DNA of 64,000 nt from assembly GCF_016102005.1 (NCBI RefSeq), contig NZ_JACFPL010000001.1:186001-250000 (forward strand), read 5' to 3'. Positions 1 through 64,000 of the stretch are shown one piece after another. The position numbers and the translations under genes were made by a program. Within the stretch, counting starts at the first letter, position 1. Each line of letters starts with the position of its first letter. Source of the DNA: Bifidobacterium choladohabitans (GTDB lineage: Bacteria; Actinomycetota; Actinomycetes; Actinomycetales; Bifidobacteriaceae). The notes beneath the pieces are model-generated. The model ran no database searches. It saw only the letters and a list, made by a program, of their open reading frames with translations, and was not told where the DNA came from.

Positions 1-727
1 TAGCTGGCAGCGTGACGTAGCGAAAACGACGCAGTACGCCGCAGCCATCCAACGCCGCAGCCTCCATCAGCTCACGAGGCACATCACGCAGGGCAGCCAG
101 ATAAATCACCGTAGTGCCACCTACGGTCCACAAGGAAATCAGAATAACAGCGGGTCGTGTCCAAGCCGGATCGAGCAGCCAGTTGGGTGCCGGTATGCCT
201 AATTTGGTCAACACCACATTGATCAGGCCATACTTGCCATTAAACATCCAGCGCCACAGGTAGGCCACTACGGCGGAAGGAATAATGGCGGGGATGTACG
301 AGAGAGCACGGGCGAGTCCTCGGGCCGGCGCCTCCTTCAGGTTCAAGATCAGGGCCACACCCAGTGCAAATGCGAGGCCTAGGGGCACGCCGATGAACGT
401 CAGGTAAGCCGTGTTTTCCAGGGACTTATAAAAACGAGGATCGGCAAAAACCGATTGGTAGTTGTGCATGCCCACCCATTTTGGAGCCGTCATAATATTG
501 AAATCGGTAAACGAATAGTACAACGACGCGATCATTGGTCCGATAGTAAACAGCACTAAACCGATGAGGAAAGGCATAGCGAAGCCCAAACCGTAGCGCC
601 TCTCGTTCTTGCTGCCCCTTTTCGGTTTTCCGGCCTTGCCTCGTCTGCCTCGCCGGGTAATCACACTGATGTTGCGCTGCGCCTGAGTGTTATGGGCTGC
701 ACCCGCTGAAATCTGTGCATCTGACAC
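1..727 (-). CDS. Carbohydrate ABC transporter permease (MalF/UgpA-type), truncated by the window edge
   Basis: Inner-membrane permease of a binding-protein-dependent sugar importer. Reading the minus strand from a GTG at 727, a basic N-terminal tail of about 50 residues (RRGRRGKAGKPKRGSKNERR) is followed by the first membrane segment (GFAMPFLIGLVLF), then TDFNI and further hydrophobic segments. The cytoplasmic EAA-type loop that contacts the ATPase is visible as ELMEAAALDG close to the window end. The GTG start is chosen because AGGAGG lies about 8 nt upstream and no in-frame ATG precedes the first membrane segment. The C-terminus lies outside the window. It follows the solute-binding lipoprotein gene by 114 bp on the same strand, so it is very likely the partner permease. 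A second permease would be expected just outside. Substrate is unknown. Confidence 0.85.
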   Translation of the reverse strand, partial: MSDAQISAGAAHNTQAQRNISVITRRGRRGKAGKPKRGSKNERRYGLGFAMPFLIGLVLFTIGPMIASLYYSFTDFNIMTAPKWVGMHNYQSVFADPRFYKSLENTAYLTFIGVPLGLAFALGVALILNLKEAPARGLARALSYIPAIIPSAVVAYLWRWMFNGKYGLINVVLTKLGIPAPNWLLDPAWTRPAVILISLWTVGGTTVIYLAALRDVPRELMEAAALDGCGVLRRFRYVTLPA

Positions 728-750
728 GAATGTCACACCTCCTCGTGTGA

Positions 751-795
751 GACTCCGCAGGCTGCAAGACCACTGATTAGTCAGCCTGCGGAGTC
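751..795 (-). promoter_or_regulatory. Stem-loop between the binding-protein and permease genes
   Basis: A perfect 14-bp inverted repeat (GACTCCGCAGGCTG at 751-764, complement at 782-795) with a 17-nt loop. It lies in the 114-bp gap between the binding-protein stop and the permease GTG. No T-tract follows on the minus strand, so it is more likely an RNA processing/stabilising hairpin or partial terminator than a full stop. Such hairpins commonly let the binding protein be made in excess over the membrane subunits. Confidence 0.6.
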
Positions 796-841
796 AATCT
801 AGAGCAAAATAGTTGATGGGACCATTCCACCCGTCTGTATC

Positions 842-2143
842 CTATTGTTTGTAGGCTTTAGCCTTTTCGGCCACCGCCTGCATAGCCTGCTCTGGAGTCG
901 CCTGCCCAGCCTGAATCTGTGTAAAGGCCGCAGAGAGATCTTGCCCATATTGAGTGCTGAACTTGGTGGAATAACTCGGCACGGCCAACTTTGACTTAGC
1001 AGCCGCCAAGAACACGTCGAAGTTCGGCAGATCAGAATATGTTGTGTCGCTGAGTAACGAAGTACGTCCGGGCAAGTTAGCCAACGTATGTGTAAACTCA
1101 AGCATCGGCTTTTTGCCTAGGAAATACTTCATGAACTTCCAAGCTTCTTTGGGGTGAGCGGAGTTCTTCGGGATGAACAAGTTGGACAGGTCCAAACGTG
1201 TAGTGCCCCTAAGCTCTGGCTTATCTGCAGGATATGGCAGAGCTGCGGCCCCCCAGTTGAGCTTCGGTGCCAGGCGACGGATGAACGCCGACTGCCAGTT
1301 GCCGTCAATCAGAGTTGCGATTTGCCCGGTGTAGAAGGGGTATTGAGCCGTGCCGTACTCACCGAAACCCGACTGGAAGTCTTGCAGGTTTTTAGCGCCG
1401 AACTTCTTGACTACATGCTCAACCCACCAGTTCAACGCCTCTATATTGCGTGGGTTGGTTGGTGAAGCCTTGCCGTCCTCGGTGTACCAACTGCCCCCGT
1501 AGGCCTGGACGAGCAGCTGCAGGTCCACCGAAGAGTTGGTGCCCAACCGCTCGACCTTGTCTCCGTTGAGCTTACTAACTGTATCGATGACCTTAGCAAA
1601 ATCGTCGAACGTCTCGGGAGGGTTGGTAATGCCGGCCTCTTTGAGCTCATCCTTGTTGTACAGCAACTGATAGATATTCGCTGCCACGGGTAGAGCGTAG
1701 AGCTTGGAATCAAAGGAATTATTTTTGATTGCGGCTGGAAGGAAGTCGGAAGTGTCGTACTTGTCAGCTTTAATATAGTCGTCCAGCCCCAAGAGCACAC
1801 CGCTGTTTGCCCAATCGACAATCTGCGAATTGCCTGTGTTGGAAATATCAAACTGAGGGTTTTTGCCCTGCATCGACAGCACCTGTGCCTGCTGATCTGC
1901 AGACGAGGTTCCTTTGACTGATATCTTGCTCTGAGAAGCGTTGAAATCCTTGATGATCTTCTCAACGGCTTTCGCTTCGTCGCCTGTCCACAGGTACGAG
2001 AATCGTACGGTGACTTTTCCCTCCTTGTCTGTGCCGGTCGTGTTGGTAGGCCCAAAGCCAGCGCATCCTGCCAGGGAGACACTCGCCAGGGTAGCCACAG
2101 CGGCCACTGCCAGCTTCCTTGCTATATGGTGTACATGTTTCAT
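842..2143 (-). CDS. Extracellular solute-binding lipoprotein of a sugar ABC transporter
   Basis: 433-residue substrate-binding protein of the family-1 (MalE-like) type. It has a lipoprotein signal peptide: basic MKHVHHIARK, a hydrophobic run, and lipobox LAGC with the acylated Cys near residue 27. The mature part opens with TVRFSYLWTGDEAKAVEKII, typical of the first beta strand/helix of this family, and has the usual length. An AAAGG ribosome site lies about 9 nt before the ATG. It is followed on the same strand by a permease gene and preceded by a GntR regulator gene and operator-like palindromes, so it probably belongs to a locally regulated sugar importer. No ATPase gene is present; bifidobacterial sugar importers often share an MsiK-type ATPase. 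The sugar cannot be read from sequence. The neighbouring secreted DUF4855 protein suggests a released oligosaccharide. Confidence 0.88.
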   Translation of the reverse strand: MKHVHHIARKLAVAAVATLASVSLAGCAGFGPTNTTGTDKEGKVTVRFSYLWTGDEAKAVEKIIKDFNASQSKISVKGTSSADQQAQVLSMQGKNPQFDISNTGNSQIVDWANSGVLLGLDDYIKADKYDTSDFLPAAIKNNSFDSKLYALPVAANIYQLLYNKDELKEAGITNPPETFDDFAKVIDTVSKLNGDKVERLGTNSSVDLQLLVQAYGGSWYTEDGKASPTNPRNIEALNWWVEHVVKKFGAKNLQDFQSGFGEYGTAQYPFYTGQIATLIDGNWQSAFIRRLAPKLNWGAAALPYPADKPELRGTTRLDLSNLFIPKNSAHPKEAWKFMKYFLGKKPMLEFTHTLANLPGRTSLLSDTTYSDLPNFDVFLAAAKSKLAVPSYSTKFSTQYGQDLSAAFTQIQAGQATPEQAMQAVAEKAKAYKQ

Positions 2144-2183
2144 TGGTATGTACCTTTCTTCGCTTTTTCAACATCATCGTTGG

Positions 2184-2204
2184 AGTAAACGTGTATCGTT
2201 TACT
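2184..2204. promoter_or_regulatory. 21-bp palindromic operator candidate upstream of the sugar-binding protein gene
   Basis: Perfect 8-bp arms AGTAAACG and CGTTTACT separated by TGTAT, 40 bp upstream of the ATG at 2143. The motif is unlike the dre-type site in the same intergenic region, so it may be bound by a different regulator. The half-site resembles those of LacI-family proteins, although the 5-nt spacer is unusual for that family. No LacI gene is in this window. Confidence 0.45.
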
Positions 2205-2421
2205 GACATTGCCGCCTTCGACCAGACGGAAGATTCATCAATCCTCTCTGACAACTGCATTGGCACCCTTGCCGGTTATAGCTTATGAAAGACCGGTCAG
2301 ACGGCCTGAAAGTATAGAAACAACAACCCTGCGATACACAGAGCAAGCACCACGCTTCCAACTATCTGACTTTCCGTAACTAGCAGTTTTTATGCTAGGG
2401 CGGCCGTCTACGGAATGCAAT

Positions 2422-2437
2422 ATTGGTATTCACCAAT
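2422..2437. promoter_or_regulatory. dre-like operator (ATTGGT-N4-ACCAAT) upstream of the sugar-binding protein gene
   Basis: ATTGGTATTCACCAAT is a perfect 6-bp inverted repeat with a 4-nt spacer. It lies in the 328-bp gap between the GntR gene stop (2472) and the binding-protein start (2143). The same TATTGGT-N4-ACCAAT pattern recurs at 6083-6100. It resembles the known NagR/YvoA and DasR sites of GntR/HutC-family regulators (consensus centred on TGGTCTAGACCA). The rest of the gap has the 2184-2204 palindrome and a small inverted repeat CTAGCA/TGCTAG at 2380-2398. No gene was seen there. Confidence 0.6.
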
Positions 2438-2471
2438 TATTCGTTTCCAATGATTGCGCTACAGGATTGCT

Positions 2472-3287
2472 TCAATCTCGCTTGACCGCATAATGAAGCA
2501 TGTATTTATCTCCCCTATAGAGAGATGTGCTCGTCTCGATGCGTCTTCCTTTGACATCAAAGGTAACGCGGACGATTTTCAAAGCCGGTGAATAGGGCGC
2601 TACCTGCAACAGCTTAACGTCATCTGGCTCAAGCGCCACAGGAGAAACCACCTGATCTGCCCATACCGGCAGCAAACCATATTCGTGTTGCAACACATCA
2701 TAAAAGGAACCAGTGATATCCTGCTTCTCAATACCCGGTACATACTCAAGTGGGACGGTCACCTCTTCCAGGCACATAGGCTCGCCATCAGCCAAGCGCA
2801 AGCGTCGTAAGATATAGACATCAGCCCCAGGCGAGACTTTGAGACGCCAAGAAGCTTTCCGATCTGCTTGCGCCCGCTCATGCAAAAGCACCCGAGAAGA
2901 TGGAACCATGCCTCTCGCTCGAATATCTTCAGAAAACGAAGTAAGCTTTAGCGACTTTACAATTCCTGGCTCGACGGTGTATGTACCGCCGCCCTGCACC
3001 TTGTATACAACGGTGTCTGCTTCGAGTTTTCCTATGGCCTTGCGAATCGTAACGCGACTAGCCTTGAACTCTTCGGCCAACTTGCGTTCAGGCGGAATCA
3101 CCGAGTTTGAAGGACGGCCCGCAATATATTTGCGATAAATAGCATCGCGTATCTTCATATATTTGGGCCGCGTATCTTCCCAATCACGCCGGTCCTCGTC
3201 ATCACTGAACGTTTGGTCATCCGTAGGCCGATTAGAACCATACAAACCGCTCTTGCCCAGAAACAGCCCCTCGGCAGTTACCTGCAT
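2472..3287 (-). CDS. GntR-family transcriptional regulator with UTRA effector domain (NagR/DasR-like)
   Basis: About 271 residues from the ATG at 3287, which has GAGGGG 7 nt upstream. An in-frame upstream ATG at 3347 would add 20 residues but lacks a good ribosome site. The winged helix-turn-helix is seen as YMKIRDAIYRKYIAGR then PPERKLAEEFKASRVTIRKA. A linker with LTSFSEDIRARGMVPSSRVL follows and marks the start of a UTRA ligand-binding domain, which runs to the C-terminus. This FSEDIRARG segment is characteristic of HutC/NagR-type members, which bind sugar phosphates or related small molecules. The gene sits between the secreted DUF4855-like gene and the sugar importer. The locus carries two ATTGGT-N4-ACCAAT sites of the kind such proteins bind. 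It is therefore inferred to be the local repressor; the effector is unknown, perhaps an amino-sugar phosphate. Confidence 0.85.
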   Translation of the reverse strand: MQVTAEGLFLGKSGLYGSNRPTDDQTFSDDEDRRDWEDTRPKYMKIRDAIYRKYIAGRPSNSVIPPERKLAEEFKASRVTIRKAIGKLEADTVVYKVQGGGTYTVEPGIVKSLKLTSFSEDIRARGMVPSSRVLLHERAQADRKASWRLKVSPGADVYILRRLRLADGEPMCLEEVTVPLEYVPGIEKQDITGSFYDVLQHEYGLLPVWADQVVSPVALEPDDVKLLQVAPYSPALKIVRVTFDVKGRRIETSTSLYRGDKYMLHYAVKRD

Positions 3288-3368
3288 CTCTTCGCCCCTC
3301 TTTCCTAGAACGGCACCACACCGCCAACAGCCAATAAAAACGCCCAACAGCTATGCGAAGTTTGACGC

Positions 3369-3385
3369 TTATAACGCAGTTATAA
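3369..3385. promoter_or_regulatory. Palindrome TTATAAC-N3-GTTATAA upstream of the GntR gene
   Basis: Perfect 7-bp arms around GCA, about 82 bp upstream of the chosen GntR start. Read on the minus strand it contains TTATAAG-like sequence and could overlap the -10 element of the regulator's promoter, suggesting autoregulation. It differs in sequence from the dre-like sites, so it may instead be an AT-rich promoter element or a target of another protein. Confidence 0.4.
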
Positions 3386-3414
3386 AGGGATTGAGCTTTA
3401 CAGGGATGAGACAC

Positions 3415-5919
3415 TTATGCCACCTTGACTTCAGAGATCATCGTCCAAGCCCAGCTAGCCCCGTCACCTGGTAAAAGAATCCGCACAGCAGTAACTTGTT
3501 GGTAGCGCAAATCGGCAATGTCAAGACGAACTCCACCAGACCCGAATGACGTTTGTTCTCGGCGCCCCTGCACGTCCACCCACTGGCCCGCGGTTTTTAC
3601 CTGAGCCGCGAACGTAGTGGGTGCCACAATCCCGTAGGAACCGGCATTGAGAGTATAGACAGAAATGGTATTAACATCTATCGGTTTAGCGGCATCAAAT
3701 CGTAGCGTAACCGCTTCGTTTGCTGGCCAACCCGAGATCTCTCTCCAAGCAAAGTCACCAGTGTATCTTCCGTCCGTAAGACGCAGCCCATCGTCCGAAT
3801 AATTGTCTAAATCACCTGGAGCTCGTGCTAATCGGTAGCTGAAATTGATGGGATTGCCAACGCTATCAACAACTTGCAGTTCAGAGAGCATAGCCCAAGA
3901 ATTCGTAGAGAACCCGATATTGATATAACGTGCCCCGACTGGAGTGCCAGTTGCTTCGATGTATCCATCTTGATTTGTACATGTAATCTCAGTAGCTGTT
4001 AGACAAGAGATGCCAGGTACTGTCGGCAACGATTCTCCTCCTACTGGCGCATGCTTTGCGATGACATGTGGAGTCGAAAAAGGCCAGCTCGCCAGTAATG
4101 GAGACGTCCCCGTACCGCTACTCATCAGCGTAGGAGTATTTGAAAAAGTGGCTACAGGATTCAGTGGCCAATTGACAGCGGCATCACTTCCACCCTGTGC
4201 ATAGACTTTTACGGCTCCTACCCGGCGTACACTGCCTAAATCGATATTGATTACTGATTTGCCTGGATTAGAGTTCCAGCCCACATTTCGCCCAGAAGAC
4301 CAGCCTGCAGTCGATATTTTGCCATCGTGAAGCATATGAGAAGTCTTATCAGGATACGATGCAGGCCTGGGCTTACCTGACTCCACCACCGTATACGCGT
4401 TGGCTAGCCCGTTCTCAGTCACAGGATCGAGCGAACGATCGCCTACTATTCTCACTATCGGAGGCTTACTCACCGGGGAGCGCTGGGCCGTAGTCAGTAT
4501 TAGCCTGATCGTCTGCCTATCGGAGTCGACTCGGGTATTATCAAAACTCACAACCACACCCTGAATGTCGTCTGCCAAGCTGTCACCACCTGGCCTTGTG
4601 GCCCAAGCCAGCTGCTTCCATCCACCGTTGGCAGTCTGAACTTGGAGTTGCACCTCGCCCTGCCAATACTGCTGGTGTTCAGCAAAGTCGATGCGTATGC
4701 TATTGAACTTTCTCAGATCCACTTCGCGCGCAACGTACATTCGTTGATTGTCGCTCTGCCCGACTGATTGTTTCGATTCCACAGCTTTGATATCTACATC
4801 TGGAGAAGAGATGTGCTTGCCAGAGACGTAGTCAGCCAATGCATCGTAGACTGAGCGCTGCGATGGATTGCTGCTGGTCGTGATACCACAAGAGCCAAAG
4901 CCCTCTCCCAAAAAAGCAGCAGACACTCCATCCTGGTAACCGTACGTAGAGCCGTTTGCCAGATACTGCATAGCCATAACCTGTTCAGTTGTTAACCGGG
5001 AGCACCCACGGAATTCAAGTTCGATCCCTAAACCGTATTTTTGAGCAGCTACAGCCGTTTCCTGCAACCTCGATGCGTTGACTTCACCACCATCCAGCGG
5101 TGAGCGGAAAGCATAGGAGGGCTGCATGATAGCAACGTCAAAACCATACTCTTTCCAAGATTGCCAGCCCAATCCTTTGTAATAGGGGATAAACAAATAT
5201 TTAAGACCGCTGTTATGGACTCCTTGCGCATCGCCAGCAATTATGTGTTGCTCGTAAGGAGGAACGTCTTCACGCATCCTGTATAAGCCCCACAGAGCAA
5301 GATGTGCATAGTGCTTTTGGCTAAATCGTTGGCTCACTGTATTGGCAAACCACTGGGCCACAGCCTGCCGATCCTGGGCACTCGACAAACTGCGGTCAGA
5401 GCCGTTTACTTTGCCGAAAGAGCCGACGCTGGGATTCATCCACGGCATCATAACTATGATCGAGCGTTGAGATTGCTGTGGAGCTCCATCATCCTGTGCA
5501 GCTAAGTCTGCTTGCTCGGCAGCTTTTTCAACGGTATCAATGGGGCCACCTGTGCTAAACCACTGGTCGATAAGTGTCTGCCAATCCGACAATGTTGTTG
5601 CACCGTAATCAGTTTGTTTCCCATTGATCGTAAAACGCAATAAAACTGCTGCATCGAACATGGACGCTCCGGGAATAGGCTTACCTGTGTTATCAACCCG
5701 ATTAAATAGAGGCAGAACCGCTCGCTCGTCCAACTGGTCATCAGCATATATCAGCGCCGCATGATGAAAGCCAACTGCCTCTGGCTTGGGATATCCTGTC
5801 GATTGCTCGCTGGACATGCCTTGAGCCCTGACGGGAGAAATCGCAACCAGCAGACAGAAAGCAACAGATATAAGGGCCACAGTAGAAAAAACGAATGGTC
5901 GATAAGCTTTTCCCGACAT
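3415..5919 (-). CDS. Secreted DUF4855-like protein with C-terminal discoidin-like beta domains; candidate glycan-active enzyme
   Basis: 834-residue secreted protein. The signal peptide (basic start, hydrophobic residues about 9-30, likely cleavage after VRA) has no lipobox. No C-terminal sorting motif or membrane anchor is seen, so release is expected. Residues about 45-390 resemble DUF4855: LFIPYYKGLGWQSWKEYGFD then VAIMQPSYAF, and GLGIELEFRG. This arrangement suggests a TIM-barrel-like fold with acidic residues after strands, as in glycoside hydrolases. Two beta-rich carbohydrate-binding-like modules follow, around 535-590 (LHDGKISTAGW, then INIDLGSVRRVGAVKVY) and about 700-834 (DDGLRLTDGRYTGDFAW to the end). 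The start has GAGGAG 5 nt upstream. The gene heads the sugar-uptake locus and has a dre-like operator about 165 bp upstream. Base composition is lower in GC than the housekeeping genes, hinting at acquisition. The reaction is unproven. Confidence 0.75.
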   Translation of the reverse strand: MSGKAYRPFVFSTVALISVAFCLLVAISPVRAQGMSSEQSTGYPKPEAVGFHHAALIYADDQLDERAVLPLFNRVDNTGKPIPGASMFDAAVLLRFTINGKQTDYGATTLSDWQTLIDQWFSTGGPIDTVEKAAEQADLAAQDDGAPQQSQRSIIVMMPWMNPSVGSFGKVNGSDRSLSSAQDRQAVAQWFANTVSQRFSQKHYAHLALWGLYRMREDVPPYEQHIIAGDAQGVHNSGLKYLFIPYYKGLGWQSWKEYGFDVAIMQPSYAFRSPLDGGEVNASRLQETAVAAQKYGLGIELEFRGCSRLTTEQVMAMQYLANGSTYGYQDGVSAAFLGEGFGSCGITTSSNPSQRSVYDALADYVSGKHISSPDVDIKAVESKQSVGQSDNQRMYVAREVDLRKFNSIRIDFAEHQQYWQGEVQLQVQTANGGWKQLAWATRPGGDSLADDIQGVVVSFDNTRVDSDRQTIRLILTTAQRSPVSKPPIVRIVGDRSLDPVTENGLANAYTVVESGKPRPASYPDKTSHMLHDGKISTAGWSSGRNVGWNSNPGKSVINIDLGSVRRVGAVKVYAQGGSDAAVNWPLNPVATFSNTPTLMSSGTGTSPLLASWPFSTPHVIAKHAPVGGESLPTVPGISCLTATEITCTNQDGYIEATGTPVGARYINIGFSTNSWAMLSELQVVDSVGNPINFSYRLARAPGDLDNYSDDGLRLTDGRYTGDFAWREISGWPANEAVTLRFDAAKPIDVNTISVYTLNAGSYGIVAPTTFAAQVKTAGQWVDVQGRREQTSFGSGGVRLDIADLRYQQVTAVRILLPGDGASWAWTMISEVKVA

Positions 5920-6074
5920 AGTTACTCCTCAATGACGGTTTCGCGCTGCTTTGTTACTCGCAGCAGGGACATCATAGTTTCTACCGCTCACTTGGTGGTA
6001 TAACAATATTTGCACCGATAGAGCAATATTCCTTATACAAATCAATACTCAAAGCGTATACTACAAAGAAAACA

Positions 6075-6108
6075 GAGCTCAATATTGGTCTATACCAATA
6101 GTGAGCTC
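6075..6108. promoter_or_regulatory. 34-bp near-perfect palindrome with dre-like core upstream of the DUF4855 gene
   Basis: The core TATTGGT-CTAT-ACCAATA (6083-6100) matches the site at 2422-2437 and closely resembles NagR/DasR operators. The symmetry extends outward to GAGCTC on both sides, with one mismatch in 15 paired positions. It lies about 165 bp upstream of the ATG at 5919, so it probably controls the secreted-protein gene. The long arms could also form an RNA hairpin if transcribed. Confidence 0.65.
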
Positions 6109-6126
6109 TACTCGTTGACTTATCTA

Positions 6127-6417
6127 TTACAAAGCAATATGTAGCACTCGTCTATGCTGCCAACACACGGCGATAAAACTACTGCTGAGAGCGGCGAAGT
6201 TGGATGTACTCGCCCAATGTTTTATTTGAGGGGGGGGGATCACGCCTCGGTAGCAATCGCACAAGGCGAACGGGGCCGAATGATGTGTCATTGGGGTTGG
6301 AACCGGTGAAAGCCAGGGTGGTGCACCAAAGGCGGCCGCGGAAGTGATGCCAGTCATCGTATCTTCCAAAGCCAGGCATGCATCCATTCGATCGGGCTGA
6401 ATGCCCCCAATCGTGGT
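6127..6417 (-). pseudogene. Decayed 3' fragment of a HAD-family phosphatase gene
   Basis: Conceptual translation gives GGIQPDRMDACLALEDT then MTGITSAAAFGA. This aligns with VGIKSPDLMVSCLAFEDT and LTGITSAVASGA of the intact HAD gene at 57567-58340. The match then jumps to another frame (TTLAFTGSNPNDTSFGPV against TTVAYTGTNPVDTSSGPQ) and back again (DCYRGVI against DSYVGVT), so at least two frameshifts are present. The N-terminal two thirds, including the DxD nucleophile motif, is missing, and a stop codon lies just upstream of the matching part. A run of nine G at 6230-6238 lies inside it. It is not expected to make a functional protein. Confidence 0.75.
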
Positions 6418-6838
6418 TCAGGAGGTCGCGCGTCCGGGCTGCGTTAGCCGCCCCACCTTAAACTCCCACTCCCGACTGATAAGCATGGGTTTTCATATAT
6501 CCAGGAGGACTTTCTAAACCACTCTTGTATGTCATAAATAAAAAGTACTGACGATTAACATGCGAATTAGAGTCCACTATGCTCATTTTGCTCTTCTGAG
6601 CAACTGATGCAAGCTATCTCACATGCAGTCCTGGAGCAAAGGCTTATAATCGCGAAAAGTTGTTCCACTCAGCACAAAAATCAAAGATCTTCAAACAGAG
6701 AAATAACTGGCAATTAGTAGAGGGTCCTACGCATCCAAGAAGTTTTCGATTTTTTCATCAATAGCTTCTCAGCACAGATTGCCACCATTCCTACAGGCAA
6801 GGGCTTAGGCTTTTCGCTTTTTCAACTTATAACACGGG
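6418..6838. other. AT-rich intergenic stretch without a recognisable gene
   Basis: I see no coding region, RNA gene or clear terminator here. The stretch is notably AT-rich compared with the core of the window and lies beside the HAD remnant. It may be a decayed or junction region of the accessory locus. Confidence 0.5.
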
Positions 6839-7147
6839 CTAAGTTCTTACAAGGGCCAATGACTTCCTTGCTGCCCTAGAAGCCTTCAACAAGTCTAAAT
6901 ATGGATTCATCTGATTGGACAGAAACATAGCAGCACGAGATACGTCTTTTGTCCAAGAGTGAACAGAGAAAGCATCCTTCGGGACGAGACGATGAAATCG
7001 GAAAATACAGTATTGACCAGAGGCGAAAATCCATACAATAATCGCGATATATACCGTGCTTAGACACTCTCGTAATTGGATATACAGCAGCGAATCCAGC
7101 GTTTCCGCAGACCCCTCCTCTCGTTGAGCTAACAGCACTTCACTCAT
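6839..7147 (-). CDS. Small hypothetical ORF, doubtful
   Basis: 102-codon open frame with one possible membrane segment (VYIAIIVWIFASGQYCIF) in the first half and a basic C-terminal part. No ribosome binding site is seen in front of the ATG and I recognise no family. It lies in the AT-rich region next to a pseudogene and could be a gene remnant or a chance frame. Confidence 0.2.
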   Translation of the reverse strand: MSEVLLAQREEGSAETLDSLLYIQLRECLSTVYIAIIVWIFASGQYCIFRFHRLVPKDAFSVHSWTKDVSRAAMFLSNQMNPYLDLLKASRAARKSLALVRT

Positions 7148-7309
7148 AAAAGATCAGTATCGAAATGATGCCGACCTGGTGCTGGTCAATCCCACTTTTA
7201 CGAGAAATTAGCACATACACTGGCCTCAACGGAGGTTGCTTCCTGAAAATGAGCAGGCCGCCAGATGACCTGCCAGAAGTTACGGGGAAAAACAAGCTTG
7301 GAGGGTCAG

Positions 7310-8239
7310 ATGAGCAACAATCGAAACGAACATGCAAACAAGAACCAAGGCAGGCATGAAGAACCGCGAGTGCCCGACAACCAGCAGACGAGGCATGAGG
7401 GCAACTCCTCACAGAGCAACAACACCCGGGAAAGTTCCCAGCAAGCGACAATGAACGACAAGAACCGCATGCCGAGGCCAGTGGAGAATGCAAACCGCGG
7501 AAAAGAGAGCAGAGCAGAGAATGCCCCCAAGCCGAACCCAGAGCCTGAACAAACAGGCGAGAAGGAAGGCAGGGATTCATCCAGCAAGGACGCTGACAGT
7601 GGCAGGCCTGAAGCACAACATAAGCAGGAACAAGCTCTAAGAGCCGACCATGCGCAGGCCGGCCACACCGTGAAGGAGCATGGTCCCTCCCCTGACGAAA
7701 AACCGAACCAACCCAATAAGCCTGCTGCAAAGGATGCACCCGCGCCTGTCGACAAACCATCTCAACCGAGAGTTGCCAGTGTACCCAAACCAGCAAAGGC
7801 TAAAAACCATGATTCCTTCTATCTGGGTCTGGCTTCGGCAGTCCTGGTTGCAGCTCTGGGCCTCAGCCTGAGCACCATGCCAATCTTCTTCTCCCTGCCT
7901 CTTGCCGCCATCCTCTTTGGAATCGGCATCTGGCTCCTCTCCTATGCCAGCTTCAAGTCTCCTGGCAAACCGGAGGGAGAAGGAACGGATGCGGACAGGC
8001 ATACCAGGACGGTAGTTGTGGCGACGGTCCTTCTGGTGCTACAGACCTTCGTCATGGATGTGTTCATCTTCACCCGCATGGGAACAGTCGGCAAACATCA
8101 GAACTCCATCGTCATCACCTGGATCATCGCTAGCATGATCGAGACCCTGGCTGCCTTCGTCCTTATCTACCATCACAACCCCCTGCAGTCCAAGCCCAAG
8201 GATCCCACGGCGAACGATAAGCACGGCGGGAGGGAATAA
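7310..8239 (+). CDS. Hypothetical membrane protein with long disordered N-terminal half
   Basis: 309 residues from the ATG at 7310, chosen because GGAGGG lies 4 nt upstream; an earlier in-frame ATG at 7265 has no ribosome site. Residues 1 to about 165 are highly polar and low-complexity (N, Q, E, K, P, G rich; for example NNRNEHANKNQG), predicted disordered. Four hydrophobic segments follow (FYLGLASAVLVAALGL, IFFSLPLAAILFGIGIWLLS, TVVVATVLLVLQTFVMDVF, IVITWIIASMIETLAAFVLI), and the protein ends in a short polar tail. I do not recognise the family. The layout resembles the 44676-45245 protein, which also pairs a polar Q/N/P-rich N-terminus with C-terminal membrane segments. Hairpins at 8274-8295 and 8409-8443 follow and probably end transcription. 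Confidence 0.7.
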   Translation: MSNNRNEHANKNQGRHEEPRVPDNQQTRHEGNSSQSNNTRESSQQATMNDKNRMPRPVENANRGKESRAENAPKPNPEPEQTGEKEGRDSSSKDADSGRPEAQHKQEQALRADHAQAGHTVKEHGPSPDEKPNQPNKPAAKDAPAPVDKPSQPRVASVPKPAKAKNHDSFYLGLASAVLVAALGLSLSTMPIFFSLPLAAILFGIGIWLLSYASFKSPGKPEGEGTDADRHTRTVVVATVLLVLQTFVMDVFIFTRMGTVGKHQNSIVITWIIASMIETLAAFVLIYHHNPLQSKPKDPTANDKHGGRE

Positions 8240-8273
8240 GGCACTACAGCGCATATGAATCTGAAACGATGGA

Positions 8274-8295
8274 CAAGTCCAGAAAGGCGGACTTG
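8274..8295 (+). terminator. Putative hairpin after the hypothetical membrane protein gene
   Basis: 7-bp inverted repeat CAAGTCC/GGACTTG with an 8-nt loop, 35 bp downstream of the stop at 8239. No T-tract follows, so terminator function is uncertain. Confidence 0.3.
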
Positions 8296-8408
8296 ACAGT
8301 GGTGTGAAACCGCCGCAGCAGACGAATAAGTCGGCTCGCCGAATCGTTCTGTTCGCCAAGATCTTGTGTTTGCGAAAGTCTTGTGTTCGCCGGGGTTTTC
8401 GGTCTCAG

Positions 8409-8443
8409 GGTGCCGCTCATCCTTCTTGAAGACGCGCGGCACC
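8409..8443 (+). terminator. Putative hairpin terminator
   Basis: 8-bp perfect inverted repeat GGTGCCGC/GCGGCACC with a 19-nt loop followed by TTTCGAT. It is weakly terminator-like and lies between the hypothetical membrane protein gene and the transhydrogenase operon. The rest of 8240-8819 has a tandem 9-bp repeat AGACATTAC at 8590-8607 and presumably the pntAA promoter. No gene was seen there. Confidence 0.35.
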
Positions 8444-8819
8444 TTTCGATCAACCCTCCTGTCATAGCAGTACATAGCTGGAAAATGCCAACTTGACACG
8501 GGCTGCAATGCCATACGCTATGCCGGCCGGCTCCCGAAAGATTCGGCATCAAAACCGTGAATCCCTTTGCTCGAGCATTGCAACTCCTCAGACATTACAG
8601 ACATTACATAGATTGCGCGCGTGCAACTACGCGAACGCTTCTTTTGCTCTTTCCATTTCCCATCCACTTTCGCAAGATACCTTGAGGTTGGCCTCTTCAC
8701 GACCGATACTTATCGACGCAATCACATTCAGACTGCACTAACCTCTCATCAGCACTGATCAGCCACTAGAATCATTGGTGCAATTGCTCACACACAGTTG
8801 TGTTCGAAAAAGGAAAGAC

Positions 8820-10010
8820 ATGAGTGGACCAGAAAAATCCCGCGTAACCTTCGGGGTCCTCAAAGAGACAGACGATGAGGAGTCCCGCGTGGCCCTGACG
8901 CCCGATATCGTGACCCGGCTGACCAGACAAGGCATGACCTGCCTATTGGAGTCCGGAGCCGGGGCTCGAGCCGGCTTCCTGGATGAGGACTACCAGCAGA
9001 AGGGAGCCACAGTCACCGATAGGGATGCTGTCCTATCGAAGTCGACAGTCCTGGGTTTCGTCGGCAGACCGGATAGCTCCTTGCTGAAGCGGATTCCAGC
9101 CGGCACATGGATCATCGGCATGCTGGGGTCATTGAGCGACAAGGATTACATCAAGTCCCTAGAGGCGTCAGGGCTTACCGGAATCGCCATGGAGCGACTC
9201 CCCCGACAGCTCAGCTCGGCCCAGTCCATGGATGAGATGACCTCGCAGAACTCGGTCATGGGATACAAGGCGGCACTTGTGGCTGCCGATGCCTATGGAT
9301 CCTTCTTCCCCATGATGACCACTGCAGCTGGAACCATCCGACCGGCCAAGGTCCTGGTTCTGGGCGCTGGCATCGCAGGCTTGCAGGCCATCGGGACCGC
9401 AAAACGTCTGGGAGCCGTGGTCACCGCCTATGACGTCAGACCCGCTTCCAGACAGGAGGTGGAATCCTTGGGAGCCAAGTTCCTCGACCTGGGACTGGAC
9501 TTCTCCAAGGGACAGGGCCAGGGAGGCTATGCGCGCCAGTTGACCAATCAGGAACAGGCCCAGCAGCAGGCTGCGGTGGATGCGAAAGCGGTTGGCTTCG
9601 ATGTGGTCATCACCACAGCCAAGGTTCCAGGCGGAAAGCCTCCCCGCCTCCTGAGCGCCAAGGGTGTGGCCAACCTGCATCCCGGAGCTGTGATTGTGGA
9701 CTGCGCCGCCAGCGACCTGGGCGGCAACGTCGAAGGGTCACAGGTGGGAACCAGAACTACCGATAACGGAGTCACCATGATCGGGGCCCCTTACCTAGCC
9801 AGCGGAGTAGCCAAGACGGCCTCCAACCTGCTGTCGAGAAATGTGGCGGACGTGCTGGTGCATTTCCTTCGTGATGGCGCGCTCAGCATCAAAGCGGACG
9901 ACGAGATCGATCAAGCACTGGTTGTATCAGATGCAGCCGATTCCGGCACACTTGGAAACACGAATGCTCCAGATGCCAAAGAGACCGAAGAGAAAGGTCG
10001 GGAGCAATGA
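8820..10010 (+). CDS. pntAA: NAD(P) transhydrogenase subunit alpha part 1 (NAD-binding domain I)
   Basis: 396-residue soluble subunit of the proton-translocating nicotinamide nucleotide transhydrogenase, which moves hydride between NADH and NADP+ coupled to proton movement. The N-terminal alanine-dehydrogenase-like part (VTFGVLKETDDEESRVALTP) precedes the NAD-binding Rossmann motif VLVLGAGIAGLQAIGTAKRLGA with DVRP after the second strand. The RQD-like loop and FDVVITTAKVPGG are also present. Length fits the split form, in which membrane part 1 is a separate polypeptide. The ATG at 8820 is preceded by AAGGAAAG; an upstream in-frame start would lack this. The stop overlaps pntAB by 4 bp (ATGA), so the three genes are translationally coupled. 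In bifidobacteria it would help supply NADPH. Confidence 0.93.
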   Translation: MSGPEKSRVTFGVLKETDDEESRVALTPDIVTRLTRQGMTCLLESGAGARAGFLDEDYQQKGATVTDRDAVLSKSTVLGFVGRPDSSLLKRIPAGTWIIGMLGSLSDKDYIKSLEASGLTGIAMERLPRQLSSAQSMDEMTSQNSVMGYKAALVAADAYGSFFPMMTTAAGTIRPAKVLVLGAGIAGLQAIGTAKRLGAVVTAYDVRPASRQEVESLGAKFLDLGLDFSKGQGQGGYARQLTNQEQAQQQAAVDAKAVGFDVVITTAKVPGGKPPRLLSAKGVANLHPGAVIVDCAASDLGGNVEGSQVGTRTTDNGVTMIGAPYLASGVAKTASNLLSRNVADVLVHFLRDGALSIKADDEIDQALVVSDAADSGTLGNTNAPDAKETEEKGREQ

Positions 10011-10371
10011 ATTCTTTGGTCATAGCAATTACGCTCTTCATTCTGGCCCTGCTGATCGGCGTGGAGGTGATTGGCAAGGTTCCGGCCACGCTTCACACAC
10101 CGCTCATGTCGGGCGCCAACTCCATTCACGGCATTGTGATCGTCGGGGTAATCATCATCGCGGCGGAGGCCCACTCCCCGCTTTCCTACGTACTCATATT
10201 CCTGGCTGCCGTCCTTGGCGCCATGAATGTCGTGGGCGGCTACGTGGTGACCGACAGGATGCTGGAGATGTTCAAGTCCTCCAAACCAGGCAAGGGTAAA
10301 GATAAGGCCAGCCAGGACGACCAGGCTTCGGCCGTCACGACCGAAAACGCTCAGGACCAGGGAGCCGACAA

Positions 10372-10375
<4 letters not shown>
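10007..10375 (+). CDS. pntAB: NAD(P) transhydrogenase subunit alpha part 2 (membrane)
   Basis: 122-residue membrane subunit. An N-terminal helix (LVIAITLFILALLIGVEVIG) is followed by KVPATLHTPLMSGANSIHGI, a strongly conserved segment of the transhydrogenase proton channel. Two further helices and a charged C-terminal tail rich in K, D, Q and A follow. The ATG overlaps the pntAA stop and its own stop overlaps the GTG start of pntB, giving ATGA and GTGA junctions typical of a coupled operon. It forms part of domain II with the N-terminal membrane half of PntB. Confidence 0.93.
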
Positions 10376-11781
<1,406 letters not shown>

Positions 11782-11862
11782 GCATATGCTGTAGTCAGAG
11801 CCATGGCTCCGGATCGGCTTTGCTGGTCCGGAGCCAATCATCATCGAACAGGAAGGACCCAC

Positions 11863-12888
11863 ATGCTGTCATTCGTCAACGACTATTCCGAGGGCTCCCA
11901 CCCCGAAGTCCTGCAGCGGCTGATCGACACCAACATGGAGCACCTTCCCGGCTATGGCAAGGATCGGTACTGCTCCTCCGCCGCTCGGAAGATCACCCAA
12001 GCCTGTGGCTGCCCGCAAGCGCAGGTCTATTTCCTAGCAGGTGGGACCCAGACCAACCAGGTCGTCACCTCCTGCCTGCTGAAGTCCTACCAGGGAGTGG
12101 TCGCCGCGGACACGGGCCATGTCAACGTCCACGAGGCCGGCGCCATTGAAGCCGTTGGTCATAAGGTCCTGACCATCCCCGGCGAACAGGGCAAGATTCG
12201 CGCCGAGGACCTTAAGGCTTTCCTGGAAGGCTTCTACGCCGACGAAAACCATGAGCAGATGGTCTTCCCAGGCATGGTCTACATCTCCCATCCCACCGAG
12301 TATGGAACCCTCTACACCCGCCAGGAGCTGGAAGACCTCTCGCAGATCTGTCGGGAACACAAGATTCCGCTCTACCTGGACGGGGCCAGGCTTGGGTACG
12401 GGCTGGTGGCCCCCGGAACCGACGTCGATCTGACGGACATAGCCCGTCTCTGCGACGTCTTCTACATCGGCGGGACCAAGGTCGGCGCACTCTGTGGAGA
12501 AGCGGTGGTCTTCCCCAAGGGGAACGCTCCCGAGCATTTCAGCACCATGATCAAAAGAAGAGGTGCCCTTCTGGCCAAGGGAAGACTCCTGGGAGTGCAG
12601 TTCGACGCCCTCTTTACCGACGGCCTCTACTCGCGAATCAGCCGCAACGCCATCCAGACGGCGGCGATGGTCAAGAAGGCTCTGCATGAGAAGGGGTATC
12701 AGATTGTCATGGACTCCCCCACCAATCAGACCTTCGTCCGCCTGGACAATGAGCGCATGGAAGAGCTATCCAAGCAGGTCGCCTTCGACTTCTGGGAACG
12801 CAGCGATGCCACCCACACAGTTATACGGCTGGCCACCTCATGGGCAACAACAGTCGAGGACACCCAGGCTCTAATAAGTCTGCTGTAA
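11863..12888 (+). CDS. ltaE: Low-specificity L-threonine aldolase-like PLP enzyme
   Basis: 341 residues. The PLP-dependent family cleaves L-threonine or allo-threonine to glycine and acetaldehyde. MLSFVNDYSEGSHPEVL is the usual N-terminus, and GYGKDRYCSSAARKI contains the conserved substrate loop. The Schiff-base lysine is in FYIGGTKVGALCGEAVVF, preceded by LYLDGARLGYGL, where the Asp contacts the pyridine nitrogen. ATG 11863 is preferred over one at 11803 because AGGAAGGA sits 7 nt upstream. The gene stands between the transhydrogenase operon and a strong hairpin at 12934. Acetaldehyde from this enzyme could feed the alcohol dehydrogenase next door, but that link is only inference. Confidence 0.88.
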   Translation: MLSFVNDYSEGSHPEVLQRLIDTNMEHLPGYGKDRYCSSAARKITQACGCPQAQVYFLAGGTQTNQVVTSCLLKSYQGVVAADTGHVNVHEAGAIEAVGHKVLTIPGEQGKIRAEDLKAFLEGFYADENHEQMVFPGMVYISHPTEYGTLYTRQELEDLSQICREHKIPLYLDGARLGYGLVAPGTDVDLTDIARLCDVFYIGGTKVGALCGEAVVFPKGNAPEHFSTMIKRRGALLAKGRLLGVQFDALFTDGLYSRISRNAIQTAAMVKKALHEKGYQIVMDSPTNQTFVRLDNERMEELSKQVAFDFWERSDATHTVIRLATSWATTVEDTQALISLL

Positions 12889-12933
12889 AAGTCGCTCGCG
12901 CTTAACCAAGACAAGACCAAAGTCATCCTGCCA

Positions 12934-12966
12934 CCCCTCCCCTGCCGGTCATCCTTAGGGGAGGGG
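12934..12966 (+). terminator. Hairpin terminator after threonine aldolase
   Basis: Perfect 10-bp stem CCCCTCCCCT/AGGGGAGGGG with a 13-nt loop followed by CATTTAT, 46 bp downstream of the ltaE stop. Confidence 0.65.
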
Positions 12967-13152
12967 CATTTATGTATATGAACATTTCACCCGCCCCGTG
13001 AACACTGCCAATCCCACATTGTCGGACATATCACACCCTTTCAAGGTGAGTACATACTTATCTTTCGTTAAGATTTTTATTGCACCGATGCTGATGCAGA
13101 TACCCCGCCCTGAACATAAGGGCAGAAATGCTTCAACGATGAAAGGAAACTT

Positions 13153-14202
13153 ATGAAAGCCGTTGTTTTCGAACAATTCAATACCTTCCCCACCCTCAAG
13201 GAAGTGCCGGAGCCGACTCCCGGGAGCGGCGAGGTGCTGCTCAAGGTGGCCGGGGCGGGTTGCTGCCATTCTGACGTCTCGGTCTTCCAGGACTACACCC
13301 CTGAAACGGGCAGCCACACCAAGCCGCCGTTCATTCTGGGACATGAGACCACCGGCTGGGTCGAAGAGGTAGGGCCCGACGTCACGGGCTTCAAGAAGGG
13401 CGATGCCTACATCGTCTACGGACCCACCGGATGCGGCCACTGCCCTCACTGCGTGGCCGGCCAGGAAAACTACTGCTCCAGCGCTGCCACCAATAAATCA
13501 CTGGCCCTGGGACTGGGTCGCGACGGCGGCATGGCCGAATACATGACTGTCCCTGCCCGCAATCTGGTGCCGCTGGGCGATGCGGATCCAATCGGCGCAG
13601 CACCCCTGGCTGATGCGGCTCTGACTCCCTACCACGCCATCCGGGCTGCCATGCCCCACCTGAACGGCGGCGGAAAGTACGCTCTGGTCATTGGCCTGGG
13701 CGGGCTGGGCCAGATCGCCATTCAGATTCTGCACGCACTGACCGGCGCCACCGTGATCGCCACTGACACCAAGCCGGAGGCTCTGGCTAAGGCTGAGGCC
13801 AAGGGTGCCATTCCCGTTATGAGCGACGAGCACCAGGTGGAGAACATCAGGAAGATCACCCATGGCGAGGGCGTGGATGCCGCCTTCGATTTCGTGGGTG
13901 TGGCCCCGACCATTGCTGCCGCACAGGCCTCGGGCGGCCCGGGATCCCGGGTGACCGTGGTCGGCATCGCCGGCGGCAAGGCGGAATACGACTGGTATTC
14001 CAAGCCCTGGGAGCAGGAGCTGCTGGGCGTGTACTGGGGCTCCATTCCTGAGCTCTACGATGTGGCCAACATGTATCGCCACGGCCAGATCCAGACCGAG
14101 ATTGAAACCTACTCGCTGGACAATGCTCTGGATGCCTACCGCAAGCTGGTCGACAACAAGCTCTCAGCCAGGGCCGTCATAGTCCCCCACACCAAGGCTT
14201 GA
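13153..14202 (+). CDS. Zinc-dependent alcohol dehydrogenase (MDR family)
   Basis: 349-residue medium-chain dehydrogenase/reductase. The GroES-like catalytic domain has zinc ligands in CCHSDV and GHETTGWVEEVG, and the structural zinc cysteines are in GCGHCPHCVAGQENYC. A Rossmann NAD-binding fold shows ALVIGLGGLGQIAIQ with an acidic residue after the second strand (ATDTKPEA), favouring NAD. The probable reaction is interconversion of alcohols such as ethanol with aldehydes. The ATG is preceded by GAAAGGAAAC. It is a single gene between hairpins at 12934-12966 and 14315-14360; its promoter should lie in 12967-13152, an AT-rich stretch without another gene. The exact alcohol substrate is not determinable. 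Confidence 0.9.
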   Translation: MKAVVFEQFNTFPTLKEVPEPTPGSGEVLLKVAGAGCCHSDVSVFQDYTPETGSHTKPPFILGHETTGWVEEVGPDVTGFKKGDAYIVYGPTGCGHCPHCVAGQENYCSSAATNKSLALGLGRDGGMAEYMTVPARNLVPLGDADPIGAAPLADAALTPYHAIRAAMPHLNGGGKYALVIGLGGLGQIAIQILHALTGATVIATDTKPEALAKAEAKGAIPVMSDEHQVENIRKITHGEGVDAAFDFVGVAPTIAAAQASGGPGSRVTVVGIAGGKAEYDWYSKPWEQELLGVYWGSIPELYDVANMYRHGQIQTEIETYSLDNALDAYRKLVDNKLSARAVIVPHTKA

Positions 14203-14314
14203 TTTTCCCTTGATCCTAGACGGAGAAGCAGCTCATCTATCGATTGGGGTTAAGCACAATCGGATTTGAGCACAATCAGATCGATGAGCTGATACCATTC
14301 TTCGTCTACATACA

Positions 14315-14360
14315 CTGTGGCCTGTCACGGCCTTGTCATGAAGGCCGTGACAGGCCACAG
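14315..14360. terminator. 20-bp perfect hairpin between convergent genes
   Basis: Stem 14315-14334 pairs without mismatch to 14341-14360, with loop GTCATG. It lies between the stop of the alcohol dehydrogenase (plus) and the stop of the histidine kinase (minus), so it could end both transcripts. No T-tract on either strand. A second, wider inverted repeat CAGCTCATC/GATGAGCTG flanks 14229-14291. Confidence 0.6.
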
Positions 14361-14392
14361 CATCTCACCAAGGGATCTTGAACCCACAGTAT

Positions 14393-15298
14393 TTATCCTT
14401 CACTCGATTGGGGAGCATCACTCAGCAGCAAGTGGACCAAGAAAATACCGTTGGCGGATTCCAGCCGCATGGAGCCGCCCAGCGAATCCACCAGGAAATC
14501 GACAATACTGAGACCCAGGCCTGTGCTTCTGATCTTGGTCCGTGATTGGTCATCGGTCTGGAACCGTTCCATGAGCCTGTCCACATCGACTGCTTCGCCC
14601 GTAGTTTTGTTGCCGAAGTCCAAATGAATTCGTCCATCTTCACTCTTGTGCAGGTCCACCCAGGCTGATTCCTCCGCATACTTGAGCCAGTTGCCAATCA
14701 GGTTCTGAATTATTCGACTCATCATGATCTGATCCGTCGTAATTTCCACACCAGTTTGAATTCTGGGCTCCACCGTGACGGACCGCGCGGTCAGAGAATC
14801 GAAGGCATTGAAGAGCTCCTGCTGAACCAATGCCGATAGGTTCACCCTGGTCAGATCCAGGCTCACGCTCTTCTCCTGTATCAGATTGAAATCCATCAGG
14901 TAATGCAGATAGTGATCCACCGACTGCAGGTTGTTGAGGATCTTACCCAATTGCTCCTGATCAGCCGATCCCTCCTTGAGCAGCTGGGCGTATCCCCTGG
15001 CCACGGTCAGCGGGGTCTTGATGTCATGGGTTAGGTTGGTCAGCATCTGCCGGACTTGCTTGTTCTGCTCAGCCTGGGTGATCTGCAGCCGTCTGGTCTT
15101 GTTCAGAACGGCGTTGATCCTATCCGCCAGAGTGCGAATGAGCCCGATATTGGACCCAGTGGTTACCAAGGCATTAGTGTCGGCATGGTTGATGAAGTCC
15201 AGATCATCACTGATCCGTTTGAGGTCGGTAATCAGCATTATCAGGCCAATCGCCAGGGCGAGGGCGACAAGACCCAAAACAAGTGCGGCCACCTTCAC
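14393..15298 (-). CDS. Sensor histidine kinase with a single N-terminal membrane segment
   Basis: 301 residues. One membrane helix (VAALVLGLVALALAIGLIMLI) is followed directly by a cytoplasmic linker, with no extracellular sensing domain. The dimerisation/phosphoacceptor H-box is LTHDIKTPLTVARGYAQLL, and the ATPase G-box is RSTGLGLSIVDFLVDSLGG. A GTG start at 15298 has GGAGG 7 nt upstream. It follows the response regulator gene by 53 bp on the same strand. Divergently placed ABC exporter genes at 16202-17907 make this look like the peptide/antibiotic-sensing type, in which a small membrane-embedded kinase senses through its transporter. That role is inferred from layout. The DNA-binding target may be the inverted repeat at 16135-16158. 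Confidence 0.88.
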   Translation of the reverse strand: MKVAALVLGLVALALAIGLIMLITDLKRISDDLDFINHADTNALVTTGSNIGLIRTLADRINAVLNKTRRLQITQAEQNKQVRQMLTNLTHDIKTPLTVARGYAQLLKEGSADQEQLGKILNNLQSVDHYLHYLMDFNLIQEKSVSLDLTRVNLSALVQQELFNAFDSLTARSVTVEPRIQTGVEITTDQIMMSRIIQNLIGNWLKYAEESAWVDLHKSEDGRIHLDFGNKTTGEAVDVDRLMERFQTDDQSRTKIRSTGLGLSIVDFLVDSLGGSMRLESANGIFLVHLLLSDAPQSSEG

Positions 15299-15351
15299 GG
15301 ATTCACCTCCGACGACCCTTATTTATTCATCGTTCTTTCTTCCATCCGAAT

Positions 15352-16044
15352 TCAGACCAGGCGAACGCCGATGACCCAGACCGACACGATGTAGCGCTGA
15401 CTGCCGGCGTATCTGTTCAGGCTGGTCCGCAAGGTGCTCAGGTGCACATTGAGAGTATTCTCGGCATTGATGTATGGCTGGTTCCAAACCTGCCGATAGA
15501 GATCCTCCTTCTCGAAGACCCGATGTGGATGGTCCATCAGAAGCTCAAGGATGGCGAATTCCTTGCGTGCCAGTTCGACCCTGTGCCCATCAACGCTGAC
15601 CGTGTGCTCCATCCGGTCCAGCTCGATCCCCTGAAAACAAATCTTGGCGTCGGATTCACCTGCTGCATCCGCATCGGCTTTCAGTGCCCCGGATTGGCGC
15701 AGCTGGACCTGGACACGAGCGCGGAGCTCGTCAATGTCGAAAGGCTTGGTCACATAATCATTGGCGCCCTGCTCCAGGAGGCTGACGGTCCTGGTCTTGT
15801 CCTGGACGGCCGTGAGGATGATGACTGGCACTGACGACATATGCCGAATGGACTTGAGAACGCTGTCCCCGGTGACTACGGGGAGCATCAGATCCAGAAG
15901 AATCAGGTCGGGTTCCTCCTGCTGGAAGCGGGCCAAGGCCTGGGCGCCAGTCGTCGCTTGGATGATTCGGTAGGTCCCTCCCAACACATCCTTGAGCAAG
16001 GACTGGATGTCCTCCTGATCCTCCACGACCAGAATCGTCGGCAT
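15352..16044 (-). CDS. Response regulator, OmpR/PhoB family
   Basis: 230 residues. The receiver domain spans about 1-118 with ILVVEDQED acidic pocket, phosphoacceptor Asp in LILLDLMLP, and conserved TA and K positions (VIILTAV; YVTKPFDIDELRAR). The C-terminal winged-helix DNA-binding domain ends in YINAENTLNVHLSTLRTSL and a short IGVRLV tail. A good AAAGGAAG site precedes the ATG. It is the first gene of a two-gene operon with the histidine kinase and is divergent from the ABC exporter genes, its likely target. Divergent promoters share the 157-bp gap 16045-16201. Confidence 0.9.
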   Translation of the reverse strand: MPTILVVEDQEDIQSLLKDVLGGTYRIIQATTGAQALARFQQEEPDLILLDLMLPVVTGDSVLKSIRHMSSVPVIILTAVQDKTRTVSLLEQGANDYVTKPFDIDELRARVQVQLRQSGALKADADAAGESDAKICFQGIELDRMEHTVSVDGHRVELARKEFAILELLMDHPHRVFEKEDLYRQVWNQPYINAENTLNVHLSTLRTSLNRYAGSQRYIVSVWVIGVRLV

Positions 16045-16134
16045 ACTTTCTTCCTTTCGCAGGTCACTCTCATGTTACTGAAGCCGCCTAACGATGCCGA
16101 TCTCGCCCAATCGGATTTATGAAATTCTTAATGA

Positions 16135-16158
16135 TTTCTTAGCCAAGCACTTAAGAAA
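16135..16158. promoter_or_regulatory. Inverted repeat in the divergent two-component/ABC promoter region
   Basis: TTTCTTA-N10-TAAGAAA (arms 16135-16141 and 16152-16158) lies 44 bp upstream of the ABC ATPase ATG, and CTTAA-type half sites recur around it (TCTTAAT, ACTTAAG). It is a candidate site for the response regulator at 15352-16044. Confidence 0.4.
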
Positions 16159-16201
16159 GGCACTTTAGATTTTAAGGCAGCGACACAGGGAAAGGAATTC
16201 C

Positions 16202-17134
16202 ATGGACGATACCATTCTGGATATTAACCATGTCAGCAAACGGTTCGGCCGCTTCCAGGCACTGGACGATCTCAGCCTCTCCATAAACAAGGGCGAGATC
16301 TACGGGCTGATCGGCGAGAACGGCGCTGGCAAAACCACCCTGATGCGTCTGATCACCGGACTGTCCCCCATACAGAAGGGAACCATAAGGCTGATGGGGC
16401 ACACAATTGGCAAGGACAGCCGGATACTGAGCAGAATAGGCTCGGTCATTGAGGCACCAGCCGCCTTCAAAAAACTGACCGTCAGCCAGAATATGAAGCT
16501 GACAGCCATCCAGCACGGGCTGGCCGACGACAAGGTCATCGATCAGACCATCGACTTCGTCGGCCTGAGCGAAAAGGCCGAGACTCGGGCCGGTCACCTC
16601 TCTCTGGGCCAGCGTCAGCGCCTGGGGTTGGCCATGGCCATCCTCACCCGGCCTGATTTCCTGATTCTGGACGAGCCCATCAACGGCCTGGACCCGGCAG
16701 GAATCATGGAATTCAGAACACTCCTGGACAAGCTCAACAAGGAGCGCCAGACGACCATTCTCATCTCCAGTCACATTCTGAGCGAACTCTACCTGGTCTC
16801 CTCCCGGTTCGGATTCATCAGCCACGGTCGCCTGATCAAGGAGGTAGACAAGGATGAACTGGATCGGATCAATCAGAATGGACTGTTGATCGACGTGGAC
16901 CAGAGCTCCAAGGCCGCTATGCTCCTGGATCGCAAGGGAATCGGCCCCTTCCAAGTCCTTGACGACCATCAGATTCTGATCAAGCAAGGGAATCTGGAAC
17001 CGGGACCCATCAACAGTCTTCTGGTTCAGGAAGGCATCTTGGTCAATCAGATCGGCCAGCAGAAGGGATCGCTGGAGGAATATTTCGCGGATCTGCTGAA
17101 CAAGGACCCTCAAGAGCTTAGGAGACAACAATGA
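16202..17134 (+). CDS. ABC transporter ATP-binding protein (BcrA-like exporter type)
   Basis: 310 residues. Walker A GENGAGKTTL, Q-loop region, signature LSLGQRQRLGLAMA and Walker B FLILDEPINGLDPAG are all present, followed by the switch His in SSHILSEL. A C-terminal extension of about 90 residues after the ATPase core is usual for BcrA/ABC-2 drug or lantibiotic exporters. The ATG follows AAAGGAATTCC. It overlaps the permease gene by 4 bp and is divergent from a two-component system that likely regulates it. The cargo is probably a peptide antibiotic or similar membrane-active compound, inferred from family and layout. Confidence 0.9.
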   Translation: MDDTILDINHVSKRFGRFQALDDLSLSINKGEIYGLIGENGAGKTTLMRLITGLSPIQKGTIRLMGHTIGKDSRILSRIGSVIEAPAAFKKLTVSQNMKLTAIQHGLADDKVIDQTIDFVGLSEKAETRAGHLSLGQRQRLGLAMAILTRPDFLILDEPINGLDPAGIMEFRTLLDKLNKERQTTILISSHILSELYLVSSRFGFISHGRLIKEVDKDELDRINQNGLLIDVDQSSKAAMLLDRKGIGPFQVLDDHQILIKQGNLEPGPINSLLVQEGILVNQIGQQKGSLEEYFADLLNKDPQELRRQQ

Positions 17135-17907
17135 TTAACCAGATCAGAGCGGACTTTTACAGGCAGCGGCGATCCATCGGCATGCTGATTCTGCTGATTG
17201 CCACTGTGGCACTCGGCATAGTGACCACATGGAGCAAGACGACCATAGGAATCACCACCGGAGGCGAAGAATACGCTCATAAACTGTCGGAAATCGAAGG
17301 GCAAAGCTGGACCATTAGGACAGGCCTGCAAACAGGTGTCGCCTCCGCCTCGTCTCTAATCTACTTTTACATCGCGGTCTTCGTCATTGTCATTGGTGCG
17401 GAATACAGCCAGCACACTCTGAAGAACACGCTGACATCGGGCATCTCGCGCATACAGTTCATCCTGGGCAAGTATGTGACCATCCTGACTGACATCATCC
17501 TTTTGACCCTGTGCTACTTCGTCGCTATTCTGCTGACCGGACTGGCCCTAGGAAGGAAGCCTGGTGTAGGCTGGGGCATCCTATGCAAGGATGTGGCCGT
17601 CATGACCCTATTGGTCAGCTTCTGCATCTCCGTCATCATCAGCCTAGGCATCGTCCTCTTGATCATTACCAAATCCCTGGTCATTCCAGCGGTGGTGATC
17701 GTGATATGGCCCATACTGATCGGTCTCATGGAGTTCACTGCGAAATGGCAATGGCTGAAATACCTCGACTTCGTCGGGTTCGGCGAACAGATCATCCTTA
17801 ACACTCTGAAGGCTGATCAGGCCTGGATCTATGCCGGAGTATCCGCAGGCGTGGTCCTGGTGGCCATCTTCGGATCGGCGCTGATCATATCCAAGCAGGA
17901 GATCTAA
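17131..17907 (+). CDS. ABC-2 family permease
   Basis: 258 residues with about six membrane segments, starting with MLILLIATVALGIVTTW and ending with VSAGVVLVAIFGSALII. A conserved ABC-2 feature is the loop EYSQHTLKNTLTSGISRIQF after the second helix, where the permease is described as replacing one target region. The ATG overlaps the stop of the ATPase gene (ATGA). Together the two genes make a half-size exporter that would dimerise. The ends of this gene and the glycosyltransferase gene are only 12 bp apart, tail to tail. Confidence 0.88.
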   Translation: MINQIRADFYRQRRSIGMLILLIATVALGIVTTWSKTTIGITTGGEEYAHKLSEIEGQSWTIRTGLQTGVASASSLIYFYIAVFVIVIGAEYSQHTLKNTLTSGISRIQFILGKYVTILTDIILLTLCYFVAILLTGLALGRKPGVGWGILCKDVAVMTLLVSFCISVIISLGIVLLIITKSLVIPAVVIVIWPILIGLMEFTAKWQWLKYLDFVGFGEQIILNTLKADQAWIYAGVSAGVVLVAIFGSALIISKQEI

Positions 17908-17919
17908 GCCAGGTCAGGC

Positions 17920-19092
17920 CTATACCCGGCCCGGCTCCTGATCGCTGACGGCCTGCACGGCCATATGGGCAAAGGCCTTGACGGAGGCATCCAGTGAGTA
18001 ATGTTCCTTGGTATGTTCGGCATAGCGACTGGACCAGACTGCAAGGGCATCAGGATGGTCTACCCACCAGTCGATTTGCTCAGCCAGGAACCGAGCCTTG
18101 CCGACCGGGAAGAGCGAGTGCTGTGTCAGGGCGAAATGGCCGGCGGCACTCAGCTCGGATCGGGCGATGATCGGGACTGCGCCGCAGGCCATCCCCTCCA
18201 GAACGCTGACCGATTCCAAATCCGCGATTGAGGGGTGAATAAGAAGATCGGCCCGCCTGAGCAGGTCGGGCATGGTCGCATTCTGATGGAATCCAATCGA
18301 GACTGGCATGCCGTCCAGCTGCCTGGTGACTTCCGCCCTCAGTCGGCGCTCCATGGGCCCTGTGCCTGCTATGGTCAAACGGATTCTGTATTTGTTCCTG
18401 CACAAGGCCAGGGCACGGATCAGAGTCAGATGGTCCTTTTCCCGGGCCAGCCTGCCAGAGGCCACGACCTGGATCAGTCGTCCGGATTGCAGCCGCTCGT
18501 TTCGGTCCCGCTCATATCGGTCACCGGGGTTGAATCTGGGCTGGTACCCGTTGGATATGACATGCAGACGGGCCCTGTACCCATGCGAGCGCAGCAGGTC
18601 GGCCGTCAGCTGGGTGGGAACGTGGATGTGCCCAACATGGTCGTAGAGCCAGAACCGAAAGAGGCGGTAGATGGCCGCATCCACCCCGGGCAACCAGCGC
18701 AATGGGCCTGCGGAATAGGTGATGTTTTCAGGCTGAATGTGAAACCCGGCGGTCACCGGTATGCCCATGGACCTGGCCTGCGCTAGGGCGGCACGGCCGA
18801 AGGCGAAGGGTTCGTAGATATGGACCAAGTCCACACCGGCAAAGGCTCGTCGGAAGAGTTCCTGATCGGCACGAGCGAAGCTCATCTGCTGCCTGGCCGC
18901 CACACGTGAGACCAGAGGAATTCGATGCACCCGCGCCGGATAGTCGGTCGAACCCACCCCCACCAGACGGACCCGGTGTCCCAACGCTTCCAGACCCTGG
19001 GCGTATTGGATGGCGGAGTTGGAGGTCCCATTACCCCTGTTGCCGAAGGAGTCCAGAACCAGGGCCAGCGTCAGGCGATCATGATCCCTCAT
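17920..19092 (-). CDS. Glycosyltransferase family 4 protein
   Basis: 390 residues of the GT-B fold. The N-terminal domain begins LTLALVLDSFGNRGNGTSNS with the acceptor-side glycine loop. The C-terminal donor domain shows VVASGRLAREKDHLTLIRAL, a second glycine-rich IAGTGPMERRL, and the family 4 motif in LIHPSIADLESVSVLEGMACG (E-x7-E pattern). It resembles diacylglycerol or phosphatidylinositol glucosyl/mannosyltransferases of Gram-positive bacteria, so a glycolipid role is possible. GGAGGG lies about 8 nt upstream of the ATG. It follows the metQ genes by 90 bp on the same strand and may be transcribed from them. The acceptor is unknown. Confidence 0.83.
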   Translation of the reverse strand: MRDHDRLTLALVLDSFGNRGNGTSNSAIQYAQGLEALGHRVRLVGVGSTDYPARVHRIPLVSRVAARQQMSFARADQELFRRAFAGVDLVHIYEPFAFGRAALAQARSMGIPVTAGFHIQPENITYSAGPLRWLPGVDAAIYRLFRFWLYDHVGHIHVPTQLTADLLRSHGYRARLHVISNGYQPRFNPGDRYERDRNERLQSGRLIQVVASGRLAREKDHLTLIRALALCRNKYRIRLTIAGTGPMERRLRAEVTRQLDGMPVSIGFHQNATMPDLLRRADLLIHPSIADLESVSVLEGMACGAVPIIARSELSAAGHFALTQHSLFPVGKARFLAEQIDWWVDHPDALAVWSSRYAEHTKEHYSLDASVKAFAHMAVQAVSDQEPGRV

Positions 19093-19182
19093 CAGCGCTC
19101 CCTCCGCTGTCCATCATCAGCAGCTTCGGGCCGGACCAGGACAGGGCGACGACCCGATTGCACCCACTAATTGCACCCAATA

Positions 19183-20046
19183 TTAGTAGGAGAAGGCCGG
19201 GACGGCTGCCCCACGGTAGTAGCGGTTGATGGCGTCAGCCACATATCGGCTGTGGTAGGCGGAGACCAGAGCCTTGTATGCGGGGTCGTTTTTGTCGGCC
19301 TGCCTGGCCACGATGATGTTGACATAGGGGTGATTGGCTGGCGATTTGAGATCGCCGGGCACCTGGTAGATGGCATCCTGGATCTTCATGCCGGCATCCA
19401 GGATGAAATTGGTGTTGGTGATGCCGGCCGCATAGTCGGGCAGGACCTTGACGATTCCCGGTGGATCGACCTGGTCCAGAACCAGCCCGCGCGGATTGTC
19501 GACGATGTCCTCGGGAACCGGCGTGGTGGCCTTAGGGTCGCGCAACCCGATCAGTCCGGCGCTGGCAAGCACCTTCAGGGACCGGCCCAGGTCGATGGGA
19601 TCGCTGGGAATGGCCAGCCGCTCGCCATAGCCTATCTGGTCAACGCTGCGATACTTCTTGGAGTACAGGTTGAGGGGTGAGATGTAGGTGTCTCCGATCG
19701 CTGCGAACCGGTACCCGTGCTGTTTGGACTCCTGCTCCAAAAAGGCATAGTGCTGGAAGGCGTTCAGATCGATTTCCCCGTTGGACAGCGCCTGATTGGC
19801 GTAACGCCCGTATTGGAAGGATCGGAGCTTGATTTTTATGCCGGCCCGGCGCTGGTCCAGTTCATGCTGAACGGCCTTCCAGATCTCCTCATCGGCATCG
19901 CCCACCAGGCCGATGCTGATCTCCCGCTGGCCGCGCTCGGGCTGGTTGACCTTAATATAGGCCAGACCCATCAGGACGGCGACCACCAGGATGACGACCG
20001 AGACAGCCGCCAGCTCTCGCTTGGCCCTGGTTCTTCTGGTGCTCAT
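19183..20046 (-). CDS. metQ: MetQ/NlpA-family methionine-binding protein, second copy
   Basis: 287 residues. An N-terminal hydrophobic stretch (AAVSVVILVVAVLMGLAYI) is followed by the mature MetQ fold: EISIGLVGDADEEIWKAVQ, then GEIDLNAFQHYAFLEQE, which is the hallmark segment, then NLYSKKYRSVDQIGYGERLAIPSD. There is no cysteine in the signal region, so the usual lipid anchor is missing; an uncleaved signal anchor is likely. It follows a paralogue at 20079-20960 by 32 bp and the two are clearly related throughout. Together they would serve the MetN-MetI importer just upstream. Two binding proteins may widen the ligand range to other amino acids or dipeptides. Confidence 0.88.
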   Translation of the reverse strand: MSTRRTRAKRELAAVSVVILVVAVLMGLAYIKVNQPERGQREISIGLVGDADEEIWKAVQHELDQRRAGIKIKLRSFQYGRYANQALSNGEIDLNAFQHYAFLEQESKQHGYRFAAIGDTYISPLNLYSKKYRSVDQIGYGERLAIPSDPIDLGRSLKVLASAGLIGLRDPKATTPVPEDIVDNPRGLVLDQVDPPGIVKVLPDYAAGITNTNFILDAGMKIQDAIYQVPGDLKSPANHPYVNIIVARQADKNDPAYKALVSAYHSRYVADAINRYYRGAAVPAFSY

Positions 20047-20078
20047 ATCCGTCCTCCTTCATTTGTTGAACTATCGCA

Positions 20079-20960
20079 TCAGGAAACCTTGAAGGCCGGC
20101 AGACAGGCGCCCTTGTAGACACGAACGATGGTGTCGGCCACGGGCTTGGAATGATAGGCGCGCACGACTGCGGCGTAGGTGGGGTTGTCCCGCTGATCCT
20201 TGGTGGTGACGATGATGTTGATATAGGGCTTGTTGGCCGGGTTCTGCAGGTCGTAGGGCACCTCGTGGATGGCATCGTGCACGCTGCGACCCGCATCGAC
20301 CACGAAGTTGGCATTGGTGACCCCTCCCGCATAGTCGGGCAGCAGGTTGAGGATGCCGGCCGGATCCACCTGCTCGATGCGCAGATGCTTGGGATTGTCC
20401 ACCACATCCTCGGGCAACGGGTTGGTGGCCTTGGGGTCGCGCAGCCCGATCAGCTTGGCATCGGCAAGGACCTTCAGGGCCCGGCCCATGTTGGTGGCGT
20501 TGTTGGGGATGGCCACCCGGTCGCCGTCCTGGAACTGTGAGGGCTTGGCATAGCGCTGCGAATAGAGGTTCATGGGCGAGATGTAGGTATTACCAAGCAC
20601 GGCCAGCTGGTAGTGGTTGGTCTTCACGTCGTCCCCCAAGTATGCGTAATGCTGTGCGGCGTTGAAGTCCACCTCGCGGTTGGACGTGGCCTGGTTGACG
20701 TAGATGGCATCCTGGAAGGGCTTGAGCTCGATCCTGATGCGTTCGCCCCGCCGATCCAGCTCCGCCTGGACGGCCTTCCAGATCTGATCGTCCGAGCTGC
20801 CGATGACCCCGACCTTGACGACCTTGACATCGGCACCCACCTGGTTCAGACGGACATCGGTGCCAACCACCAGCGCCAGCAGGAGGACGATGACCAGGCT
20901 GAGCGCCGCCAGCTGGATCTTGGCTCTGTTCTTTTTGCCGACGTGACTACGACCGACCAC
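20079..20960 (-). CDS. metQ: MetQ/NlpA-family methionine-binding protein, first copy
   Basis: 293 residues with the same plan as the following gene: basic N-terminus, a signal-anchor-like hydrophobic segment (LAALSLVIVLLLALVVG), then VKVGVIGSSDDQIWKAV and VDFNAAQHYAYLGDD, and NLYSQRYAKPSQFQDGDRVAI. There is again no lipobox cysteine. It lies 25 bp after metI. The ligand-binding Asn/Tyr/His residues around FNAAQHYAY are kept. It is part of the metN-metI-metQ-metQ operon, which imports methionine by family resemblance. Regulation is not evident; no S-box-like leader was recognised upstream of metN. Confidence 0.88.
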   Translation of the reverse strand: MVGRSHVGKKNRAKIQLAALSLVIVLLLALVVGTDVRLNQVGADVKVVKVGVIGSSDDQIWKAVQAELDRRGERIRIELKPFQDAIYVNQATSNREVDFNAAQHYAYLGDDVKTNHYQLAVLGNTYISPMNLYSQRYAKPSQFQDGDRVAIPNNATNMGRALKVLADAKLIGLRDPKATNPLPEDVVDNPKHLRIEQVDPAGILNLLPDYAGGVTNANFVVDAGRSVHDAIHEVPYDLQNPANKPYINIIVTTKDQRDNPTYAAVVRAYHSKPVADTIVRVYKGACLPAFKVS

Positions 20961-20985
20961 GATAATCTGACCTTTCCCGGGTTGT

Positions 20986-21662
20986 TCAGTGTTCGACGAC
21001 CTCGGCCAGAAGCCGGCCGAACAGTTCGATCAGGGCGATGAAGATGACCAGCACAATGATGGTGGCGATGGTCACGTCATTCATGGACCGCTGGTAGCCC
21101 AGACGGATGGCGAAGTCACCCAGCCCGCCGCCGCCCACTATGCCCACGGTGGCGGTCTCGCCCACCAGGCTGACGATGGTGATGGTGGTCACCCGGATGA
21201 TGGAGGGGATGCCCTCACGCAGGGAGACATGCCAGATGATCTGCCAGGTGGTCATACCCATGGACTCCGCCGCCTCGACGTACCCAGGGTCCAGACCGGC
21301 AAGGGCCGATTCGATCTGTCGGGAGAAGAAGGGGGTAATGCCCACGACCAGCGGGAAGATTGCCCCCTTGGGCCCGATGGCCGTGCCCATGAGCAACCTG
21401 GTCACCGGCACCAGGGCCGCCGCCAGAATGATGAAGGGGATGGAGCGGAAGAGGTCGATCAACTTGTCCAGGATGGTGAAGACCAGGCCGTTGCGACGGA
21501 TGCCGTCGCGTCGGCTGATAATCAGCCCCACCCCGATGACCAGAGCCAGCAGGAAGGAGATCACCCCGGATACGCCGACCATGACCAGGGTCTGAACCAT
21601 GCTGCTGAAGAACTCCGGCAGCCGGCTCATGACGTTGGGGAACCAGGTGGTAAGCAGGGACG

Positions 21663-21666
<4 letters not shown>
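20986..21666 (-). CDS. metI: Methionine ABC transporter permease
   Basis: 226 residues, five membrane segments. The MetI family signature FIILAAALVPVTRLLMGTAIG and the EAA loop YVEAAESMGMTTWQIIWHVSLREG are visible. The ATG overlaps the metN stop by 4 bp. It pairs with MetN and the two MetQ proteins encoded downstream. Confidence 0.92.
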
Positions 21667-22715
<1,049 letters not shown>

Positions 22716-22856
22716 GTTCCCGCCTTCCCTGGTCGACTGCATGACATGGTAATCGTCCCGGCGGCCAGTGGACAAGAAGGCCTCTATAGATGTCGTTTAT
22801 AGGCATGTATCGATACTTGGCCTGCTTGGTCTACGGGTCGGTGGCAGAATGTGGGT

Positions 22857-24158
22857 ATGAGCGCATCCGGTCAGCAGCGGATTATCAACACCATCAATCC
22901 CGGGGAGCGACCGTTCGGCTCTCCTCTGGGGCCAAGACCTACACGAGTCCTTCTCCTGGGAGCCGGCGAACTCGGCCGCGAGATTGCCATCAGCCTGATG
23001 CGGCTGGGTGCATGGGTAGGTGCGGCGGACTCCTACCCTGGCGCACCGGCCACCCAGGTGGCCCATGCCGGCTACCAGGTGAAGATGAGTGACCCCCAGG
23101 CTCTTGAGGACCTGATCGACAAGGTCCAGCCTGATTTGATTGTGCCTGAGGTGGAGGCCATCGCCACAGACCGCCTGGTCGGTGCCGCAGCCCGGGGCAT
23201 TCAGGTGGTGCCTGCCGCACCCTTGGCGGCCATGTGCATGGACCGCAGGGCCCTGCGCGTCTTCGCCCACGAGCAGGTGGGCCTGCCCACTACCCCCTAC
23301 CGATTCGCCGACTCACCCGAAGAGCTGGCCAGCGCGGCGGATCAGGTGGGCTACCCCTGCATGGTCAAACCCCTGATGAGCTCCTCCGGCCACGGACAGA
23401 CCCTGGTGCGGAGCAAGGAGGGCTTGTCGCAAGCCTGGAACTCGGCACTGACCCAGGGCCGGGCGGCCACCAGGCACCAGGGCAAGGCCGAGGTCATTGT
23501 GGAAGCTCTGGCCCCCCTGGCCAATGAGCTGACCGTGCTGACTGTGGCTTCCTCTGCCGGTGTTGCCACCTGCACGCCCATCGGCCAACGGCAGGAGGAT
23601 GGGGACTATCGCCTCTCCTGGCAACCGGCGGATCTGAACCCAGACATCCTGCAGCAGGCCCGGAGTATGGCCACCCGGCTGGTCGGTGCCATGACCTCCC
23701 TGGCCCGTCAGAGTGGCGAGACCGGTTGGGGAATCTACGGTGTGGAGATCTTCGTCCTGCGCGATGGCTCGCTGCTCTTCAACGAGGTGGCTCCCCGCCC
23801 GCATGACACCGGCATGGTGACCATGATCTCCCAACGGCTCAGTGAGTTCGACCTTCACGCCCGGGCCATCCTGGGCATTCCCGTCCACCAGGAGGATCTG
23901 GCCCCGAATCTGCCGGAAGGCACATGCGCGGTCAGCCGACCCATCCTGGTCAGGGGCCAGGGACCGGTCAGCTTCCAAGGTTTGCCGCAGGCCTTGGACC
24001 ACCCAGGCACTGATCTGCGCATCTTCTCCAAGCCCGAAGTGCATGGCCAGCGTCGCATGGGCGTGGCCCTGGCCCTGGGTCCTGACCTGCAGACCGCCAT
24101 CGGGCGTGCCGAAGCCGTGGTCAACGATCTGAAACCACGAGTGGGCGCGGGGATGTAA
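22857..24158 (+). CDS. purT: Formate-dependent phosphoribosylglycinamide formyltransferase (GAR transformylase 2)
   Basis: 433 residues, ATP-grasp family. It makes formyl-GAR from GAR, formate and ATP, the third step of purine synthesis, without folate. N-terminal GxGxLG loop [32 protein letters not shown], the ATP-grasp core [16 protein letters not shown], and C-terminal [24 protein letters not shown] are visible, all typical of PurT rather than PurK. The start at 22857 is preferred; no Shine-Dalgarno is evident and a CAGAAT hexamer 7 nt upstream hints at a leaderless transcript. It is the first of a purine gene run. PurT suits an organism that makes formate from pyruvate. Confidence 0.92.
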
Positions 24159-24235
24159 CCCGGGCTTGCTATGGTGGTCGTGTCCCAAGCAGTGCAGAAG
24201 TTTCCAATTCGCAACAAACTCGAGGAAGGCGAACA

Positions 24236-24988
24236 ATGGAAAAGTTGGGAATGCGCTATCAAGGCAAGGCCAAGAAACTGTACGAGACGGATGACCCGGA
24301 CATACTCTGGGTCGAGTACACAGACCAGGCCACCGCGGGGAACGGGGCCAAGAAGGCCAATATCGAAGGCAAGGCCAGACTGAACAACAGGATCACCACG
24401 GTGATATTCTCCCTGCTGGCCCGCCGGGGCATCCCCAGCCACTTCGTACGCAGCATCTCGGATACCGAACAGCTCAACCGTCGGCTGGACATGTTCCCCC
24501 TGGAGATCGTCATGCGCAACCGGGCTGCAGGCTCCTTCGCCCAACGGTATGGGGTTGCGGAGGGCACCGCCCTGAAGCAGCCGGTGCTGGAATTCTTCTA
24601 CAAGTCCGACCCCCTGGATGATCCGTTTATCAACCGGGATGACATTCTGGCCCTGGGACTGGCCACCGAGCAGGATCTGGACATCATCGCCGCCAAGACC
24701 CGGGAGATCAACGGGGCTCTGACCGGCATCTTCCGCGCCATCAACGTGGAGCTGGTGGATTTCAAGATCGAAATGGGCAAGACCGGATCGGGCATCATCC
24801 TTCTCGGCGACGAGATCACCCCCGACACCTGTCGGCTCTGGGCGATTGACAACAATAATAACGGCCATGTCACCCACCTGGACAAGGACATCTTCCGCAG
24901 GGATTTGGGCAGCATCATTCCGGCTTATCAAACCATTCTGGATGGGCTGACCGAATTGGAGGAACGCGAAAGCCAATCGAACAGCTGA
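24236..24988 (+). CDS. purC: Phosphoribosylaminoimidazole-succinocarboxamide synthase (SAICAR synthase)
   Basis: 250 residues. It joins CAIR and aspartate using ATP. Motifs [17 protein letters not shown] at the N-terminus, [39 protein letters not shown] and [15 protein letters not shown] are those of the bacterial enzyme. Length is normal. AGGAAGG lies 6 nt before the ATG. It is 78 bp after purT and followed by a strong terminator-like hairpin before purL, so it may be made in excess or attenuated relative to purL. Confidence 0.95.
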
Positions 24989-24996
24989 ATCGGTGG

Positions 24997-25029
24997 ACCC
25001 GGAAGCGAGCATATCGCCTCCGGGTTTTT
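24997..25029 (+). terminator. Intrinsic terminator between purC and purL
   Basis: 12-bp stem with one mismatch pair (ACCCGGA-GCGA / TCGC-TCCGGGT), 5-nt loop and a run of five T. It starts 9 bp after the purC stop and ends 38 bp before the purL start. It is the best-formed intrinsic terminator in the window. Read-through or a separate purL promoter must account for downstream expression. Confidence 0.8.
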
Positions 25030-25067
25030 CATTGGTCCCCAACCAGTCCATCGCGAAAGGATCCATT

Positions 25068-28000
25068 GTGCTCTTCCGTGTCTATACCGAGAAAAAGCAG
25101 GGCTTCGACCAGGCCGCCGAAAGGCTTGCCGAACAGCTCCGCACCCTGCCGGGCGTGCAAGGGCTGACCGGCCTGCGCATGATCAACCGCTACGATCTGG
25201 AAGGAATCGACGAAGACCTCTTCAAACGTTGCCTGCCCACGGTCTTCGCCCAGCCCCAGACCGACCTGGTGGCCACGCAACTGGAGCAGGCCCTGCGCAT
25301 GAAGGGCGATGAGGATCTGCCAGCGCTGGACTCTCCCATGCTCTTCGCCGTGGCCCCCCTGCCCGGTCAGTTCGATCAGCGAGCCGACTCCGCAGCCCAG
25401 TGTGTCCAGCTGATCGGTCAGGGCGCCCGCCCCTTGGTGGCCACGGCCACCGTCTATCTGCTCCAGGGCGACCTGAATGCCGAGCAGATCGAGGCAATCC
25501 GCAATTACCTGGTCAACCCGGTCGACTCCCGGGTGGTGGGGCTGGAGCTGCCCAAGACCCTGGCCATGCCTGATGACGATCCGGATCCAGTGCCGGTATT
25601 AAACGGGTTCCGCGATCTGGATGATCCTGGACTGGAAGCGCTGATCGACAAGCTGGACCTGGCCATGGATCTGCCCGATATCCGCTTCTGCCGGGACCAC
25701 TACCGTCAGGAGAAGCGCGACCCCACGCTGACCGAGCTCAAGGTGATCGATACCTACTGGTCCGACCACTGCCGGCACACCACCTTCAACACCAGGCTGG
25801 AGCGGATCAAGGCGGACGACCCCCGGGCTCGCGCCGCGCTGGAGCATTACCGGGCCATTCGCGCGGAGTTGGGCCGCCAGGACCGCCCGGAATGCCTGAT
25901 GGACATGGCCACCATCGGAGCCAAGTACCTGCAGAAGCGCGGCATCCTCAACGACATGGACCAGTCCGAGGAGGTCAACGCCTGCACTATCCGAACCAAG
26001 GTGGACGTGGACGGCCAGGATCAGGACTGGCTCTTCCTCTTCAAGAATGAAACGCATAACCATCCCACCGAGATCGAACCCTTCGGCGGTGCCGCCACCT
26101 GCATCGGCGGAGCCATCCGCGATCCACTGTCCGGAAGGGGCTACGTCTACCAGGCCATGAGGGTCAGCGGGGCAGCAGATCCCCGTCAGCCCCTGGATCA
26201 GACCCTGCCGGGCAAGCTGCCTCAGAGCCGGATCGTCCGTCAGGCGGCCGATGGCTACTCCTCCTATGGCAACCAGATAGGGCTGGCCACCGGGCAGGTT
26301 CGGGAGATCTACCACCCCGGCTATGCGGCCAAGCGGATGGAAGTGGGCGCTGTGGTGGCCGCCACCCCGGCCGACCATGTGATCCGCCGTCGACCTGCAC
26401 CCGGCGATCTGATCGTCCTGGTGGGCGGGAGGACCGGGCGCGATGGAATCGGCGGCGCCACCGGAGCCTCCAAGTCCCAGGACGAGCAGAGTCTGGAACG
26501 TTGCGGGGCCGAGGTACAGAAGGGAGACGCACCTGAGGAACGCAAACTCCAGCGCCTCTTCCGCCGCCCGGAGGCAGCCAGGCTGATTGAGCGCTGCAAC
26601 GACTTCGGAGCCGGCGGCGTTGCTGTGGCCGTGGGGGAGCTGGCGGACGGGCTGAACGTGGACCTGGACCAGGTGCCACTCAAATACCAGGGGCTGGACG
26701 GGACCGAAATCGCCATTTCCGAGAGCCAGGAACGCATGGCCGTGGCCCTGGCTGCCGAAGACGCGCCCACCTTCATCGAGTACGCCCGGCAGGAGGACCT
26801 TGAGGCCACCGTCATCGCCGAAGTGACGGCAGAACCCCGACTGCGGATGACCTGGCGGTCTGAGACCATCGTGGACATCCCCCGATCATTCCTGGCCTCC
26901 AATGGCGCACCTCATAAGGCCGATGCCCAGGTGGCCGTTCCCGCTCCCTACCATGCCCCCTTTGAGGTCCAAGGCAGTCTGGATGCGCGCATGAGGGCCC
27001 TGCTTACGGACATCAACGTCTGCTCCCAGCAGGGTCTGGCCGAACAGTTCGACTCCACCATCGGCGCAGGCACCGTCCTCATGCCCTTCGGCGGAGCCCG
27101 ACAGCTGACTCCGGCCCAGGCCATGGTGGCCAAGCTGCCGGTGGATGGGCACACCACCACCGCTTCGGCCATGGCCTGGGGATTCAACCCCTGGATCAGC
27201 AGCCAGGACCCTTACACAGGTGCCTACCTGGCCGTGGTCGAGAGCCTGGCCAAGCTGGTGGCCTCTGGCTTCAGCCGTTCCCGGGCCCACCTGAGCCTGC
27301 AGGAGTACTACCCCAAGCCCGGTGATGACCCCCGGCGCTGGGGCCTGCCTGTGGCCGGCGTCCTAGGAGCCCTCCAGGCCCAGCTGGATCTTTCCGTGGG
27401 CGCCATAGGCGGCAAGGACTCCATGTCCGGCAGCTTCGAGGACCTGGATGTGCCGCCCACCCTGATCAGCTTTGCTGTGGCCCTGGGACAGGCCAAGGAT
27501 GCAGTCTCCCCAGAATTCAAGGCCGCCGACCGCCAGGTCTACCTCTTGACCCCCGAATACCGGGAGGACGGATTGCTGCCCGATGCGGAGAGCCTACGGA
27601 CCGTCATGGACCAGGTGGAGGCGCTGATCAGCCAGGGCCTGGTGGATACTGCAGCCACTCCGGGCTACGGATGCATCGCCCAGTCCCTGATGGAGATGTG
27701 CCTGGGTAACAGAATCGGGCTGGATCTGGCGTCAGACACTGCTGTATCGGCGCTCTTCCGCCCCGCCTATGGAAGCTTCATCCTGGAGGCCTCGGGTCCG
27801 GAGTCCCTGTTCATTCAGGATTCCGGCCTGCATTTGCGCCTGCTAGGGCACACTCGCGAGGATTATCACCTTCGCTGCGGCGGCGAAGATCTGGACCTGG
27901 CCGAGCTCGAGGAAATCCGTGCCGAAGGTCTGGAATCCATCTTCCCGTACCGAGGCCAAGGCGACCCGGTGCCGACCATCGGGCGCACCGACCGTGAGCC

Positions 28001-28847
28001 CGGCAGGCCTGCAGTGCGCAGGGCCAAGGGAACTTTCAAGACCGCCCGACCCAGGGTGGTCATGCCCGTCTTCCCCGGCACCAATTGCGAATTCGACTCC
28101 GCACGGGCCTTCCGGGACGCTGGAGCCCAAGTGGATACCGTGGTCATCCGCAACCTGAATGCCGAGGACGTGACCGAGAGCTCCCGCCGCCTGGCCCAGG
28201 CCATCCGCAACAGCCAGATACTGATGCTGCCCGGAGGCTTCTCCGGCGGCGATGAACCCGACGGTTCGGCCAAACTGGTGGCTTCCTTCCTGCGTTCGAG
28301 CCAGGTTGCCGATGCCCTTCAGGAGCTTTTGCAGGACCGGGACGGGCTGGTTCTGGGCATCTGCAACGGCTTCCAGGCGTTGATTAAGCTGGGTCTGGTT
28401 CCCTATGGCAAAATCGTCACCGGCTCGCCCGAGGATCCCACCCTGGCCGTCAATACCATCGGTCGCCACCAGAGCCGTCTGGTCCATACCCGGATCAGCT
28501 CCACCCGCTCCCCTTGGCTTAGCGCCTGCCGGGTGGGTGACATACACACCATGCCCATCAGCCATGGCGAAGGGCGGTTCGTGGCGCAGCCTGGCCTCCT
28601 GCGTACCCTGATCGACCGAGGCCAGGTGGCTGCCCAGTATGTAGATGAGCAGGGTCGTCCCTCCATGGATCCGCTGGTCAACCCCAATGGATCCGACATG
28701 GCCGTCGAGGCCATCACCAGCCCGGACGGCCGGGTGCTGGGCAAGATGGGCCACACGGAACGCAGTGGTCCCGACCTGTACCTCAACGTGCCCGGAAAAC
28801 GAACGCAGCCGCTCTTCCAGTCTGGAGTGGATTACTTTGCCGCCTAG
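25068..28847 (+). CDS. purL: Phosphoribosylformylglycinamidine synthase (single-chain FGAM synthase)
   Basis: 1259 residues from a GTG at 25068 with AAAGGA 6 nt upstream; an earlier in-frame GTG at 24993 lies inside the terminator hairpin and is rejected. It converts FGAR, glutamine and ATP to FGAM. The N-terminal PurS-like part is followed by two PurM-like halves (TYWSDHCRHTTFNTRL; LFLFKNETHNHPTEIEPFGG; DFGAGGVAVAVGELADGL; GGKDSMSGSFEDL). The C-terminal glutaminase has the nucleophile Cys in FPGTNCEFDSARAF and the His-Glu segment in MPISHGEGRF. The all-in-one form is like that of proteobacteria and bifidobacteria, so separate purS/purQ genes are not needed. It is followed by purF at 17 bp. 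Confidence 0.95.
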   Translation: MLFRVYTEKKQGFDQAAERLAEQLRTLPGVQGLTGLRMINRYDLEGIDEDLFKRCLPTVFAQPQTDLVATQLEQALRMKGDEDLPALDSPMLFAVAPLPGQFDQRADSAAQCVQLIGQGARPLVATATVYLLQGDLNAEQIEAIRNYLVNPVDSRVVGLELPKTLAMPDDDPDPVPVLNGFRDLDDPGLEALIDKLDLAMDLPDIRFCRDHYRQEKRDPTLTELKVIDTYWSDHCRHTTFNTRLERIKADDPRARAALEHYRAIRAELGRQDRPECLMDMATIGAKYLQKRGILNDMDQSEEVNACTIRTKVDVDGQDQDWLFLFKNETHNHPTEIEPFGGAATCIGGAIRDPLSGRGYVYQAMRVSGAADPRQPLDQTLPGKLPQSRIVRQAADGYSSYGNQIGLATGQVREIYHPGYAAKRMEVGAVVAATPADHVIRRRPAPGDLIVLVGGRTGRDGIGGATGASKSQDEQSLERCGAEVQKGDAPEERKLQRLFRRPEAARLIERCNDFGAGGVAVAVGELADGLNVDLDQVPLKYQGLDGTEIAISESQERMAVALAAEDAPTFIEYARQEDLEATVIAEVTAEPRLRMTWRSETIVDIPRSFLASNGAPHKADAQVAVPAPYHAPFEVQGSLDARMRALLTDINVCSQQGLAEQFDSTIGAGTVLMPFGGARQLTPAQAMVAKLPVDGHTTTASAMAWGFNPWISSQDPYTGAYLAVVESLAKLVASGFSRSRAHLSLQEYYPKPGDDPRRWGLPVAGVLGALQAQLDLSVGAIGGKDSMSGSFEDLDVPPTLISFAVALGQAKDAVSPEFKAADRQVYLLTPEYREDGLLPDAESLRTVMDQVEALISQGLVDTAATPGYGCIAQSLMEMCLGNRIGLDLASDTAVSALFRPAYGSFILEASGPESLFIQDSGLHLRLLGHTREDYHLRCGGEDLDLAELEEIRAEGLESIFPYRGQGDPVPTIGRTDREPGRPAVRRAKGTFKTARPRVVMPVFPGTNCEFDSARAFRDAGAQVDTVVIRNLNAEDVTESSRRLAQAIRNSQILMLPGGFSGGDEPDGSAKLVASFLRSSQVADALQELLQDRDGLVLGICNGFQALIKLGLVPYGKIVTGSPEDPTLAVNTIGRHQSRLVHTRISSTRSPWLSACRVGDIHTMPISHGEGRFVAQPGLLRTLIDRGQVAAQYVDEQGRPSMDPLVNPNGSDMAVEAITSPDGRVLGKMGHTERSGPDLYLNVPGKRTQPLFQSGVDYFAA

Positions 28848-28864
28848 GGGAAAGGACATAAACC

Positions 28865-30370
28865 ATGTCGTTGGAGCTTGAAGGCATCCACGAGGAGTGT
28901 GGGATCTTCGGGGTCTGGGGACATCCCGACGCCGCCCGGCTGACCTACTTCGGCCTGCACGCCCTGCAGCACCGCGGCCAGGAGGGTGCCGGCATCGTTT
29001 CCAACGACCAAGGGCAGCTGATCGGAAGGCGCGGTCTGGGTCTGCTCACTCAGGTCTTCCCGGACGAGTCCAGCCTGACACCGCTGACCGGGGACCGGGC
29101 CATCGGCCATGTGCGCTACGCCACGACCGGTTCAGGATCCATCGAGAACATCCAGCCCTTCGTCTTCCGCTTCCATGACGGGGACATAGCCCTGGCACAC
29201 AATGGTAACCTGACCAACTGCAACAGCCTCAAGGCGCAGCTGGAGGATCAGGGAGCCATTTTCCACTCCAACTCCGACACCGAGGTGCTCATGCACCTGA
29301 TCCGCCGCAGCCCCGAGAAGGACTTCATGGCGGCGCTCAAACAGGCCCTACGCCAGGTCCACGGCGGTTTCGCCTACCTGCTCATGACCGAGGACGCCAT
29401 GATCGGAGCCATGGACCCCAACGGCTTCCGTCCCCTCTCGCTGGGTCGGCTGCCAGGTGGCGCATACGTCCTGGCTTCGGAGACCTGCGCCTTGGACCTG
29501 GTCGGCGCCACGCTGGTGCGGGACATCGGTCCCGGCGAAATCGTCCGTGTGGATGACTCGGGCTACAGCATCGAACGCTATACCGATCAGACCTGCCTGT
29601 CCATCTGCTCCATGGAGTTCATCTACTTCGCCAGGCCGGACTCCAATATTTACGGGGTCAACGTCCACTCGGCCCGCAAGAGGATGGGCGCCAGGCTGGC
29701 CCGCGAGGCCCCGGTGGACGCCGACATGGTTATCGGCGTGCCCAACTCCTCCCTGTCGGCAGCCTCAGGCTATGCCGAGGCGGCCGGACTGCCCAACGAA
29801 ATGGGGCTGATCAAGAACCAGTATGTGGCACGCACCTTCATCCAGCCCAGCCAGGCCATGCGCGAGCAGGGCGTCAGGATGAAACTGGCCGCAGTGCGTG
29901 GCGTCGTAGCCGGCAAACGGGTGGTGGTCATCGACGATTCCATCGTCCGAGGCACCACCTCGCGCAGAATCGTCCGCCTGCTCCGGGAGGCCGGGGCGAG
30001 CGAGGTGCACATGCGCATCGCCTCCCCGCCCCTGCGCTACCCTTGCTACTACGGCATCGACATCCAACGGACATCCGAACTGATTGCCGCCAAGAAGTCC
30101 GTGGAGCAGATCAGGGAAGCCATCGAAGCCGATTCCCTGGCCTACCTGAGCCTGGACGGTCTGGTGGAATCCATCGGCCTGGGTCGTGATGCGCCCTACC
30201 AGGGGCTCTGCGTGGCCTACTTCAACGGTGACTACCCAACGCGGTTTGACGACTACGAGCAGGGTTTCCTGGCCTCGCTGACTCCGGAGGACCGGGCCCG
30301 GCTGGAAGCCTCCAAGGGATCCTACGGGCTTGACATGCCTGCAGGGTCCAGGCAGGAAGCCAACCAATGA
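28865..30370 (+). CDS. purF: Amidophosphoribosyltransferase
   Basis: 501 residues. It commits PRPP to purines by transferring glutamine nitrogen. The class II glutaminase Cys is at about residue 12 (EECGIFGVWG); as in several actinobacterial homologues a short leader precedes it, which may be a processed propeptide. GLHALQHRGQEGAGI, RYATTGSGSIENIQPF and the PRPP-binding VVVIDDSIVRGTTSRRIV are present. Cysteines in LRYPCYYGIDI and SICSMEFIYFARPDS suggest the Fe-S type. The gene follows purL closely (GGAAAGG before the ATG) and precedes purM by 45 bp. Confidence 0.95.
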   Translation: MSLELEGIHEECGIFGVWGHPDAARLTYFGLHALQHRGQEGAGIVSNDQGQLIGRRGLGLLTQVFPDESSLTPLTGDRAIGHVRYATTGSGSIENIQPFVFRFHDGDIALAHNGNLTNCNSLKAQLEDQGAIFHSNSDTEVLMHLIRRSPEKDFMAALKQALRQVHGGFAYLLMTEDAMIGAMDPNGFRPLSLGRLPGGAYVLASETCALDLVGATLVRDIGPGEIVRVDDSGYSIERYTDQTCLSICSMEFIYFARPDSNIYGVNVHSARKRMGARLAREAPVDADMVIGVPNSSLSAASGYAEAAGLPNEMGLIKNQYVARTFIQPSQAMREQGVRMKLAAVRGVVAGKRVVVIDDSIVRGTTSRRIVRLLREAGASEVHMRIASPPLRYPCYYGIDIQRTSELIAAKKSVEQIREAIEADSLAYLSLDGLVESIGLGRDAPYQGLCVAYFNGDYPTRFDDYEQGFLASLTPEDRARLEASKGSYGLDMPAGSRQEANQ

Positions 30371-30415
30371 GCAGCAGCGAAGAGCAGGACAGACAGGGCA
30401 GAGAAAGGGGCATCC

Positions 30416-31468
30416 ATGCCTAAGGCATATGAGCAAGCTGGGGTATCGGTGGAGGCCGGTTACGAACTGATCGACAGGATCCGCTCCCACACGGCCAGAA
30501 CCCATAGGCCGGGCGCCGGTGACATCGGCGGCTTCGGCGGCGACTTCGACCTGTCTGCACTCAATTACAGCCACCCGGTCCTGGTCTCGGGCACCGACGG
30601 CGTGGGCACCAAGCTGATGGTGGCCCGGGAGGCCGGCCGCCATGACACCATCGGCCAGGACTGCGTGGCCATGTGCGTCAACGACATCATCGCCCAGGGG
30701 GCCGAGCCGCTGATCTTCCTGGACTACATCGCCTGCGGGCACAACGACCCGGCTCTGCTGGAGCAGGTGGTCAAGGGTGTGGCCGACGGCTGCGTCCAGG
30801 CCGGGGCCGCCCTGGTAGGCGGGGAGACCGCCGAGATGCCCGACATGTACCAGCCCGACGAGTACGACCTGGCCGGATTCACCGTGGGTGTGGTCGAACG
30901 GGAGTCCCTGGTGGATGGTTCGGCCATCAGAGAGGGCGACCAGCTGATCGGCCTGCCCTCCTCAGGAGTCCACTCCAACGGCTTCTCCCTGATTCGCCAG
31001 GTCCTTCTGGACCAGGGGGGCATGAAGCTGGAGGATCGGCCCTACCAGCTTGGCGGGCGAACCCTGGGTCAGGAACTGCTGACGCCCACCCGCATCTACG
31101 TCAAGGCCCTGCGCCCGCTCTTCGCCTCCGGTCTGCTCAGGGGTGCGGCGCACATCACCGGGGGCGGCTTCGTGGAGAAGGTGCCCAGGATTCTGCCCGA
31201 GGGTCTGGCTGCCAGCTTCGATCTGGATGCCTGGAAGGTGCCGCCCATCTTCACGATGATCGAGGAGATGGGCAGGGTCGACCATCTGGAGATGTACAAC
31301 ATCTTCAACATGGGCATTGGGATGGTCCTGGTCGTCTCCCCTGACCGGCTGGACCAGACCCGCGCAGTCCTGGATGAGGAGCAGGAGCCCTACGCCCTGA
31401 TCGGTCGGGTGACAGGTGCTCAAAACGGCCAGCAGGTCATTCTTAACGAAGACGGTCGTCAGCAATAG
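30416..31468 (+). CDS. purM: Phosphoribosylformylglycinamidine cyclo-ligase (AIR synthase)
   Basis: 350 residues. It closes the imidazole ring with ATP to form [37 protein letters not shown], the [20 protein letters not shown] region, [14 protein letters not shown], and [14 protein letters not shown] match PurM from N to C. Length is usual. It lies 46 bp after purF and 15 bp before purD. Confidence 0.95.
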
Positions 31469-31483
31469 CGAGAGGAGCCCATC

Positions 31484-32755
31484 ATGGCGGACAAGGTACT
31501 GGTCATCGGATCGGGAGCCAGGGAGCACGTTATCGCCACCACCCTGCTGTCCGGGCCAGGAGTGGATCGGGTCTGGTGCGCCCCGGGCAACCCGGGCATG
31601 GAACCGGACGGTATCAGCCTGCTTCGAGAGGATCCCACACAACCCGAAAAACTGATCGCTGCCATACGCGAGTTGGGAATCGACTGGGTCTTCGTCGGGC
31701 CCGAGGCTCCTTTGACGGCTGGATTGGTCGACGAACTGCAGGCTGCCGGCATCCCCGCCTTTGGACCCAGCAAGGCTGCGGCCCGCATAGAGGGATCCAA
31801 GGGCTTTGCCAAGGACCTGATGCGCAGGCATGGAATCCCGACCGCTGATTATTCGGTCTTTCATGACTTGGACGGTGCCAAGTCCTATGTGCGCTCGCAC
31901 GGAGCACCAGTGGTCATCAAGGCTGACGGGCTGGCTGCGGGCAAGGGTGTGACGGTGGCCACCGACCTTGACCAGGCCATGCAGGCCCTGGATGCCATCT
32001 TCATCGATCATAAGTTCGGGCAGGCCGGAGCCCAGGTGGTCATCGAGGATCAGCTGGTGGGCCAGGAGTGCTCGCTCATGTGCTTCGTCCGGGGCGAGCA
32101 GTTCTGGCCCATGCCCCTATCCCAGGACCACAAACCCGCCTATGACGGGGATCGTGGTCCCAACACCGGCGGCATGGGGGCCTACTCCCCTCTTCCGCAG
32201 TTCGGCCCGGAACTGACCCAAAAGGCCTTGGATACCATCGTTGCACCCACCGTCCATGCCCTAGCCCGGGAAGGCAGTCCCTTCACCGGGGTCCTGTACA
32301 CGGGGTTGATGGTCACCGATCAAGGCCCTCAGGTCATCGAATTCAATGCACGATTGGGTGACCCGGAGACCGAGGTGGTGCTGCCTGCACTGACCAGCGA
32401 CTTGGGCACGGCCATCCGCACACTGATGGAGGGCGGAGAGCCGCAATTCACCTGGGACGACTCCCACAGCCGCCTTGGAGTGGTCCTGGCAGCACAGGGC
32501 TATCCCGGCAACCCCAAGACCGGGGTGCCCGTGCCCTTGATTGCTCCAGAGCAGGACCTCAGAGCCTACTACGCCGGAGTGTCCGGCTCGGCTTCAACCG
32601 GTCTGACATCGTCCTCGGGCAGGACCGCCCTGGTGGTGGCCCAAGGCGACGACCTGGCCCAGGCAGCCCACCGGGTCTATTCCCGGCTGGACGGCTTGTC
32701 GATGCCCGGCCTCTTCTATCGGCACGACATCGGCCACCGCGGCCTGGAAGCCTAA
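31484..32755 (+). CDS. purD: Phosphoribosylamine-glycine ligase (GAR synthetase)
   Basis: 423 residues, ATP-grasp. It joins phosphoribosylamine and glycine. VLVIGSGAREHVIATTL at the N-terminus, GPEAPLTAGLVDELQAAGI, GFAKDLMRRHGIPTADY, PVVIKADGLAAGKGVTV, and YTGLMVTDQGPQVIEFNARL with GDPETE are conserved. GAGAGGAG lies before the ATG. Its stop codon overlaps the stop of the convergent LtaS-like gene by 4 bp, so there is no room for a separate terminator between them. Confidence 0.95.
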   Translation: MADKVLVIGSGAREHVIATTLLSGPGVDRVWCAPGNPGMEPDGISLLREDPTQPEKLIAAIRELGIDWVFVGPEAPLTAGLVDELQAAGIPAFGPSKAAARIEGSKGFAKDLMRRHGIPTADYSVFHDLDGAKSYVRSHGAPVVIKADGLAAGKGVTVATDLDQAMQALDAIFIDHKFGQAGAQVVIEDQLVGQECSLMCFVRGEQFWPMPLSQDHKPAYDGDRGPNTGGMGAYSPLPQFGPELTQKALDTIVAPTVHALAREGSPFTGVLYTGLMVTDQGPQVIEFNARLGDPETEVVLPALTSDLGTAIRTLMEGGEPQFTWDDSHSRLGVVLAAQGYPGNPKTGVPVPLIAPEQDLRAYYAGVSGSASTGLTSSSGRTALVVAQGDDLAQAAHRVYSRLDGLSMPGLFYRHDIGHRGLEA

Positions 32756-34899
32756 TTGGCCGAGCTGGTCGAGTCCTCGCTGTCCTTATCCTGGCTTTGC
32801 TCCTCCTGGCGGGCTTGTTCCTTGGCCTTCTGCCGGGCGGCATCCGAATGGCGGGTGGGCGTGGTGTTGAAGCCGGTCCCCTGCAGGTAGTGCTTGCCGG
32901 CCATGATGTCGTACTGGATCAGCTTGTAGTCGTTCAGGAGCTGCCGGGTGGCCTGGTCGAAGTCACGGGCGTTCATGGGCTGACCCTGGGCATCCAGATA
33001 GTTGGTCTGCCCTGCAGGGATCCTGTTCCAGTCCTGGATCTGGTTGGCCACCGGGGGTTCGATGGCACTGATCTTGTCGTGCAGCTCGGTCAGGAAGGCC
33101 GTGAAGGGAGAGACCTTGGTATCCATGTGTTCGGCCACCTGGGCCTGGAAGAAGTTGGGCGAGGAATAGGCGCTGTTGCTGACCTGTGTCCCCGATGCAT
33201 CCGAGGCCTTGTTGGACCAGATGAAGTAGTCGGTCAGATGCAGGGCCAGGGAGTTGCGCTGGTCCGAACCGGCCGTGCCATAAATGCCGGGCAGATGATC
33301 CCCGTAGAAGACCACGGTGACCGGTTTGCTCTGGGAGTCCAGGCTGTTCAGGAAATCGGCAGTGGCCTGATCGGTCAGACTGACCCCCTTGGCGTAGGTG
33401 CGGATGGATTGCATCTCATCGTCGCCCAGGGGCATGTTGGGGTCAGAGGAGCTGACCGAGAAGTTGTTGTCGTCATACCAGTCGTTGTAGGGCATGTGGT
33501 TCTGCATGGTGATGACCTCGACGAACTGGTTGCCCTTGTCGTCGCCCATCTGCTCCAGGGCGGAATCGTAGGCGGAACGATCCCCCACATACTGGCTGCG
33601 GTCGATACGGTCCTGGTGGGCTATCTGGTCAGGGCCCGTCAGTGAGTAGAAGTGCGAGAAGCCGAACTTCTTGTAGTTCTCGGCCCTGGAGTACATGGAG
33701 GACTCATAGGGGTGGAAGGCCAGGGACTTGGACGGCGACCCCCAGGCCTGATTGACCGTGGGTATCCAGCTCAGGTGAGGGATGACCTGCTGATAGGGAG
33801 AGGTCAGCGAGGGATCGAAGTTGGCCATGGACAGGCCGGTCATGGCCTGGAACTCCAGATTGGCCGTGCCCCCGCCATAGCCGGAGGAGAGCATGAGCCC
33901 GCTGGTGGTGCCGTCCTTGATGGATCTGATATGGGGCATGGGGTCCTGGTTGAGTGCGACGCCCGGCACCCGCGTGGGATCCGAGAAGGACTCGGAGAGG
34001 ATGTAGACCAGGCTCGACTCATTCATATAGGACTTGCGGTCACGGTTGATGCGGTCCGCCGAAAGCTGGTAGCGGTGGGCCAGAGACTGCATGGTGGCAC
34101 GGCTGTATCCTGAGGGCTGGTCCATGACCTTGGGCCGCAGCTGCCGGGAGAAGGACACGAAGACCCCGTTGCGCTGGGCGTCATAGACCGAGTCCCACAT
34201 GGAGGGTATGTCGCCCATGAACTGCGAGAAGCGGTAGGCGGGGCTGCCGTAGGTACCCACAGTGGACATGAAGAGCGCCACCACCAGGACCGGGACCAGG
34301 ACCCCTGCCGTACGCAGCCCGGCTCCCAGAGGTTTGTTGCCGGTGGACACCGGACGACCGCGACGGGCATCCATCCGTGTCACCACCCAGCAGAGCAATC
34401 CGAGAATAATCAAAGCTACAACTCCCAGCCCGATCATGATCAGGGACCGGGCCGGCAGGAAGGAGACCAGGTTGGCCGCATCGGCATGGAGAAAGTCCAG
34501 ATCGGAGGGCAGGACGGCCTCATACCGCGCACGCACCTTGAAACGCTCGATGATCGCAATGACCGCACAGATGGTCAGAATCAGGCCCGATGCCGCCCAG
34601 AAGCGATTGGTCAGGTAGGCCAGGGCCAGGTAGACCAGGCCTATAGCCAGCATGTTGAGCACCAGGACGAACCGACGCTGGGTCCACATGGCCGAGATGA
34701 AGCCCCAGAAGCCGATCAGCGAGTTGGACAGCTCTACGCGGGAACTGTTCAGGGAGACCCCCCACTGAAGGATGCCTACCGACAGGAAGTCAATCAGGAT
34801 GAAGGCGAGCAGGTAGACCCACCCACGCACCCGAAGACGTCCGGTCATGTTCTGCATCCAGGATGTCCACCGGCCGGGCTGACGCTTACGATCCTTCAC
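32752..34899 (-). CDS. LTA synthase-like sulfatase-fold membrane protein
   Basis: 715 residues. About five membrane helices occupy residues 25-185 (VYLLAFILIDFLSVGIL; MLAIGLVYLALAYL; LILTICAVIAIIERF; LIMIGLGVVALIILGLL), followed by the extracellular alkaline-phosphatase/sulfatase-like catalytic domain. The catalytic Thr/metal segment GGGTANLEFQAMTGLSM matches the LtaS-type phosphoglycerol transferase motif. VVFYGDHLPGIYG carries the conserved D-H metal ligands. The C-terminus is a charged tail (K, E, Q, D). Bifidobacterial polyglycerol-phosphate or other anionic wall polymers are plausible products. It is monocistronic, with convergent purD behind and the ZnuA-like gene 127 bp upstream on the same strand. 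Confidence 0.85.
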   Translation of the reverse strand: MKDRKRQPGRWTSWMQNMTGRLRVRGWVYLLAFILIDFLSVGILQWGVSLNSSRVELSNSLIGFWGFISAMWTQRRFVLVLNMLAIGLVYLALAYLTNRFWAASGLILTICAVIAIIERFKVRARYEAVLPSDLDFLHADAANLVSFLPARSLIMIGLGVVALIILGLLCWVVTRMDARRGRPVSTGNKPLGAGLRTAGVLVPVLVVALFMSTVGTYGSPAYRFSQFMGDIPSMWDSVYDAQRNGVFVSFSRQLRPKVMDQPSGYSRATMQSLAHRYQLSADRINRDRKSYMNESSLVYILSESFSDPTRVPGVALNQDPMPHIRSIKDGTTSGLMLSSGYGGGTANLEFQAMTGLSMANFDPSLTSPYQQVIPHLSWIPTVNQAWGSPSKSLAFHPYESSMYSRAENYKKFGFSHFYSLTGPDQIAHQDRIDRSQYVGDRSAYDSALEQMGDDKGNQFVEVITMQNHMPYNDWYDDNNFSVSSSDPNMPLGDDEMQSIRTYAKGVSLTDQATADFLNSLDSQSKPVTVVFYGDHLPGIYGTAGSDQRNSLALHLTDYFIWSNKASDASGTQVSNSAYSSPNFFQAQVAEHMDTKVSPFTAFLTELHDKISAIEPPVANQIQDWNRIPAGQTNYLDAQGQPMNARDFDQATRQLLNDYKLIQYDIMAGKHYLQGTGFNTTPTRHSDAARQKAKEQARQEEQSQDKDSEDSTSSAN

Positions 34900-35025
34900 C
34901 GCTTACTCCTGACTTTGGCGACTGGGCCCCATGGGCCTTTACCGATACCTGTGCCATTGTTCCCATTAAGGACGACAAGCCCCGTGAAAACACCCCTTAG
35001 CGAACATAAAGAGCCAGCGGACCCA

Positions 35026-35946
35026 TCAGGCCTTGGCACCAGGCACCTGCTGGACCAGGGCGCTGATCCAATCCTCCAGGTTCCTGTACTTGTTGGGGCG
35101 TTGCTCGCTGACCTCGAAGACCGGCACATGGGCCCTGTGGGCCTCAATGGCCAGCTCCTTGGAGGTTCGATTGACCTCCTGGGTGTTGAGCACCAGCATG
35201 TCCAACTGCCCTGATGTCAGCAGATGGCGGAAGGCCACCAGGTCCTCGGGCGAGGGTTCGCTCTCGTTGGCGGCTGCCCGCAGGTACCCCTCTGGGGTCA
35301 GGTCCTTCATCCCCAGATCATGACAGAGATAGTAGGCAGCCGATTCCGTGGCCGCATAGTGACGTCCCTGGGTCTGCTTGCGCGCATCGGCAATCAGATT
35401 GTCCAGCCGGGTCTGTCGAGCCTGCCAGTCCCGGTAGGCCTTGTCAAAGTCGGCCTCGCGGCCTGGACGCAGCTGCCGGTAAGCCTCATGCACGGCCTTG
35501 GCGGCCGCGCTCCTGCCCTGGGAGGAGAACCAGAGATGGGGGTTGTCGCCAGCCCTGCGCCCCGATGCCTTGGATACGTCCACCAACTTGGCCTGCCCGG
35601 TTTCGGCGGCCTTGGCAGCCCAGTCGTCGATGCCGGCCCCGTTGACTATGACCAGATCGGCACGGCTGATTCGGGCGATGTCGGCCGTTGTCGGCTCATA
35701 GTCATGGGCATCAGTCGAAGTGTTGCTCAGAATGGTGTCCACCCTGGCCTGATCGCCGCCCAGGTCCTCGGCCAAAGACTGCCACTGATTGATGCTGGCC
35801 ACCACCTGCAGAGGTCCGGATCCGGAGGCGGATGGGGTCGATTCGCTCCTCCCGCAGCCTGTCAGACTGGTCAGCAGGGTCAGTCCGGCCAGGAGGGCGG
35901 CGACCAAGGTGCGGGTCCGGCGAATGCGTGGACTGCTGGGATACAT
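35026..35946 (-). CDS. Zinc/manganese-type ABC transporter binding lipoprotein (ZnuA-like)
   Basis: 306 residues of the cluster-9 (TroA/ZnuA) family. Lipobox LTGC sits near residue 32 after a hydrophobic signal. VVASINQWQSLAEDLGGDQ, DAHDYEPTTADIARISRADLVIVNGAGIDDW, HLWFSSQGRSAAAKAVHEAY and the region ending in VFEVSEQRPNKYRNLEDWIS are family segments, with likely metal ligands His in DAHDYEP and NPHLWF. No long His-rich loop is seen. No permease or ATPase gene follows, so the partners must be elsewhere. An AT-rich Fur/Zur-type palindrome 64 bp upstream suggests metal-dependent repression, perhaps by the Fur-family protein at 40113-40556. Confidence 0.83.
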   Translation of the reverse strand: MYPSSPRIRRTRTLVAALLAGLTLLTSLTGCGRSESTPSASGSGPLQVVASINQWQSLAEDLGGDQARVDTILSNTSTDAHDYEPTTADIARISRADLVIVNGAGIDDWAAKAAETGQAKLVDVSKASGRRAGDNPHLWFSSQGRSAAAKAVHEAYRQLRPGREADFDKAYRDWQARQTRLDNLIADARKQTQGRHYAATESAAYYLCHDLGMKDLTPEGYLRAAANESEPSPEDLVAFRHLLTSGQLDMLVLNTQEVNRTSKELAIEAHRAHVPVFEVSEQRPNKYRNLEDWISALVQQVPGAKA

Positions 35947-36010
35947 GGATGAGGGTTCCTTCCTGGCGACGGCCTTGGGTCATTTGACAAGCCCTACGAG
36001 CGTTACTGAG

Positions 36011-36023
36011 ATTGATTATCAAT
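36011..36023. promoter_or_regulatory. Fur/Zur-type box upstream of the ZnuA-like gene
   Basis: ATTGATTATCAAT is a perfect 13-bp palindrome (6-1-6) set in an AT-rich stretch, the core pattern of Fur/Zur boxes. It lies 64 bp upstream of the ATG at 35946 and 113 bp before the divergent esterase start. Confidence 0.6.
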
Positions 36024-36136
36024 AAATCTACCATAGAACAACCCATGATCAGAAAGGTTGCCTATACAAATGGCAGTCATCCGCCTGGACACTCCCTATA
36101 CTGAACTGCGGATACGTTTTGGCTGGAAGGAATTGC

Positions 36137-37501
36137 ATGGGTACATGGCTGGCTAAGGTCCATCTGACCCAGGGATGGCTGCCCGCGACGCTGTTCACCC
36201 TGACGGCCCTGGCCCTGGCCCTGCTGGTGTTGACCGGACTGACCCATGGACGCTGGCGGACGCTGCTGAAACAGATCGCCATCGCCGTAGGCATAGGAGC
36301 CCTGGGACTTCTGGCCACCTGGCTGGTCTCCGACGTCTTCATGCTCTTCGGGGTTTCCCTGGGCTGGATGGTCATCATCACCGTGGCCTTGGGCTTCCTG
36401 GCCGTGGGGTTCACCGTATGCATCCTCATCACTGCACATGGATGGCGGCGGCTCCTGGCAGCCCTGAGCGTCCTGCTCTGTCTGCTGTCCACCGGCCTGC
36501 GGGTGGATATCATCTACGGAGAGTTCACCACTCTGGGATCCCTGTTCGATGTCACTCTCTATCCCGACTACGGGAGCCATCAGGCAGCCAGACCGGCTAT
36601 GAGTGTGGCCCAGTGGCGTGCCCGTGCCTCCCGGGGCAACCTGCCGACCTATCCCCGCACCGGCCGCTCCTACAGCGTGCACATCCCCAATGACAGCTCA
36701 CGTTTCCTGGCACGTCCAGCCGATATTTACCTACCGCCCGCTGCGTTGAGCAAGAAGCCTCCTGCCCTGCCCGTCTTCGTCCTTCTGGCCGGTCAACCCG
36801 GCAGCCCCGACCGGCTCTTCACCGCCGGGTCCATCCCCGCCATGATGGATGCCTATGCGGCCGAACACGATGGACTGGCTCCAGTGGTGGTCTCCCCCGA
36901 CCAGAACGGGTCCTCCTTCCACAACAGCCTGTGCGTAGACTCCCCTGTCTATGGAAAGGCCGAAACCTATTTGAGCCGTGACGTGCCCACGTGGATCCGG
37001 GCCAACCTGCCGGTCGACAGCAAACCCCAGCTCTGGGCCATCGGAGGATTCTCCCAGGGAGGGACCTGCTCCACTCAGCTGGGTGCGCGGCATCCCGACG
37101 TCTACGGGAACATGCTACCGGCCGACGGGGAGCTGGAGCCGACCCAGGGTCGGCAGGACCAGATGATCCAGGACTACTTCGGCGGCGACCGGAAACGCTT
37201 CCTGGCCCAGGTTCCCGCCAAAGCCATCATGGATCGGGCGCCATCGAGCCAGCGGCTATTCACTGCCGCTGGTTCCAACGACAAGGAGTCCCAACATAAT
37301 ATGATGGTCATCGCCAAGGCCGCCGACCAGGCAGGCATGAGTGTGGAGGCCGTCATAGCCCAAGGGTCGGGCCATGACTGGCACACGGTCAAGACCGCCT
37401 GGAAGCCCGGACTGGAATGGCTGGGCGAAGCCATGGGTCTTGGGCCAATATCCCAACCAATCCAGGACTTTCCGGATATTGTTGAGATGAACATCAGCTG
37501 A
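36137..37501 (+). CDS. Membrane-anchored alpha/beta-hydrolase esterase (esterase-D-like)
   Basis: 454 residues from the ATG at 36137 (GGAAGG 7 nt upstream). Four N-terminal membrane helices (residues about 15-125) precede an extracytoplasmic alpha/beta-hydrolase of the PF00756 putative esterase type. The nucleophile Ser is in GGFSQGG, and the catalytic His is probably in GSGHDWHT. GRSYSVHIPND and ADIYLPPAALSKKPPALPVF are typical early strands. It is followed 54 bp later by an MprF-like lipid aminoacyltransferase. In corynebacteria and enterococci such hydrolases beside aminoacyl-lipid synthases remove the aminoacyl group, so a write/erase pair is inferred. It could instead be a mycolyl-esterase-like enzyme, though bifidobacteria lack mycolates. 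Confidence 0.8.
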   Translation: MGTWLAKVHLTQGWLPATLFTLTALALALLVLTGLTHGRWRTLLKQIAIAVGIGALGLLATWLVSDVFMLFGVSLGWMVIITVALGFLAVGFTVCILITAHGWRRLLAALSVLLCLLSTGLRVDIIYGEFTTLGSLFDVTLYPDYGSHQAARPAMSVAQWRARASRGNLPTYPRTGRSYSVHIPNDSSRFLARPADIYLPPAALSKKPPALPVFVLLAGQPGSPDRLFTAGSIPAMMDAYAAEHDGLAPVVVSPDQNGSSFHNSLCVDSPVYGKAETYLSRDVPTWIRANLPVDSKPQLWAIGGFSQGGTCSTQLGARHPDVYGNMLPADGELEPTQGRQDQMIQDYFGGDRKRFLAQVPAKAIMDRAPSSQRLFTAAGSNDKESQHNMMVIAKAADQAGMSVEAVIAQGSGHDWHTVKTAWKPGLEWLGEAMGLGPISQPIQDFPDIVEMNIS

Positions 37502-37555
37502 AGCGCCGATACAGCAGATCAATAGAGATCATCAGCAGAAAGAGCCGCCGCAATC

Positions 37556-40141
37556 ATGCAGACAACGAATAAGGGATCCAGACTGATGGAGCCTTCAGCC
37601 AAGAGCGTCTTGCTGACAGACCTGGCACGATGGGTCAGACGCCACGCCCTTGCACTGGCCTTCAGCCTCGGACTGATCCTGCTCAACCTGATCAGCTGGC
37701 TGCTGATCTGGCTGCTGCGCATCCCCGGCAGAAACCGGCTGGGCATGCCCCTGTCCGATTTGATCATTCGTCGGGCCTCCCGGCCCTTCCATGGACAGGG
37801 TCGCCCCCCGCTCTTGGTCCAGTTTGCACGCCTACTGGTGTCCTTGGTCATCACCCCCGGTCCCCTGCCGCTGGCTATCGACGTTGCCCTGGTGCTGGTA
37901 ATGCTATGCATCGCCGAAACCAGGCTGGGGCGCAGGCGCACCGTGCTGGCAGCGGTCATCAGCGCTATAGGCGGCGCGGCGGTCGGTCTGATCATCTGCT
38001 GGCTGATCAACGCCCTCCAGAATCATTGGGCCTGGTTCATCAGAGTGCCCATGTCGCTCAGCCCCATCATCCTGGTGGTCGGTTCCCTGATGGCATCCAT
38101 TCCCTTCAGCGACTTCCTCTGGCGACGCAGGATTGCCACCATCGGTTACACAGCCTTGATCCTTATGGTGCTCTACACCGGCAATCCGGGCTCCTATTGC
38201 GCCCTGGCGGCCGCGCTGATCGGGCACCTGACCGGGCACCTCTGGCACGGGCCAGTCCAGGATGCCAACCCGCATGGCCATAGCGGATCCTACGAGACCC
38301 GCCACCTGCTGGGAGCGGTCGCCACGGTTCTGGCTCTCGGCCCCCTGGTCACCGTTTCCTCCCGCATTCGCGCCGGCTTCCTGACTCCCTTGGGTACATT
38401 CATGGGCTCCAATACAGGCGGAAGCGCTGCACTGTCTCGCTGCCTTGCGGAAAACAACCAGGTCAGCTGCTACGCCCACTACGGCCTGGTCGCCGGCCAT
38501 GCCCCCACTGGCATCTCCGCCCTGATCATGCCCACCCTCGTTATGCTGGTTGCGGCTTGGGGCATCTACCATGGCCGACGGGTCGCCGCTGTCACCGGTG
38601 TGGTCCTCAACGCTTTGACCGTCGTCATGGCCCTGCTCTATTTCCTGGTATTCCCACTGACCATCGGCGAAGGCCTGCCCCAGGCCATCCGTCACGGCGC
38701 CCTGCCCTCCCTGCTGATCATCACCCTGCCGCCGCTGATTCTCAGCTGGTTCCTGGTGCGCAACCTGGGCATCTTCCTGGTCCGGACCAAGACCTCACGT
38801 CTGCAACTGGGCTGGGCGGCCATCGTCCTGGCCTTCCTGGCCACCGCCATGGGCTACATGGCCTTCACCGCCATCAGTCCGGGCTCCTTCAATCCACGGC
38901 CCACCACTAGCAGGGCACTCTCCCAGCTGCCCGGGCTCTATCTGCCCAATGGAGTGGCTTCACGTTTCCTTCCAACACTGGTGCCGCGCACTCCCACAGG
39001 CAGACTAGTCAGCCACGGTATAGGACTGATCTTCTGGCTGGTGGTCCTGGTGGTCCTACTCTCCTGGATGCGCAGCTCGGTCATCCAGAACGGCAGCGAA
39101 CGCCAGGAGGCCGACAAGCTGGTCGAATACGGCGGTGAAAGCATGTCCTTCATGACCACCTGGGAGGGCAACAGCTACTGGTTCTCCCCCAGCGGCCACT
39201 CCGGCATAGCCTACCGGCTTTTGCACGGCATAGCCCTGACCACCACTGGCCCATTCGGCGACCCTGATGAATATGCGGACGACCTGGACGAATTCACGCG
39301 TTTCTGCACCGCACACTCCTGGTCACCGGTCTTCTACAGCATCCACAAGCCCCAACGTGATCTGCTTGCCGCACGCGGCTGGTCCACCCTGACGGTCGGC
39401 ACGGAGATGGTTGTCACCCCCAGCCTCTGGCAGACCAAGGGCAAAAAGTGGCAGGACATTCGCACAGCCATCAACAAGGCCAAGCGTGACAACATCACCG
39501 ACTTGCTGACCACCTTCAACGACGCGTCTTGGGACGTCCAGTCGCAGATCGTGGACATCTCCGAGCAGTGGGCCGAACTCAAGGCGCTGCCTGAGATGAA
39601 GTTCACCCTGGGCGGCCTGGATGAGCTGAGGGACCCGCGCATGGCCATCCTCTACGCCGTGGACGACCAGGGCAAGGTGCTGGCCGTGACCAGCTGGATG
39701 CCCACCTACCGCCAGGGCCAGGTGATCGGCTGGACCCTGGACTTCATGCGGCACAGGACCGACAGCCCCAATGGAATCATGGAGTTCCTGATTGCGCGGA
39801 TGGCCGAACGGCTGCGCGACCAGGGCACGGCGGAATTCATGAGCCTGTCGGCCGCTCCCTTGGCCGGCATGGACAGCAGTGAAGATCGGACCGCCTTCCT
39901 GCAGCATGCCCTGCATCTGGTGGCCGACCTGATGGAACCGGCCTACGGCTTCCGTTCCCTCTTCTTCTTCAAGAAGAAGTTCCAGCCCAGTGAGCACCCG
40001 GTCTATATCTGCTACCCCGACCCGGCCCAGCTGGCCCAGATCGGACTGGCCGTGGTCCAGGCCTACCTGCCCAATCTCAAGGCTTCGCAGGCCTGGGATG
40101 CCATCAAGACCATCATGCCCAAGGGCCGGGAGGATCGCTGA
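37556..40141 (+). CDS. MprF-like aminoacyl-tRNA:lipid aminoacyltransferase (DUF2156 C-terminal)
   Basis: 861 residues (851 if the ATG at 37586 with AAGGGA is used). An N-terminal half with about 12-14 membrane helices resembles a rhomboid/flippase-like membrane domain. The C-terminal cytosolic DUF2156 double-GNAT domain starts near residue 525 (LVEYGGESMSFMTTWEGNSY) and shows GIAYRLLHGIALTTTGPFGD, RTAINKAKRDNITD, VIGWTLDFMRHRTDSPNGIMEFLIARM and MSLSAAPLAG, hallmark segments of the phosphatidylglycerol lysyltransferase family. It transfers an amino acid from a tRNA to a membrane lipid such as PG or diacylglycerol, lowering surface charge. The partner esterase is just upstream. The amino acid cannot be read from sequence. 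The 3' end overlaps the convergent fur gene by 29 bp. Confidence 0.85.
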   Translation: MQTTNKGSRLMEPSAKSVLLTDLARWVRRHALALAFSLGLILLNLISWLLIWLLRIPGRNRLGMPLSDLIIRRASRPFHGQGRPPLLVQFARLLVSLVITPGPLPLAIDVALVLVMLCIAETRLGRRRTVLAAVISAIGGAAVGLIICWLINALQNHWAWFIRVPMSLSPIILVVGSLMASIPFSDFLWRRRIATIGYTALILMVLYTGNPGSYCALAAALIGHLTGHLWHGPVQDANPHGHSGSYETRHLLGAVATVLALGPLVTVSSRIRAGFLTPLGTFMGSNTGGSAALSRCLAENNQVSCYAHYGLVAGHAPTGISALIMPTLVMLVAAWGIYHGRRVAAVTGVVLNALTVVMALLYFLVFPLTIGEGLPQAIRHGALPSLLIITLPPLILSWFLVRNLGIFLVRTKTSRLQLGWAAIVLAFLATAMGYMAFTAISPGSFNPRPTTSRALSQLPGLYLPNGVASRFLPTLVPRTPTGRLVSHGIGLIFWLVVLVVLLSWMRSSVIQNGSERQEADKLVEYGGESMSFMTTWEGNSYWFSPSGHSGIAYRLLHGIALTTTGPFGDPDEYADDLDEFTRFCTAHSWSPVFYSIHKPQRDLLAARGWSTLTVGTEMVVTPSLWQTKGKKWQDIRTAINKAKRDNITDLLTTFNDASWDVQSQIVDISEQWAELKALPEMKFTLGGLDELRDPRMAILYAVDDQGKVLAVTSWMPTYRQGQVIGWTLDFMRHRTDSPNGIMEFLIARMAERLRDQGTAEFMSLSAAPLAGMDSSEDRTAFLQHALHLVADLMEPAYGFRSLFFFKKKFQPSEHPVYICYPDPAQLAQIGLAVVQAYLPNLKASQAWDAIKTIMPKGREDR

Positions 40142-40556
40142 CGTCTGTCTGACCGGAGCGGCCCCGACAACTGCTGCACAGGCCGTAGACCTCCAAGGTG
40201 TGCGAGGAGACCGTAAAACCATGTTCAGCCGCCACGTCCTTCAGCCAGCCATCGTCCGGCGGGCTGATCTCCACAGTCCTGCCGCAGCGTTCACAGACCA
40301 GATGATGGTGGTGCCTCCGCTGGGCCAGGCAGACCCTGTACAGGCGAATGCCTCCATGCTCAATGCAGTCCAGGCTGCCGGACATATGCAGGGACCCCAG
40401 CTGACGATAGACCGTGGCCAAGCCGATTCGCTGGCCTGAATCGCGAAGGAGCCTGTGCAGCTCCTTGGCTGAGACGAAGTCGTTCTGGGCCTGAAGAACC
40501 CTCCAGATGGCGTTCTTCTGCCGCGTCCGGCGACCGACGGATGAGCCAGCGTTCAT
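40113..40556 (-). CDS. Fur-family metalloregulator, possibly Zur
   Basis: 147 residues from the ATG at 40556 (AAGGAG about 10 nt upstream). The winged helix shows FVSAKELHRLLRDSGQRIGLATVYRQLGSL. The dimerisation/metal domain has HHHHLVCERCGRTVEI and a second CxxC in YGLCSSCRGR, giving the structural zinc site. The regulatory-site His cluster (RRHHHHL) fits Zur or Fur. It lies close to the ZnuA-like gene bearing a Fur/Zur-type box, which favours a zinc role, but the two are 4 kb apart on the same strand and not co-transcribed. The stop codon lies inside the 3' end of the convergent mprF-like gene. Confidence 0.88.
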   Translation of the reverse strand: MNAGSSVGRRTRQKNAIWRVLQAQNDFVSAKELHRLLRDSGQRIGLATVYRQLGSLHMSGSLDCIEHGGIRLYRVCLAQRRHHHHLVCERCGRTVEISPPDDGWLKDVAAEHGFTVSSHTLEVYGLCSSCRGRSGQTDVSDPPGPWA

Positions 40557-40625
40557 GATTAGACACACTCCTTGGGCTCCACCAAGCCTACATCCGGATT
40601 GCCGTAACAGATGTGAGGATTCGGT

Positions 40626-41792
40626 TCAGTCCAGGTCGGACCAGCAGCCTGTGGCCTCCAGATCCTTGGCTGTCTGCTCGAGATCGTCGGTCAGCACGGT
40701 CAGATGCCCCATCTTGCGGTCGGTGCGCACTTCAGCCTTGCCGTAATCATGCAGGAACCATTCGGGATGCTCACCAAGCAACCTTCTGACCGGTGCCACA
40801 TGCTGGCCCAGAACATTGACCATGACCGCGGGGCTGAGCAGGCGGGGATTGGGCAGGGGCCACCCGGCGATGCCCCGGACATGGGCATCGAACTGGTCCA
40901 TGGAACAGGCCTCGATGGTGTAGTGACCGGAGTTATGGGGACGCGGGGCCAATTCGTTGACCACAAGACCGCCATCGGGCATGACAAAGAGCTCGAGGGC
41001 CAAAGTCCCGGCCAGCTTGAAGCCGTCAGCCAGGGTCAGGGCCATGTCACGCGCCCGGTCGGCCATCCCAGGCTCGACCTGGGCTGGCGCCAGAGTCATG
41101 TGCAGGATGTTGTGACGGTGCTCGTTGCGCACCATGGGGAAGGTGACATAGTCCTTCCCGTTGCCTGAGACCAATATGGAGGCCTCGAAGGCGAAGTCCA
41201 CGAACCCTTCCAGCACGGAGGGCGGGAGGTCCCGGCCCTTCATCCGCGCCTGCAGGGCCTGAAGATCCTCCTTCGTGCGCAGGACCGCCTGACCGTGGCC
41301 GTCATAGCCGCCGGTTCGCGTCTTGAGCACAGCGGGCATTCCCAGCTCTTTCAGGGCCGAGTCAAGCTGTTCAAGACTGTCAACCTGCTTCCAAGGGGCG
41401 GTATCGATGCCATGGCGGTTGATGAAGGTCTTCTCGTGGACACGGTCCTGCGTGACCCTGAGCAGGTCGGTTCCCTGGGGGATGGCCACACGGTCCCTCA
41501 CCTGATCCAGCGCATCGGCATCCACATTTTCGAATTCGTAGGTGAGCACATCGCTGCGGTCGGCAAGCCTTTTGATAGCGTCGAGATCATCATAGTCGGC
41601 CGTCTCCTGGAAGTCGGCCACCTGGGCTGCGGGAGCATCGGGTGTGGGGTCCAGCACACCGATACGGAATCCGTGGTAGCGGGCGCTCAGGGCCATCATC
41701 CGTCCCAGCTGGCCGCCACCCACGATACCGATGACGGACCCCGGCTCCAGGTGGTCGATTCTTCCCTTGGTCTCCTCAGACAAGCTTGGCAT
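40626..41792 (-). CDS. purK: 5-(carboxyamino)imidazole ribonucleotide synthase
   Basis: 388 residues, ATP-grasp. It carboxylates AIR with bicarbonate and [26 protein letters not shown] is the defining N-terminus; [34 protein letters not shown] follow. The start at 41792 has GGAGGC 6 nt upstream and overlaps the end of purE by 17 bp; longer in-frame starts would run further into purE. It is paired with purE in an operon pointing away from the main pur run. Confidence 0.94.
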
Positions 41793-42282
41793 TGGAAGCC
41801 TCCACGGATCGGGCCAGCTCGGCACGGTAGTCATCCAGGGCCTGAGCCAGCCTCGGATCATTGATGGAGAGAATCGAAGCCGCCAGCAGACCGGCGTTGG
41901 CAGCCCCGGATGCTCCTATGGCCGTGGTCGCCACAGGAATACCGGCAGGCATCTGCACAATGGACAGGAGTGAATCAACCCCGCTCAAGGCGTGGGACTT
42001 CACGGGCACCCCAATGACCGGCAGCGTGGTCTGGGCCGCCACCATGCCCGGCAGATGGGCTGCCCCACCGGCCCCGGCAATGATGACCTTTATGCCCTGG
42101 CTCCGGGCCTGATGCGCGAACTCCGCCATGCGCCCAGGTGTGCGATGGGCGGAGATGACCTCCTTGGTGTAGACGATAGCGAACCGGTCCAGCATCCGAC
42201 AGGCTTCCTTCATCGTCTCCCAGTCGCTCGATGATCCCATGATCACTGCGACGCGTGCCCCTTCATGTGTATTGTCAGCCAT
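41776..42282 (-). CDS. purE: N5-carboxyaminoimidazole ribonucleotide mutase
   Basis: 168 residues, class I Pur[38 protein letters not shown] with the catalytic His, and [20 protein letters not shown] are present, with [20 protein letters not shown]. The start at 42282 follows GGAGGGCCA; an earlier ATG at 42306 lacks a site. It works with PurK to make CAIR for PurC. It is divergent from the DXS-like gene. Confidence 0.95.
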
Positions 42283-42461
42283 TGGCCCTCCAATGTTCAT
42301 GCACATTCGATACTACGCAAGACCGGGGAGAAGCCAGCCAATCGTGACGGTCCTATGGATGTAAGGGCCGGGCCTGGTGAACATCGGGCTTTCAGCGGCT
42401 CCGAACCCCCGTGCCAGACCTAGAATCATTGGATTGCATTACAGAAACCGACAGGAGGGTT

Positions 42462-44339
42462 ATGGGCAAGCTTCTGGACAGCATCGACTCCCCACAGGAT
42501 CTGAAGGTTCTCTCCCTGGAAGAGCTGAATCAACTGGCCGACGAGATCCGTCAGCTGCTGATCCGCTTCTGTCGACGTCACGGCGGCCACCTGGGCTCCA
42601 ACCTGGCCACAATCGAGCCCATCATCGCCCTGCACTACGTCTTCGACATGCCCCATGATCATCTGATCTTCGACGTCTCCCATCAGGCCTACACCCACAA
42701 GATTCTGACCGGTCGGCGCCGGGCCTACACGGACCCTGGGTCTCAGGAGGATCTGTCCGGATTCACCTCGCCCAAGGAGAGCCCCTACGACGACTTCATG
42801 CTGGGGCACACCGGCACCTCCATCGGCCTGGCCTGCGGAATGGCGGCCCAGCGGAATGCGACCGGCGGCAAGGACAACATCATCGCCTTCATCGGGGATG
42901 GTTCACTGAGCAGCGGGTCGGCTTTCGAGGGGCTGGACTGGGCTGCAGAACAGGGTGGCAACCTGATTATCGTGGTCAATGACAACGAAATGTCCATCGC
43001 CGAGAACCACGGGGGGCTCTACAGGAGCCTGGCCGCCCTGCGTGCCAGTGGGGGACGCAGTTCAGACAATCCCTTCCGCGCCCTTGGACTGGACTACCGA
43101 TACGTGGAAAAGGGCAACCGGATCGAGGATCTGATAGAGGCCTTCCGTCAGGTCAAGGACACCGATCATCCGGTGGTGGTCCATATCCACACCCGCAAGG
43201 GCCTGGGGCTTGGGCAGGGCAGTCAGGGGCAGATCGGCCCGATTTCCATGGCCCAGGGCGATGGGCAAACAGCCCATATGACTTCCCTGCCGGATTTGCC
43301 CGCCGAAGGTCCGGTGGAGGCCAACCACTGGCAGGACGGCTTGGACTCCGTGGACCGTCTGCCCAACTCGCGAAAGACCTACGGAAGAATGGCCATGCAG
43401 GCCTTGGAGGCCAGATTCCCGCAAGAGCCGGGCCTGGTAGTCATCTCCCCCGCCACGCCGCTGTCCAACGGCATCGATCCCGACTTCCGCCGGCGGGCCG
43501 GAAACCACTACCGGGACGTGGGCATCGCCGAATCCCATGCGATAGCCTACGCTGCGGGCATCGCCAAGGCTGGAGGCACGCCTGTAGTCGCCACCTCAGC
43601 CACCTTCTTTCAGAGGGCCTACGACCAGATCGAGCAGGAAATGGCCTTGAACGGCAGCGCGGTGACCCTACTGGTTTTCTCAACCGGCGTCGCCAAAACC
43701 GATGCCACGCATTCAGGCACGGCAGACATGGTCATGATGCGAGGCATCCCCGGGCTGGTCTGCCTGGCTCCGACCAGCGGAGCCGAGTTCCTGGACATGC
43801 TGGCCTGGGCCACGGGTCCGGCCCGGCGTCCGATAGTCATCAGGGTGCCCGGCGAGCGCACGCTGGCGACGGAACGCGCAGGCAAGCCAATAGCAACCTC
43901 CGATCCCACGACCGGAGGCGAGCCTTGGGATCGTTACCGCATCCTGCAACAAGGCAGGACAGTAGCCCTGCTGGCTCTCGGCGATGCCCTGCCCCTGGGT
44001 CGTGACCTGGCTGATTCCCTGGAGGCATCCATGGAGCTAAAGCCCACACTGGTGGATCCCCATCGCTATGACCGCTTGGATGAGCAGACCCTGGAGGCCC
44101 TGGCCAGCACCCACTCCCTGGTGGTCACCATCGAGGACGGCCAGCTGGACGGCGGCTGGGGCCAAGCGGTGGCTGCCTACTACGGACCTAGTCAGATTCG
44201 CACCCTGGCCTTCGGAGCGGCCAAGGAGTTCAACGACCGGGTTCCCAAGGCCACCCTGCTGGAACGGTATGACATGACCGTTCCTGCAATGACTCGAGCC
44301 ATATCGGATGCCCTTGCCGACCGGGCTTCATGGATCTGA
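42462..44339 (+). CDS. 1-deoxy-D-xylulose-5-phosphate synthase-like transketolase-family enzyme
   Basis: 625 residues. ThDP-dependent family with DXS layout: LLDSIDSPQDLKVLSLEELN, GGHLGSNLATIEPIIALHYVFD, FDVSHQAYTHKILTGRR, ThDP-binding GDGSLSSGSAFEGLDWAAEQ and NDNEMSIAENHGG. The second half has DVGIAESHAIAYAAGIAK and FFQRAYDQIEQEMAL. It departs from canonical DXS at motifs I recall as nearly fixed: GHTGTSIGLACGMA instead of GHSSTSISAA, IAESHA instead of IAEQHA, and STGVAKTDATHSGTAD where DXS has DRAG-x4-DGPTHQG. It may be a divergent DXS or a relative with another substrate. The ATG at 42462 has AGGAGGG unusually close (3-4 nt). Confidence 0.75.
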   Translation: MGKLLDSIDSPQDLKVLSLEELNQLADEIRQLLIRFCRRHGGHLGSNLATIEPIIALHYVFDMPHDHLIFDVSHQAYTHKILTGRRRAYTDPGSQEDLSGFTSPKESPYDDFMLGHTGTSIGLACGMAAQRNATGGKDNIIAFIGDGSLSSGSAFEGLDWAAEQGGNLIIVVNDNEMSIAENHGGLYRSLAALRASGGRSSDNPFRALGLDYRYVEKGNRIEDLIEAFRQVKDTDHPVVVHIHTRKGLGLGQGSQGQIGPISMAQGDGQTAHMTSLPDLPAEGPVEANHWQDGLDSVDRLPNSRKTYGRMAMQALEARFPQEPGLVVISPATPLSNGIDPDFRRRAGNHYRDVGIAESHAIAYAAGIAKAGGTPVVATSATFFQRAYDQIEQEMALNGSAVTLLVFSTGVAKTDATHSGTADMVMMRGIPGLVCLAPTSGAEFLDMLAWATGPARRPIVIRVPGERTLATERAGKPIATSDPTTGGEPWDRYRILQQGRTVALLALGDALPLGRDLADSLEASMELKPTLVDPHRYDRLDEQTLEALASTHSLVVTIEDGQLDGGWGQAVAAYYGPSQIRTLAFGAAKEFNDRVPKATLLERYDMTVPAMTRAISDALADRASWI

Positions 44340-44377
44340 CCCGCCGGTGGACCCAGGCGGGTACAATGAAAGGGTTT

Positions 44378-44454
44378 GGCCCCGTAGCTCAGCTGGATAG
44401 AGCAACTGACTTCTAATCTGTAGGTCGAGAGTTCGAATCTCTCCGGGGTCACCA
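44378..44454 (+). tRNA. tRNA-Arg (anticodon UCU)
   Basis: Cloverleaf is readable: acceptor GGCCCCG/CGGGGTC with one G-U pair, D stem GCTC/GAGC, anticodon loop CTTCTAA, T arm GAGAG-TTCGAAT-CTCTC, and an encoded CCA end. The anticodon stem ACTGA/TCTGT has a central T-T mismatch. It reads AGA codons, rare in high-GC genomes. Confidence 0.95.
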
Positions 44455-44675
44455 ATCGCACTCCCTGCTTCTGCCCAAGGAGCAAGGATTCTTCGTGTCT
44501 TTCTTCATATCGCCATAGCATCATGTGTCACCCATGGACAACCCACGACAATTGCGGTGACAGAGGCAATATGGACAAGCCTGAACGGTTTTCAGTGCCA
44601 GGCCCTCCCCTTAATCAAGCCCTCTCGGAGATATAATGATACATTCCCACGATGGCATCCACAGGAAAGGCAACC

Positions 44676-45245
44676 ATGAACGATTGGCATAAACCAACAG
44701 ATCAGCAAGCAGGCGACAACCAAGACCCGGCTCAGGAAAACAATAATGACTCTGGCCACAAGGGATACAGCCAGGAGCCTGCCAACAACAACTACGAGTC
44801 CGCTTCCCAACAAGGGAATCCCTCGACAGCTGCCGATGGCTACCCTGATGCGGATCAGTCCTGGCAGGCTTCAAACGCCCAGGGAGGTCCACAGGATCCC
44901 TATGGCCAAACCGCATATACTCCTCAATCCAGCGGCACCAGCGGACCGGTCCAAATTCAGCCTTGGCAGCTTCAGACACAATATGTCAGCGGACCCGGCA
45001 TGTCGAACAAGTCGAAGGTCACGGCGGCCATTCTGGCTTTCTTCCTGGGCGGCTTCGGCATACACAACTTTTATCTGGGTAAGACCGGGCGTGGGGTCGC
45101 ACAGTTGCTGATCACCATCTTCGTGCTCTTCGTCGGCCCTCTCATCTCCTCGGTCTGGGCCATCGTTGAAGGAGCACAGATTCTTGGCTCACATCCAGGT
45201 TCGCCTTACCACATGGACGGCAAGGGACTCCAGCTGCAGGATTGA
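44676..45245 (+). CDS. TM2-domain membrane protein with disordered N-terminus
   Basis: 189 residues from the ATG at 44676 (AGGAAAGG 5 nt upstream). Residues 1-115 are polar and Q/N/P/S-rich, predicted disordered. The C-terminal TM2 domain has two helices: KVTAAILAFFLGGFGIHNFY then GKTGRGVAQLLITIFVLFVG and ISSVWAIVEGAQIL. The GxxGxHxFYLG pattern and an acidic residue in the second helix are TM2 hallmarks. Function is unknown. It lies between the tRNA and the convergent NirK-like gene, 25 bp before the latter's stop. Confidence 0.82.
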   Translation: MNDWHKPTDQQAGDNQDPAQENNNDSGHKGYSQEPANNNYESASQQGNPSTAADGYPDADQSWQASNAQGGPQDPYGQTAYTPQSSGTSGPVQIQPWQLQTQYVSGPGMSNKSKVTAAILAFFLGGFGIHNFYLGKTGRGVAQLLITIFVLFVGPLISSVWAIVEGAQILGSHPGSPYHMDGKGLQLQD

Positions 45246-45270
45246 AGACGACAGACGTCGTGTAATCGCG

Positions 45271-47928
45271 TCACGACACCCGAAGAATGCCATGCGCGCC
45301 TTTTTCGGCCAGGCTCATGACGTGATTGACTATGGAATAGTCGCCCGGCTGATCGACCTTGAGCTCGACAAATCCGCCTTGGGCCGGCAGCAGAGGAAGG
45401 ACCTGCGCTCCGGCCGATGAAGCACCGGCGGAATTCGCACCTGTGCCTCCGCCAATCAGGTAGCGGCCCTCGGTCCAGACCGCCTCGAACTGGGTTCCCA
45501 CGATATGGAAGGACAGCGGCTGGTTGGGTCCGGCATCCAGGACCCAGATGCGGACCCTTTGCCCCTTCTCCAGCTTGAGGGGGTGGGCGTCATATTGAAA
45601 GGCCCGTCCGTTGAAGGTCATGATATCCGGATTCATGGCCGCCACTTTTTCAGCATCGGCTGTCCCTCCATTGGGCCCCAGATAGATTTCGGACTGGACC
45701 AGAACATACTCCGCATTCACCGGTGGCAGGGTGCCGTCATCGACAACCACGGCCCCGTACATGCCGTTGGCTATATGGTTTGACATGGGGTCGCTGCTGC
45801 AGTGGTACATCCAAATGCCGGCCCGATCAGCGGTGAAGGTGTACAGGAGCTCCTTGCCTGGCTCTATGTTGCGCATCATGGTCTGCGGAACGGCCGGACC
45901 GGCATGAAAATCAATGGAATGACTCATGCTTCCCTTGTTTCTGATGGTTACTTCAAAGGTGTCTCCCACCCGGCCTCTGAGCACCGGACCCTGAGCCAGG
46001 GGCCGTGACCCCTTATCCCGTGGATCGCCCGCGTCGTCGAAGCTCCAGACCGTGCGCTCAAGCCCTGCCGCCACCTGCTCCTTGCGCTCTTTGACCTCCA
46101 AAGTGTACTTTCTTGTTCCAGCCTTCCCCTGATCATTCAAGGGTGGAAGAGCCGCCATGGCAGGATCGCTCTTCTCGGCCTGCGACTTGAGCTTGGCGGG
46201 TGATGGGACATGGCTTGGCGCCGCCTTCCCTAGAGAGGACTGACCTTGCTCGGCAACAGTTCCGCCCTGTGTTTCGACCTTGAGCTCCATGCCCATCTGG
46301 CGGTGTCCTGCCAAGGAGCACCAGCCCAGTGTGTCGCCCCCCAGGACTCCGACATCGACCGAGACGCTCTGGCCCACCGGAACCGACCCTGTGCTCTTGC
46401 CATTGGCGAAAACCAAGTCATGCCGCTGATCTCCGGTGTTTTGGAAATCCACAACCAGCCGGTCGCCTGCCTTGATGGTGATGACATCCGGCACAAAAGC
46501 CATCCCCTTTACCTTGATTGAAGCTCTGCTGGTGTGACCCGTCGGCTGGACGCTCTTCGACGATGCCTCCTGAATGCCTCCGGCACTGGGCGCCGCCCCG
46601 ACCGAGACGGCCAGCGTCGGCCGCAACGCCATCAAAACAACGGCGGCCACCAGGACCAGCACTGTAGCCGAGGTGGCAATCAGGTCCATCAGCAGGGCCA
46701 GGGTCCCAACATGTTCGGCTTGTGAATCCTCTGGCTGGCGCCGACGGTAGCGCTTGGATGCCAGGACCTGCTTGCCACGAGCAGCCAGGTAGACCACGGT
46801 CAGCATCATGGAGAGGATTCCCAGGACATTCAGCAGGTTCCCCGCCTTCCACAAGGGCGTATAGAGCCGGATGGCTCCCAGGAGCCTGATTAGCAAGCCA
46901 ACCTGCATAAGCGCCCAGGCACCCCAAAGGAGCGGATGAAATGGCAGAGGCCTGCGAATGACGGAGGGGACGATCATGCAGACATGGGCGATGACCATGG
47001 TCATGATAAATCCCACAGCCAGCGCGTGCAGTGCCATGTCGCCCCAGTAGGTGCTGGAATCCAGGGGTGCCAACATCCAGATGAGGGCAGCCAGAAGTCC
47101 CCAGGCGTAGGCCGATAGCATGCAGGTACCCATGAATCCTGGCAGGCCGCCATGACGGAAGGTGCCCTTGGCTACGTCGTGACTGGCCATGACCAGGAGG
47201 AGCAGACCCAGGGACAGCCCCAGAAGCGGATAGCCGACCGAAGGCGCCATGGCTTGGACCGGCAGCATCAGGACCGCCAGGAGGCTGAGTCCCAGAATCC
47301 CCGATTCAAGACGGACATCCGAAAAGACCGCCCTGGCCAGTTCCACCCGCTCACCGACGATGGTCAGAACCAGAAAGAAGAGCCAGGTCGGAGCCAGAAC
47401 CGCGGCGTCCAATCCTGCAACCCAGCCAGCGGCCCCGACCAGACCAACCAGGGATCCGAGAACCTGTATGAGCACCTCCGCAGAAGGCTGCCGACGCCAG
47501 ATGGCCAAGTACATGGCTGTCAGGACCAACATGGACAAAGTCCACGGAATGCCGCCAAAAAACTCCACTCTGACCCATGCCGGGGCAGCAGCGGGGCTCG
47601 AAACCATCAGCGACAGCAGGCAGAGCAAAGACCCCAGCAGACCCGAGGCAGGAGCGAGAAATCCCCATGTAGGTTTGCTGGATCCCCCGCTGCGGTAGGC
47701 CACTGCCCTTTCAAGACCAATGGCAGCGCCCAAAAACCCATAGACCATGAGCCCGCCGTGCAGATCAGCCAGGGGTACCTTGCCTGAGGGATGGATCAGA
47801 TCCGCGCGGATCAGCGCAGCAACAAGGCCAAGCATCGCAGCCAGGCCTGCGCCGATGAGGAGGACCATCCTGGACCTGGGCAAGGCCGTCCTGCCGCCGG
47901 ACTTGCGCATCTTCGGGTCATTGTGCAT
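45271..47928 (-). CDS. Three-module membrane copper protein: NnrS-like, cupredoxin and NirK-like two-domain copper oxidase
   Basis: 885 residues. Residues 1-440 hold about 12 membrane helices; LHGGLMVYGFLGAAIGLERA and LHALAVGFIMTMVIAHVCMI resemble NnrS. Residues about 468-552 are a cupredoxin with Cu ligands His503 (RHD), Cys537, His542, Met545. Residues about 605-885 resemble copper nitrite reductase: HSIDFH (His670, Asp673, His675), YHCSSDPMSNHIANGM (His709, Cys710, His718, Met723) and SIVNHVMSL (His869), giving type 1 and type 2 sites. The position of the second catalytic His of NirK (LIGGH) reads Gln813. It may reduce nitrite or oxidise another substrate at the outer face. It is divergent from a redox-type regulator over 58 bp holding an inverted repeat. 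Start: AAGGCGG before the ATG. Confidence 0.83.
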   Translation of the reverse strand: MHNDPKMRKSGGRTALPRSRMVLLIGAGLAAMLGLVAALIRADLIHPSGKVPLADLHGGLMVYGFLGAAIGLERAVAYRSGGSSKPTWGFLAPASGLLGSLLCLLSLMVSSPAAAPAWVRVEFFGGIPWTLSMLVLTAMYLAIWRRQPSAEVLIQVLGSLVGLVGAAGWVAGLDAAVLAPTWLFFLVLTIVGERVELARAVFSDVRLESGILGLSLLAVLMLPVQAMAPSVGYPLLGLSLGLLLLVMASHDVAKGTFRHGGLPGFMGTCMLSAYAWGLLAALIWMLAPLDSSTYWGDMALHALAVGFIMTMVIAHVCMIVPSVIRRPLPFHPLLWGAWALMQVGLLIRLLGAIRLYTPLWKAGNLLNVLGILSMMLTVVYLAARGKQVLASKRYRRRQPEDSQAEHVGTLALLMDLIATSATVLVLVAAVVLMALRPTLAVSVGAAPSAGGIQEASSKSVQPTGHTSRASIKVKGMAFVPDVITIKAGDRLVVDFQNTGDQRHDLVFANGKSTGSVPVGQSVSVDVGVLGGDTLGWCSLAGHRQMGMELKVETQGGTVAEQGQSSLGKAAPSHVPSPAKLKSQAEKSDPAMAALPPLNDQGKAGTRKYTLEVKERKEQVAAGLERTVWSFDDAGDPRDKGSRPLAQGPVLRGRVGDTFEVTIRNKGSMSHSIDFHAGPAVPQTMMRNIEPGKELLYTFTADRAGIWMYHCSSDPMSNHIANGMYGAVVVDDGTLPPVNAEYVLVQSEIYLGPNGGTADAEKVAAMNPDIMTFNGRAFQYDAHPLKLEKGQRVRIWVLDAGPNQPLSFHIVGTQFEAVWTEGRYLIGGGTGANSAGASSAGAQVLPLLPAQGGFVELKVDQPGDYSIVNHVMSLAEKGAHGILRVS

Positions 47929-47958
47929 GGGTCTGTCCGCCTTGTCCTGGTTTGATAA

Positions 47959-47982
47959 TAAATTTGATAGTTATACAATTTA
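47959..47982. promoter_or_regulatory. Inverted repeat in the divergent promoter of the copper protein and its regulator
   Basis: TAAATT-N12-AATTTA (47959-47964 and 47977-47982) in a short AT-rich 58-bp gap that must hold both promoters. It ends 4 bp before the regulator ATG, so binding would block its own start; the regulator is the obvious candidate ligand. Confidence 0.45.
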
Positions 47983-47986
47983 ATCG

Positions 47987-48739
47987 ATGAGTCAGGAAAT
48001 TCAAGCCCGTAAACAACTGGTCCAAGCCCACGGCAAGCGCAGAAGCGGTGAGGAGATCCGCTCCGCAATCTTGGATTATCTGCATATGGCGGCCGAACAG
48101 ACCGGCACAGGTCTGACCGCACAGCAGATCGGAGCTGCCTTTGGCATCCATCCGACGACCGCTCGTTTCCATCTTGAACATCTGGTCGAACAGGGCGAAG
48201 CAGTCCGCCGGAGAAACGACAGCGATGGTCAATCAGCCGGACGGGGCAGACCGCCTGTCATCTACTCCCCCACATCCACAAACCACACCCAGGAGGATAT
48301 GATCTCCTCGCTCTGCATGGCTCTGGAAACCGCCTGCCCCGATACTGGCAGTAGGGATAGGGCTGCACTGAAAGCAGGTCAGGCCTGGGGCCGTGCCCTG
48401 GCCAGACAAAGCAGGGGGAATGCAAAAAAGGGTGTGTCATCGAGCATGAAGCAGACACTGTTGAACACTTTGGCCACCCTGGGGTTTGCTCCGGTTACGG
48501 CAGAACCGGATTCAGCGAGTCTGTATCTGACCTCATGCCCCTTCTTGGACAGCGTCAACGCCCATCCCATTATCTGCACAATCCATCTGGGTATGGTCCA
48601 AGGAATCGTGGAGGGCAGCAGCAAGGCGGCCAAGGATCAAAAGGCCCGTGTATTGCTGAAACCCCTGTCATCGCCAAAAGGATGCTTCTTGAAAGTAGCG
48701 AAAGTGGACAACAAACCAAGGAGGAAAGTAAAGCAATGA
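47987..48739 (+). CDS. Winged-helix transcriptional regulator with C-terminal cysteine motif (possible Fe-S/redox sensor)
   Basis: 250 residues. N-terminal winged helix about 20-95: [36 protein letters not shown] and [14 protein letters not shown], followed by a [11 protein letters not shown] wing. A central helical part precedes a motif [26 protein letters not shown] with Cys184, Cys197 and His200. This CPF-x-P-x-C-x2-H pattern occurs in SufR-like and related regulators where it binds a metal or Fe-S cluster, so sensing of oxygen, NO or iron is plausible. The stop overlaps the ferredoxin ATG (ATGA). It is divergent from the NirK-like gene, its likely target. The exact signal is unknown. Confidence 0.75.
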
Positions 48740-49122
48740 CCTACGTGATTGCCCAGCCCTGCGTGGACGTCAAGGACAAGGCCTGCGTGGACGAATGCCC
48801 GGTGGATTGCATCTACGAGGGCCCCAGGAATCTATACATCAACCCCAACGAATGCATCGACTGCGGCGCCTGTGAGCCGGTCTGCCCCGTGGAGGCGATC
48901 TTCTACGAAGAGGACCTGCCAGAGGAATGGACCTGGTTCAAGGATGCCTCCGAAGACTTCTTTGCCCAGGTCGGTGATGCCGGCGGCGCCCAGGCCCGGG
49001 GACCCTATGATCACGACCATCCACAGGTCGCCGCCCTGCCCCACCAGGATAACTTCGTCTGCATCCAGGCGGAATCACGCGGCCAGCGCGCGGTCTGGGT
49101 ACGCAAGGACCAAACGGAATGA
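48736..49122 (+). CDS. fdxA: 7Fe ferredoxin (FdxA type)
   Basis: 128 residues. The N-terminal sequence [20 protein letters not shown] is that of actinobacterial FdxA. Cluster ligands: Cys9, 17, 21, 25 and Cys40, 43, 46, 50 ([16 protein letters not shown]), arranged as one 3Fe-4S and one 4Fe-4S cluster. A C-terminal tail of about 60 residues is longer than the core, as usual for this type. The ATG overlaps the regulator stop and its own stop overlaps the glycosylase ATG, indicating translational coupling. It carries electrons in the cytoplasm; the partner is not evident here. Confidence 0.93.
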
Positions 49123-49724
49123 AGGCCGGTTCAAGCCAGGACGGTCACCTGGTCTTCCCTGACTTTTTGGACCGCCCTGTGGATCAGGCCGCCCGGATGC
49201 TTCTGGGCTGCCTGATCATCCGGGACTACGAGTCGGAAGGTGAACAGGCCAGGGTTCGGATCGTGGAAACCGAGGCCTACGATCAGAATGATCCGGCCAG
49301 CCATGCCTATCGCGGGCGATCGGCCCGCAACGATGCCCTTTTCGGCCCCAGCGGACACATGTACGTCTACTTTACCTATGGAATGCACTACTGCATGAAC
49401 GTCTCCTGTCAGGAGGACGGATTCGGCGCCGGGGTACTGATTCGAGCCTGCCAGCCAGTGCAGGGTCTGGATCTTCTACGCAGCCACAGGCACGGCAGTC
49501 ACCCGGATCGGGAACTAACCAACGGCCCCGCCAAGCTCTGCCAGGCATTGGACATAGACAAGCGTAACTACGGCCATGACCTCAGGAAACCGCCCATACG
49601 CCTGGCAGCCGCAGGGCTGAATCAGGACGAGACCATCACGGCAACCCCGCGAATAGGCATCTCCCATGCCAAAGAGACCCTACGACGGTTCGTCATCACC
49701 GGTAACCGCTACCTGTCGCGATGA
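49119..49724 (+). CDS. 3-methyladenine DNA glycosylase (AAG/Mpg family)
   Basis: 201 residues. It removes alkylated or deaminated purines from [13 protein letters not shown]-like start region ([14 protein letters not shown]), [21 protein letters not shown] with the catalytic Glu/Tyr area, [20 protein letters not shown] and [15 protein letters not shown] are family hallmarks. It overlaps the ferredoxin gene by 4 bp. The operon with a redox regulator and ferredoxin suggests a role against nitrosative deamination, such as hypoxanthine repair; this is inference. It lies 45 bp from a convergent MFS gene. Confidence 0.92.
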
Positions 49725-49769
49725 AAGGACGGAATCCTATACTTCTGATTTCTACAGCCTAAAAGGTGG

Positions 49770-51017
49770 CTATTGCTCAATGTAGCGGGATTCAACACAG
49801 CTCTGGAAGCGGACAAGCGAGAGAATGACAGCAGCCAGCAGAGCGATGATCAGCATGCCTATGAAACTGCCTGTTACCGGATCCAGACCAAACACTGATG
49901 AAAAAGCCTTGAAGGCCCAGGTGGATGCCGTAAAACCGAGGCTGGTGGTGGCCGAAAAGATTCCCATTACCAGTGGATAGCGCTTGCGTGGAGTCAGATT
50001 GGACAGGAGGAAGGGGCAGGTAGCCATATTGATGGCACTGCCCGAACCAACCAAAAAGGCCGATAAACAAACCAGCGGGAAGGAGCGGGTGGTCAGGAAG
50101 AGCAGGGCACCCAGGGCCATCAGAAGGAAGGCGACCGGAATGGTCCATTGTCGACAAATCCGCTTGATGGCGTTGATGCTAAGCCCGATGACGACCGAGG
50201 AACCCGTGTTGAACATCAGGGCCACCCCGGCTGCGCTGGTGCCGCCCAGACCGTACTTGGCTATGTAGACCGCGAGCTTGTTGTACAGGACCGCGACCAG
50301 GAAAATGCTCAGAAACCCGATGAGAATACAGGAAATTGTAGCCCACCAGCATTGTCCTCTTTTCTGGGAGCACGATGCCTTAGAACCTACGGCCTTTTCC
50401 GACTCCTCCTCGACGGCACCGACACCGGGGACCATGAAGATGACCAAGACCAGGGCAGGCAAGGCCAGGAAATAGAGCCAATAGTTGTGCAGCCATCCTC
50501 CCTTGGCCAGAACACCACCCAGAGCAAAAACCAGCATGGAAGAGCCATCCTGAACAGCCAAGACCAGCCCCATCAGCGCCGCCAACTTCTTCCCGCGGAA
50601 GAACCTGGCCGACAGACTGGGGAGAACAGTAGTGGCGATACCTACGCCGAACCCGACGACCAGAGCGAACAGGAGCAGCTGGCTTACGCTGCTGTGCACG
50701 AAAAGGGGCATCAAGCCACCCAGTGCGACACACAGGCAGCTGATGCAGCCGGCGGTTCTGAAACTCATTCTGGTCAAGAGCTGACCGAATAAAAGGGCGG
50801 AAACTATGGCAGCCGAAGAGCCGATGGAAACCACCGACTCAACGGTGGAAGGATCAGCATGAGGAAAGGATGCCTGAATGGCCGCTACGGAAGGGGAGAT
50901 AATGGAGTCAAACCGCGACATGACGGCCAAGGCCATGATTCCGACCAGAACCCCAAGATTCCGTCTGGCCAATACCCCTGTGTCCTTGGACTTAGACGTG
51001 CCTTGGGCCGGTTCCAT
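49770..51017 (-). CDS. MFS transporter
   Basis: 415 residues, 12 predicted membrane segments. The N-half motif MSRFDSIISPSVAAIQASFP fits the first helix/loop of MFS, with SALLFGQLLTRMSFRTAG as the A-like loop. A polar central loop (EEESEKAVGSKASCSQKRGQ) divides two six-helix halves. Substrate is unknown. It is 54 bp from the SLC13-like gene on the same strand, so the two may be co-transcribed. Confidence 0.82.
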   Translation of the reverse strand: MEPAQGTSKSKDTGVLARRNLGVLVGIMALAVMSRFDSIISPSVAAIQASFPHADPSTVESVVSIGSSAAIVSALLFGQLLTRMSFRTAGCISCLCVALGGLMPLFVHSSVSQLLLFALVVGFGVGIATTVLPSLSARFFRGKKLAALMGLVLAVQDGSSMLVFALGGVLAKGGWLHNYWLYFLALPALVLVIFMVPGVGAVEEESEKAVGSKASCSQKRGQCWWATISCILIGFLSIFLVAVLYNKLAVYIAKYGLGGTSAAGVALMFNTGSSVVIGLSINAIKRICRQWTIPVAFLLMALGALLFLTTRSFPLVCLSAFLVGSGSAINMATCPFLLSNLTPRKRYPLVMGIFSATTSLGFTASTWAFKAFSSVFGLDPVTGSFIGMLIIALLAAVILSLVRFQSCVESRYIEQ

Positions 51018-51071
51018 CGTTCTTGCCTCCTTCTCAATATCAGCGGCACCATTTGGTTGATGGAGGGCAGT

Positions 51072-52253
51072 CTACTCCAGCAGCAGAGCCATGCCAACCA
51101 AAACAACCAGGAAAAGCATATTAAGTGATGTATAGATCTTCAGATAATCGCCCTTCCTGTCAGGATACTGCTTGACTACAGCCTTGTAGGAGATCAGCGA
51201 GGCCATTGAAGCGACCAGGGTTCCGAGCCCGCCCAGGTTGGTGCCCAGAATGATCGAGCGCCAGGCTGTCGAAAAACCTGAGACCAGGAGGGCTGTGGGC
51301 ACATTGCTGATGACCTGGCTGCACAGGACCGAGGTAATCAGAGGGTGGATATTGACCAGACCACTGACCAGATTATAAAACTGGGGAATCCTTCTGGCAT
51401 TGCCGATGAAAATGAAGAAAGCCACGAAGGTCAGCAGCAGTCCCCAATCCACATGAAGATAGACCCGCCTGTCGCAGATCAGAAAGGTCACCGCTACCAC
51501 CAGGACCATGGCCCACTGGGGAATCAGCTTGGCCACACCCAGCAGGCAAACAAGGAAAAGGAATAGATAGAGGGTGATGCGCCATCCGCTGGACCGCTGC
51601 ATCTCCTTCACCTGAGGCTGTATCCCCTCCTCCCTGGGTGCTAGTATGCTGCGGCGAATCTGCTGCGGATCCATCCCCTCGAACTTGTTCAGATGCTGAT
51701 TCCTGAAGGCGAACCAGCAGCACAGGAAGAGCATCAGGGCTGCAGCCAGGGCGTAAGGGGCCATGAGGAGCAGGAATTCACCAGTAGGCATCTCGGAGCG
51801 GGCCTTGAGATATAAGTTGTGAGCGTTGCCGATGGGGGTCAGCATGCTGCCTACATTGGCACCCAGGGTCATCAGGGTGACGATCAGCAGGGCATGGTTT
51901 TCCAGACCAGCCATGATGAGAACAGCGATGGCAAAAGGCACGAAAGTAACCAGGGCCACATCATTCGTGATGAACATACTGGAGAAGAAAGGCAGAGAAA
52001 CCAGGACCAAGGCCAGGCCCCGCACCGAGCGGACACGACTCAGCAGGCCGGCTCCGATGGCATGGAAGACCCCGATGCGCTGAAATCCGCAAACCACCAT
52101 CATCAGGGATCCCAGCTGGGTGAGGGTATTGACGTGGATGTAACCCAGATATTGCCGGTCGGGAGGAATGAGGATGCAGGATACGAGAGCGATGACTGCA
52201 GCGACGACCAGGACGGTCTCGTTTTTCAGCAGTCCGATCACCCGATGTTGCAT
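51072..52253 (-). CDS. SLC13/ArsB-like ion transporter family permease
   Basis: 393 residues from the ATG at 52253 (GGAGG 5 nt upstream). About 10-11 helices. The motif SSMFITNDVALVTFVPFAIA and the repeat-like LGANVGSMLTPIGNAHNLYL are typical of the ion-transporter superfamily (ArsB, CitT, NhaD) where these hairpins bind the substrate ion. The basic central loop is FAFRNQHLNKFEG and neighbours. The substrate could be a dicarboxylate, sulfate, arsenite or sodium; sequence does not decide it. Confidence 0.82.
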   Translation of the reverse strand: MQHRVIGLLKNETVLVVAAVIALVSCILIPPDRQYLGYIHVNTLTQLGSLMMVVCGFQRIGVFHAIGAGLLSRVRSVRGLALVLVSLPFFSSMFITNDVALVTFVPFAIAVLIMAGLENHALLIVTLMTLGANVGSMLTPIGNAHNLYLKARSEMPTGEFLLLMAPYALAAALMLFLCCWFAFRNQHLNKFEGMDPQQIRRSILAPREEGIQPQVKEMQRSSGWRITLYLFLFLVCLLGVAKLIPQWAMVLVVAVTFLICDRRVYLHVDWGLLLTFVAFFIFIGNARRIPQFYNLVSGLVNIHPLITSVLCSQVISNVPTALLVSGFSTAWRSIILGTNLGGLGTLVASMASLISYKAVVKQYPDRKGDYLKIYTSLNMLFLVVLVGMALLLE

Positions 52254-52407
52254 GGTCACCTCCGGCGAACGAATTCCTCACTTAGTTTACGCGCCGGCCC
52301 ATGGCTTACAGGACCTCTCCTGGCGCTATTTTCCGCTGCTGAGCCTACGGTCGGAACACTTGCGAGCTACTGGCTGCTAGCCTGTCCCGCCCCGACTTTT
52401 GCCCTTG

Positions 52408-52439
52408 GTCGGATACGCATAAAGTCGGATGCCCGTAAA
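52408..52439. repeat. Two tandem 16-bp imperfect direct repeats
   Basis: GTCGGATACGCATAAA and GTCGGATGCCCGTAAA are adjacent (52408-52423, 52424-52439), differing at three positions. They lie in the 245-bp gap downstream of the MFS gene and upstream of the SLC13-like gene, so they may be operators or a promoter element. No gene was seen in this gap. Confidence 0.5.
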
Positions 52440-52448
52440 GCATGGAAA

Positions 52449-52484
52449 GGGGACCCGCGGATAGGTTGTATTCGCAGGGCCCCC
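52449..52484 (-). terminator. Hairpin after the MFS gene
   Basis: GGGG-CCC-GCG pairs with CGC-GGG-CCCC across a 13-nt loop, with an A-C mismatch and a bulged A, 15 bp downstream of the MFS stop at 52499. Read on the minus strand it is followed by CCTTTCC. Moderately terminator-like. Confidence 0.4.
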
Positions 52485-52498
52485 ATCAGTTGTCAATA

Positions 52499-53956
52499 TT
52501 ACTTGTCGTCCATTCGTTCCGGATCGGGGATCAGATAGGACAGAGCCAGGGCAATCAGCACCAGCACGCCGCCGCCGATCATGGCCGCCACATAGCCGGT
52601 ACGGGCTCCACCGGAAGCCGCCAAGCCGCTCATGAATGCATAGAGGACCGCATAGCTCAGGCCTGAGCCCAGGTTGAAGGCTCCGGCGTTGAGTCCCGGC
52701 AGATACCCGGTGTTGTCCGAAGGAGACAGAACCACGCCCAGCCCGTTGAGCATGATGTTGGCCGTCCCCGCATAGGAAACGCCCAGGATCAGGGAGAGGA
52801 GCACCAGGCTCCAGATGCTGGGCACCAGGCATACGTAGATGCCGAAGACCAGTCCCAGCACGCTGACCAGCTGACCCACCCTCAGAACCTTGAGGTAGCC
52901 GAAGCGCGAGGCCAGCATCCCGGCAACCGGGCCAAAGACCAGGCCAACCAGGGCGTATGGAGTCAGCGTCGCGAAGGAGACGATACTGGCCTTCAAGCCG
53001 ACGCCGACCTCGCCATCCTGAGCAAGCGCCGGAACGATCCCGTTCATGATGGCGAAGACGCCGACCATGGTGGTCAGAGTCGTCAGCAGAAGGCCCCAGG
53101 TGCGCCGCTGCTTGAGGTAGGTGGTGGTGACCATGGGTGCCGACGTGGTGCTCTCGACTTTCCAGAAAATCATGAAGAAGACCGCAGCCACCAGGATCTC
53201 GACGATCACCAGGATCCAGCGCGCCTGGGCCAACTTCTCGACCTCATTGATGGCCAAGTAGGCCGCCAGGAAGGCGATGCAGAGGAAGACCACACCGGCC
53301 CAGTCCATGCGGGGACGATCGTCTGCATAGCTCTCACGGGCGAAGAGGGCCACCAGGAGTACGGCGATCACGGCGATGGCCACCATGAACCAGAAGACCG
53401 AGCGGAAGCCAAAGGTGCCGGCCAGCCAACCGCCCAGGATGGCATCCACGCCGCCGATGCCGCCGTTGACCGCCGTCAAAATGGCCATAAGCTTGGCGTA
53501 TCGGGCCTCATCGGTCACCTCTGCATGCAGCATGATCAGGGTCATGGGCACGACCGGACCGGCAACCCCCTGAATGACGCGCCCAATCATGAGCACCGTC
53601 ACATTGGGAGCCAAAGCGGAGACCACGCATCCCAGCGCCGTAAGGCTCAGCATGCCCAGCAGTACTTTCTTGCGGCCGGCCAGATCGCCCAGCCGAGGCA
53701 GGAAGAGGGAGAAGACCGCACAGGAGGTGAAGAACACCGTCTGGGTCAGACCGATGCTGGAGCTGCTGGCATTGAGCTCGGTCCCCATGGTCGTCAGGGC
53801 CGGCGACAGCATGGAGGCGTTGAGCTGGAAGGCGAAGACGGCAGCCATCAGGGCCGTCATCAAGGCGACGATGGAAGAGCCTGAGCCGCCACCGGTCGTG
53901 GCAGCGGGCTTGTCGGTCTTGGAAGCGTTTGTGTTCGAAGCCTTCATCGATCTCAT
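52499..53956 (-). CDS. MFS transporter, drug:H+ antiporter-like, coupled to a nucleoside hydrolase
   Basis: 485 residues from the ATG at 53956, overlapping the nucleoside hydrolase stop by 4 bp; the frame runs open farther upstream but lies inside that gene. A glycine/serine-rich N-terminal tail (ATTGGGSGS) is followed by about 14 helices (VALMTALMAAVFAFQLNASM; FLPRLGDLAGRKKVLLGML as motif A). The long first-half loop has FARESYADDRPRMDWAGVVF. DHA2-like layout suggests a drug exporter by family, but the operon with a ribonucleoside hydrolase suggests a nucleoside or base carrier. Neither is certain. Confidence 0.82.
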   Translation of the reverse strand: MRSMKASNTNASKTDKPAATTGGGSGSSIVALMTALMAAVFAFQLNASMLSPALTTMGTELNASSSSIGLTQTVFFTSCAVFSLFLPRLGDLAGRKKVLLGMLSLTALGCVVSALAPNVTVLMIGRVIQGVAGPVVPMTLIMLHAEVTDEARYAKLMAILTAVNGGIGGVDAILGGWLAGTFGFRSVFWFMVAIAVIAVLLVALFARESYADDRPRMDWAGVVFLCIAFLAAYLAINEVEKLAQARWILVIVEILVAAVFFMIFWKVESTTSAPMVTTTYLKQRRTWGLLLTTLTTMVGVFAIMNGIVPALAQDGEVGVGLKASIVSFATLTPYALVGLVFGPVAGMLASRFGYLKVLRVGQLVSVLGLVFGIYVCLVPSIWSLVLLSLILGVSYAGTANIMLNGLGVVLSPSDNTGYLPGLNAGAFNLGSGLSYAVLYAFMSGLAASGGARTGYVAAMIGGGVLVLIALALSYLIPDPERMDDK

Positions 53957-54897
53957 CCAATCGCGGTGATGGCCTTGACCACCAGGTCCCAGAATCCCTG
54001 GAAGTCCAGCTTGACGGCCACCTGGGTGTGGCAGTCCTCGGCAGAGGGCTCCGGGCCGCGCAGATCGGCCACGGTCATCCCGCAGGTCAGGTCCCCGCGC
54101 AGCTCCACATCGACCGGACAACGACGGGTGCTCACAATAGAGGGGTCGATCAGGTAGGCCACAGTGCAGGGATCATGTACCGGCGGATCAACGAAGTCCT
54201 GGTTGTCCTGGTAGGACTTGCGGAAGAAGTCCATCAGCCCGCTGACGAAATGGGCCAGATCGGTGCCGATGCCCTCGATGCGCTGCTGGACCTCCGGGGT
54301 GCACAGGGCCTGATGGGTCAGATCCAGCCCAACCATGGTGACTGGCCAGGGCTCGTTGAAGACGATATGCGCGGCCTCGGGATCCACCTTTATGTTGAAT
54401 TCGGCGACAGCACTCCAGTTGCCAACATGGTAACCGCCACCCATGAGCACGACCTCGCGGACGCGGTCGACAATGCGGGGCTCCTTGCGGACAGCCATGG
54501 CGATGTTGGTCAGGGGCCCGGTGGGGACCAGTGTCACTGTGCCGGGCTCCTCGCGCATGATGGTTTCGATAATCCAATCGACTGCATGGCCGGGATCCAG
54601 GGGCCGGGTAGGCTCAGGCAGCTCGACACCGTCCAGGCCGGTCTGGCCATGAATGGAAGCGGCCACCTCCTGAGGACGCACCAACGGCCTATCACATCCG
54701 GCATGGACTGGCACCTGGCGCGCATGAGCCTTTTCCAACACGGCTCTTGCGTTGTAAGTAACCTTGTCCAGACTCTGGTTGCCGCCAACCGTAGTCACTC
54801 CGATCAGGTCGATCCGCGGATCGCCTACCGCCAGAAGGATAGCCACCGCATCGTCATGACCTGGATCACAGTCCAGGATGATCTTGCGCGTCGTCAT
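53953..54897 (-). CDS. Inosine-uridine-preferring nucleoside hydrolase
   Basis: 314 residues from the ATG at 54897; an upstream start at 54975 would run through a perfect hairpin. It hydrolyses ribonucleosides to base and ribose. The metal-binding DxDxxxDD motif is KIILDCDPGHDDAVAILLA. VTLVPTGPLTNIAMA, VVLMGGGYHVGNWSAVAEFN and VHDPCTVAYLIDPSI with the catalytic His region follow. Length and motifs are those of the RihA/RihB group. It overlaps the downstream MFS gene (ATGA), implying joint use in nucleoside salvage. Confidence 0.92.
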   Translation of the reverse strand: MTTRKIILDCDPGHDDAVAILLAVGDPRIDLIGVTTVGGNQSLDKVTYNARAVLEKAHARQVPVHAGCDRPLVRPQEVAASIHGQTGLDGVELPEPTRPLDPGHAVDWIIETIMREEPGTVTLVPTGPLTNIAMAVRKEPRIVDRVREVVLMGGGYHVGNWSAVAEFNIKVDPEAAHIVFNEPWPVTMVGLDLTHQALCTPEVQQRIEGIGTDLAHFVSGLMDFFRKSYQDNQDFVDPPVHDPCTVAYLIDPSIVSTRRCPVDVELRGDLTCGMTVADLRGPEPSAEDCHTQVAVKLDFQGFWDLVVKAITAIG

Positions 54898-54924
54898 ATA
54901 CTCGCCTACACCTTTCTCATGAAT

Positions 54925-54957
54925 ATGTCCTGGGCCATTGACTATGGCCCAGGACAT
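54925..54957. promoter_or_regulatory. Perfect 14-bp hairpin between the DUF2075 gene and nucleoside hydrolase gene
   Basis: ATGTCCTGGGCCAT at 54925-54938 pairs with 54944-54957 around TGACT. On the minus strand it is 46 bp after the DUF2075 stop and 28 bp before the hydrolase ATG. No T-tract. It may terminate the upstream gene or regulate the hydrolase leader. Confidence 0.55.
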
Positions 54958-55002
54958 GATACCGCTGATTGGCATTCAATCGATGTAGGCGCGTTAGACC
55001 GG

Positions 55003-57156
55003 TCAGTCCCGGACCTGGGCGAACCCACCCACTGCCCAGGCCAGTCGGTTCCGAAGCTCGGGATCCACCGCGAATAGCCCCAATCCGTGCACCCCTCGTT
55101 TGAGCAGCACATTGAACTCGTGCCGAAGATTATCCACAGGATTCATCTCCGGCTCCGACCGCTGATTGGTCGCCAATGTATTGCAACTGAGCTTCGGTTC
55201 GAATTCGACCTTTCCATTCCTGTAAGTGACCGAGGGCCCGATGATGACCCCCGCATAGTTGAGGTCAAAACCTTGGATGGTGAAGATGGAACCCACCTCA
55301 TCAATGGTGAAGGGCAACTCGGCCCAGGCGATCCGGTGATTCGCAGCAGAGTTTCCTTGTGCCTCATACAGTTCGTAATTCCAGGGCATGGCGAATACAC
55401 CATCGCCGTCCCGACCCTCTTCGGCCCACACCCACCGGCCTGAATCCTCTTGCCGCAGTACAACCTGCCAGTGTCTGGAGGGATTCTGTGGATCCGGGTG
55501 ATTCCTGCTGCTGTAAGGCCAGTCATAGGTGGCCAGAAGTCGGCAGAGGCCCAAGGAGCCCTCGCCCCTTTGCTCCTGGTCCTTTTGACGGATGAGCTTC
55601 CTCAAATCCTTAGGCGAATCAAAAACCTTGATCTCGTAAGTATGCTCCCAGGGATCCGGACGCAGTGGACCGATGACGCCATCCTTGGCTGTCATCCGAT
55701 CCAGCCAGGCGCATGTTGCGGGATCAGCCTGAATGCGCATCTGTTGATCCAAGCGAACATGACTGACTTGGAAGGTATCCTCGCGTACATGCTGACCGTC
55801 CCTTGACCTTTCGCGGATGAGCATGGGGCGCGAGAAGGTCTTGTCATGTTCGGAACCCGTCAATCCCAGAAGCCGACTTTCCTGGGCATCCACGAACTGG
55901 GATCCGCGCAAGACCTGTTCCGGGTCGAAGACCACGATGGCTACTTTTGCCCGCCGCAGAATGTCATAGAGCTGGTTGCCTCCGGAGTAGCTCTGCGACC
56001 CTTGCGTCAGCAGCAGGTGCGCCTCGTCAATCAGCACCACATCCGCCTGAGCGTCGACGCTATTCATGGGGTCCGCCGCCCTGCCTGTAGACCGACCATT
56101 TCGATTGGTGTGCTTGCTGAACCGGTTGATGAACTGGACAGCGCCAACCACGCACTGGCCGCGTTTCTTTTGCAGTCCCAGCTTCAGAGCCATTTGATTG
56201 TATACATTAGCCTGCTCGGCCTGGTTGACAATGATGTAGGAACGCTGCCTGGCGTTTGCCGAACGGTTATCGTCCTTGCCGTTCAAATTCCCGTAGATGC
56301 CATATCTGGCACATATCTGATAGAAGAGATGGCTGAGCAAAACAGTCTTGCCCGTCCCTGACATGCCTTGAACAACAATGACCTGGGTACGTGCCTTGTC
56401 ATTGATTCGAACCGGGCCTATGGATTCTGTCATCGAGTGGAAACCCTCGTCACGGTTTTGAATAATGACCGACTCCAGCACATGCAGAACAGCCTCTTCA
56501 GCCCGCCGTTGTTCGTCGGTGAGTTTGCGGAAGGGCGAGGCCTTGAACAGGGCAGAGTCCAGGATGGCCTTCTCTTCCGGGAACAGATCGGGCTCCATTT
56601 CGTGCAGGGTCTGCCAGGCCTTGGAAAAGATGCTGTCGAACTCATCGCTGGTGTAATACATATCCTGAGCGTTGGTTCTACGGTTCATAACCAGCTTGAC
56701 CGCGTCTACGCTCTGCATATACCCCATCAACCGATTTTCCATATCCAGCGTCAGGGACTTATTGAAGTGGCGATCACCGATGATGTACTGGCAGACCCTG
56801 TCCTGATGATTGCGCATGAATCGCACCAGGCGTTCCCAATCCGTTCGTGTACGTGGATCCAGCTCGATGTGCTGCCTGGTTCGAGAACGGATGTCGTTGG
56901 TCTCACCGACGTAAACCACATAAGGTGGCCCACCGCCATGCTTTTTGCTGCTGTCCCTTTCGTCGGCAGAGACAATATATACAGTGGGATAGCGCAGGAA
57001 CAGCTCCTCAAGCAGCCTCCCCTCCAACTTACTGCCCTGACTGCCAACAGCTTTCGCCTGCTTGTACTCAGCGATGGCCTTGGAAAAATCCTCATCTCTG
57101 AAATCGCCATAAGGCAGCGTCATCACCACAGGCTGCGGCGCGCTTGATGAATCCAT
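55003..57156 (-). CDS. GIY-YIG nuclease domain fused to DUF2075 P-loop ATPase/helicase
   Basis: 717 residues from the ATG at 57156; no strong ribosome site, so a leaderless or alternative upstream start (57234) is possible. An N-terminal GIY-YIG-like domain about 55-165: PTVYIVS and YVVYVGETNDIRSRTRQH, with Glu140 in DMENRLM as probable metal ligand. Walker A GMSGTGKT is near 264-271; Walker B with DEAH is VVLIDEAHLLL near 373-384; a RLDQQMR helicase-like motif and SIFTIQGFDLNYAGVIIG, characteristic of DUF2075, follow. It is a superfamily 1-like ATPase acting on nucleic acid by inference. DUF2075 proteins often occur in defence contexts. The divergent MazG-like gene (67 bp between starts) strengthens a defence or DNA-precursor link. 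Confidence 0.85.
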   Translation of the reverse strand: MDSSSAPQPVVMTLPYGDFRDEDFSKAIAEYKQAKAVGSQGSKLEGRLLEELFLRYPTVYIVSADERDSSKKHGGGPPYVVYVGETNDIRSRTRQHIELDPRTRTDWERLVRFMRNHQDRVCQYIIGDRHFNKSLTLDMENRLMGYMQSVDAVKLVMNRRTNAQDMYYTSDEFDSIFSKAWQTLHEMEPDLFPEEKAILDSALFKASPFRKLTDEQRRAEEAVLHVLESVIIQNRDEGFHSMTESIGPVRINDKARTQVIVVQGMSGTGKTVLLSHLFYQICARYGIYGNLNGKDDNRSANARQRSYIIVNQAEQANVYNQMALKLGLQKKRGQCVVGAVQFINRFSKHTNRNGRSTGRAADPMNSVDAQADVVLIDEAHLLLTQGSQSYSGGNQLYDILRRAKVAIVVFDPEQVLRGSQFVDAQESRLLGLTGSEHDKTFSRPMLIRERSRDGQHVREDTFQVSHVRLDQQMRIQADPATCAWLDRMTAKDGVIGPLRPDPWEHTYEIKVFDSPKDLRKLIRQKDQEQRGEGSLGLCRLLATYDWPYSSRNHPDPQNPSRHWQVVLRQEDSGRWVWAEEGRDGDGVFAMPWNYELYEAQGNSAANHRIAWAELPFTIDEVGSIFTIQGFDLNYAGVIIGPSVTYRNGKVEFEPKLSCNTLATNQRSEPEMNPVDNLRHEFNVLLKRGVHGLGLFAVDPELRNRLAWAVGGFAQVRD

Positions 57157-57223
57157 GGTTTTCACTATGCCACGAACCCACACCAATCTGATGGCAGGAG
57201 GGCCGACTGATAGGCTCGAAATC

Positions 57224-57556
57224 ATGATCAGCAAGGAAACGGAAACAGCGGTGATGGATTTTGTGCACGAGCGCGACTGGGATCAATTCCACACGCCCGC
57301 CAACCTGGCCAAATCAATCTGCATCGAAGCCGCCGAGCTCTTGGAATGCTATCAGTGGGGGGATGATCCCAGGGACGGAGATGAAGGCCACGTTACCGAC
57401 GAACTGGCTGACGTGCTCACCTATTGCATCCAGCTGGCAGATCGGCTGGATCTGGATATGGATCGAATCATCTTGGACAAACTGCAAAGGACGGCCGACA
57501 GATATCCGGTGGCAACCTCGCGTGGCTCCAGCCGAAAATACCGACCGCTGCAGTAG
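57224..57556 (+). CDS. MazG-like nucleotide pyrophosphohydrolase
   Basis: 110 residues from the ATG at 57224; a longer form from 57155 would overlap the divergent gene. An AGGAGG sits 24 nt upstream, too far, so the start is less certain. HERDWDQFHTPANLAKSICI then EAAELLECYQW and TDELADVLTYCIQLAD are the RS21-C6/MazG signature with the ExxE and ExxD metal ligands. It hydrolyses NTPs or dNTPs to monophosphates and pyrophosphate. It is divergent from the GIY-YIG/DUF2075 gene and ends 10 bp before the convergent HAD gene. House-cleaning or anti-phage nucleotide depletion are both possible. Confidence 0.85.
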   Translation: MISKETETAVMDFVHERDWDQFHTPANLAKSICIEAAELLECYQWGDDPRDGDEGHVTDELADVLTYCIQLADRLDLDMDRIILDKLQRTADRYPVATSRGSSRKYRPLQ

Positions 57557-57566
57557 GCGGATCGAT

Positions 57567-58340
57567 TCAGCAAGTCTGCGCAGCCGGCAACCCCGATTGC
57601 CCGAGTCGCTTGGCGATCAGTGCGGACAGATCATCCAAGGTGACTCCAACATAGCTATCTATGGAAGCGAACTGAGGGCCCGATGAGGTGTCGACCGGGT
57701 TGGTGCCGGTATAGGCTACAGTGGTGGCTCCTGATGCCACAGCCGAGGTGATACCGGTCAAGGTATCTTCGAAAGCCAGGCAGGATACCATCAAATCAGG
57801 GCTCTTGATGCCCACCAGACCGGCTGCATGCAGATAGGGGGCAGGATCGGGCTTCTGGGCCAGCCCATCATCCCCGCAAACATAGTCGGCAAAAGCCCCC
57901 TTGGGCGCCTTGGCGACCACAGCCTGAGCCATGCGGCGTGGCGAAGTAGTGACCAGAATCGAGGGGATGCCAGCCTCAACCAGGTCTGTCAGGATGGCAC
58001 GAACCCCTTCAATCCATGGCATGCGAAGCTCCTCCATGGCGATCACTCCATCAATCAGCAGATCTGGAATCTGATCCTCAGGAAGGTCAAGACCACGATC
58101 GCGCATCACCCTTGCCACTTTGGTCAGGGGTCTGCCGGAAACCTGCCAACCCATGTCAGCATTCCAGTCCCCCCCATGCTCGCGCACCAGATCGACCTCC
58201 GCCTGATGCCAGTAGGGCTCTGAATCGATCAGGGTTCCGTCCATGTCCCAAAAGACCGCGAGCGGTCGGCGACTCACAGCAGACCGGGCTTTGTCAGTCG
58301 ACCCGGCACGACTTTCCTTTATTTGATGCTCCATGTTCAT
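57567..58340 (-). CDS. HAD-superfamily phosphatase (beta-phosphoglucomutase/phosphatase-like)
   Basis: 257 residues. Motif I AVFWDMDGTLIDSEP has the nucleophile Asp; motif II Thr is in ILVTTSPRRMAQ; motif III Lys is in GLAQKPDPAPYL; motif IV is CLAFEDTLTGITSA. A cap domain lies between motifs I and II. Members hydrolyse or isomerise small phosphoesters; the substrate is not apparent. The 3' third has a decayed copy at 6127-6417. The start has an alternative in-frame Met two residues in. It lies 48 bp downstream of the XRE gene on the same strand. Confidence 0.88.
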   Translation of the reverse strand: MNMEHQIKESRAGSTDKARSAVSRRPLAVFWDMDGTLIDSEPYWHQAEVDLVREHGGDWNADMGWQVSGRPLTKVARVMRDRGLDLPEDQIPDLLIDGVIAMEELRMPWIEGVRAILTDLVEAGIPSILVTTSPRRMAQAVVAKAPKGAFADYVCGDDGLAQKPDPAPYLHAAGLVGIKSPDLMVSCLAFEDTLTGITSAVASGATTVAYTGTNPVDTSSGPQFASIDSYVGVTLDDLSALIAKRLGQSGLPAAQTC

Positions 58341-58388
58341 GCATTCACCCTATCGGCAGGGCTTGTCTTGACAATGGTGCCACCCAAA

Positions 58389-58619
58389 TTACTTGGCATG
58401 AAGATCAGGCCACGGATCAGGCAACAGCTCATCCAGACTTACATTAAGCACTTGGGCAACTGCCATGATGTTGATCAAACTGGGATTGGCTGGACTCCCG
58501 GGTCGCGACTGGCCATGCTCCAACTGTTGGTATGCGAACCGGGAAAGGTTGGCATTGTAGGCGACGAACTCTTGGCTGTAGTGCAGAGCCGTCCTTCTGC
58601 GTTGTATGTTCATGCCCAT
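58389..58619 (-). CDS. Small XRE-family (Cro/CI) helix-turn-helix protein
   Basis: About 76 residues from the ATG at 58619 (58613 is an alternative; neither has a strong ribosome site). MNIQRRRTALHYSQEFVAY and SRFAYQQLEHGQSRPGSP form the HTH with conserved recognition helix, followed by PSLINIMAVAQVLNVSLDEL, the usual C-terminal part of the domain. It would bind DNA as a dimer. A palindromic operator region sits 85-125 bp upstream, so it probably represses itself and maybe the following HAD gene. Confidence 0.78.
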   Translation of the reverse strand: MGMNIQRRRTALHYSQEFVAYNANLSRFAYQQLEHGQSRPGSPANPSLINIMAVAQVLNVSLDELLPDPWPDLHAK

Positions 58620-58704
58620 TATTACGGCGTATTCCGCCCATCCACTCGGTACTTGAGAATGTGCCACAAAGCCAAGATAGAGACCAGAGACAAATTGTCA
58701 TGCC

Positions 58705-58742
58705 TTACCGGTAATACTATATCAGTAAGGCATTACTGGTTA
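58705..58742. promoter_or_regulatory. Operator region for the XRE regulator
   Basis: Contains palindrome TTACCGGTAA (58705-58714), CAGTAA-N4-TTACTG (58723-58738) and the near copy TTACTGGTTA (58733-58742). Between them, on the minus strand, TATAGTAT (58714-58721) could be the -10 of the XRE promoter. Confidence 0.5.
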
Positions 58743-58799
58743 TTTAAACGAGAGACGAATACCGTGCTCTGTCTTACACCAAAATTGGGTCTGACGTAG

Positions 58800-59177
58800 T
58801 TCAAGCTACTGCCCTTCTTCCTTGTAGCCTACGGAACCACATCGGTCTTCATCAATAGTCTGAATTACTCCACCTCATTCGAGAGGAACTCAACAGCCAA
58901 CATAGATCTGCTGGCATTCTTCAACATGCTGCCGGCCCTGCTTATAGCTGTAGTTGGATACGGGTATTTCTTCGTCACTGGAGTCAACGGCCTGTTCGGT
59001 AACAACACACAGATACCGGACTGGATGCTGACACCCTTGGTCCCGCTGGCCGTCATGCCTCTGGTGACCCGGGCGATCTACCGTCACACCAGAAAACCCT
59101 ATCTGGGTGGCATCATTACCGCGATCATTGTCACCGTGATGACCTGCATCAACTCACAGATATCATTCCCCGCCTGA
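58800..59177 (+). pseudogene. Truncated C-terminal remnant of a membrane protein
   Basis: An open frame begins immediately after a TAG at 58797-58799 and has no start codon until 58926. The translation (KLLPFFLVAYGTTSVFINSL, then DLLAFFNMLPALLIAVVGYG, then RAIYRHTRKPYLGGIITAII) has three to four membrane segments. The ending resembles the C-terminal membrane part of multi-TM hydrolase-like proteins, but I cannot name the parent. From 58926 an 83-residue peptide could be made but no ribosome site is seen. A 6-bp hairpin TCCCCG/CGGGGA (59167-59183) spans the stop codon. Confidence 0.6.
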
Positions 59178-59200
59178 CGGGGAGACCACACCTAACCTAA

Positions 59201-59251
59201 GTCCTTCCTGCCCCTGTCTACAAGCAAAACTTCGACAAGGACAGGGAGGAC
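59201..59251 (-). terminator. Putative terminator after dnaG
   Basis: GTCC and CCCTGTC (59201-59218) pair with GACAGGG and GGAC (59240-59251), with an internal bulge and a long loop. It lies 21 bp downstream of the dnaG stop at 59272. No T-tract. Confidence 0.3.
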
Positions 59252-59271
59252 CAACTTATTCGACCACCAGT

Positions 59272-61362
59272 TCACTCGGCGTTGCCGAAGACCTGGTTGC
59301 GCAATTCGTTGCGCTGGGTCTCGTACTGGGTGAGCTGACCAAGAAGGTCGAACTTCTCCTGACCGTCAGGCAACTGATTCATCCGGTGCCTGGCCGAGGC
59401 AATCAGCCGCATGTATGTGGCGTCCAGCAGTCTTGCCAGCAGCTCGGAGGCATACTGACGCTCCTCCGGGCTAGGCTGCTTCAGCTGAACATCCGCGTCC
59501 TCGGAGCCCGCGCCCTGATTGTCCCCCTTATCACCTTTCTTGGAGCCCGGCCCTGTGCCCCTCTGCCTATCCTCCTGCTTATCCAAATTCAGCGGCAAGG
59601 GCATGACGGCCAGCTCGTTGATGGCCGACTCCAGCATGGGCCCGCCTGCCTTGGTCAAATTATGCATCCACAGTCCCTGGGGCGTCTTCCTGTCGGGCAG
59701 CCCCCCGGCGGCCTGCACAGCCCGATAGAGCGAGCGGAAGATCGGAACCTCGAAACTGTCCGGACTCAGCTGGCCGAAGGCATCCGACCCGACCGCTCTG
59801 GGAATCTGTATAAGCACGCCCATGAACTGCTGCTCGCAGATGAAGACAGAATCATCGATGTGATGATAGCCCTGTCGGAGGGCATCCTCACGCTGTACCC
59901 TGCGGCGTCGCATGGCATCGTCACTGCCATGGCCCGCGCGACCCTCCGATTCGCCCGCACCGCGGTGAGGAGTGCGGACCGCATAAGCATCCTGGTCCTT
60001 CACATGCAGCTTGCGACGGGCCCTGTGGACCTCCTGGCGCAGCAGATCCAGATCCACGCCGATTTTTCTGGCGGTCTTGCGGGTATAGGCCCCCACCAGG
60101 GAGCGATCCCTGATCTGGGCCAGGATGGGTGCAACGGCCTTGACCGCACCCATCTGTCCGGTGGTGTACTGGGTATCGAACATGGCCACGGCGGTGTCGA
60201 TGACGAAGTCGTACAGCGGTCGGGCATGCTCCACCAGGGATCGCACGGCCTCATCGCCATATTGGATGCGCAGATCACAGGGATCCAGATTCTCCCGGGC
60301 CACCGCCACGAAGGTCTGCGTCAGAAAGCTCCCGTCAAGGCCGAAGGCGTGCAGGGCGGCCTTCTGTCCGGCTGCATCCCCGTCGAAGGTGAAGACCACC
60401 CGGGAGCCTTGGACCGGCCCCACCAGCTGGATGGCGCCAAGGGCGTCGTCGGAGATGAGCCGGCGGACGATCTTGGCATGGTCCTCGCCGAATGCGGTAC
60501 CGCAGGTGGCTACAGCCGTGTCGACGCCGGCAAGGTGGCAGGCCATGACGTCGGTGTAACCCTCAACGATGACCACCTGCCGCTTTTTGACGATGGCGTC
60601 CTTGGCCAGATCGATGCCGTAGAGCACCTGGTTCTTGCGGTAGAGCTGGGTGTCAGGCGTGTTGATGTACTTGGCGTTGATGCCGTCGTCCTCGTAGAGC
60701 TTGCGAGCGCCGAAGCCCAGGGTCCGGCCCGTGGAATCCCTGATGGGCCAGGTGACCCTGCCCCGAAAGTAGTCGTAGACTCCCCGCTGCCCCTGCCTGG
60801 CCAGTCCGGCATCCAGCATCTCCTGCTGGGTGAAACCCTTGGTGGACAGGTGGCGAACCAGGTTGTCCCATCCGCGTGGGGCGTATCCGCAGCCGAAATG
60901 GGCGCTGTCAGCCTGGGAGAAGGTCCTGCCCGCCAAGAGCTTTCGCGCCGCCAGCGCCTCCTTGCTCATGATCTGCGAGACGAAAAACCGCTGGGCCTCC
61001 TCGTTGGCCTCCAGCAACCGGGAACGTTTGGACCCGCGACGCTTGTCCTGACGGGAGTTTTCGTAATGCAGCTCGATCTGGTACTTGTCAGCCAGGATCT
61101 CGACGGCATCGCCGAACTCGACGTTCTCCTCCTGCTCAACATAGGTGAAGACATCGCCGCCCAGACCGCAACCGAAGCAGTGCCAGACCCCCATGGAAGG
61201 ACGCACCGAGAAGGAGGGCGACTTCTCGTCATGGAAAGGGCACAGGCCCATGTAAGTGCCGGAACCGGAGGGCTTCAGGGTCACGCTTTCGGATACGATC
61301 TCATACAAATCGGCCTTGGCTCTGACCTTCTCGATGTCTTCCTTCTTGATCATTCCGGACAT
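59272..61362 (-). CDS. dnaG: DNA primase
   Basis: 696 residues. It makes RNA primers at the replication fork. The CHC2 zinc finger (Cys41, His44, Cys62, Cys65: LCPFHDEKSPSF and WHCFGCGLGGD) is followed by the primase core (FGCGYAPRGWDNLVRHLSTKG, RVTWPIRDSTGRTLGFGARK) and the Toprim domain (VVIVEGYTDVMACHLAGVDT; VVFTFDGDAAGQKAA). A charged linker rich in R, G, E and D (about 465-505) leads to the C-terminal helicase-binding region. Length is normal for actinobacteria. It is preceded by dgt on the same strand, 57 bp away. Confidence 0.95.
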   Translation of the reverse strand: MSGMIKKEDIEKVRAKADLYEIVSESVTLKPSGSGTYMGLCPFHDEKSPSFSVRPSMGVWHCFGCGLGGDVFTYVEQEENVEFGDAVEILADKYQIELHYENSRQDKRRGSKRSRLLEANEEAQRFFVSQIMSKEALAARKLLAGRTFSQADSAHFGCGYAPRGWDNLVRHLSTKGFTQQEMLDAGLARQGQRGVYDYFRGRVTWPIRDSTGRTLGFGARKLYEDDGINAKYINTPDTQLYRKNQVLYGIDLAKDAIVKKRQVVIVEGYTDVMACHLAGVDTAVATCGTAFGEDHAKIVRRLISDDALGAIQLVGPVQGSRVVFTFDGDAAGQKAALHAFGLDGSFLTQTFVAVARENLDPCDLRIQYGDEAVRSLVEHARPLYDFVIDTAVAMFDTQYTTGQMGAVKAVAPILAQIRDRSLVGAYTRKTARKIGVDLDLLRQEVHRARRKLHVKDQDAYAVRTPHRGAGESEGRAGHGSDDAMRRRRVQREDALRQGYHHIDDSVFICEQQFMGVLIQIPRAVGSDAFGQLSPDSFEVPIFRSLYRAVQAAGGLPDRKTPQGLWMHNLTKAGGPMLESAINELAVMPLPLNLDKQEDRQRGTGPGSKKGDKGDNQGAGSEDADVQLKQPSPEERQYASELLARLLDATYMRLIASARHRMNQLPDGQEKFDLLGQLTQYETQRNELRNQVFGNAE

Positions 61363-61419
61363 GACACCCAGCCTACCGGGCCAGGGCGATGTGTTGCGCC
61401 CGGCATAAATGCCGCTGGC

Positions 61420-62703
61420 CTAGGGGCAGACCAGGGAATGCAGGGCCAGCGCCGAACCGTCGGTCAGGGAGGCCACCTGGTCGATGGCCACCCTCAGACG
61501 CTCCGCATCCGAACCCGCCTGGCGCCAATCCTCCAGGAAGACATCCTCCAAGGCATCAGAGGGGGCTGGCGAGTCGGCCATCATCACCTCGACCAGGTCG
61601 GTCACGATTTTCAGCTGCTCAGCGTGGAAGGGCTCCTTCTCACGAGGAGCCATGACGAAGTAGACAGCGATCCCCTTCAAGGCCACAATCTCATAGGAGG
61701 TCCGGGGAGGAATGACCAGCCCCGCCGAGTACCTGGTCAGAGGACCTTGGCCGTGGCGGCTTCGGGTGGCCTCCTCCACAGAGTCGGCAAAGCGGCCAAT
61801 CAGATAGCTGGTTGTGTTCTTCAAAGTAGCCAGGGCCCGGCGTGAACCATCGAAGCCCGTCGGCAACATGCCACGGACAGCCTCCAGGGCTCGGACCAAC
61901 TGGTCGGCATCCCAGCGGTCGCCATACCAGGATCGGGCGGCCCGGACCACGCCATCGATGATTCGAGGCTCAGCCAGTCGCTCAGGCATGAAGGAGCCGA
62001 CTACGATGGCATCCTCCACGTCGTGGACGCTGTAGGCGATGTCATCAGCCAGGTCCATGACCTGGCACTCCATAGGCGTGCTGGCCTGAGGCGCCCCCTG
62101 CTTAAGCCAATGGAAGACCTCCCGGTCGTCGGGATAGACGCAGAACTTGGCGGTCCTCTCCCCCTTGGGATGAGCCGAGGCCTCGGCCAGGGTCCAGGGA
62201 TATTTGACCGCAGCGTCCAGGGCGGCCCTGGTCAGGTTGACTCCTGCTGAACGTCCGTCCGGATGGAAGACCTTGGGCTCCAGTCTGGTCAGCAGTCGGA
62301 GGGTCTGCGCATTGCCCTCGAACCCCCCAATATCCGAGGCCAGCGAGGACAGGGCACGTTCGCCGTTGTGGCCAAAGGGCGGATGACCCAGGTCATGGGC
62401 CAGACAGGCGCAGTCCACCACATCGGGGTCGCAGCCCAGCATGGTCCCAATCTGCCGACCGATCTGGGCCACCTCCAAAGTATGGGTCAGCCGTGTGCGG
62501 GCAAAGTCGTCAGTGCCGGCGACCAGGATCTGCGTCTTGGCCCCCAACCTACGGAGCGCCGAAGAATGGACCAGACGCGCCCGATCCCGTTCGAAGGGAG
62601 TCCTGCCGCTGGTCTTTGGAGGCTCTGGAGCCCACCGTTCCTGATCCCGGGCGGAGTAGCCCTCGGCCAGCAGGCGGGATCCGCCCTCCTCGTCAGTGCC
62701 CAT
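61420..62703 (-). CDS. dgt: Deoxyguanosinetriphosphate triphosphohydrolase-like protein
   Basis: 427 residues, HD-domain. It releases triphosphate from dGTP or related dNTPs. FERDRARLVHSSALRRLGAK, TRLTHTLEVAQIGRQIG and LAHDLGHPPFGHNGERAL give the metal-binding H...HD...D set; LADDIAYSVHDVEDAI carries the last Asp. The N-terminal YSARDQERW segment is typical. It is located directly upstream of dnaG, a common actinobacterial arrangement, and 18 bp after ohr. Confidence 0.94.
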   Translation of the reverse strand: MGTDEEGGSRLLAEGYSARDQERWAPEPPKTSGRTPFERDRARLVHSSALRRLGAKTQILVAGTDDFARTRLTHTLEVAQIGRQIGTMLGCDPDVVDCACLAHDLGHPPFGHNGERALSSLASDIGGFEGNAQTLRLLTRLEPKVFHPDGRSAGVNLTRAALDAAVKYPWTLAEASAHPKGERTAKFCVYPDDREVFHWLKQGAPQASTPMECQVMDLADDIAYSVHDVEDAIVVGSFMPERLAEPRIIDGVVRAARSWYGDRWDADQLVRALEAVRGMLPTGFDGSRRALATLKNTTSYLIGRFADSVEEATRSRHGQGPLTRYSAGLVIPPRTSYEIVALKGIAVYFVMAPREKEPFHAEQLKIVTDLVEVMMADSPAPSDALEDVFLEDWRQAGSDAERLRVAIDQVASLTDGSALALHSLVCP

Positions 62704-62721
62704 CAGGCCCGTCCGCTCCGT

Positions 62722-63180
62722 TCAGTCCAGATTGTCCACGACCACCACTTCAGTGGGCACATTGCCCGCCGTGGCCTTGGAGTAGGGGCAGAGTTCCTGG
62801 GTGCGTTCCACCAGGCGGGTGGCCAGATCACGATCGACGCCGGGCAGGCAGACCTCGATCAGAGCCTTGATACCGAAGGACTCGCCTTGGTCGCCAAGGG
62901 AGATATGGGTACGTACCCTGCTCTGGGCCAGCTTGGTGGCCGGCACGCGCAACTCCTTGCCGGCCAGTCCCATGGCTCCCTGGAAGCAGGCGCCCCAACC
63001 GATGGCGAAGAGCTGCTCGGGGTTGGTGCCTTGGCCCTTGCCCCCCATGGCCTTGGGTGTGTCCAGGTCCAGGGAGAGATCGGGCTCGTGGCTGTCCGCA
63101 TGGCCCTCACGGCCACCGGTGATGTCAGCTACGGCTGTGTATGAGATATTGCTTGGTTCATTTCCTGAATATGTAGTCAT
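62722..63180 (-). CDS. ohr: Organic hydroperoxide resistance protein (Ohr/OsmC family)
   Basis: 152 residues. It reduces organic hydroperoxides with two cysteines: the peroxidatic Cys in FAIGWGACFQGAM and the resolving Cys in TQELCPYSKAT. GKGQGTNPEQLFAIGWGA is the family motif. The central beta strands and length match Ohr. No OhrR regulator gene is next to it. Confidence 0.93.
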   Translation of the reverse strand: MTTYSGNEPSNISYTAVADITGGREGHADSHEPDLSLDLDTPKAMGGKGQGTNPEQLFAIGWGACFQGAMGLAGKELRVPATKLAQSRVRTHISLGDQGESFGIKALIEVCLPGVDRDLATRLVERTQELCPYSKATAGNVPTEVVVVDNLD

Positions 63181-63244
63181 AACCTCATCTCACCACTTAT
63201 ATTGCCCCTTGACAAGGCCCCAAGCCTGGGTTCGACCTGTGATA

Positions 63245-63272
63245 GTGGTCTCAAAATCGTGGTCTCAAAGAA
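63245..63272. repeat. Tandem 14-bp direct repeat at the alr 3' end
   Basis: GTGGTCTCAAA occurs at 63245-63255 and 63259-63269. The second copy covers the alr stop codon, so the last codons of alr derive from the repeat. Confidence 0.5.
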
Positions 63273-64000
63273 TCGATTCAGGGGCAATCAGGTGCAGGTC
63301 GGAGGGGTTGACCACATCATGCACGCCCAGGTAGAGCCGTGGAATCCTACTACGCAGGCAAGTGAAGACCTCATAGCTGATGGTGTCGGCGGCCCGGGCC
63401 CAGTCATCAGCAGTTGGCTCAGCCCGATCCTCCCCCTGGCCTGGCCCAAAGAGAACAACGGTATCGCCCTCGCGCACTCCCAAGTCAGAGGCCATGCCTT
63501 CTAGATCAAGTACACACTGGTCCATGCAGACCCTGCCAGCGACGCGAACCAACCTGGGCCCTTGAAGAGTCATCAGACGGACGGGGCCGCCCAAGTGCTC
63601 TCGGCCTATAGCACCCTCCCGGTCGAAGCCCGAGGCTGACCGATGGATTCCGTCGGCGTAGCCCAGGGGCATGATGGCCGTGCTTGTCGGCTGCTGTGTC
63701 AGATAGGTGCGTCCATAGGATACGCCATGACCGGCCGGCATGTCCTTGACGGTGCCCAGCTGGGCCTGAAGGGTCATTGCCGGACGCAGACCATAATCGG
63801 CCGAAACCCCCATGGAGGGATCGGGCTCGTATCCATACAGGCCGATGCCCGGACGGGTCAGGTCGTAACGTATCCCGGGACGGGTGAGTGTGGCAGCGGT
63901 ATTGGCCAAATGCCGGATTTCGGGTTTCATACCTGCGGCCGTCATCCTATCGGAGAACTCCTCGAAGAGGGCGATTTGCTCGTCAGTGGACGACACGAAC
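63265..64000 (-). CDS. alr: Alanine racemase, C-terminal part (cut by the window edge)
   Basis: About 245 codons at the end of a PLP-dependent racemase that makes D-alanine for peptidoglycan. HLANTAATLTRPGIRYDLTR, PGIGLYGYEPDPSMG, GVSYGRTYL (catalytic Tyr region) and LGYADGI, VAGRVCMDQCVLDL and SYEVFTCLRSRIPR are present. The N-terminal barrel with the PLP lysine is outside the window. The gene is upstream of ohr on the same strand with an 84-bp gap. Confidence 0.93.
   Translation of the reverse strand, partial: FVSSTDEQIALFEEFSDRMTAAGMKPEIRHLANTAATLTRPGIRYDLTRPGIGLYGYEPDPSMGVSADYGLRPAMTLQAQLGTVKDMPAGHGVSYGRTYLTQQPTSTAIMPLGYADGIHRSASGFDREGAIGREHLGGPVRLMTLQGPRLVRVAGRVCMDQCVLDLEGMASDLGVREGDTVVLFGPGQGEDRAEPTADDWARAADTISYEVFTCLRSRIPRLYLGVHDVVNPSDLHLIAPESIL

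Follow-up and report, generated by a model that had tools for sequence, protein, structure and literature searches.

The protein described here, an 885-residue product of one gene in the window (the whole stretch of 64,000 nucleotides of Bifidobacterium choladohabitans that was analysed), is on balance probably a membrane-tethered, NO-forming copper nitrite reductase with its point of electron entry in the same chain, that is, a one-chain menaquinol:nitrite oxidoreductase. Its copper nitrite reductase is of a known enzyme type, and the copper site is apparently intact. The membrane part, referred to here as the A domain, would be the point of entry, and it is joined to the NirK core through a cupredoxin.

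Domain layout and copper sites

An earlier, sequence-only reading of this DNA had claimed three modules in a single polypeptide, and all three are present in a real gene for 885 aa on the minus strand (Table 1). In the structure model, 12 helices are predicted in residues 18-397, with one more at 405-435, which, given the loop charges and the positive-inside rule, would carry the copper domains outside the membrane. The Pfam family Cupredoxin_1 matches residues 463-527 of the 885-aa protein at 3e-9, and the pTM of the full-length model is 0.55, a value at which the relative placing of the domains is not defined by the model. The combination of membrane and copper modules is more than chance, given the existence of full-length relatives and the presence of the same parts as neighbouring genes in many genomes.

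Table 1. Features of the fusion gene and its divergent neighbour, in window coordinates
Feature	Position	Strand	Observations
Gene, 885-aa fusion protein A-cupredoxin-NirK	45271..47928	-	One open frame, stop codon included; whole-length relatives found
A domain, residues 18-397	46738..47877	-	Predicted fold of heme-copper-oxidase subunit I with 12 membrane helices; remotely similar to NnrS
13th membrane helix, residues 405-435	46624..46716	-	Secondary structure of full-length model
Cupredoxin domain, about residues 463-556	46261..46542	-	Ligands His503, Cys537, His542, Met547
NirK core, about residues 600-885	45274..46131	-	Type 1 and type 2 copper ligands
Catalytic Asp673	45910..45912	-	79/79 aligned rows
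Catalytic His808, motif LSFHIVG	45505..45507	-	His in 79/79 rows; alignments to solved CuNIR
Gln813, non-catalytic, lineage-typical	45490..45492	-	78 Gln and 1 Arg of 79 rows
His57, helix 2, candidate low-spin heme ligand	47758..47760	-	45/45 A members, 61/61 rows; codon confirmed; heme role putative
His301, helix 10, candidate low-spin heme ligand	47026..47028	-	45/45; aligned with NnrS His; codon confirmed; heme role putative
His315, deeper in helix 10	46984..46986	-	45/45 A members
Divergent winged-helix regulator, ArnR/SufR-like	47987..48739	+	HTH_20; conserved Cys184, Cys197, Cys233
Divergent promoter region, 58 bp, between nirK and regulator	47929..47986	.	Conserved over 12 aligned Bifidobacterium rows
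Imperfect inverted repeat, candidate operator	47959..47982	.	11-nt arms, 82% complementary, 2-nt spacer; consensus matches only

Residue conservation was counted over the 79 aligned rows covering each site, the window's own row included. The type 1 ligands His670, Cys710, and His718, the type 2 ligands His675, His709, and His869, and all four cupredoxin ligands are identical throughout, and the remaining type 1 position, 723, is Met in 71 rows, as in the window, and Leu in eight. The complete cupredoxin site and the NirK-like core with Asp673 and a full set of type 1 and type 2 ligands are thus as first described. The supposed replacement of the second catalytic His by Gln813, by contrast, was a misassignment. 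In five alignments with solved copper nitrite reductases (CuNIR), LSFHIVG pairs with their SFHVIG or SFHVVG motif, which places the catalytic residue at His808, five residues upstream, and the position of Gln813 is occupied in the five aligned enzymes by Ile (three) or Val (two). A catalytic His close by is the outcome that the first reading had itself named as a refutation. The loss of the catalytic His is ruled out by this alignment and by the conservation of His808 in every row, and Gln813 is simply the lineage norm. In a set of 30 loci that contains the window's own, 27 have Gln at position 813 and three have His, and the FHxxG motif is kept in all of them.

The TIGR02376 model matches residues 588-884 at 4.2e-36, with 124.9 bits against a curated equivalog cut-off of 296.3, which is a naming threshold rather than a catalytic criterion; as the score lies below it, the protein is called NirK-type here and not a TIGR02376 equivalog. 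The best PDB matches of the copper core, in both sequence and fold, are nitrite reductases. The residues by which PMC4770552 separates NirK from the remaining copper oxidases (Asp, His, Cys, His, Met, and an active-site His) are all found in the window protein, which, on its sequence, is most likely an NO-forming copper nitrite reductase of the NirK type, situated outside the membrane.

The top sequence and fold matches include the three-domain CuNIR of Hyphomicrobium denitrificans (2dv6, 6tfd), in which an N-terminal cupredoxin is combined with a NirK core as here, and the core of the four-domain enzyme of Bradyrhizobium ORS375 (6the). These matched structures, unlike the window protein, have no membrane domain. 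Neisseria AniA and Geobacillus NirK (Clade II CuNIR) match over the core, and both lack the cupredoxin and the A domain; the Geobacillus enzyme keeps the SFHVVG motif, and has Val where the window has Gln813.

Predicted fold and conserved residues of the A domain

The A domain is predicted to adopt the fold of heme-copper-oxidase subunit I, in models with a mean pLDDT of 86.9 (full-length) and 91.6 (second model). In VIA-align, the A model reached a Z of 28.1 to CcoN (8smr_E) and 27.1 to NorB (4xyd_A), with 353-361 residues of the 12-helix fold aligned at 3.6-4.1 A, and the titles of the 50 fold matches listed (Z 22.8-28.1) are all those of heme-copper oxidases, NO reductases, or supercomplexes containing them. 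Foldseek gave a probability of 0.99-1.00 in the first 13 matches listed, the best E being 1.4e-3. A sequence search of the A profile against the PDB matched no chain, no similarity to NorB/CcoN or CyoB profiles was detected (0.1%), and a search of a viral fold library returned no match at E <1e-3. As A has no sequence match to the PDB, NorB/CcoN, or CyoB, the link to this fold rests on the predicted model.

In subunit I of the heme-copper oxidases and NO reductases, the low-spin heme is held by His residues on helices 2 and 10, the helices that carry the invariant His57 and His301 of A. The ligands of the binuclear centre, which we take to be the metal-B His on helices 6 and 7 and the active-site heme His on helix 10, at about residue 299, have no counterpart. 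Over the 45 A members, helix 6 has no His, no column of helix 7 has His in more than five, and residue 299, which precedes His301 by two, is always one of A, G, V, I, L, T, or S. In the absence of these histidines, A does not belong to the family as an oxidase or an NO reductase, and it differs from CcoN and NorB both in this respect and in the lack of detectable sequence similarity. Perhaps, then, the modelled domain binds a low-spin heme but has no active site. A further polar set conserved in the 45 members (His315, Glu73/Arg74, Glu193/Arg194, and Asp251) would face the cytoplasmic side, and could, at a guess, form a quinol site. In our judgement, the predicted fold favours a heme b/quinol role for A, and speaks against an NO reductase.

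Membrane partners, regulator, and genomic setting

The comparison covered the 80 best of 251 confirmed stretches, among which 78 loci are distinct, a choice that makes the counts lean toward near relatives; L068 and L069 are near-copies, and relatives very close to the window's genome may be missing. In 52 of these 78 loci, the cupredoxin-NirK is fused to another membrane protein, X, and in 47 of the 63 without an A-NirK fusion, A is a separate neighbour gene, accompanying NirK alone in nine cases and X-NirK in 38, one of the latter in pieces. The recurrence of A as a neighbour or fusion partner of NirK indicates that the two belong together. The A-cupredoxin-NirK fusion is found in bifidobacteria and Scardovia and, separately, in one Brachybacterium MAG, two lineages that lie apart in the tree (one-clade test, p-AU 0.026). 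The tree holds 66 of the 94 NirK regions counted, 28 (eight A-NirK, one NirK alone, and 19 X-NirK, not all near-copies) having been removed by hand to thin it; the split NirK of L038 and the partial L047, with no single stretch >300 residues, are excluded from the 94.

No X was found alongside A-NirK in the bifidobacteria and Scardovia, nor within the 14.5-kb Brachybacterium locus (L064), and X was matched in three of 121 Bifidobacteriaceae genomes. A total of 42 genomes were matched, three of them (G076, G095, and G098) by weak multicopper or cupredoxin matches only. The A and X profiles have no common stretch >20 bits in the loci, and their direct comparison gave a probability of 37% (E 3.5e-4, 173 columns), values at which a remote kinship within one family is possible. 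Against NnrS and NorB/CcoN profiles, X scored 0.4-0.8%, no better than the MFS and CitMHS controls (0.6 and 0.4%), and a PDB sequence search of its profile found no match. The COX1 family is listed for one of 43 X members at 1.3e-4, and single comparisons of X gave 22% (E 1e-3) with a distant NnrS and 62% (E 8e-5, 86 columns) with a membrane protein of S. meliloti.

The membrane-cupredoxin-NirK architecture of actinobacteria has already been published, and the part of that study available here reports a cupredoxin in all its actinobacterial NirK, including the Propionibacterium acnes type, with a membrane extension of ~400 aa, the same module order, and about the same size as the window protein (PMC4770552). 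The commonest fused membrane part in the present sample is, however, X rather than A, and the P. acnes NirK would be of the X type, judging from its Propionibacteriaceae relatives (L100, L109, L110, and L116). Most actinobacterial sequences fall in NirK Clade 3, according to the section of PMC10999283 drawn on, and no description of two different membrane partners was found in the open-licence PMC literature.

All 55 aligned rows, among them that of the window, keep the three Cys of the divergent regulator, and a PDB sequence search with this protein found no match. Its sequence suggests a regulator of the ArnR/SufR kind, which shares the winged helix and, by the positions published in the available parts of PMC12343034 and PMC6034842, three Cys of like spacing (179/193/223 in ArnR of Corynebacterium and 203/216/244 in SufR of mycobacteria, against 184/197/233 here). 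The known targets of ArnR and SufR are genes other than nirK. Of 74 loci from the best 80 of 251, 48 have the regulator at most 1 kb upstream; four of the 78 (L066, L084, L088, and L109) were dropped where the upstream DNA is cut. The regulator was not found near the other 26, including those of Scardovia (L071) and B. bohemicum (L063). The candidate operator overlaps a promoter-like match for the regulator; the lists of predicted sites are barely above those of shuffles (2 vs 0.7).

The first reading had called such an enzyme unexpected in a largely fermentative genus, a point with less force than it might appear to have. The nearest named relatives are strains of B. mellis and B. asteroides, the second of which is described as having cytochrome bd, genes predicted for quinone synthesis, and a low uptake of O2 (PMC3447821), and the genome analysed here has cydA and two menA-like genes. 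A search of this genome found no match to a molybdopterin oxidoreductase, a heme-copper oxidase/NOR, a globin, or Hcp. The words nitrite and copper are absent from the available main texts of the B. asteroides genome paper (PMC3447821) and the honeybee phylotype paper, and no description of a small anaerobic nitrite respiration was found for the genus Bifidobacterium in the open-licence PMC literature. The section of a 2025 human gut survey available here, which used the NirK of Pseudomonas chlororaphis as its query at E 1e-40, names Neisseria macacae and Simonsiella as the only carriers of NirK/NirS (PMC12998184), and an NirK as distant as the one described here could be missed at that threshold.

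Proposed electron route and competing explanations

Under the favoured reading, (demethyl)menaquinol would pass its electrons to the A domain, with one putative low-spin heme b, and from there they would travel through the fused cupredoxin to NirK, both copper domains lying outside the membrane. Within NirK, the electrons would move from the type 1 to the type 2 copper, where nitrite would be reduced to NO. The three-cysteine regulator next door may sense this product and tune expression, and the cell would gain a minor anaerobic electron sink and a means of nitrite removal beside cytochrome bd. In most of the loci sampled, A and X both accompany the cupredoxin-NirK, X mostly as the fused partner, and in the bifidobacteria and Scardovia A takes this place alone. 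The fusion of A to the cupredoxin-NirK suggests a direct electron feed from the membrane.

A number of observations count against this mechanism. In the Hyphomicrobium three-domain enzyme, according to the available parts of PMC4770552 and PMC13324648, the distance between the extra cupredoxin and the core is too great for electron transfer, and activity rose when the cupredoxin lost its copper. The lack of a molybdopterin oxidoreductase, NOR, globin, or Hcp match, the missed TIGR02376 cut-off, the reliance of the A fold on a predicted model, the low pTM of the full-length model, and the absence of the regulator near 26 of the 74 loci (best 80 of 251) weigh in the same direction. A more specific proposal is put forward tentatively, namely, that a heme-copper-oxidase scaffold stripped to its low-spin heme may serve as a quinol dehydrogenase feeding a copper enzyme, that it was welded at least twice to cupredoxin-NirK, with X in this place in most other loci, and that the outcome in bee-gut bifidobacteria and Scardovia may be a one-chain menaquinol:nitrite oxidoreductase and, with it, anaerobic respiration on a small scale.

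It is possible, although doubtful, that A works in the manner of NnrS, which binds or handles NO, protecting heme and Fe-S enzymes; A would then deal with the NO released by NirK, with no electron feed. The NnrS-like character noticed at the outset holds as a remote similarity. The NnrS family PF05940 is listed for 11 of the 45 A members at E up to 10, the best at 3e-4 (~21 bits, by our own estimate), and the window's A domain lies below the gathering score (E 1.8, 8.3 bits against 28). In hhalign, A matched a profile of 12 NnrS with a probability of 87% (E 4e-6, 133 columns), five reversed or unrelated controls giving 0.1-0.2%; the A profile gave E 9e-4 (23%) with a single distant NnrS and no match with a single NnrS of S. 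meliloti. A resembles NnrS in its length, its helices, and the collinear last third, including the conserved His that corresponds to His301. The PF05940 search of the window's own genome found no match, a search of plasmids for NnrS relatives, started from a distant query, yielded a single record, and an NnrS search in 36 genomes of one class recovered the starting genome only; we know of no NnrS fused to NirK. Protection from NO would be useful in a genome with no globin, NOR, or Hcp match, and the neighbouring regulator resembles an NO sensor, but the fusion through a cupredoxin, with either A or X, fits electron transfer better in our judgement.

A role of A as a mere membrane anchor and assembly platform, with electrons arriving from elsewhere, is improbable. 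The occurrence of X-NirK with no separate A match in five whole genomes (G080, G099, G104, G114, and G115), and of A-NirK with no X, means that neither A nor X is indispensable everywhere, as this role would allow, but an anchor would need neither twelve helices nor the invariant His, Asp, Glu, and Arg that these have within the membrane or at its edge.

That the protein is a multicopper oxidase serving copper tolerance, or acting on some other non-nitrite substrate, is very unlikely; in Pfam it matches multicopper oxidase families of a general kind, and its score lies under the NirK equivalog cut-off, but CuNIR-type residues, including Asp673 and His808, are identical in 79/79 rows, nitrite reductases are the best PDB matches, and the 11 neighbour proteins scanned include no copper export or chaperone family. 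That A might be a degenerate NO reductase, making the chain a nitrite-to-N2O enzyme, is hardly credible and was rejected, since, despite the place of NorB among the best fold matches, the presumed binuclear-centre ligands on helices 6 and 7 and at residue 299 are missing.

The membrane extension of the actinobacterial NirK is described, in the part of PMC4770552 available here, as a transmembrane domain of unknown function. That either of two membrane proteins can be the partner, and that A has a predicted oxidase fold with a seemingly lost active site, offers a concrete, testable answer to the question of how these enzymes are supplied with electrons. The weld to A represents a membrane partner other than the usual X, and the bifidobacteria of the bee gut and Scardovia wiggsiae thereby join the carriers of an NO-forming enzyme that is apparently intact.

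The fusion gene and its catalytic histidine

The source genome consists of 10 contigs (2.08 Mb; the window is G000:C3:186001-250000), and the nearest of the named loci listed, in Bifidobacterium mellis and a B. asteroides strain, share 94% identity, with records very near the window's genome possibly left out. Pfam and NCBIfam matches in the fusion protein cover a cupredoxin domain and a multicopper oxidase core of NirK-like type, and leave residues 1-400 without a family match at E 0.001. A full-length AlphaFold2 model, based on a 124-row alignment, has a mean pLDDT of 86.9 and a pTM of 0.55, the latter being so low that the relative placing of the domains is untrustworthy; it contains twelve helices within residues 18-397, one further helix at 405-435, and strands thereafter.

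Features of the nirK region (window coordinates)
Feature	Position	Strand	Remarks
A-cupredoxin-NirK fusion gene	45271-47928	minus	single open frame, 885 aa
Imperfect inverted repeat	47959-47982		within the 58-bp nirK/regulator spacer
Divergent regulator gene	47987-48739		helix-turn-helix; Cys184, Cys197, Cys233
Methylpurine-DNA glycosylase gene	49119-49724		nirK neighbour

The sequence-only reading held that Gln813 replaces the second catalytic His of NirK, but this place is in fact filled by His808, whose motif, LSFHIVG, lines up with the SFHVIG or SFHVVG motif in the top five matches among solved sequences (6the, 2dv6, 6tfd, 3wia, and 3wkq), in which the position of Gln813, five residues past His808, is occupied by Ile or Val. 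The active-site His motif of the Clade II NirK is given as SSFHV/I/P, less often LSFHV/I, in PMC4770552. In the NirK of Ralstonia pickettii, the catalytic residue is His240, and Ile245, at the same distance of five residues, is the proposed primary proton channel activator (PMC13324648). In a core alignment of 79 rows (the window, 15 other A-NirK proteins, and 63 others), every row covering the core has His at residue 808 (79 of 79), and position 813 holds Gln in 78 rows and Arg in one; His was found at position 813 in three of 30 loci (L018, L020, and L021). Since His808 takes the catalytic place and residue 813 matches the Ile245 spot by the R. pickettii channel, Gln813 is a polar, lineage-typical residue near a proton channel, and not a lost proton donor.

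A membrane domain with a predicted oxidase-like fold

The predicted model of the N-terminal 12-helix membrane domain alone (A; pLDDT 91.6, pTM 0.92) retrieves heme-copper oxidases or NO reductases in all of the first 13 Foldseek rows (probability 0.99-1.00, though the best E is only 1.4e-3), and all 50 top VIA-align rows are titled as one of these or as a supercomplex containing them. The alignments with CcoN (8smr_E; Z 28.1, 360 residues, 3.9 A) and NorB (4xyd_A; Z 27.1, 359 residues, 3.7 A) score well above the best Z of 14 typically reached by mostly helical models that lack a clear match. No sequence similarity to NorB or CcoN was found, and the only link at the sequence level is with NnrS, which shrinks to a weak match (E 9e-4) or to none when single NnrS sequences are compared.

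The low-spin heme of heme-copper oxidases has its His ligands on helices 2 and 10, the second metal is bound by His residues on helices 6 and 7, and the active-site heme is coordinated by a His two residues before the helix-10 low-spin ligand. In all 45 A sequences, His57 (helix 2) and His301 and His315 (helix 10) are invariant, together with Glu73, Arg74, Arg194, Asp251, Asp297, and Arg348, whereas no His is conserved at the other sites, given that helix 6 has none, helix 7 has at most five of 45 in any column, and residue 299, two before His301, is His in none of the 45. For this reason, we infer that A holds a single low-spin heme, without an oxygen- or NO-reducing centre. The charges of the A loops suggest that His57 and His301 lie toward the outside, near a possible docking place for the cupredoxin.

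Membrane partners and the history of the fusion

The architecture class combining a membrane part, a cupredoxin, and NirK has already been published (PMC4770552). The open-licence papers searched gave no description of A as distinct from an alternative membrane partner (X), of bifidobacterial proteins that join A to NirK, or of an oxidase-like fold for A. The search covered 119 related genomes and a named genome collection, and profiles were built for A (from the Bifidobacterium N part), X (from the membrane part of other ~900-aa proteins), and the cupredoxin-NirK module (K). The A and X profiles have no common stretch matched above 20 bits. Matches were obtained in 42 of the 119 genomes, three of them weak multicopper or cupredoxin matches only.

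Among the 78 named loci (the distinct ones in the best 80 of 251 confirmed stretches), one-frame layouts are A-K in 15, X-K in 52, and K alone in 11. Separate A and X genes lie beside K in nine of the 11, while L089 has X only, and L066 is cut by a contig end. A separate A gene is present in 38 of the 52 X-K loci, in pieces in one of them (L092), and is not seen in the other 14, some of which are truncated where their contigs end.

A quick maximum-likelihood analysis of K, with 66 rows, 418 columns, and SH-aLRT support only, gave a tree in which the ten Bifidobacteriaceae A-K rows group together (support 94), among mostly separate-gene loci, and a Brachybacterium MAG (L064) with a separate A-NirK fusion falls in the X-K part. 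This 14.5-kb locus has a regulator relative just upstream, and X is absent from it. The constraint of 11 A-K rows to one clade was rejected at a moderate value (p-AU 0.026). One Schaalia locus (L075) is an X-K fusion, and the sister placed beside it (L082) has the genes separate. As the same copper module has been joined to either membrane protein, and to A at least twice, there is good evidence that it acts together with A and X.

Within the window's family, X occurs in three of 121 genomes, all of genus g16, and with three separate genes. The methylpurine-DNA glycosylase gene is a neighbour of nirK in Bifidobacterium, the window included, and in these g16 loci, where A, X, and NirK are three genes, and this common neighbour speaks for fusion in place, with the loss of X; the nirK locus thus looks old within the Bifidobacteriaceae.

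In G023 (a genome of the same genus), L036 and L017, the fusion gene is broken inside the A part, with its pieces on two overlapping frames. A 54-residue NirK piece in genome G001 (L048:3261-3512), 83% identical and some 5 kb off the intact gene, is perhaps a duplication remnant. A membrane protein of 452 aa encoded on pSymA of S. meliloti (L137:18235-19590, minus strand), with norB- and nnrS-like frames nearby, matches the X profile with 62% probability over 86 columns, and proteobacterial denitrification loci may hold relatives of X.

Regulator and respiratory setting

The three Cys residues of the divergent regulator are kept in all 55 aligned rows, and a relative lies at most 1 kb upstream in 48 of 74 loci (from the best 80 of 251 stretches). 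Published parallels with three Cys each are ArnR (Cys179, 193, and 223), a [4Fe-4S] protein in which NO abolishes DNA binding (PMC12343034), and SufR Rv1460 (Cys203, 216, and 244; PMC6034842). The inverted repeat falls in sequence that is conserved among 12 aligned Bifidobacterium rows. The window also contains a Fur-family regulator gene (40113-40568, minus strand), with a purK-like gene alongside.

The COX1/NOR, globin, molybdopterin oxidoreductase, and Hcp families have no match in the genome; the same searches matched them in 8, 5, 12, and 5 of 14 control genomes, respectively. Given this, the nitrite would have to be of outside origin, and no NO sink is recognised among the families searched, with the possible exception of A itself. 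The genome has cydA and two menA-like genes above the cut-off, the latter being adjacent frames (G000:C3:345212-346822), both past the menA cut-off, that form a tandem prenyltransferase pair. Together with the cytochrome bd, predicted menaquinone genes, and low O2 uptake reported for B. asteroides (PMC3447821), cydA and the menA-like genes make a supply of electrons and quinone for the fusion enzyme plausible.
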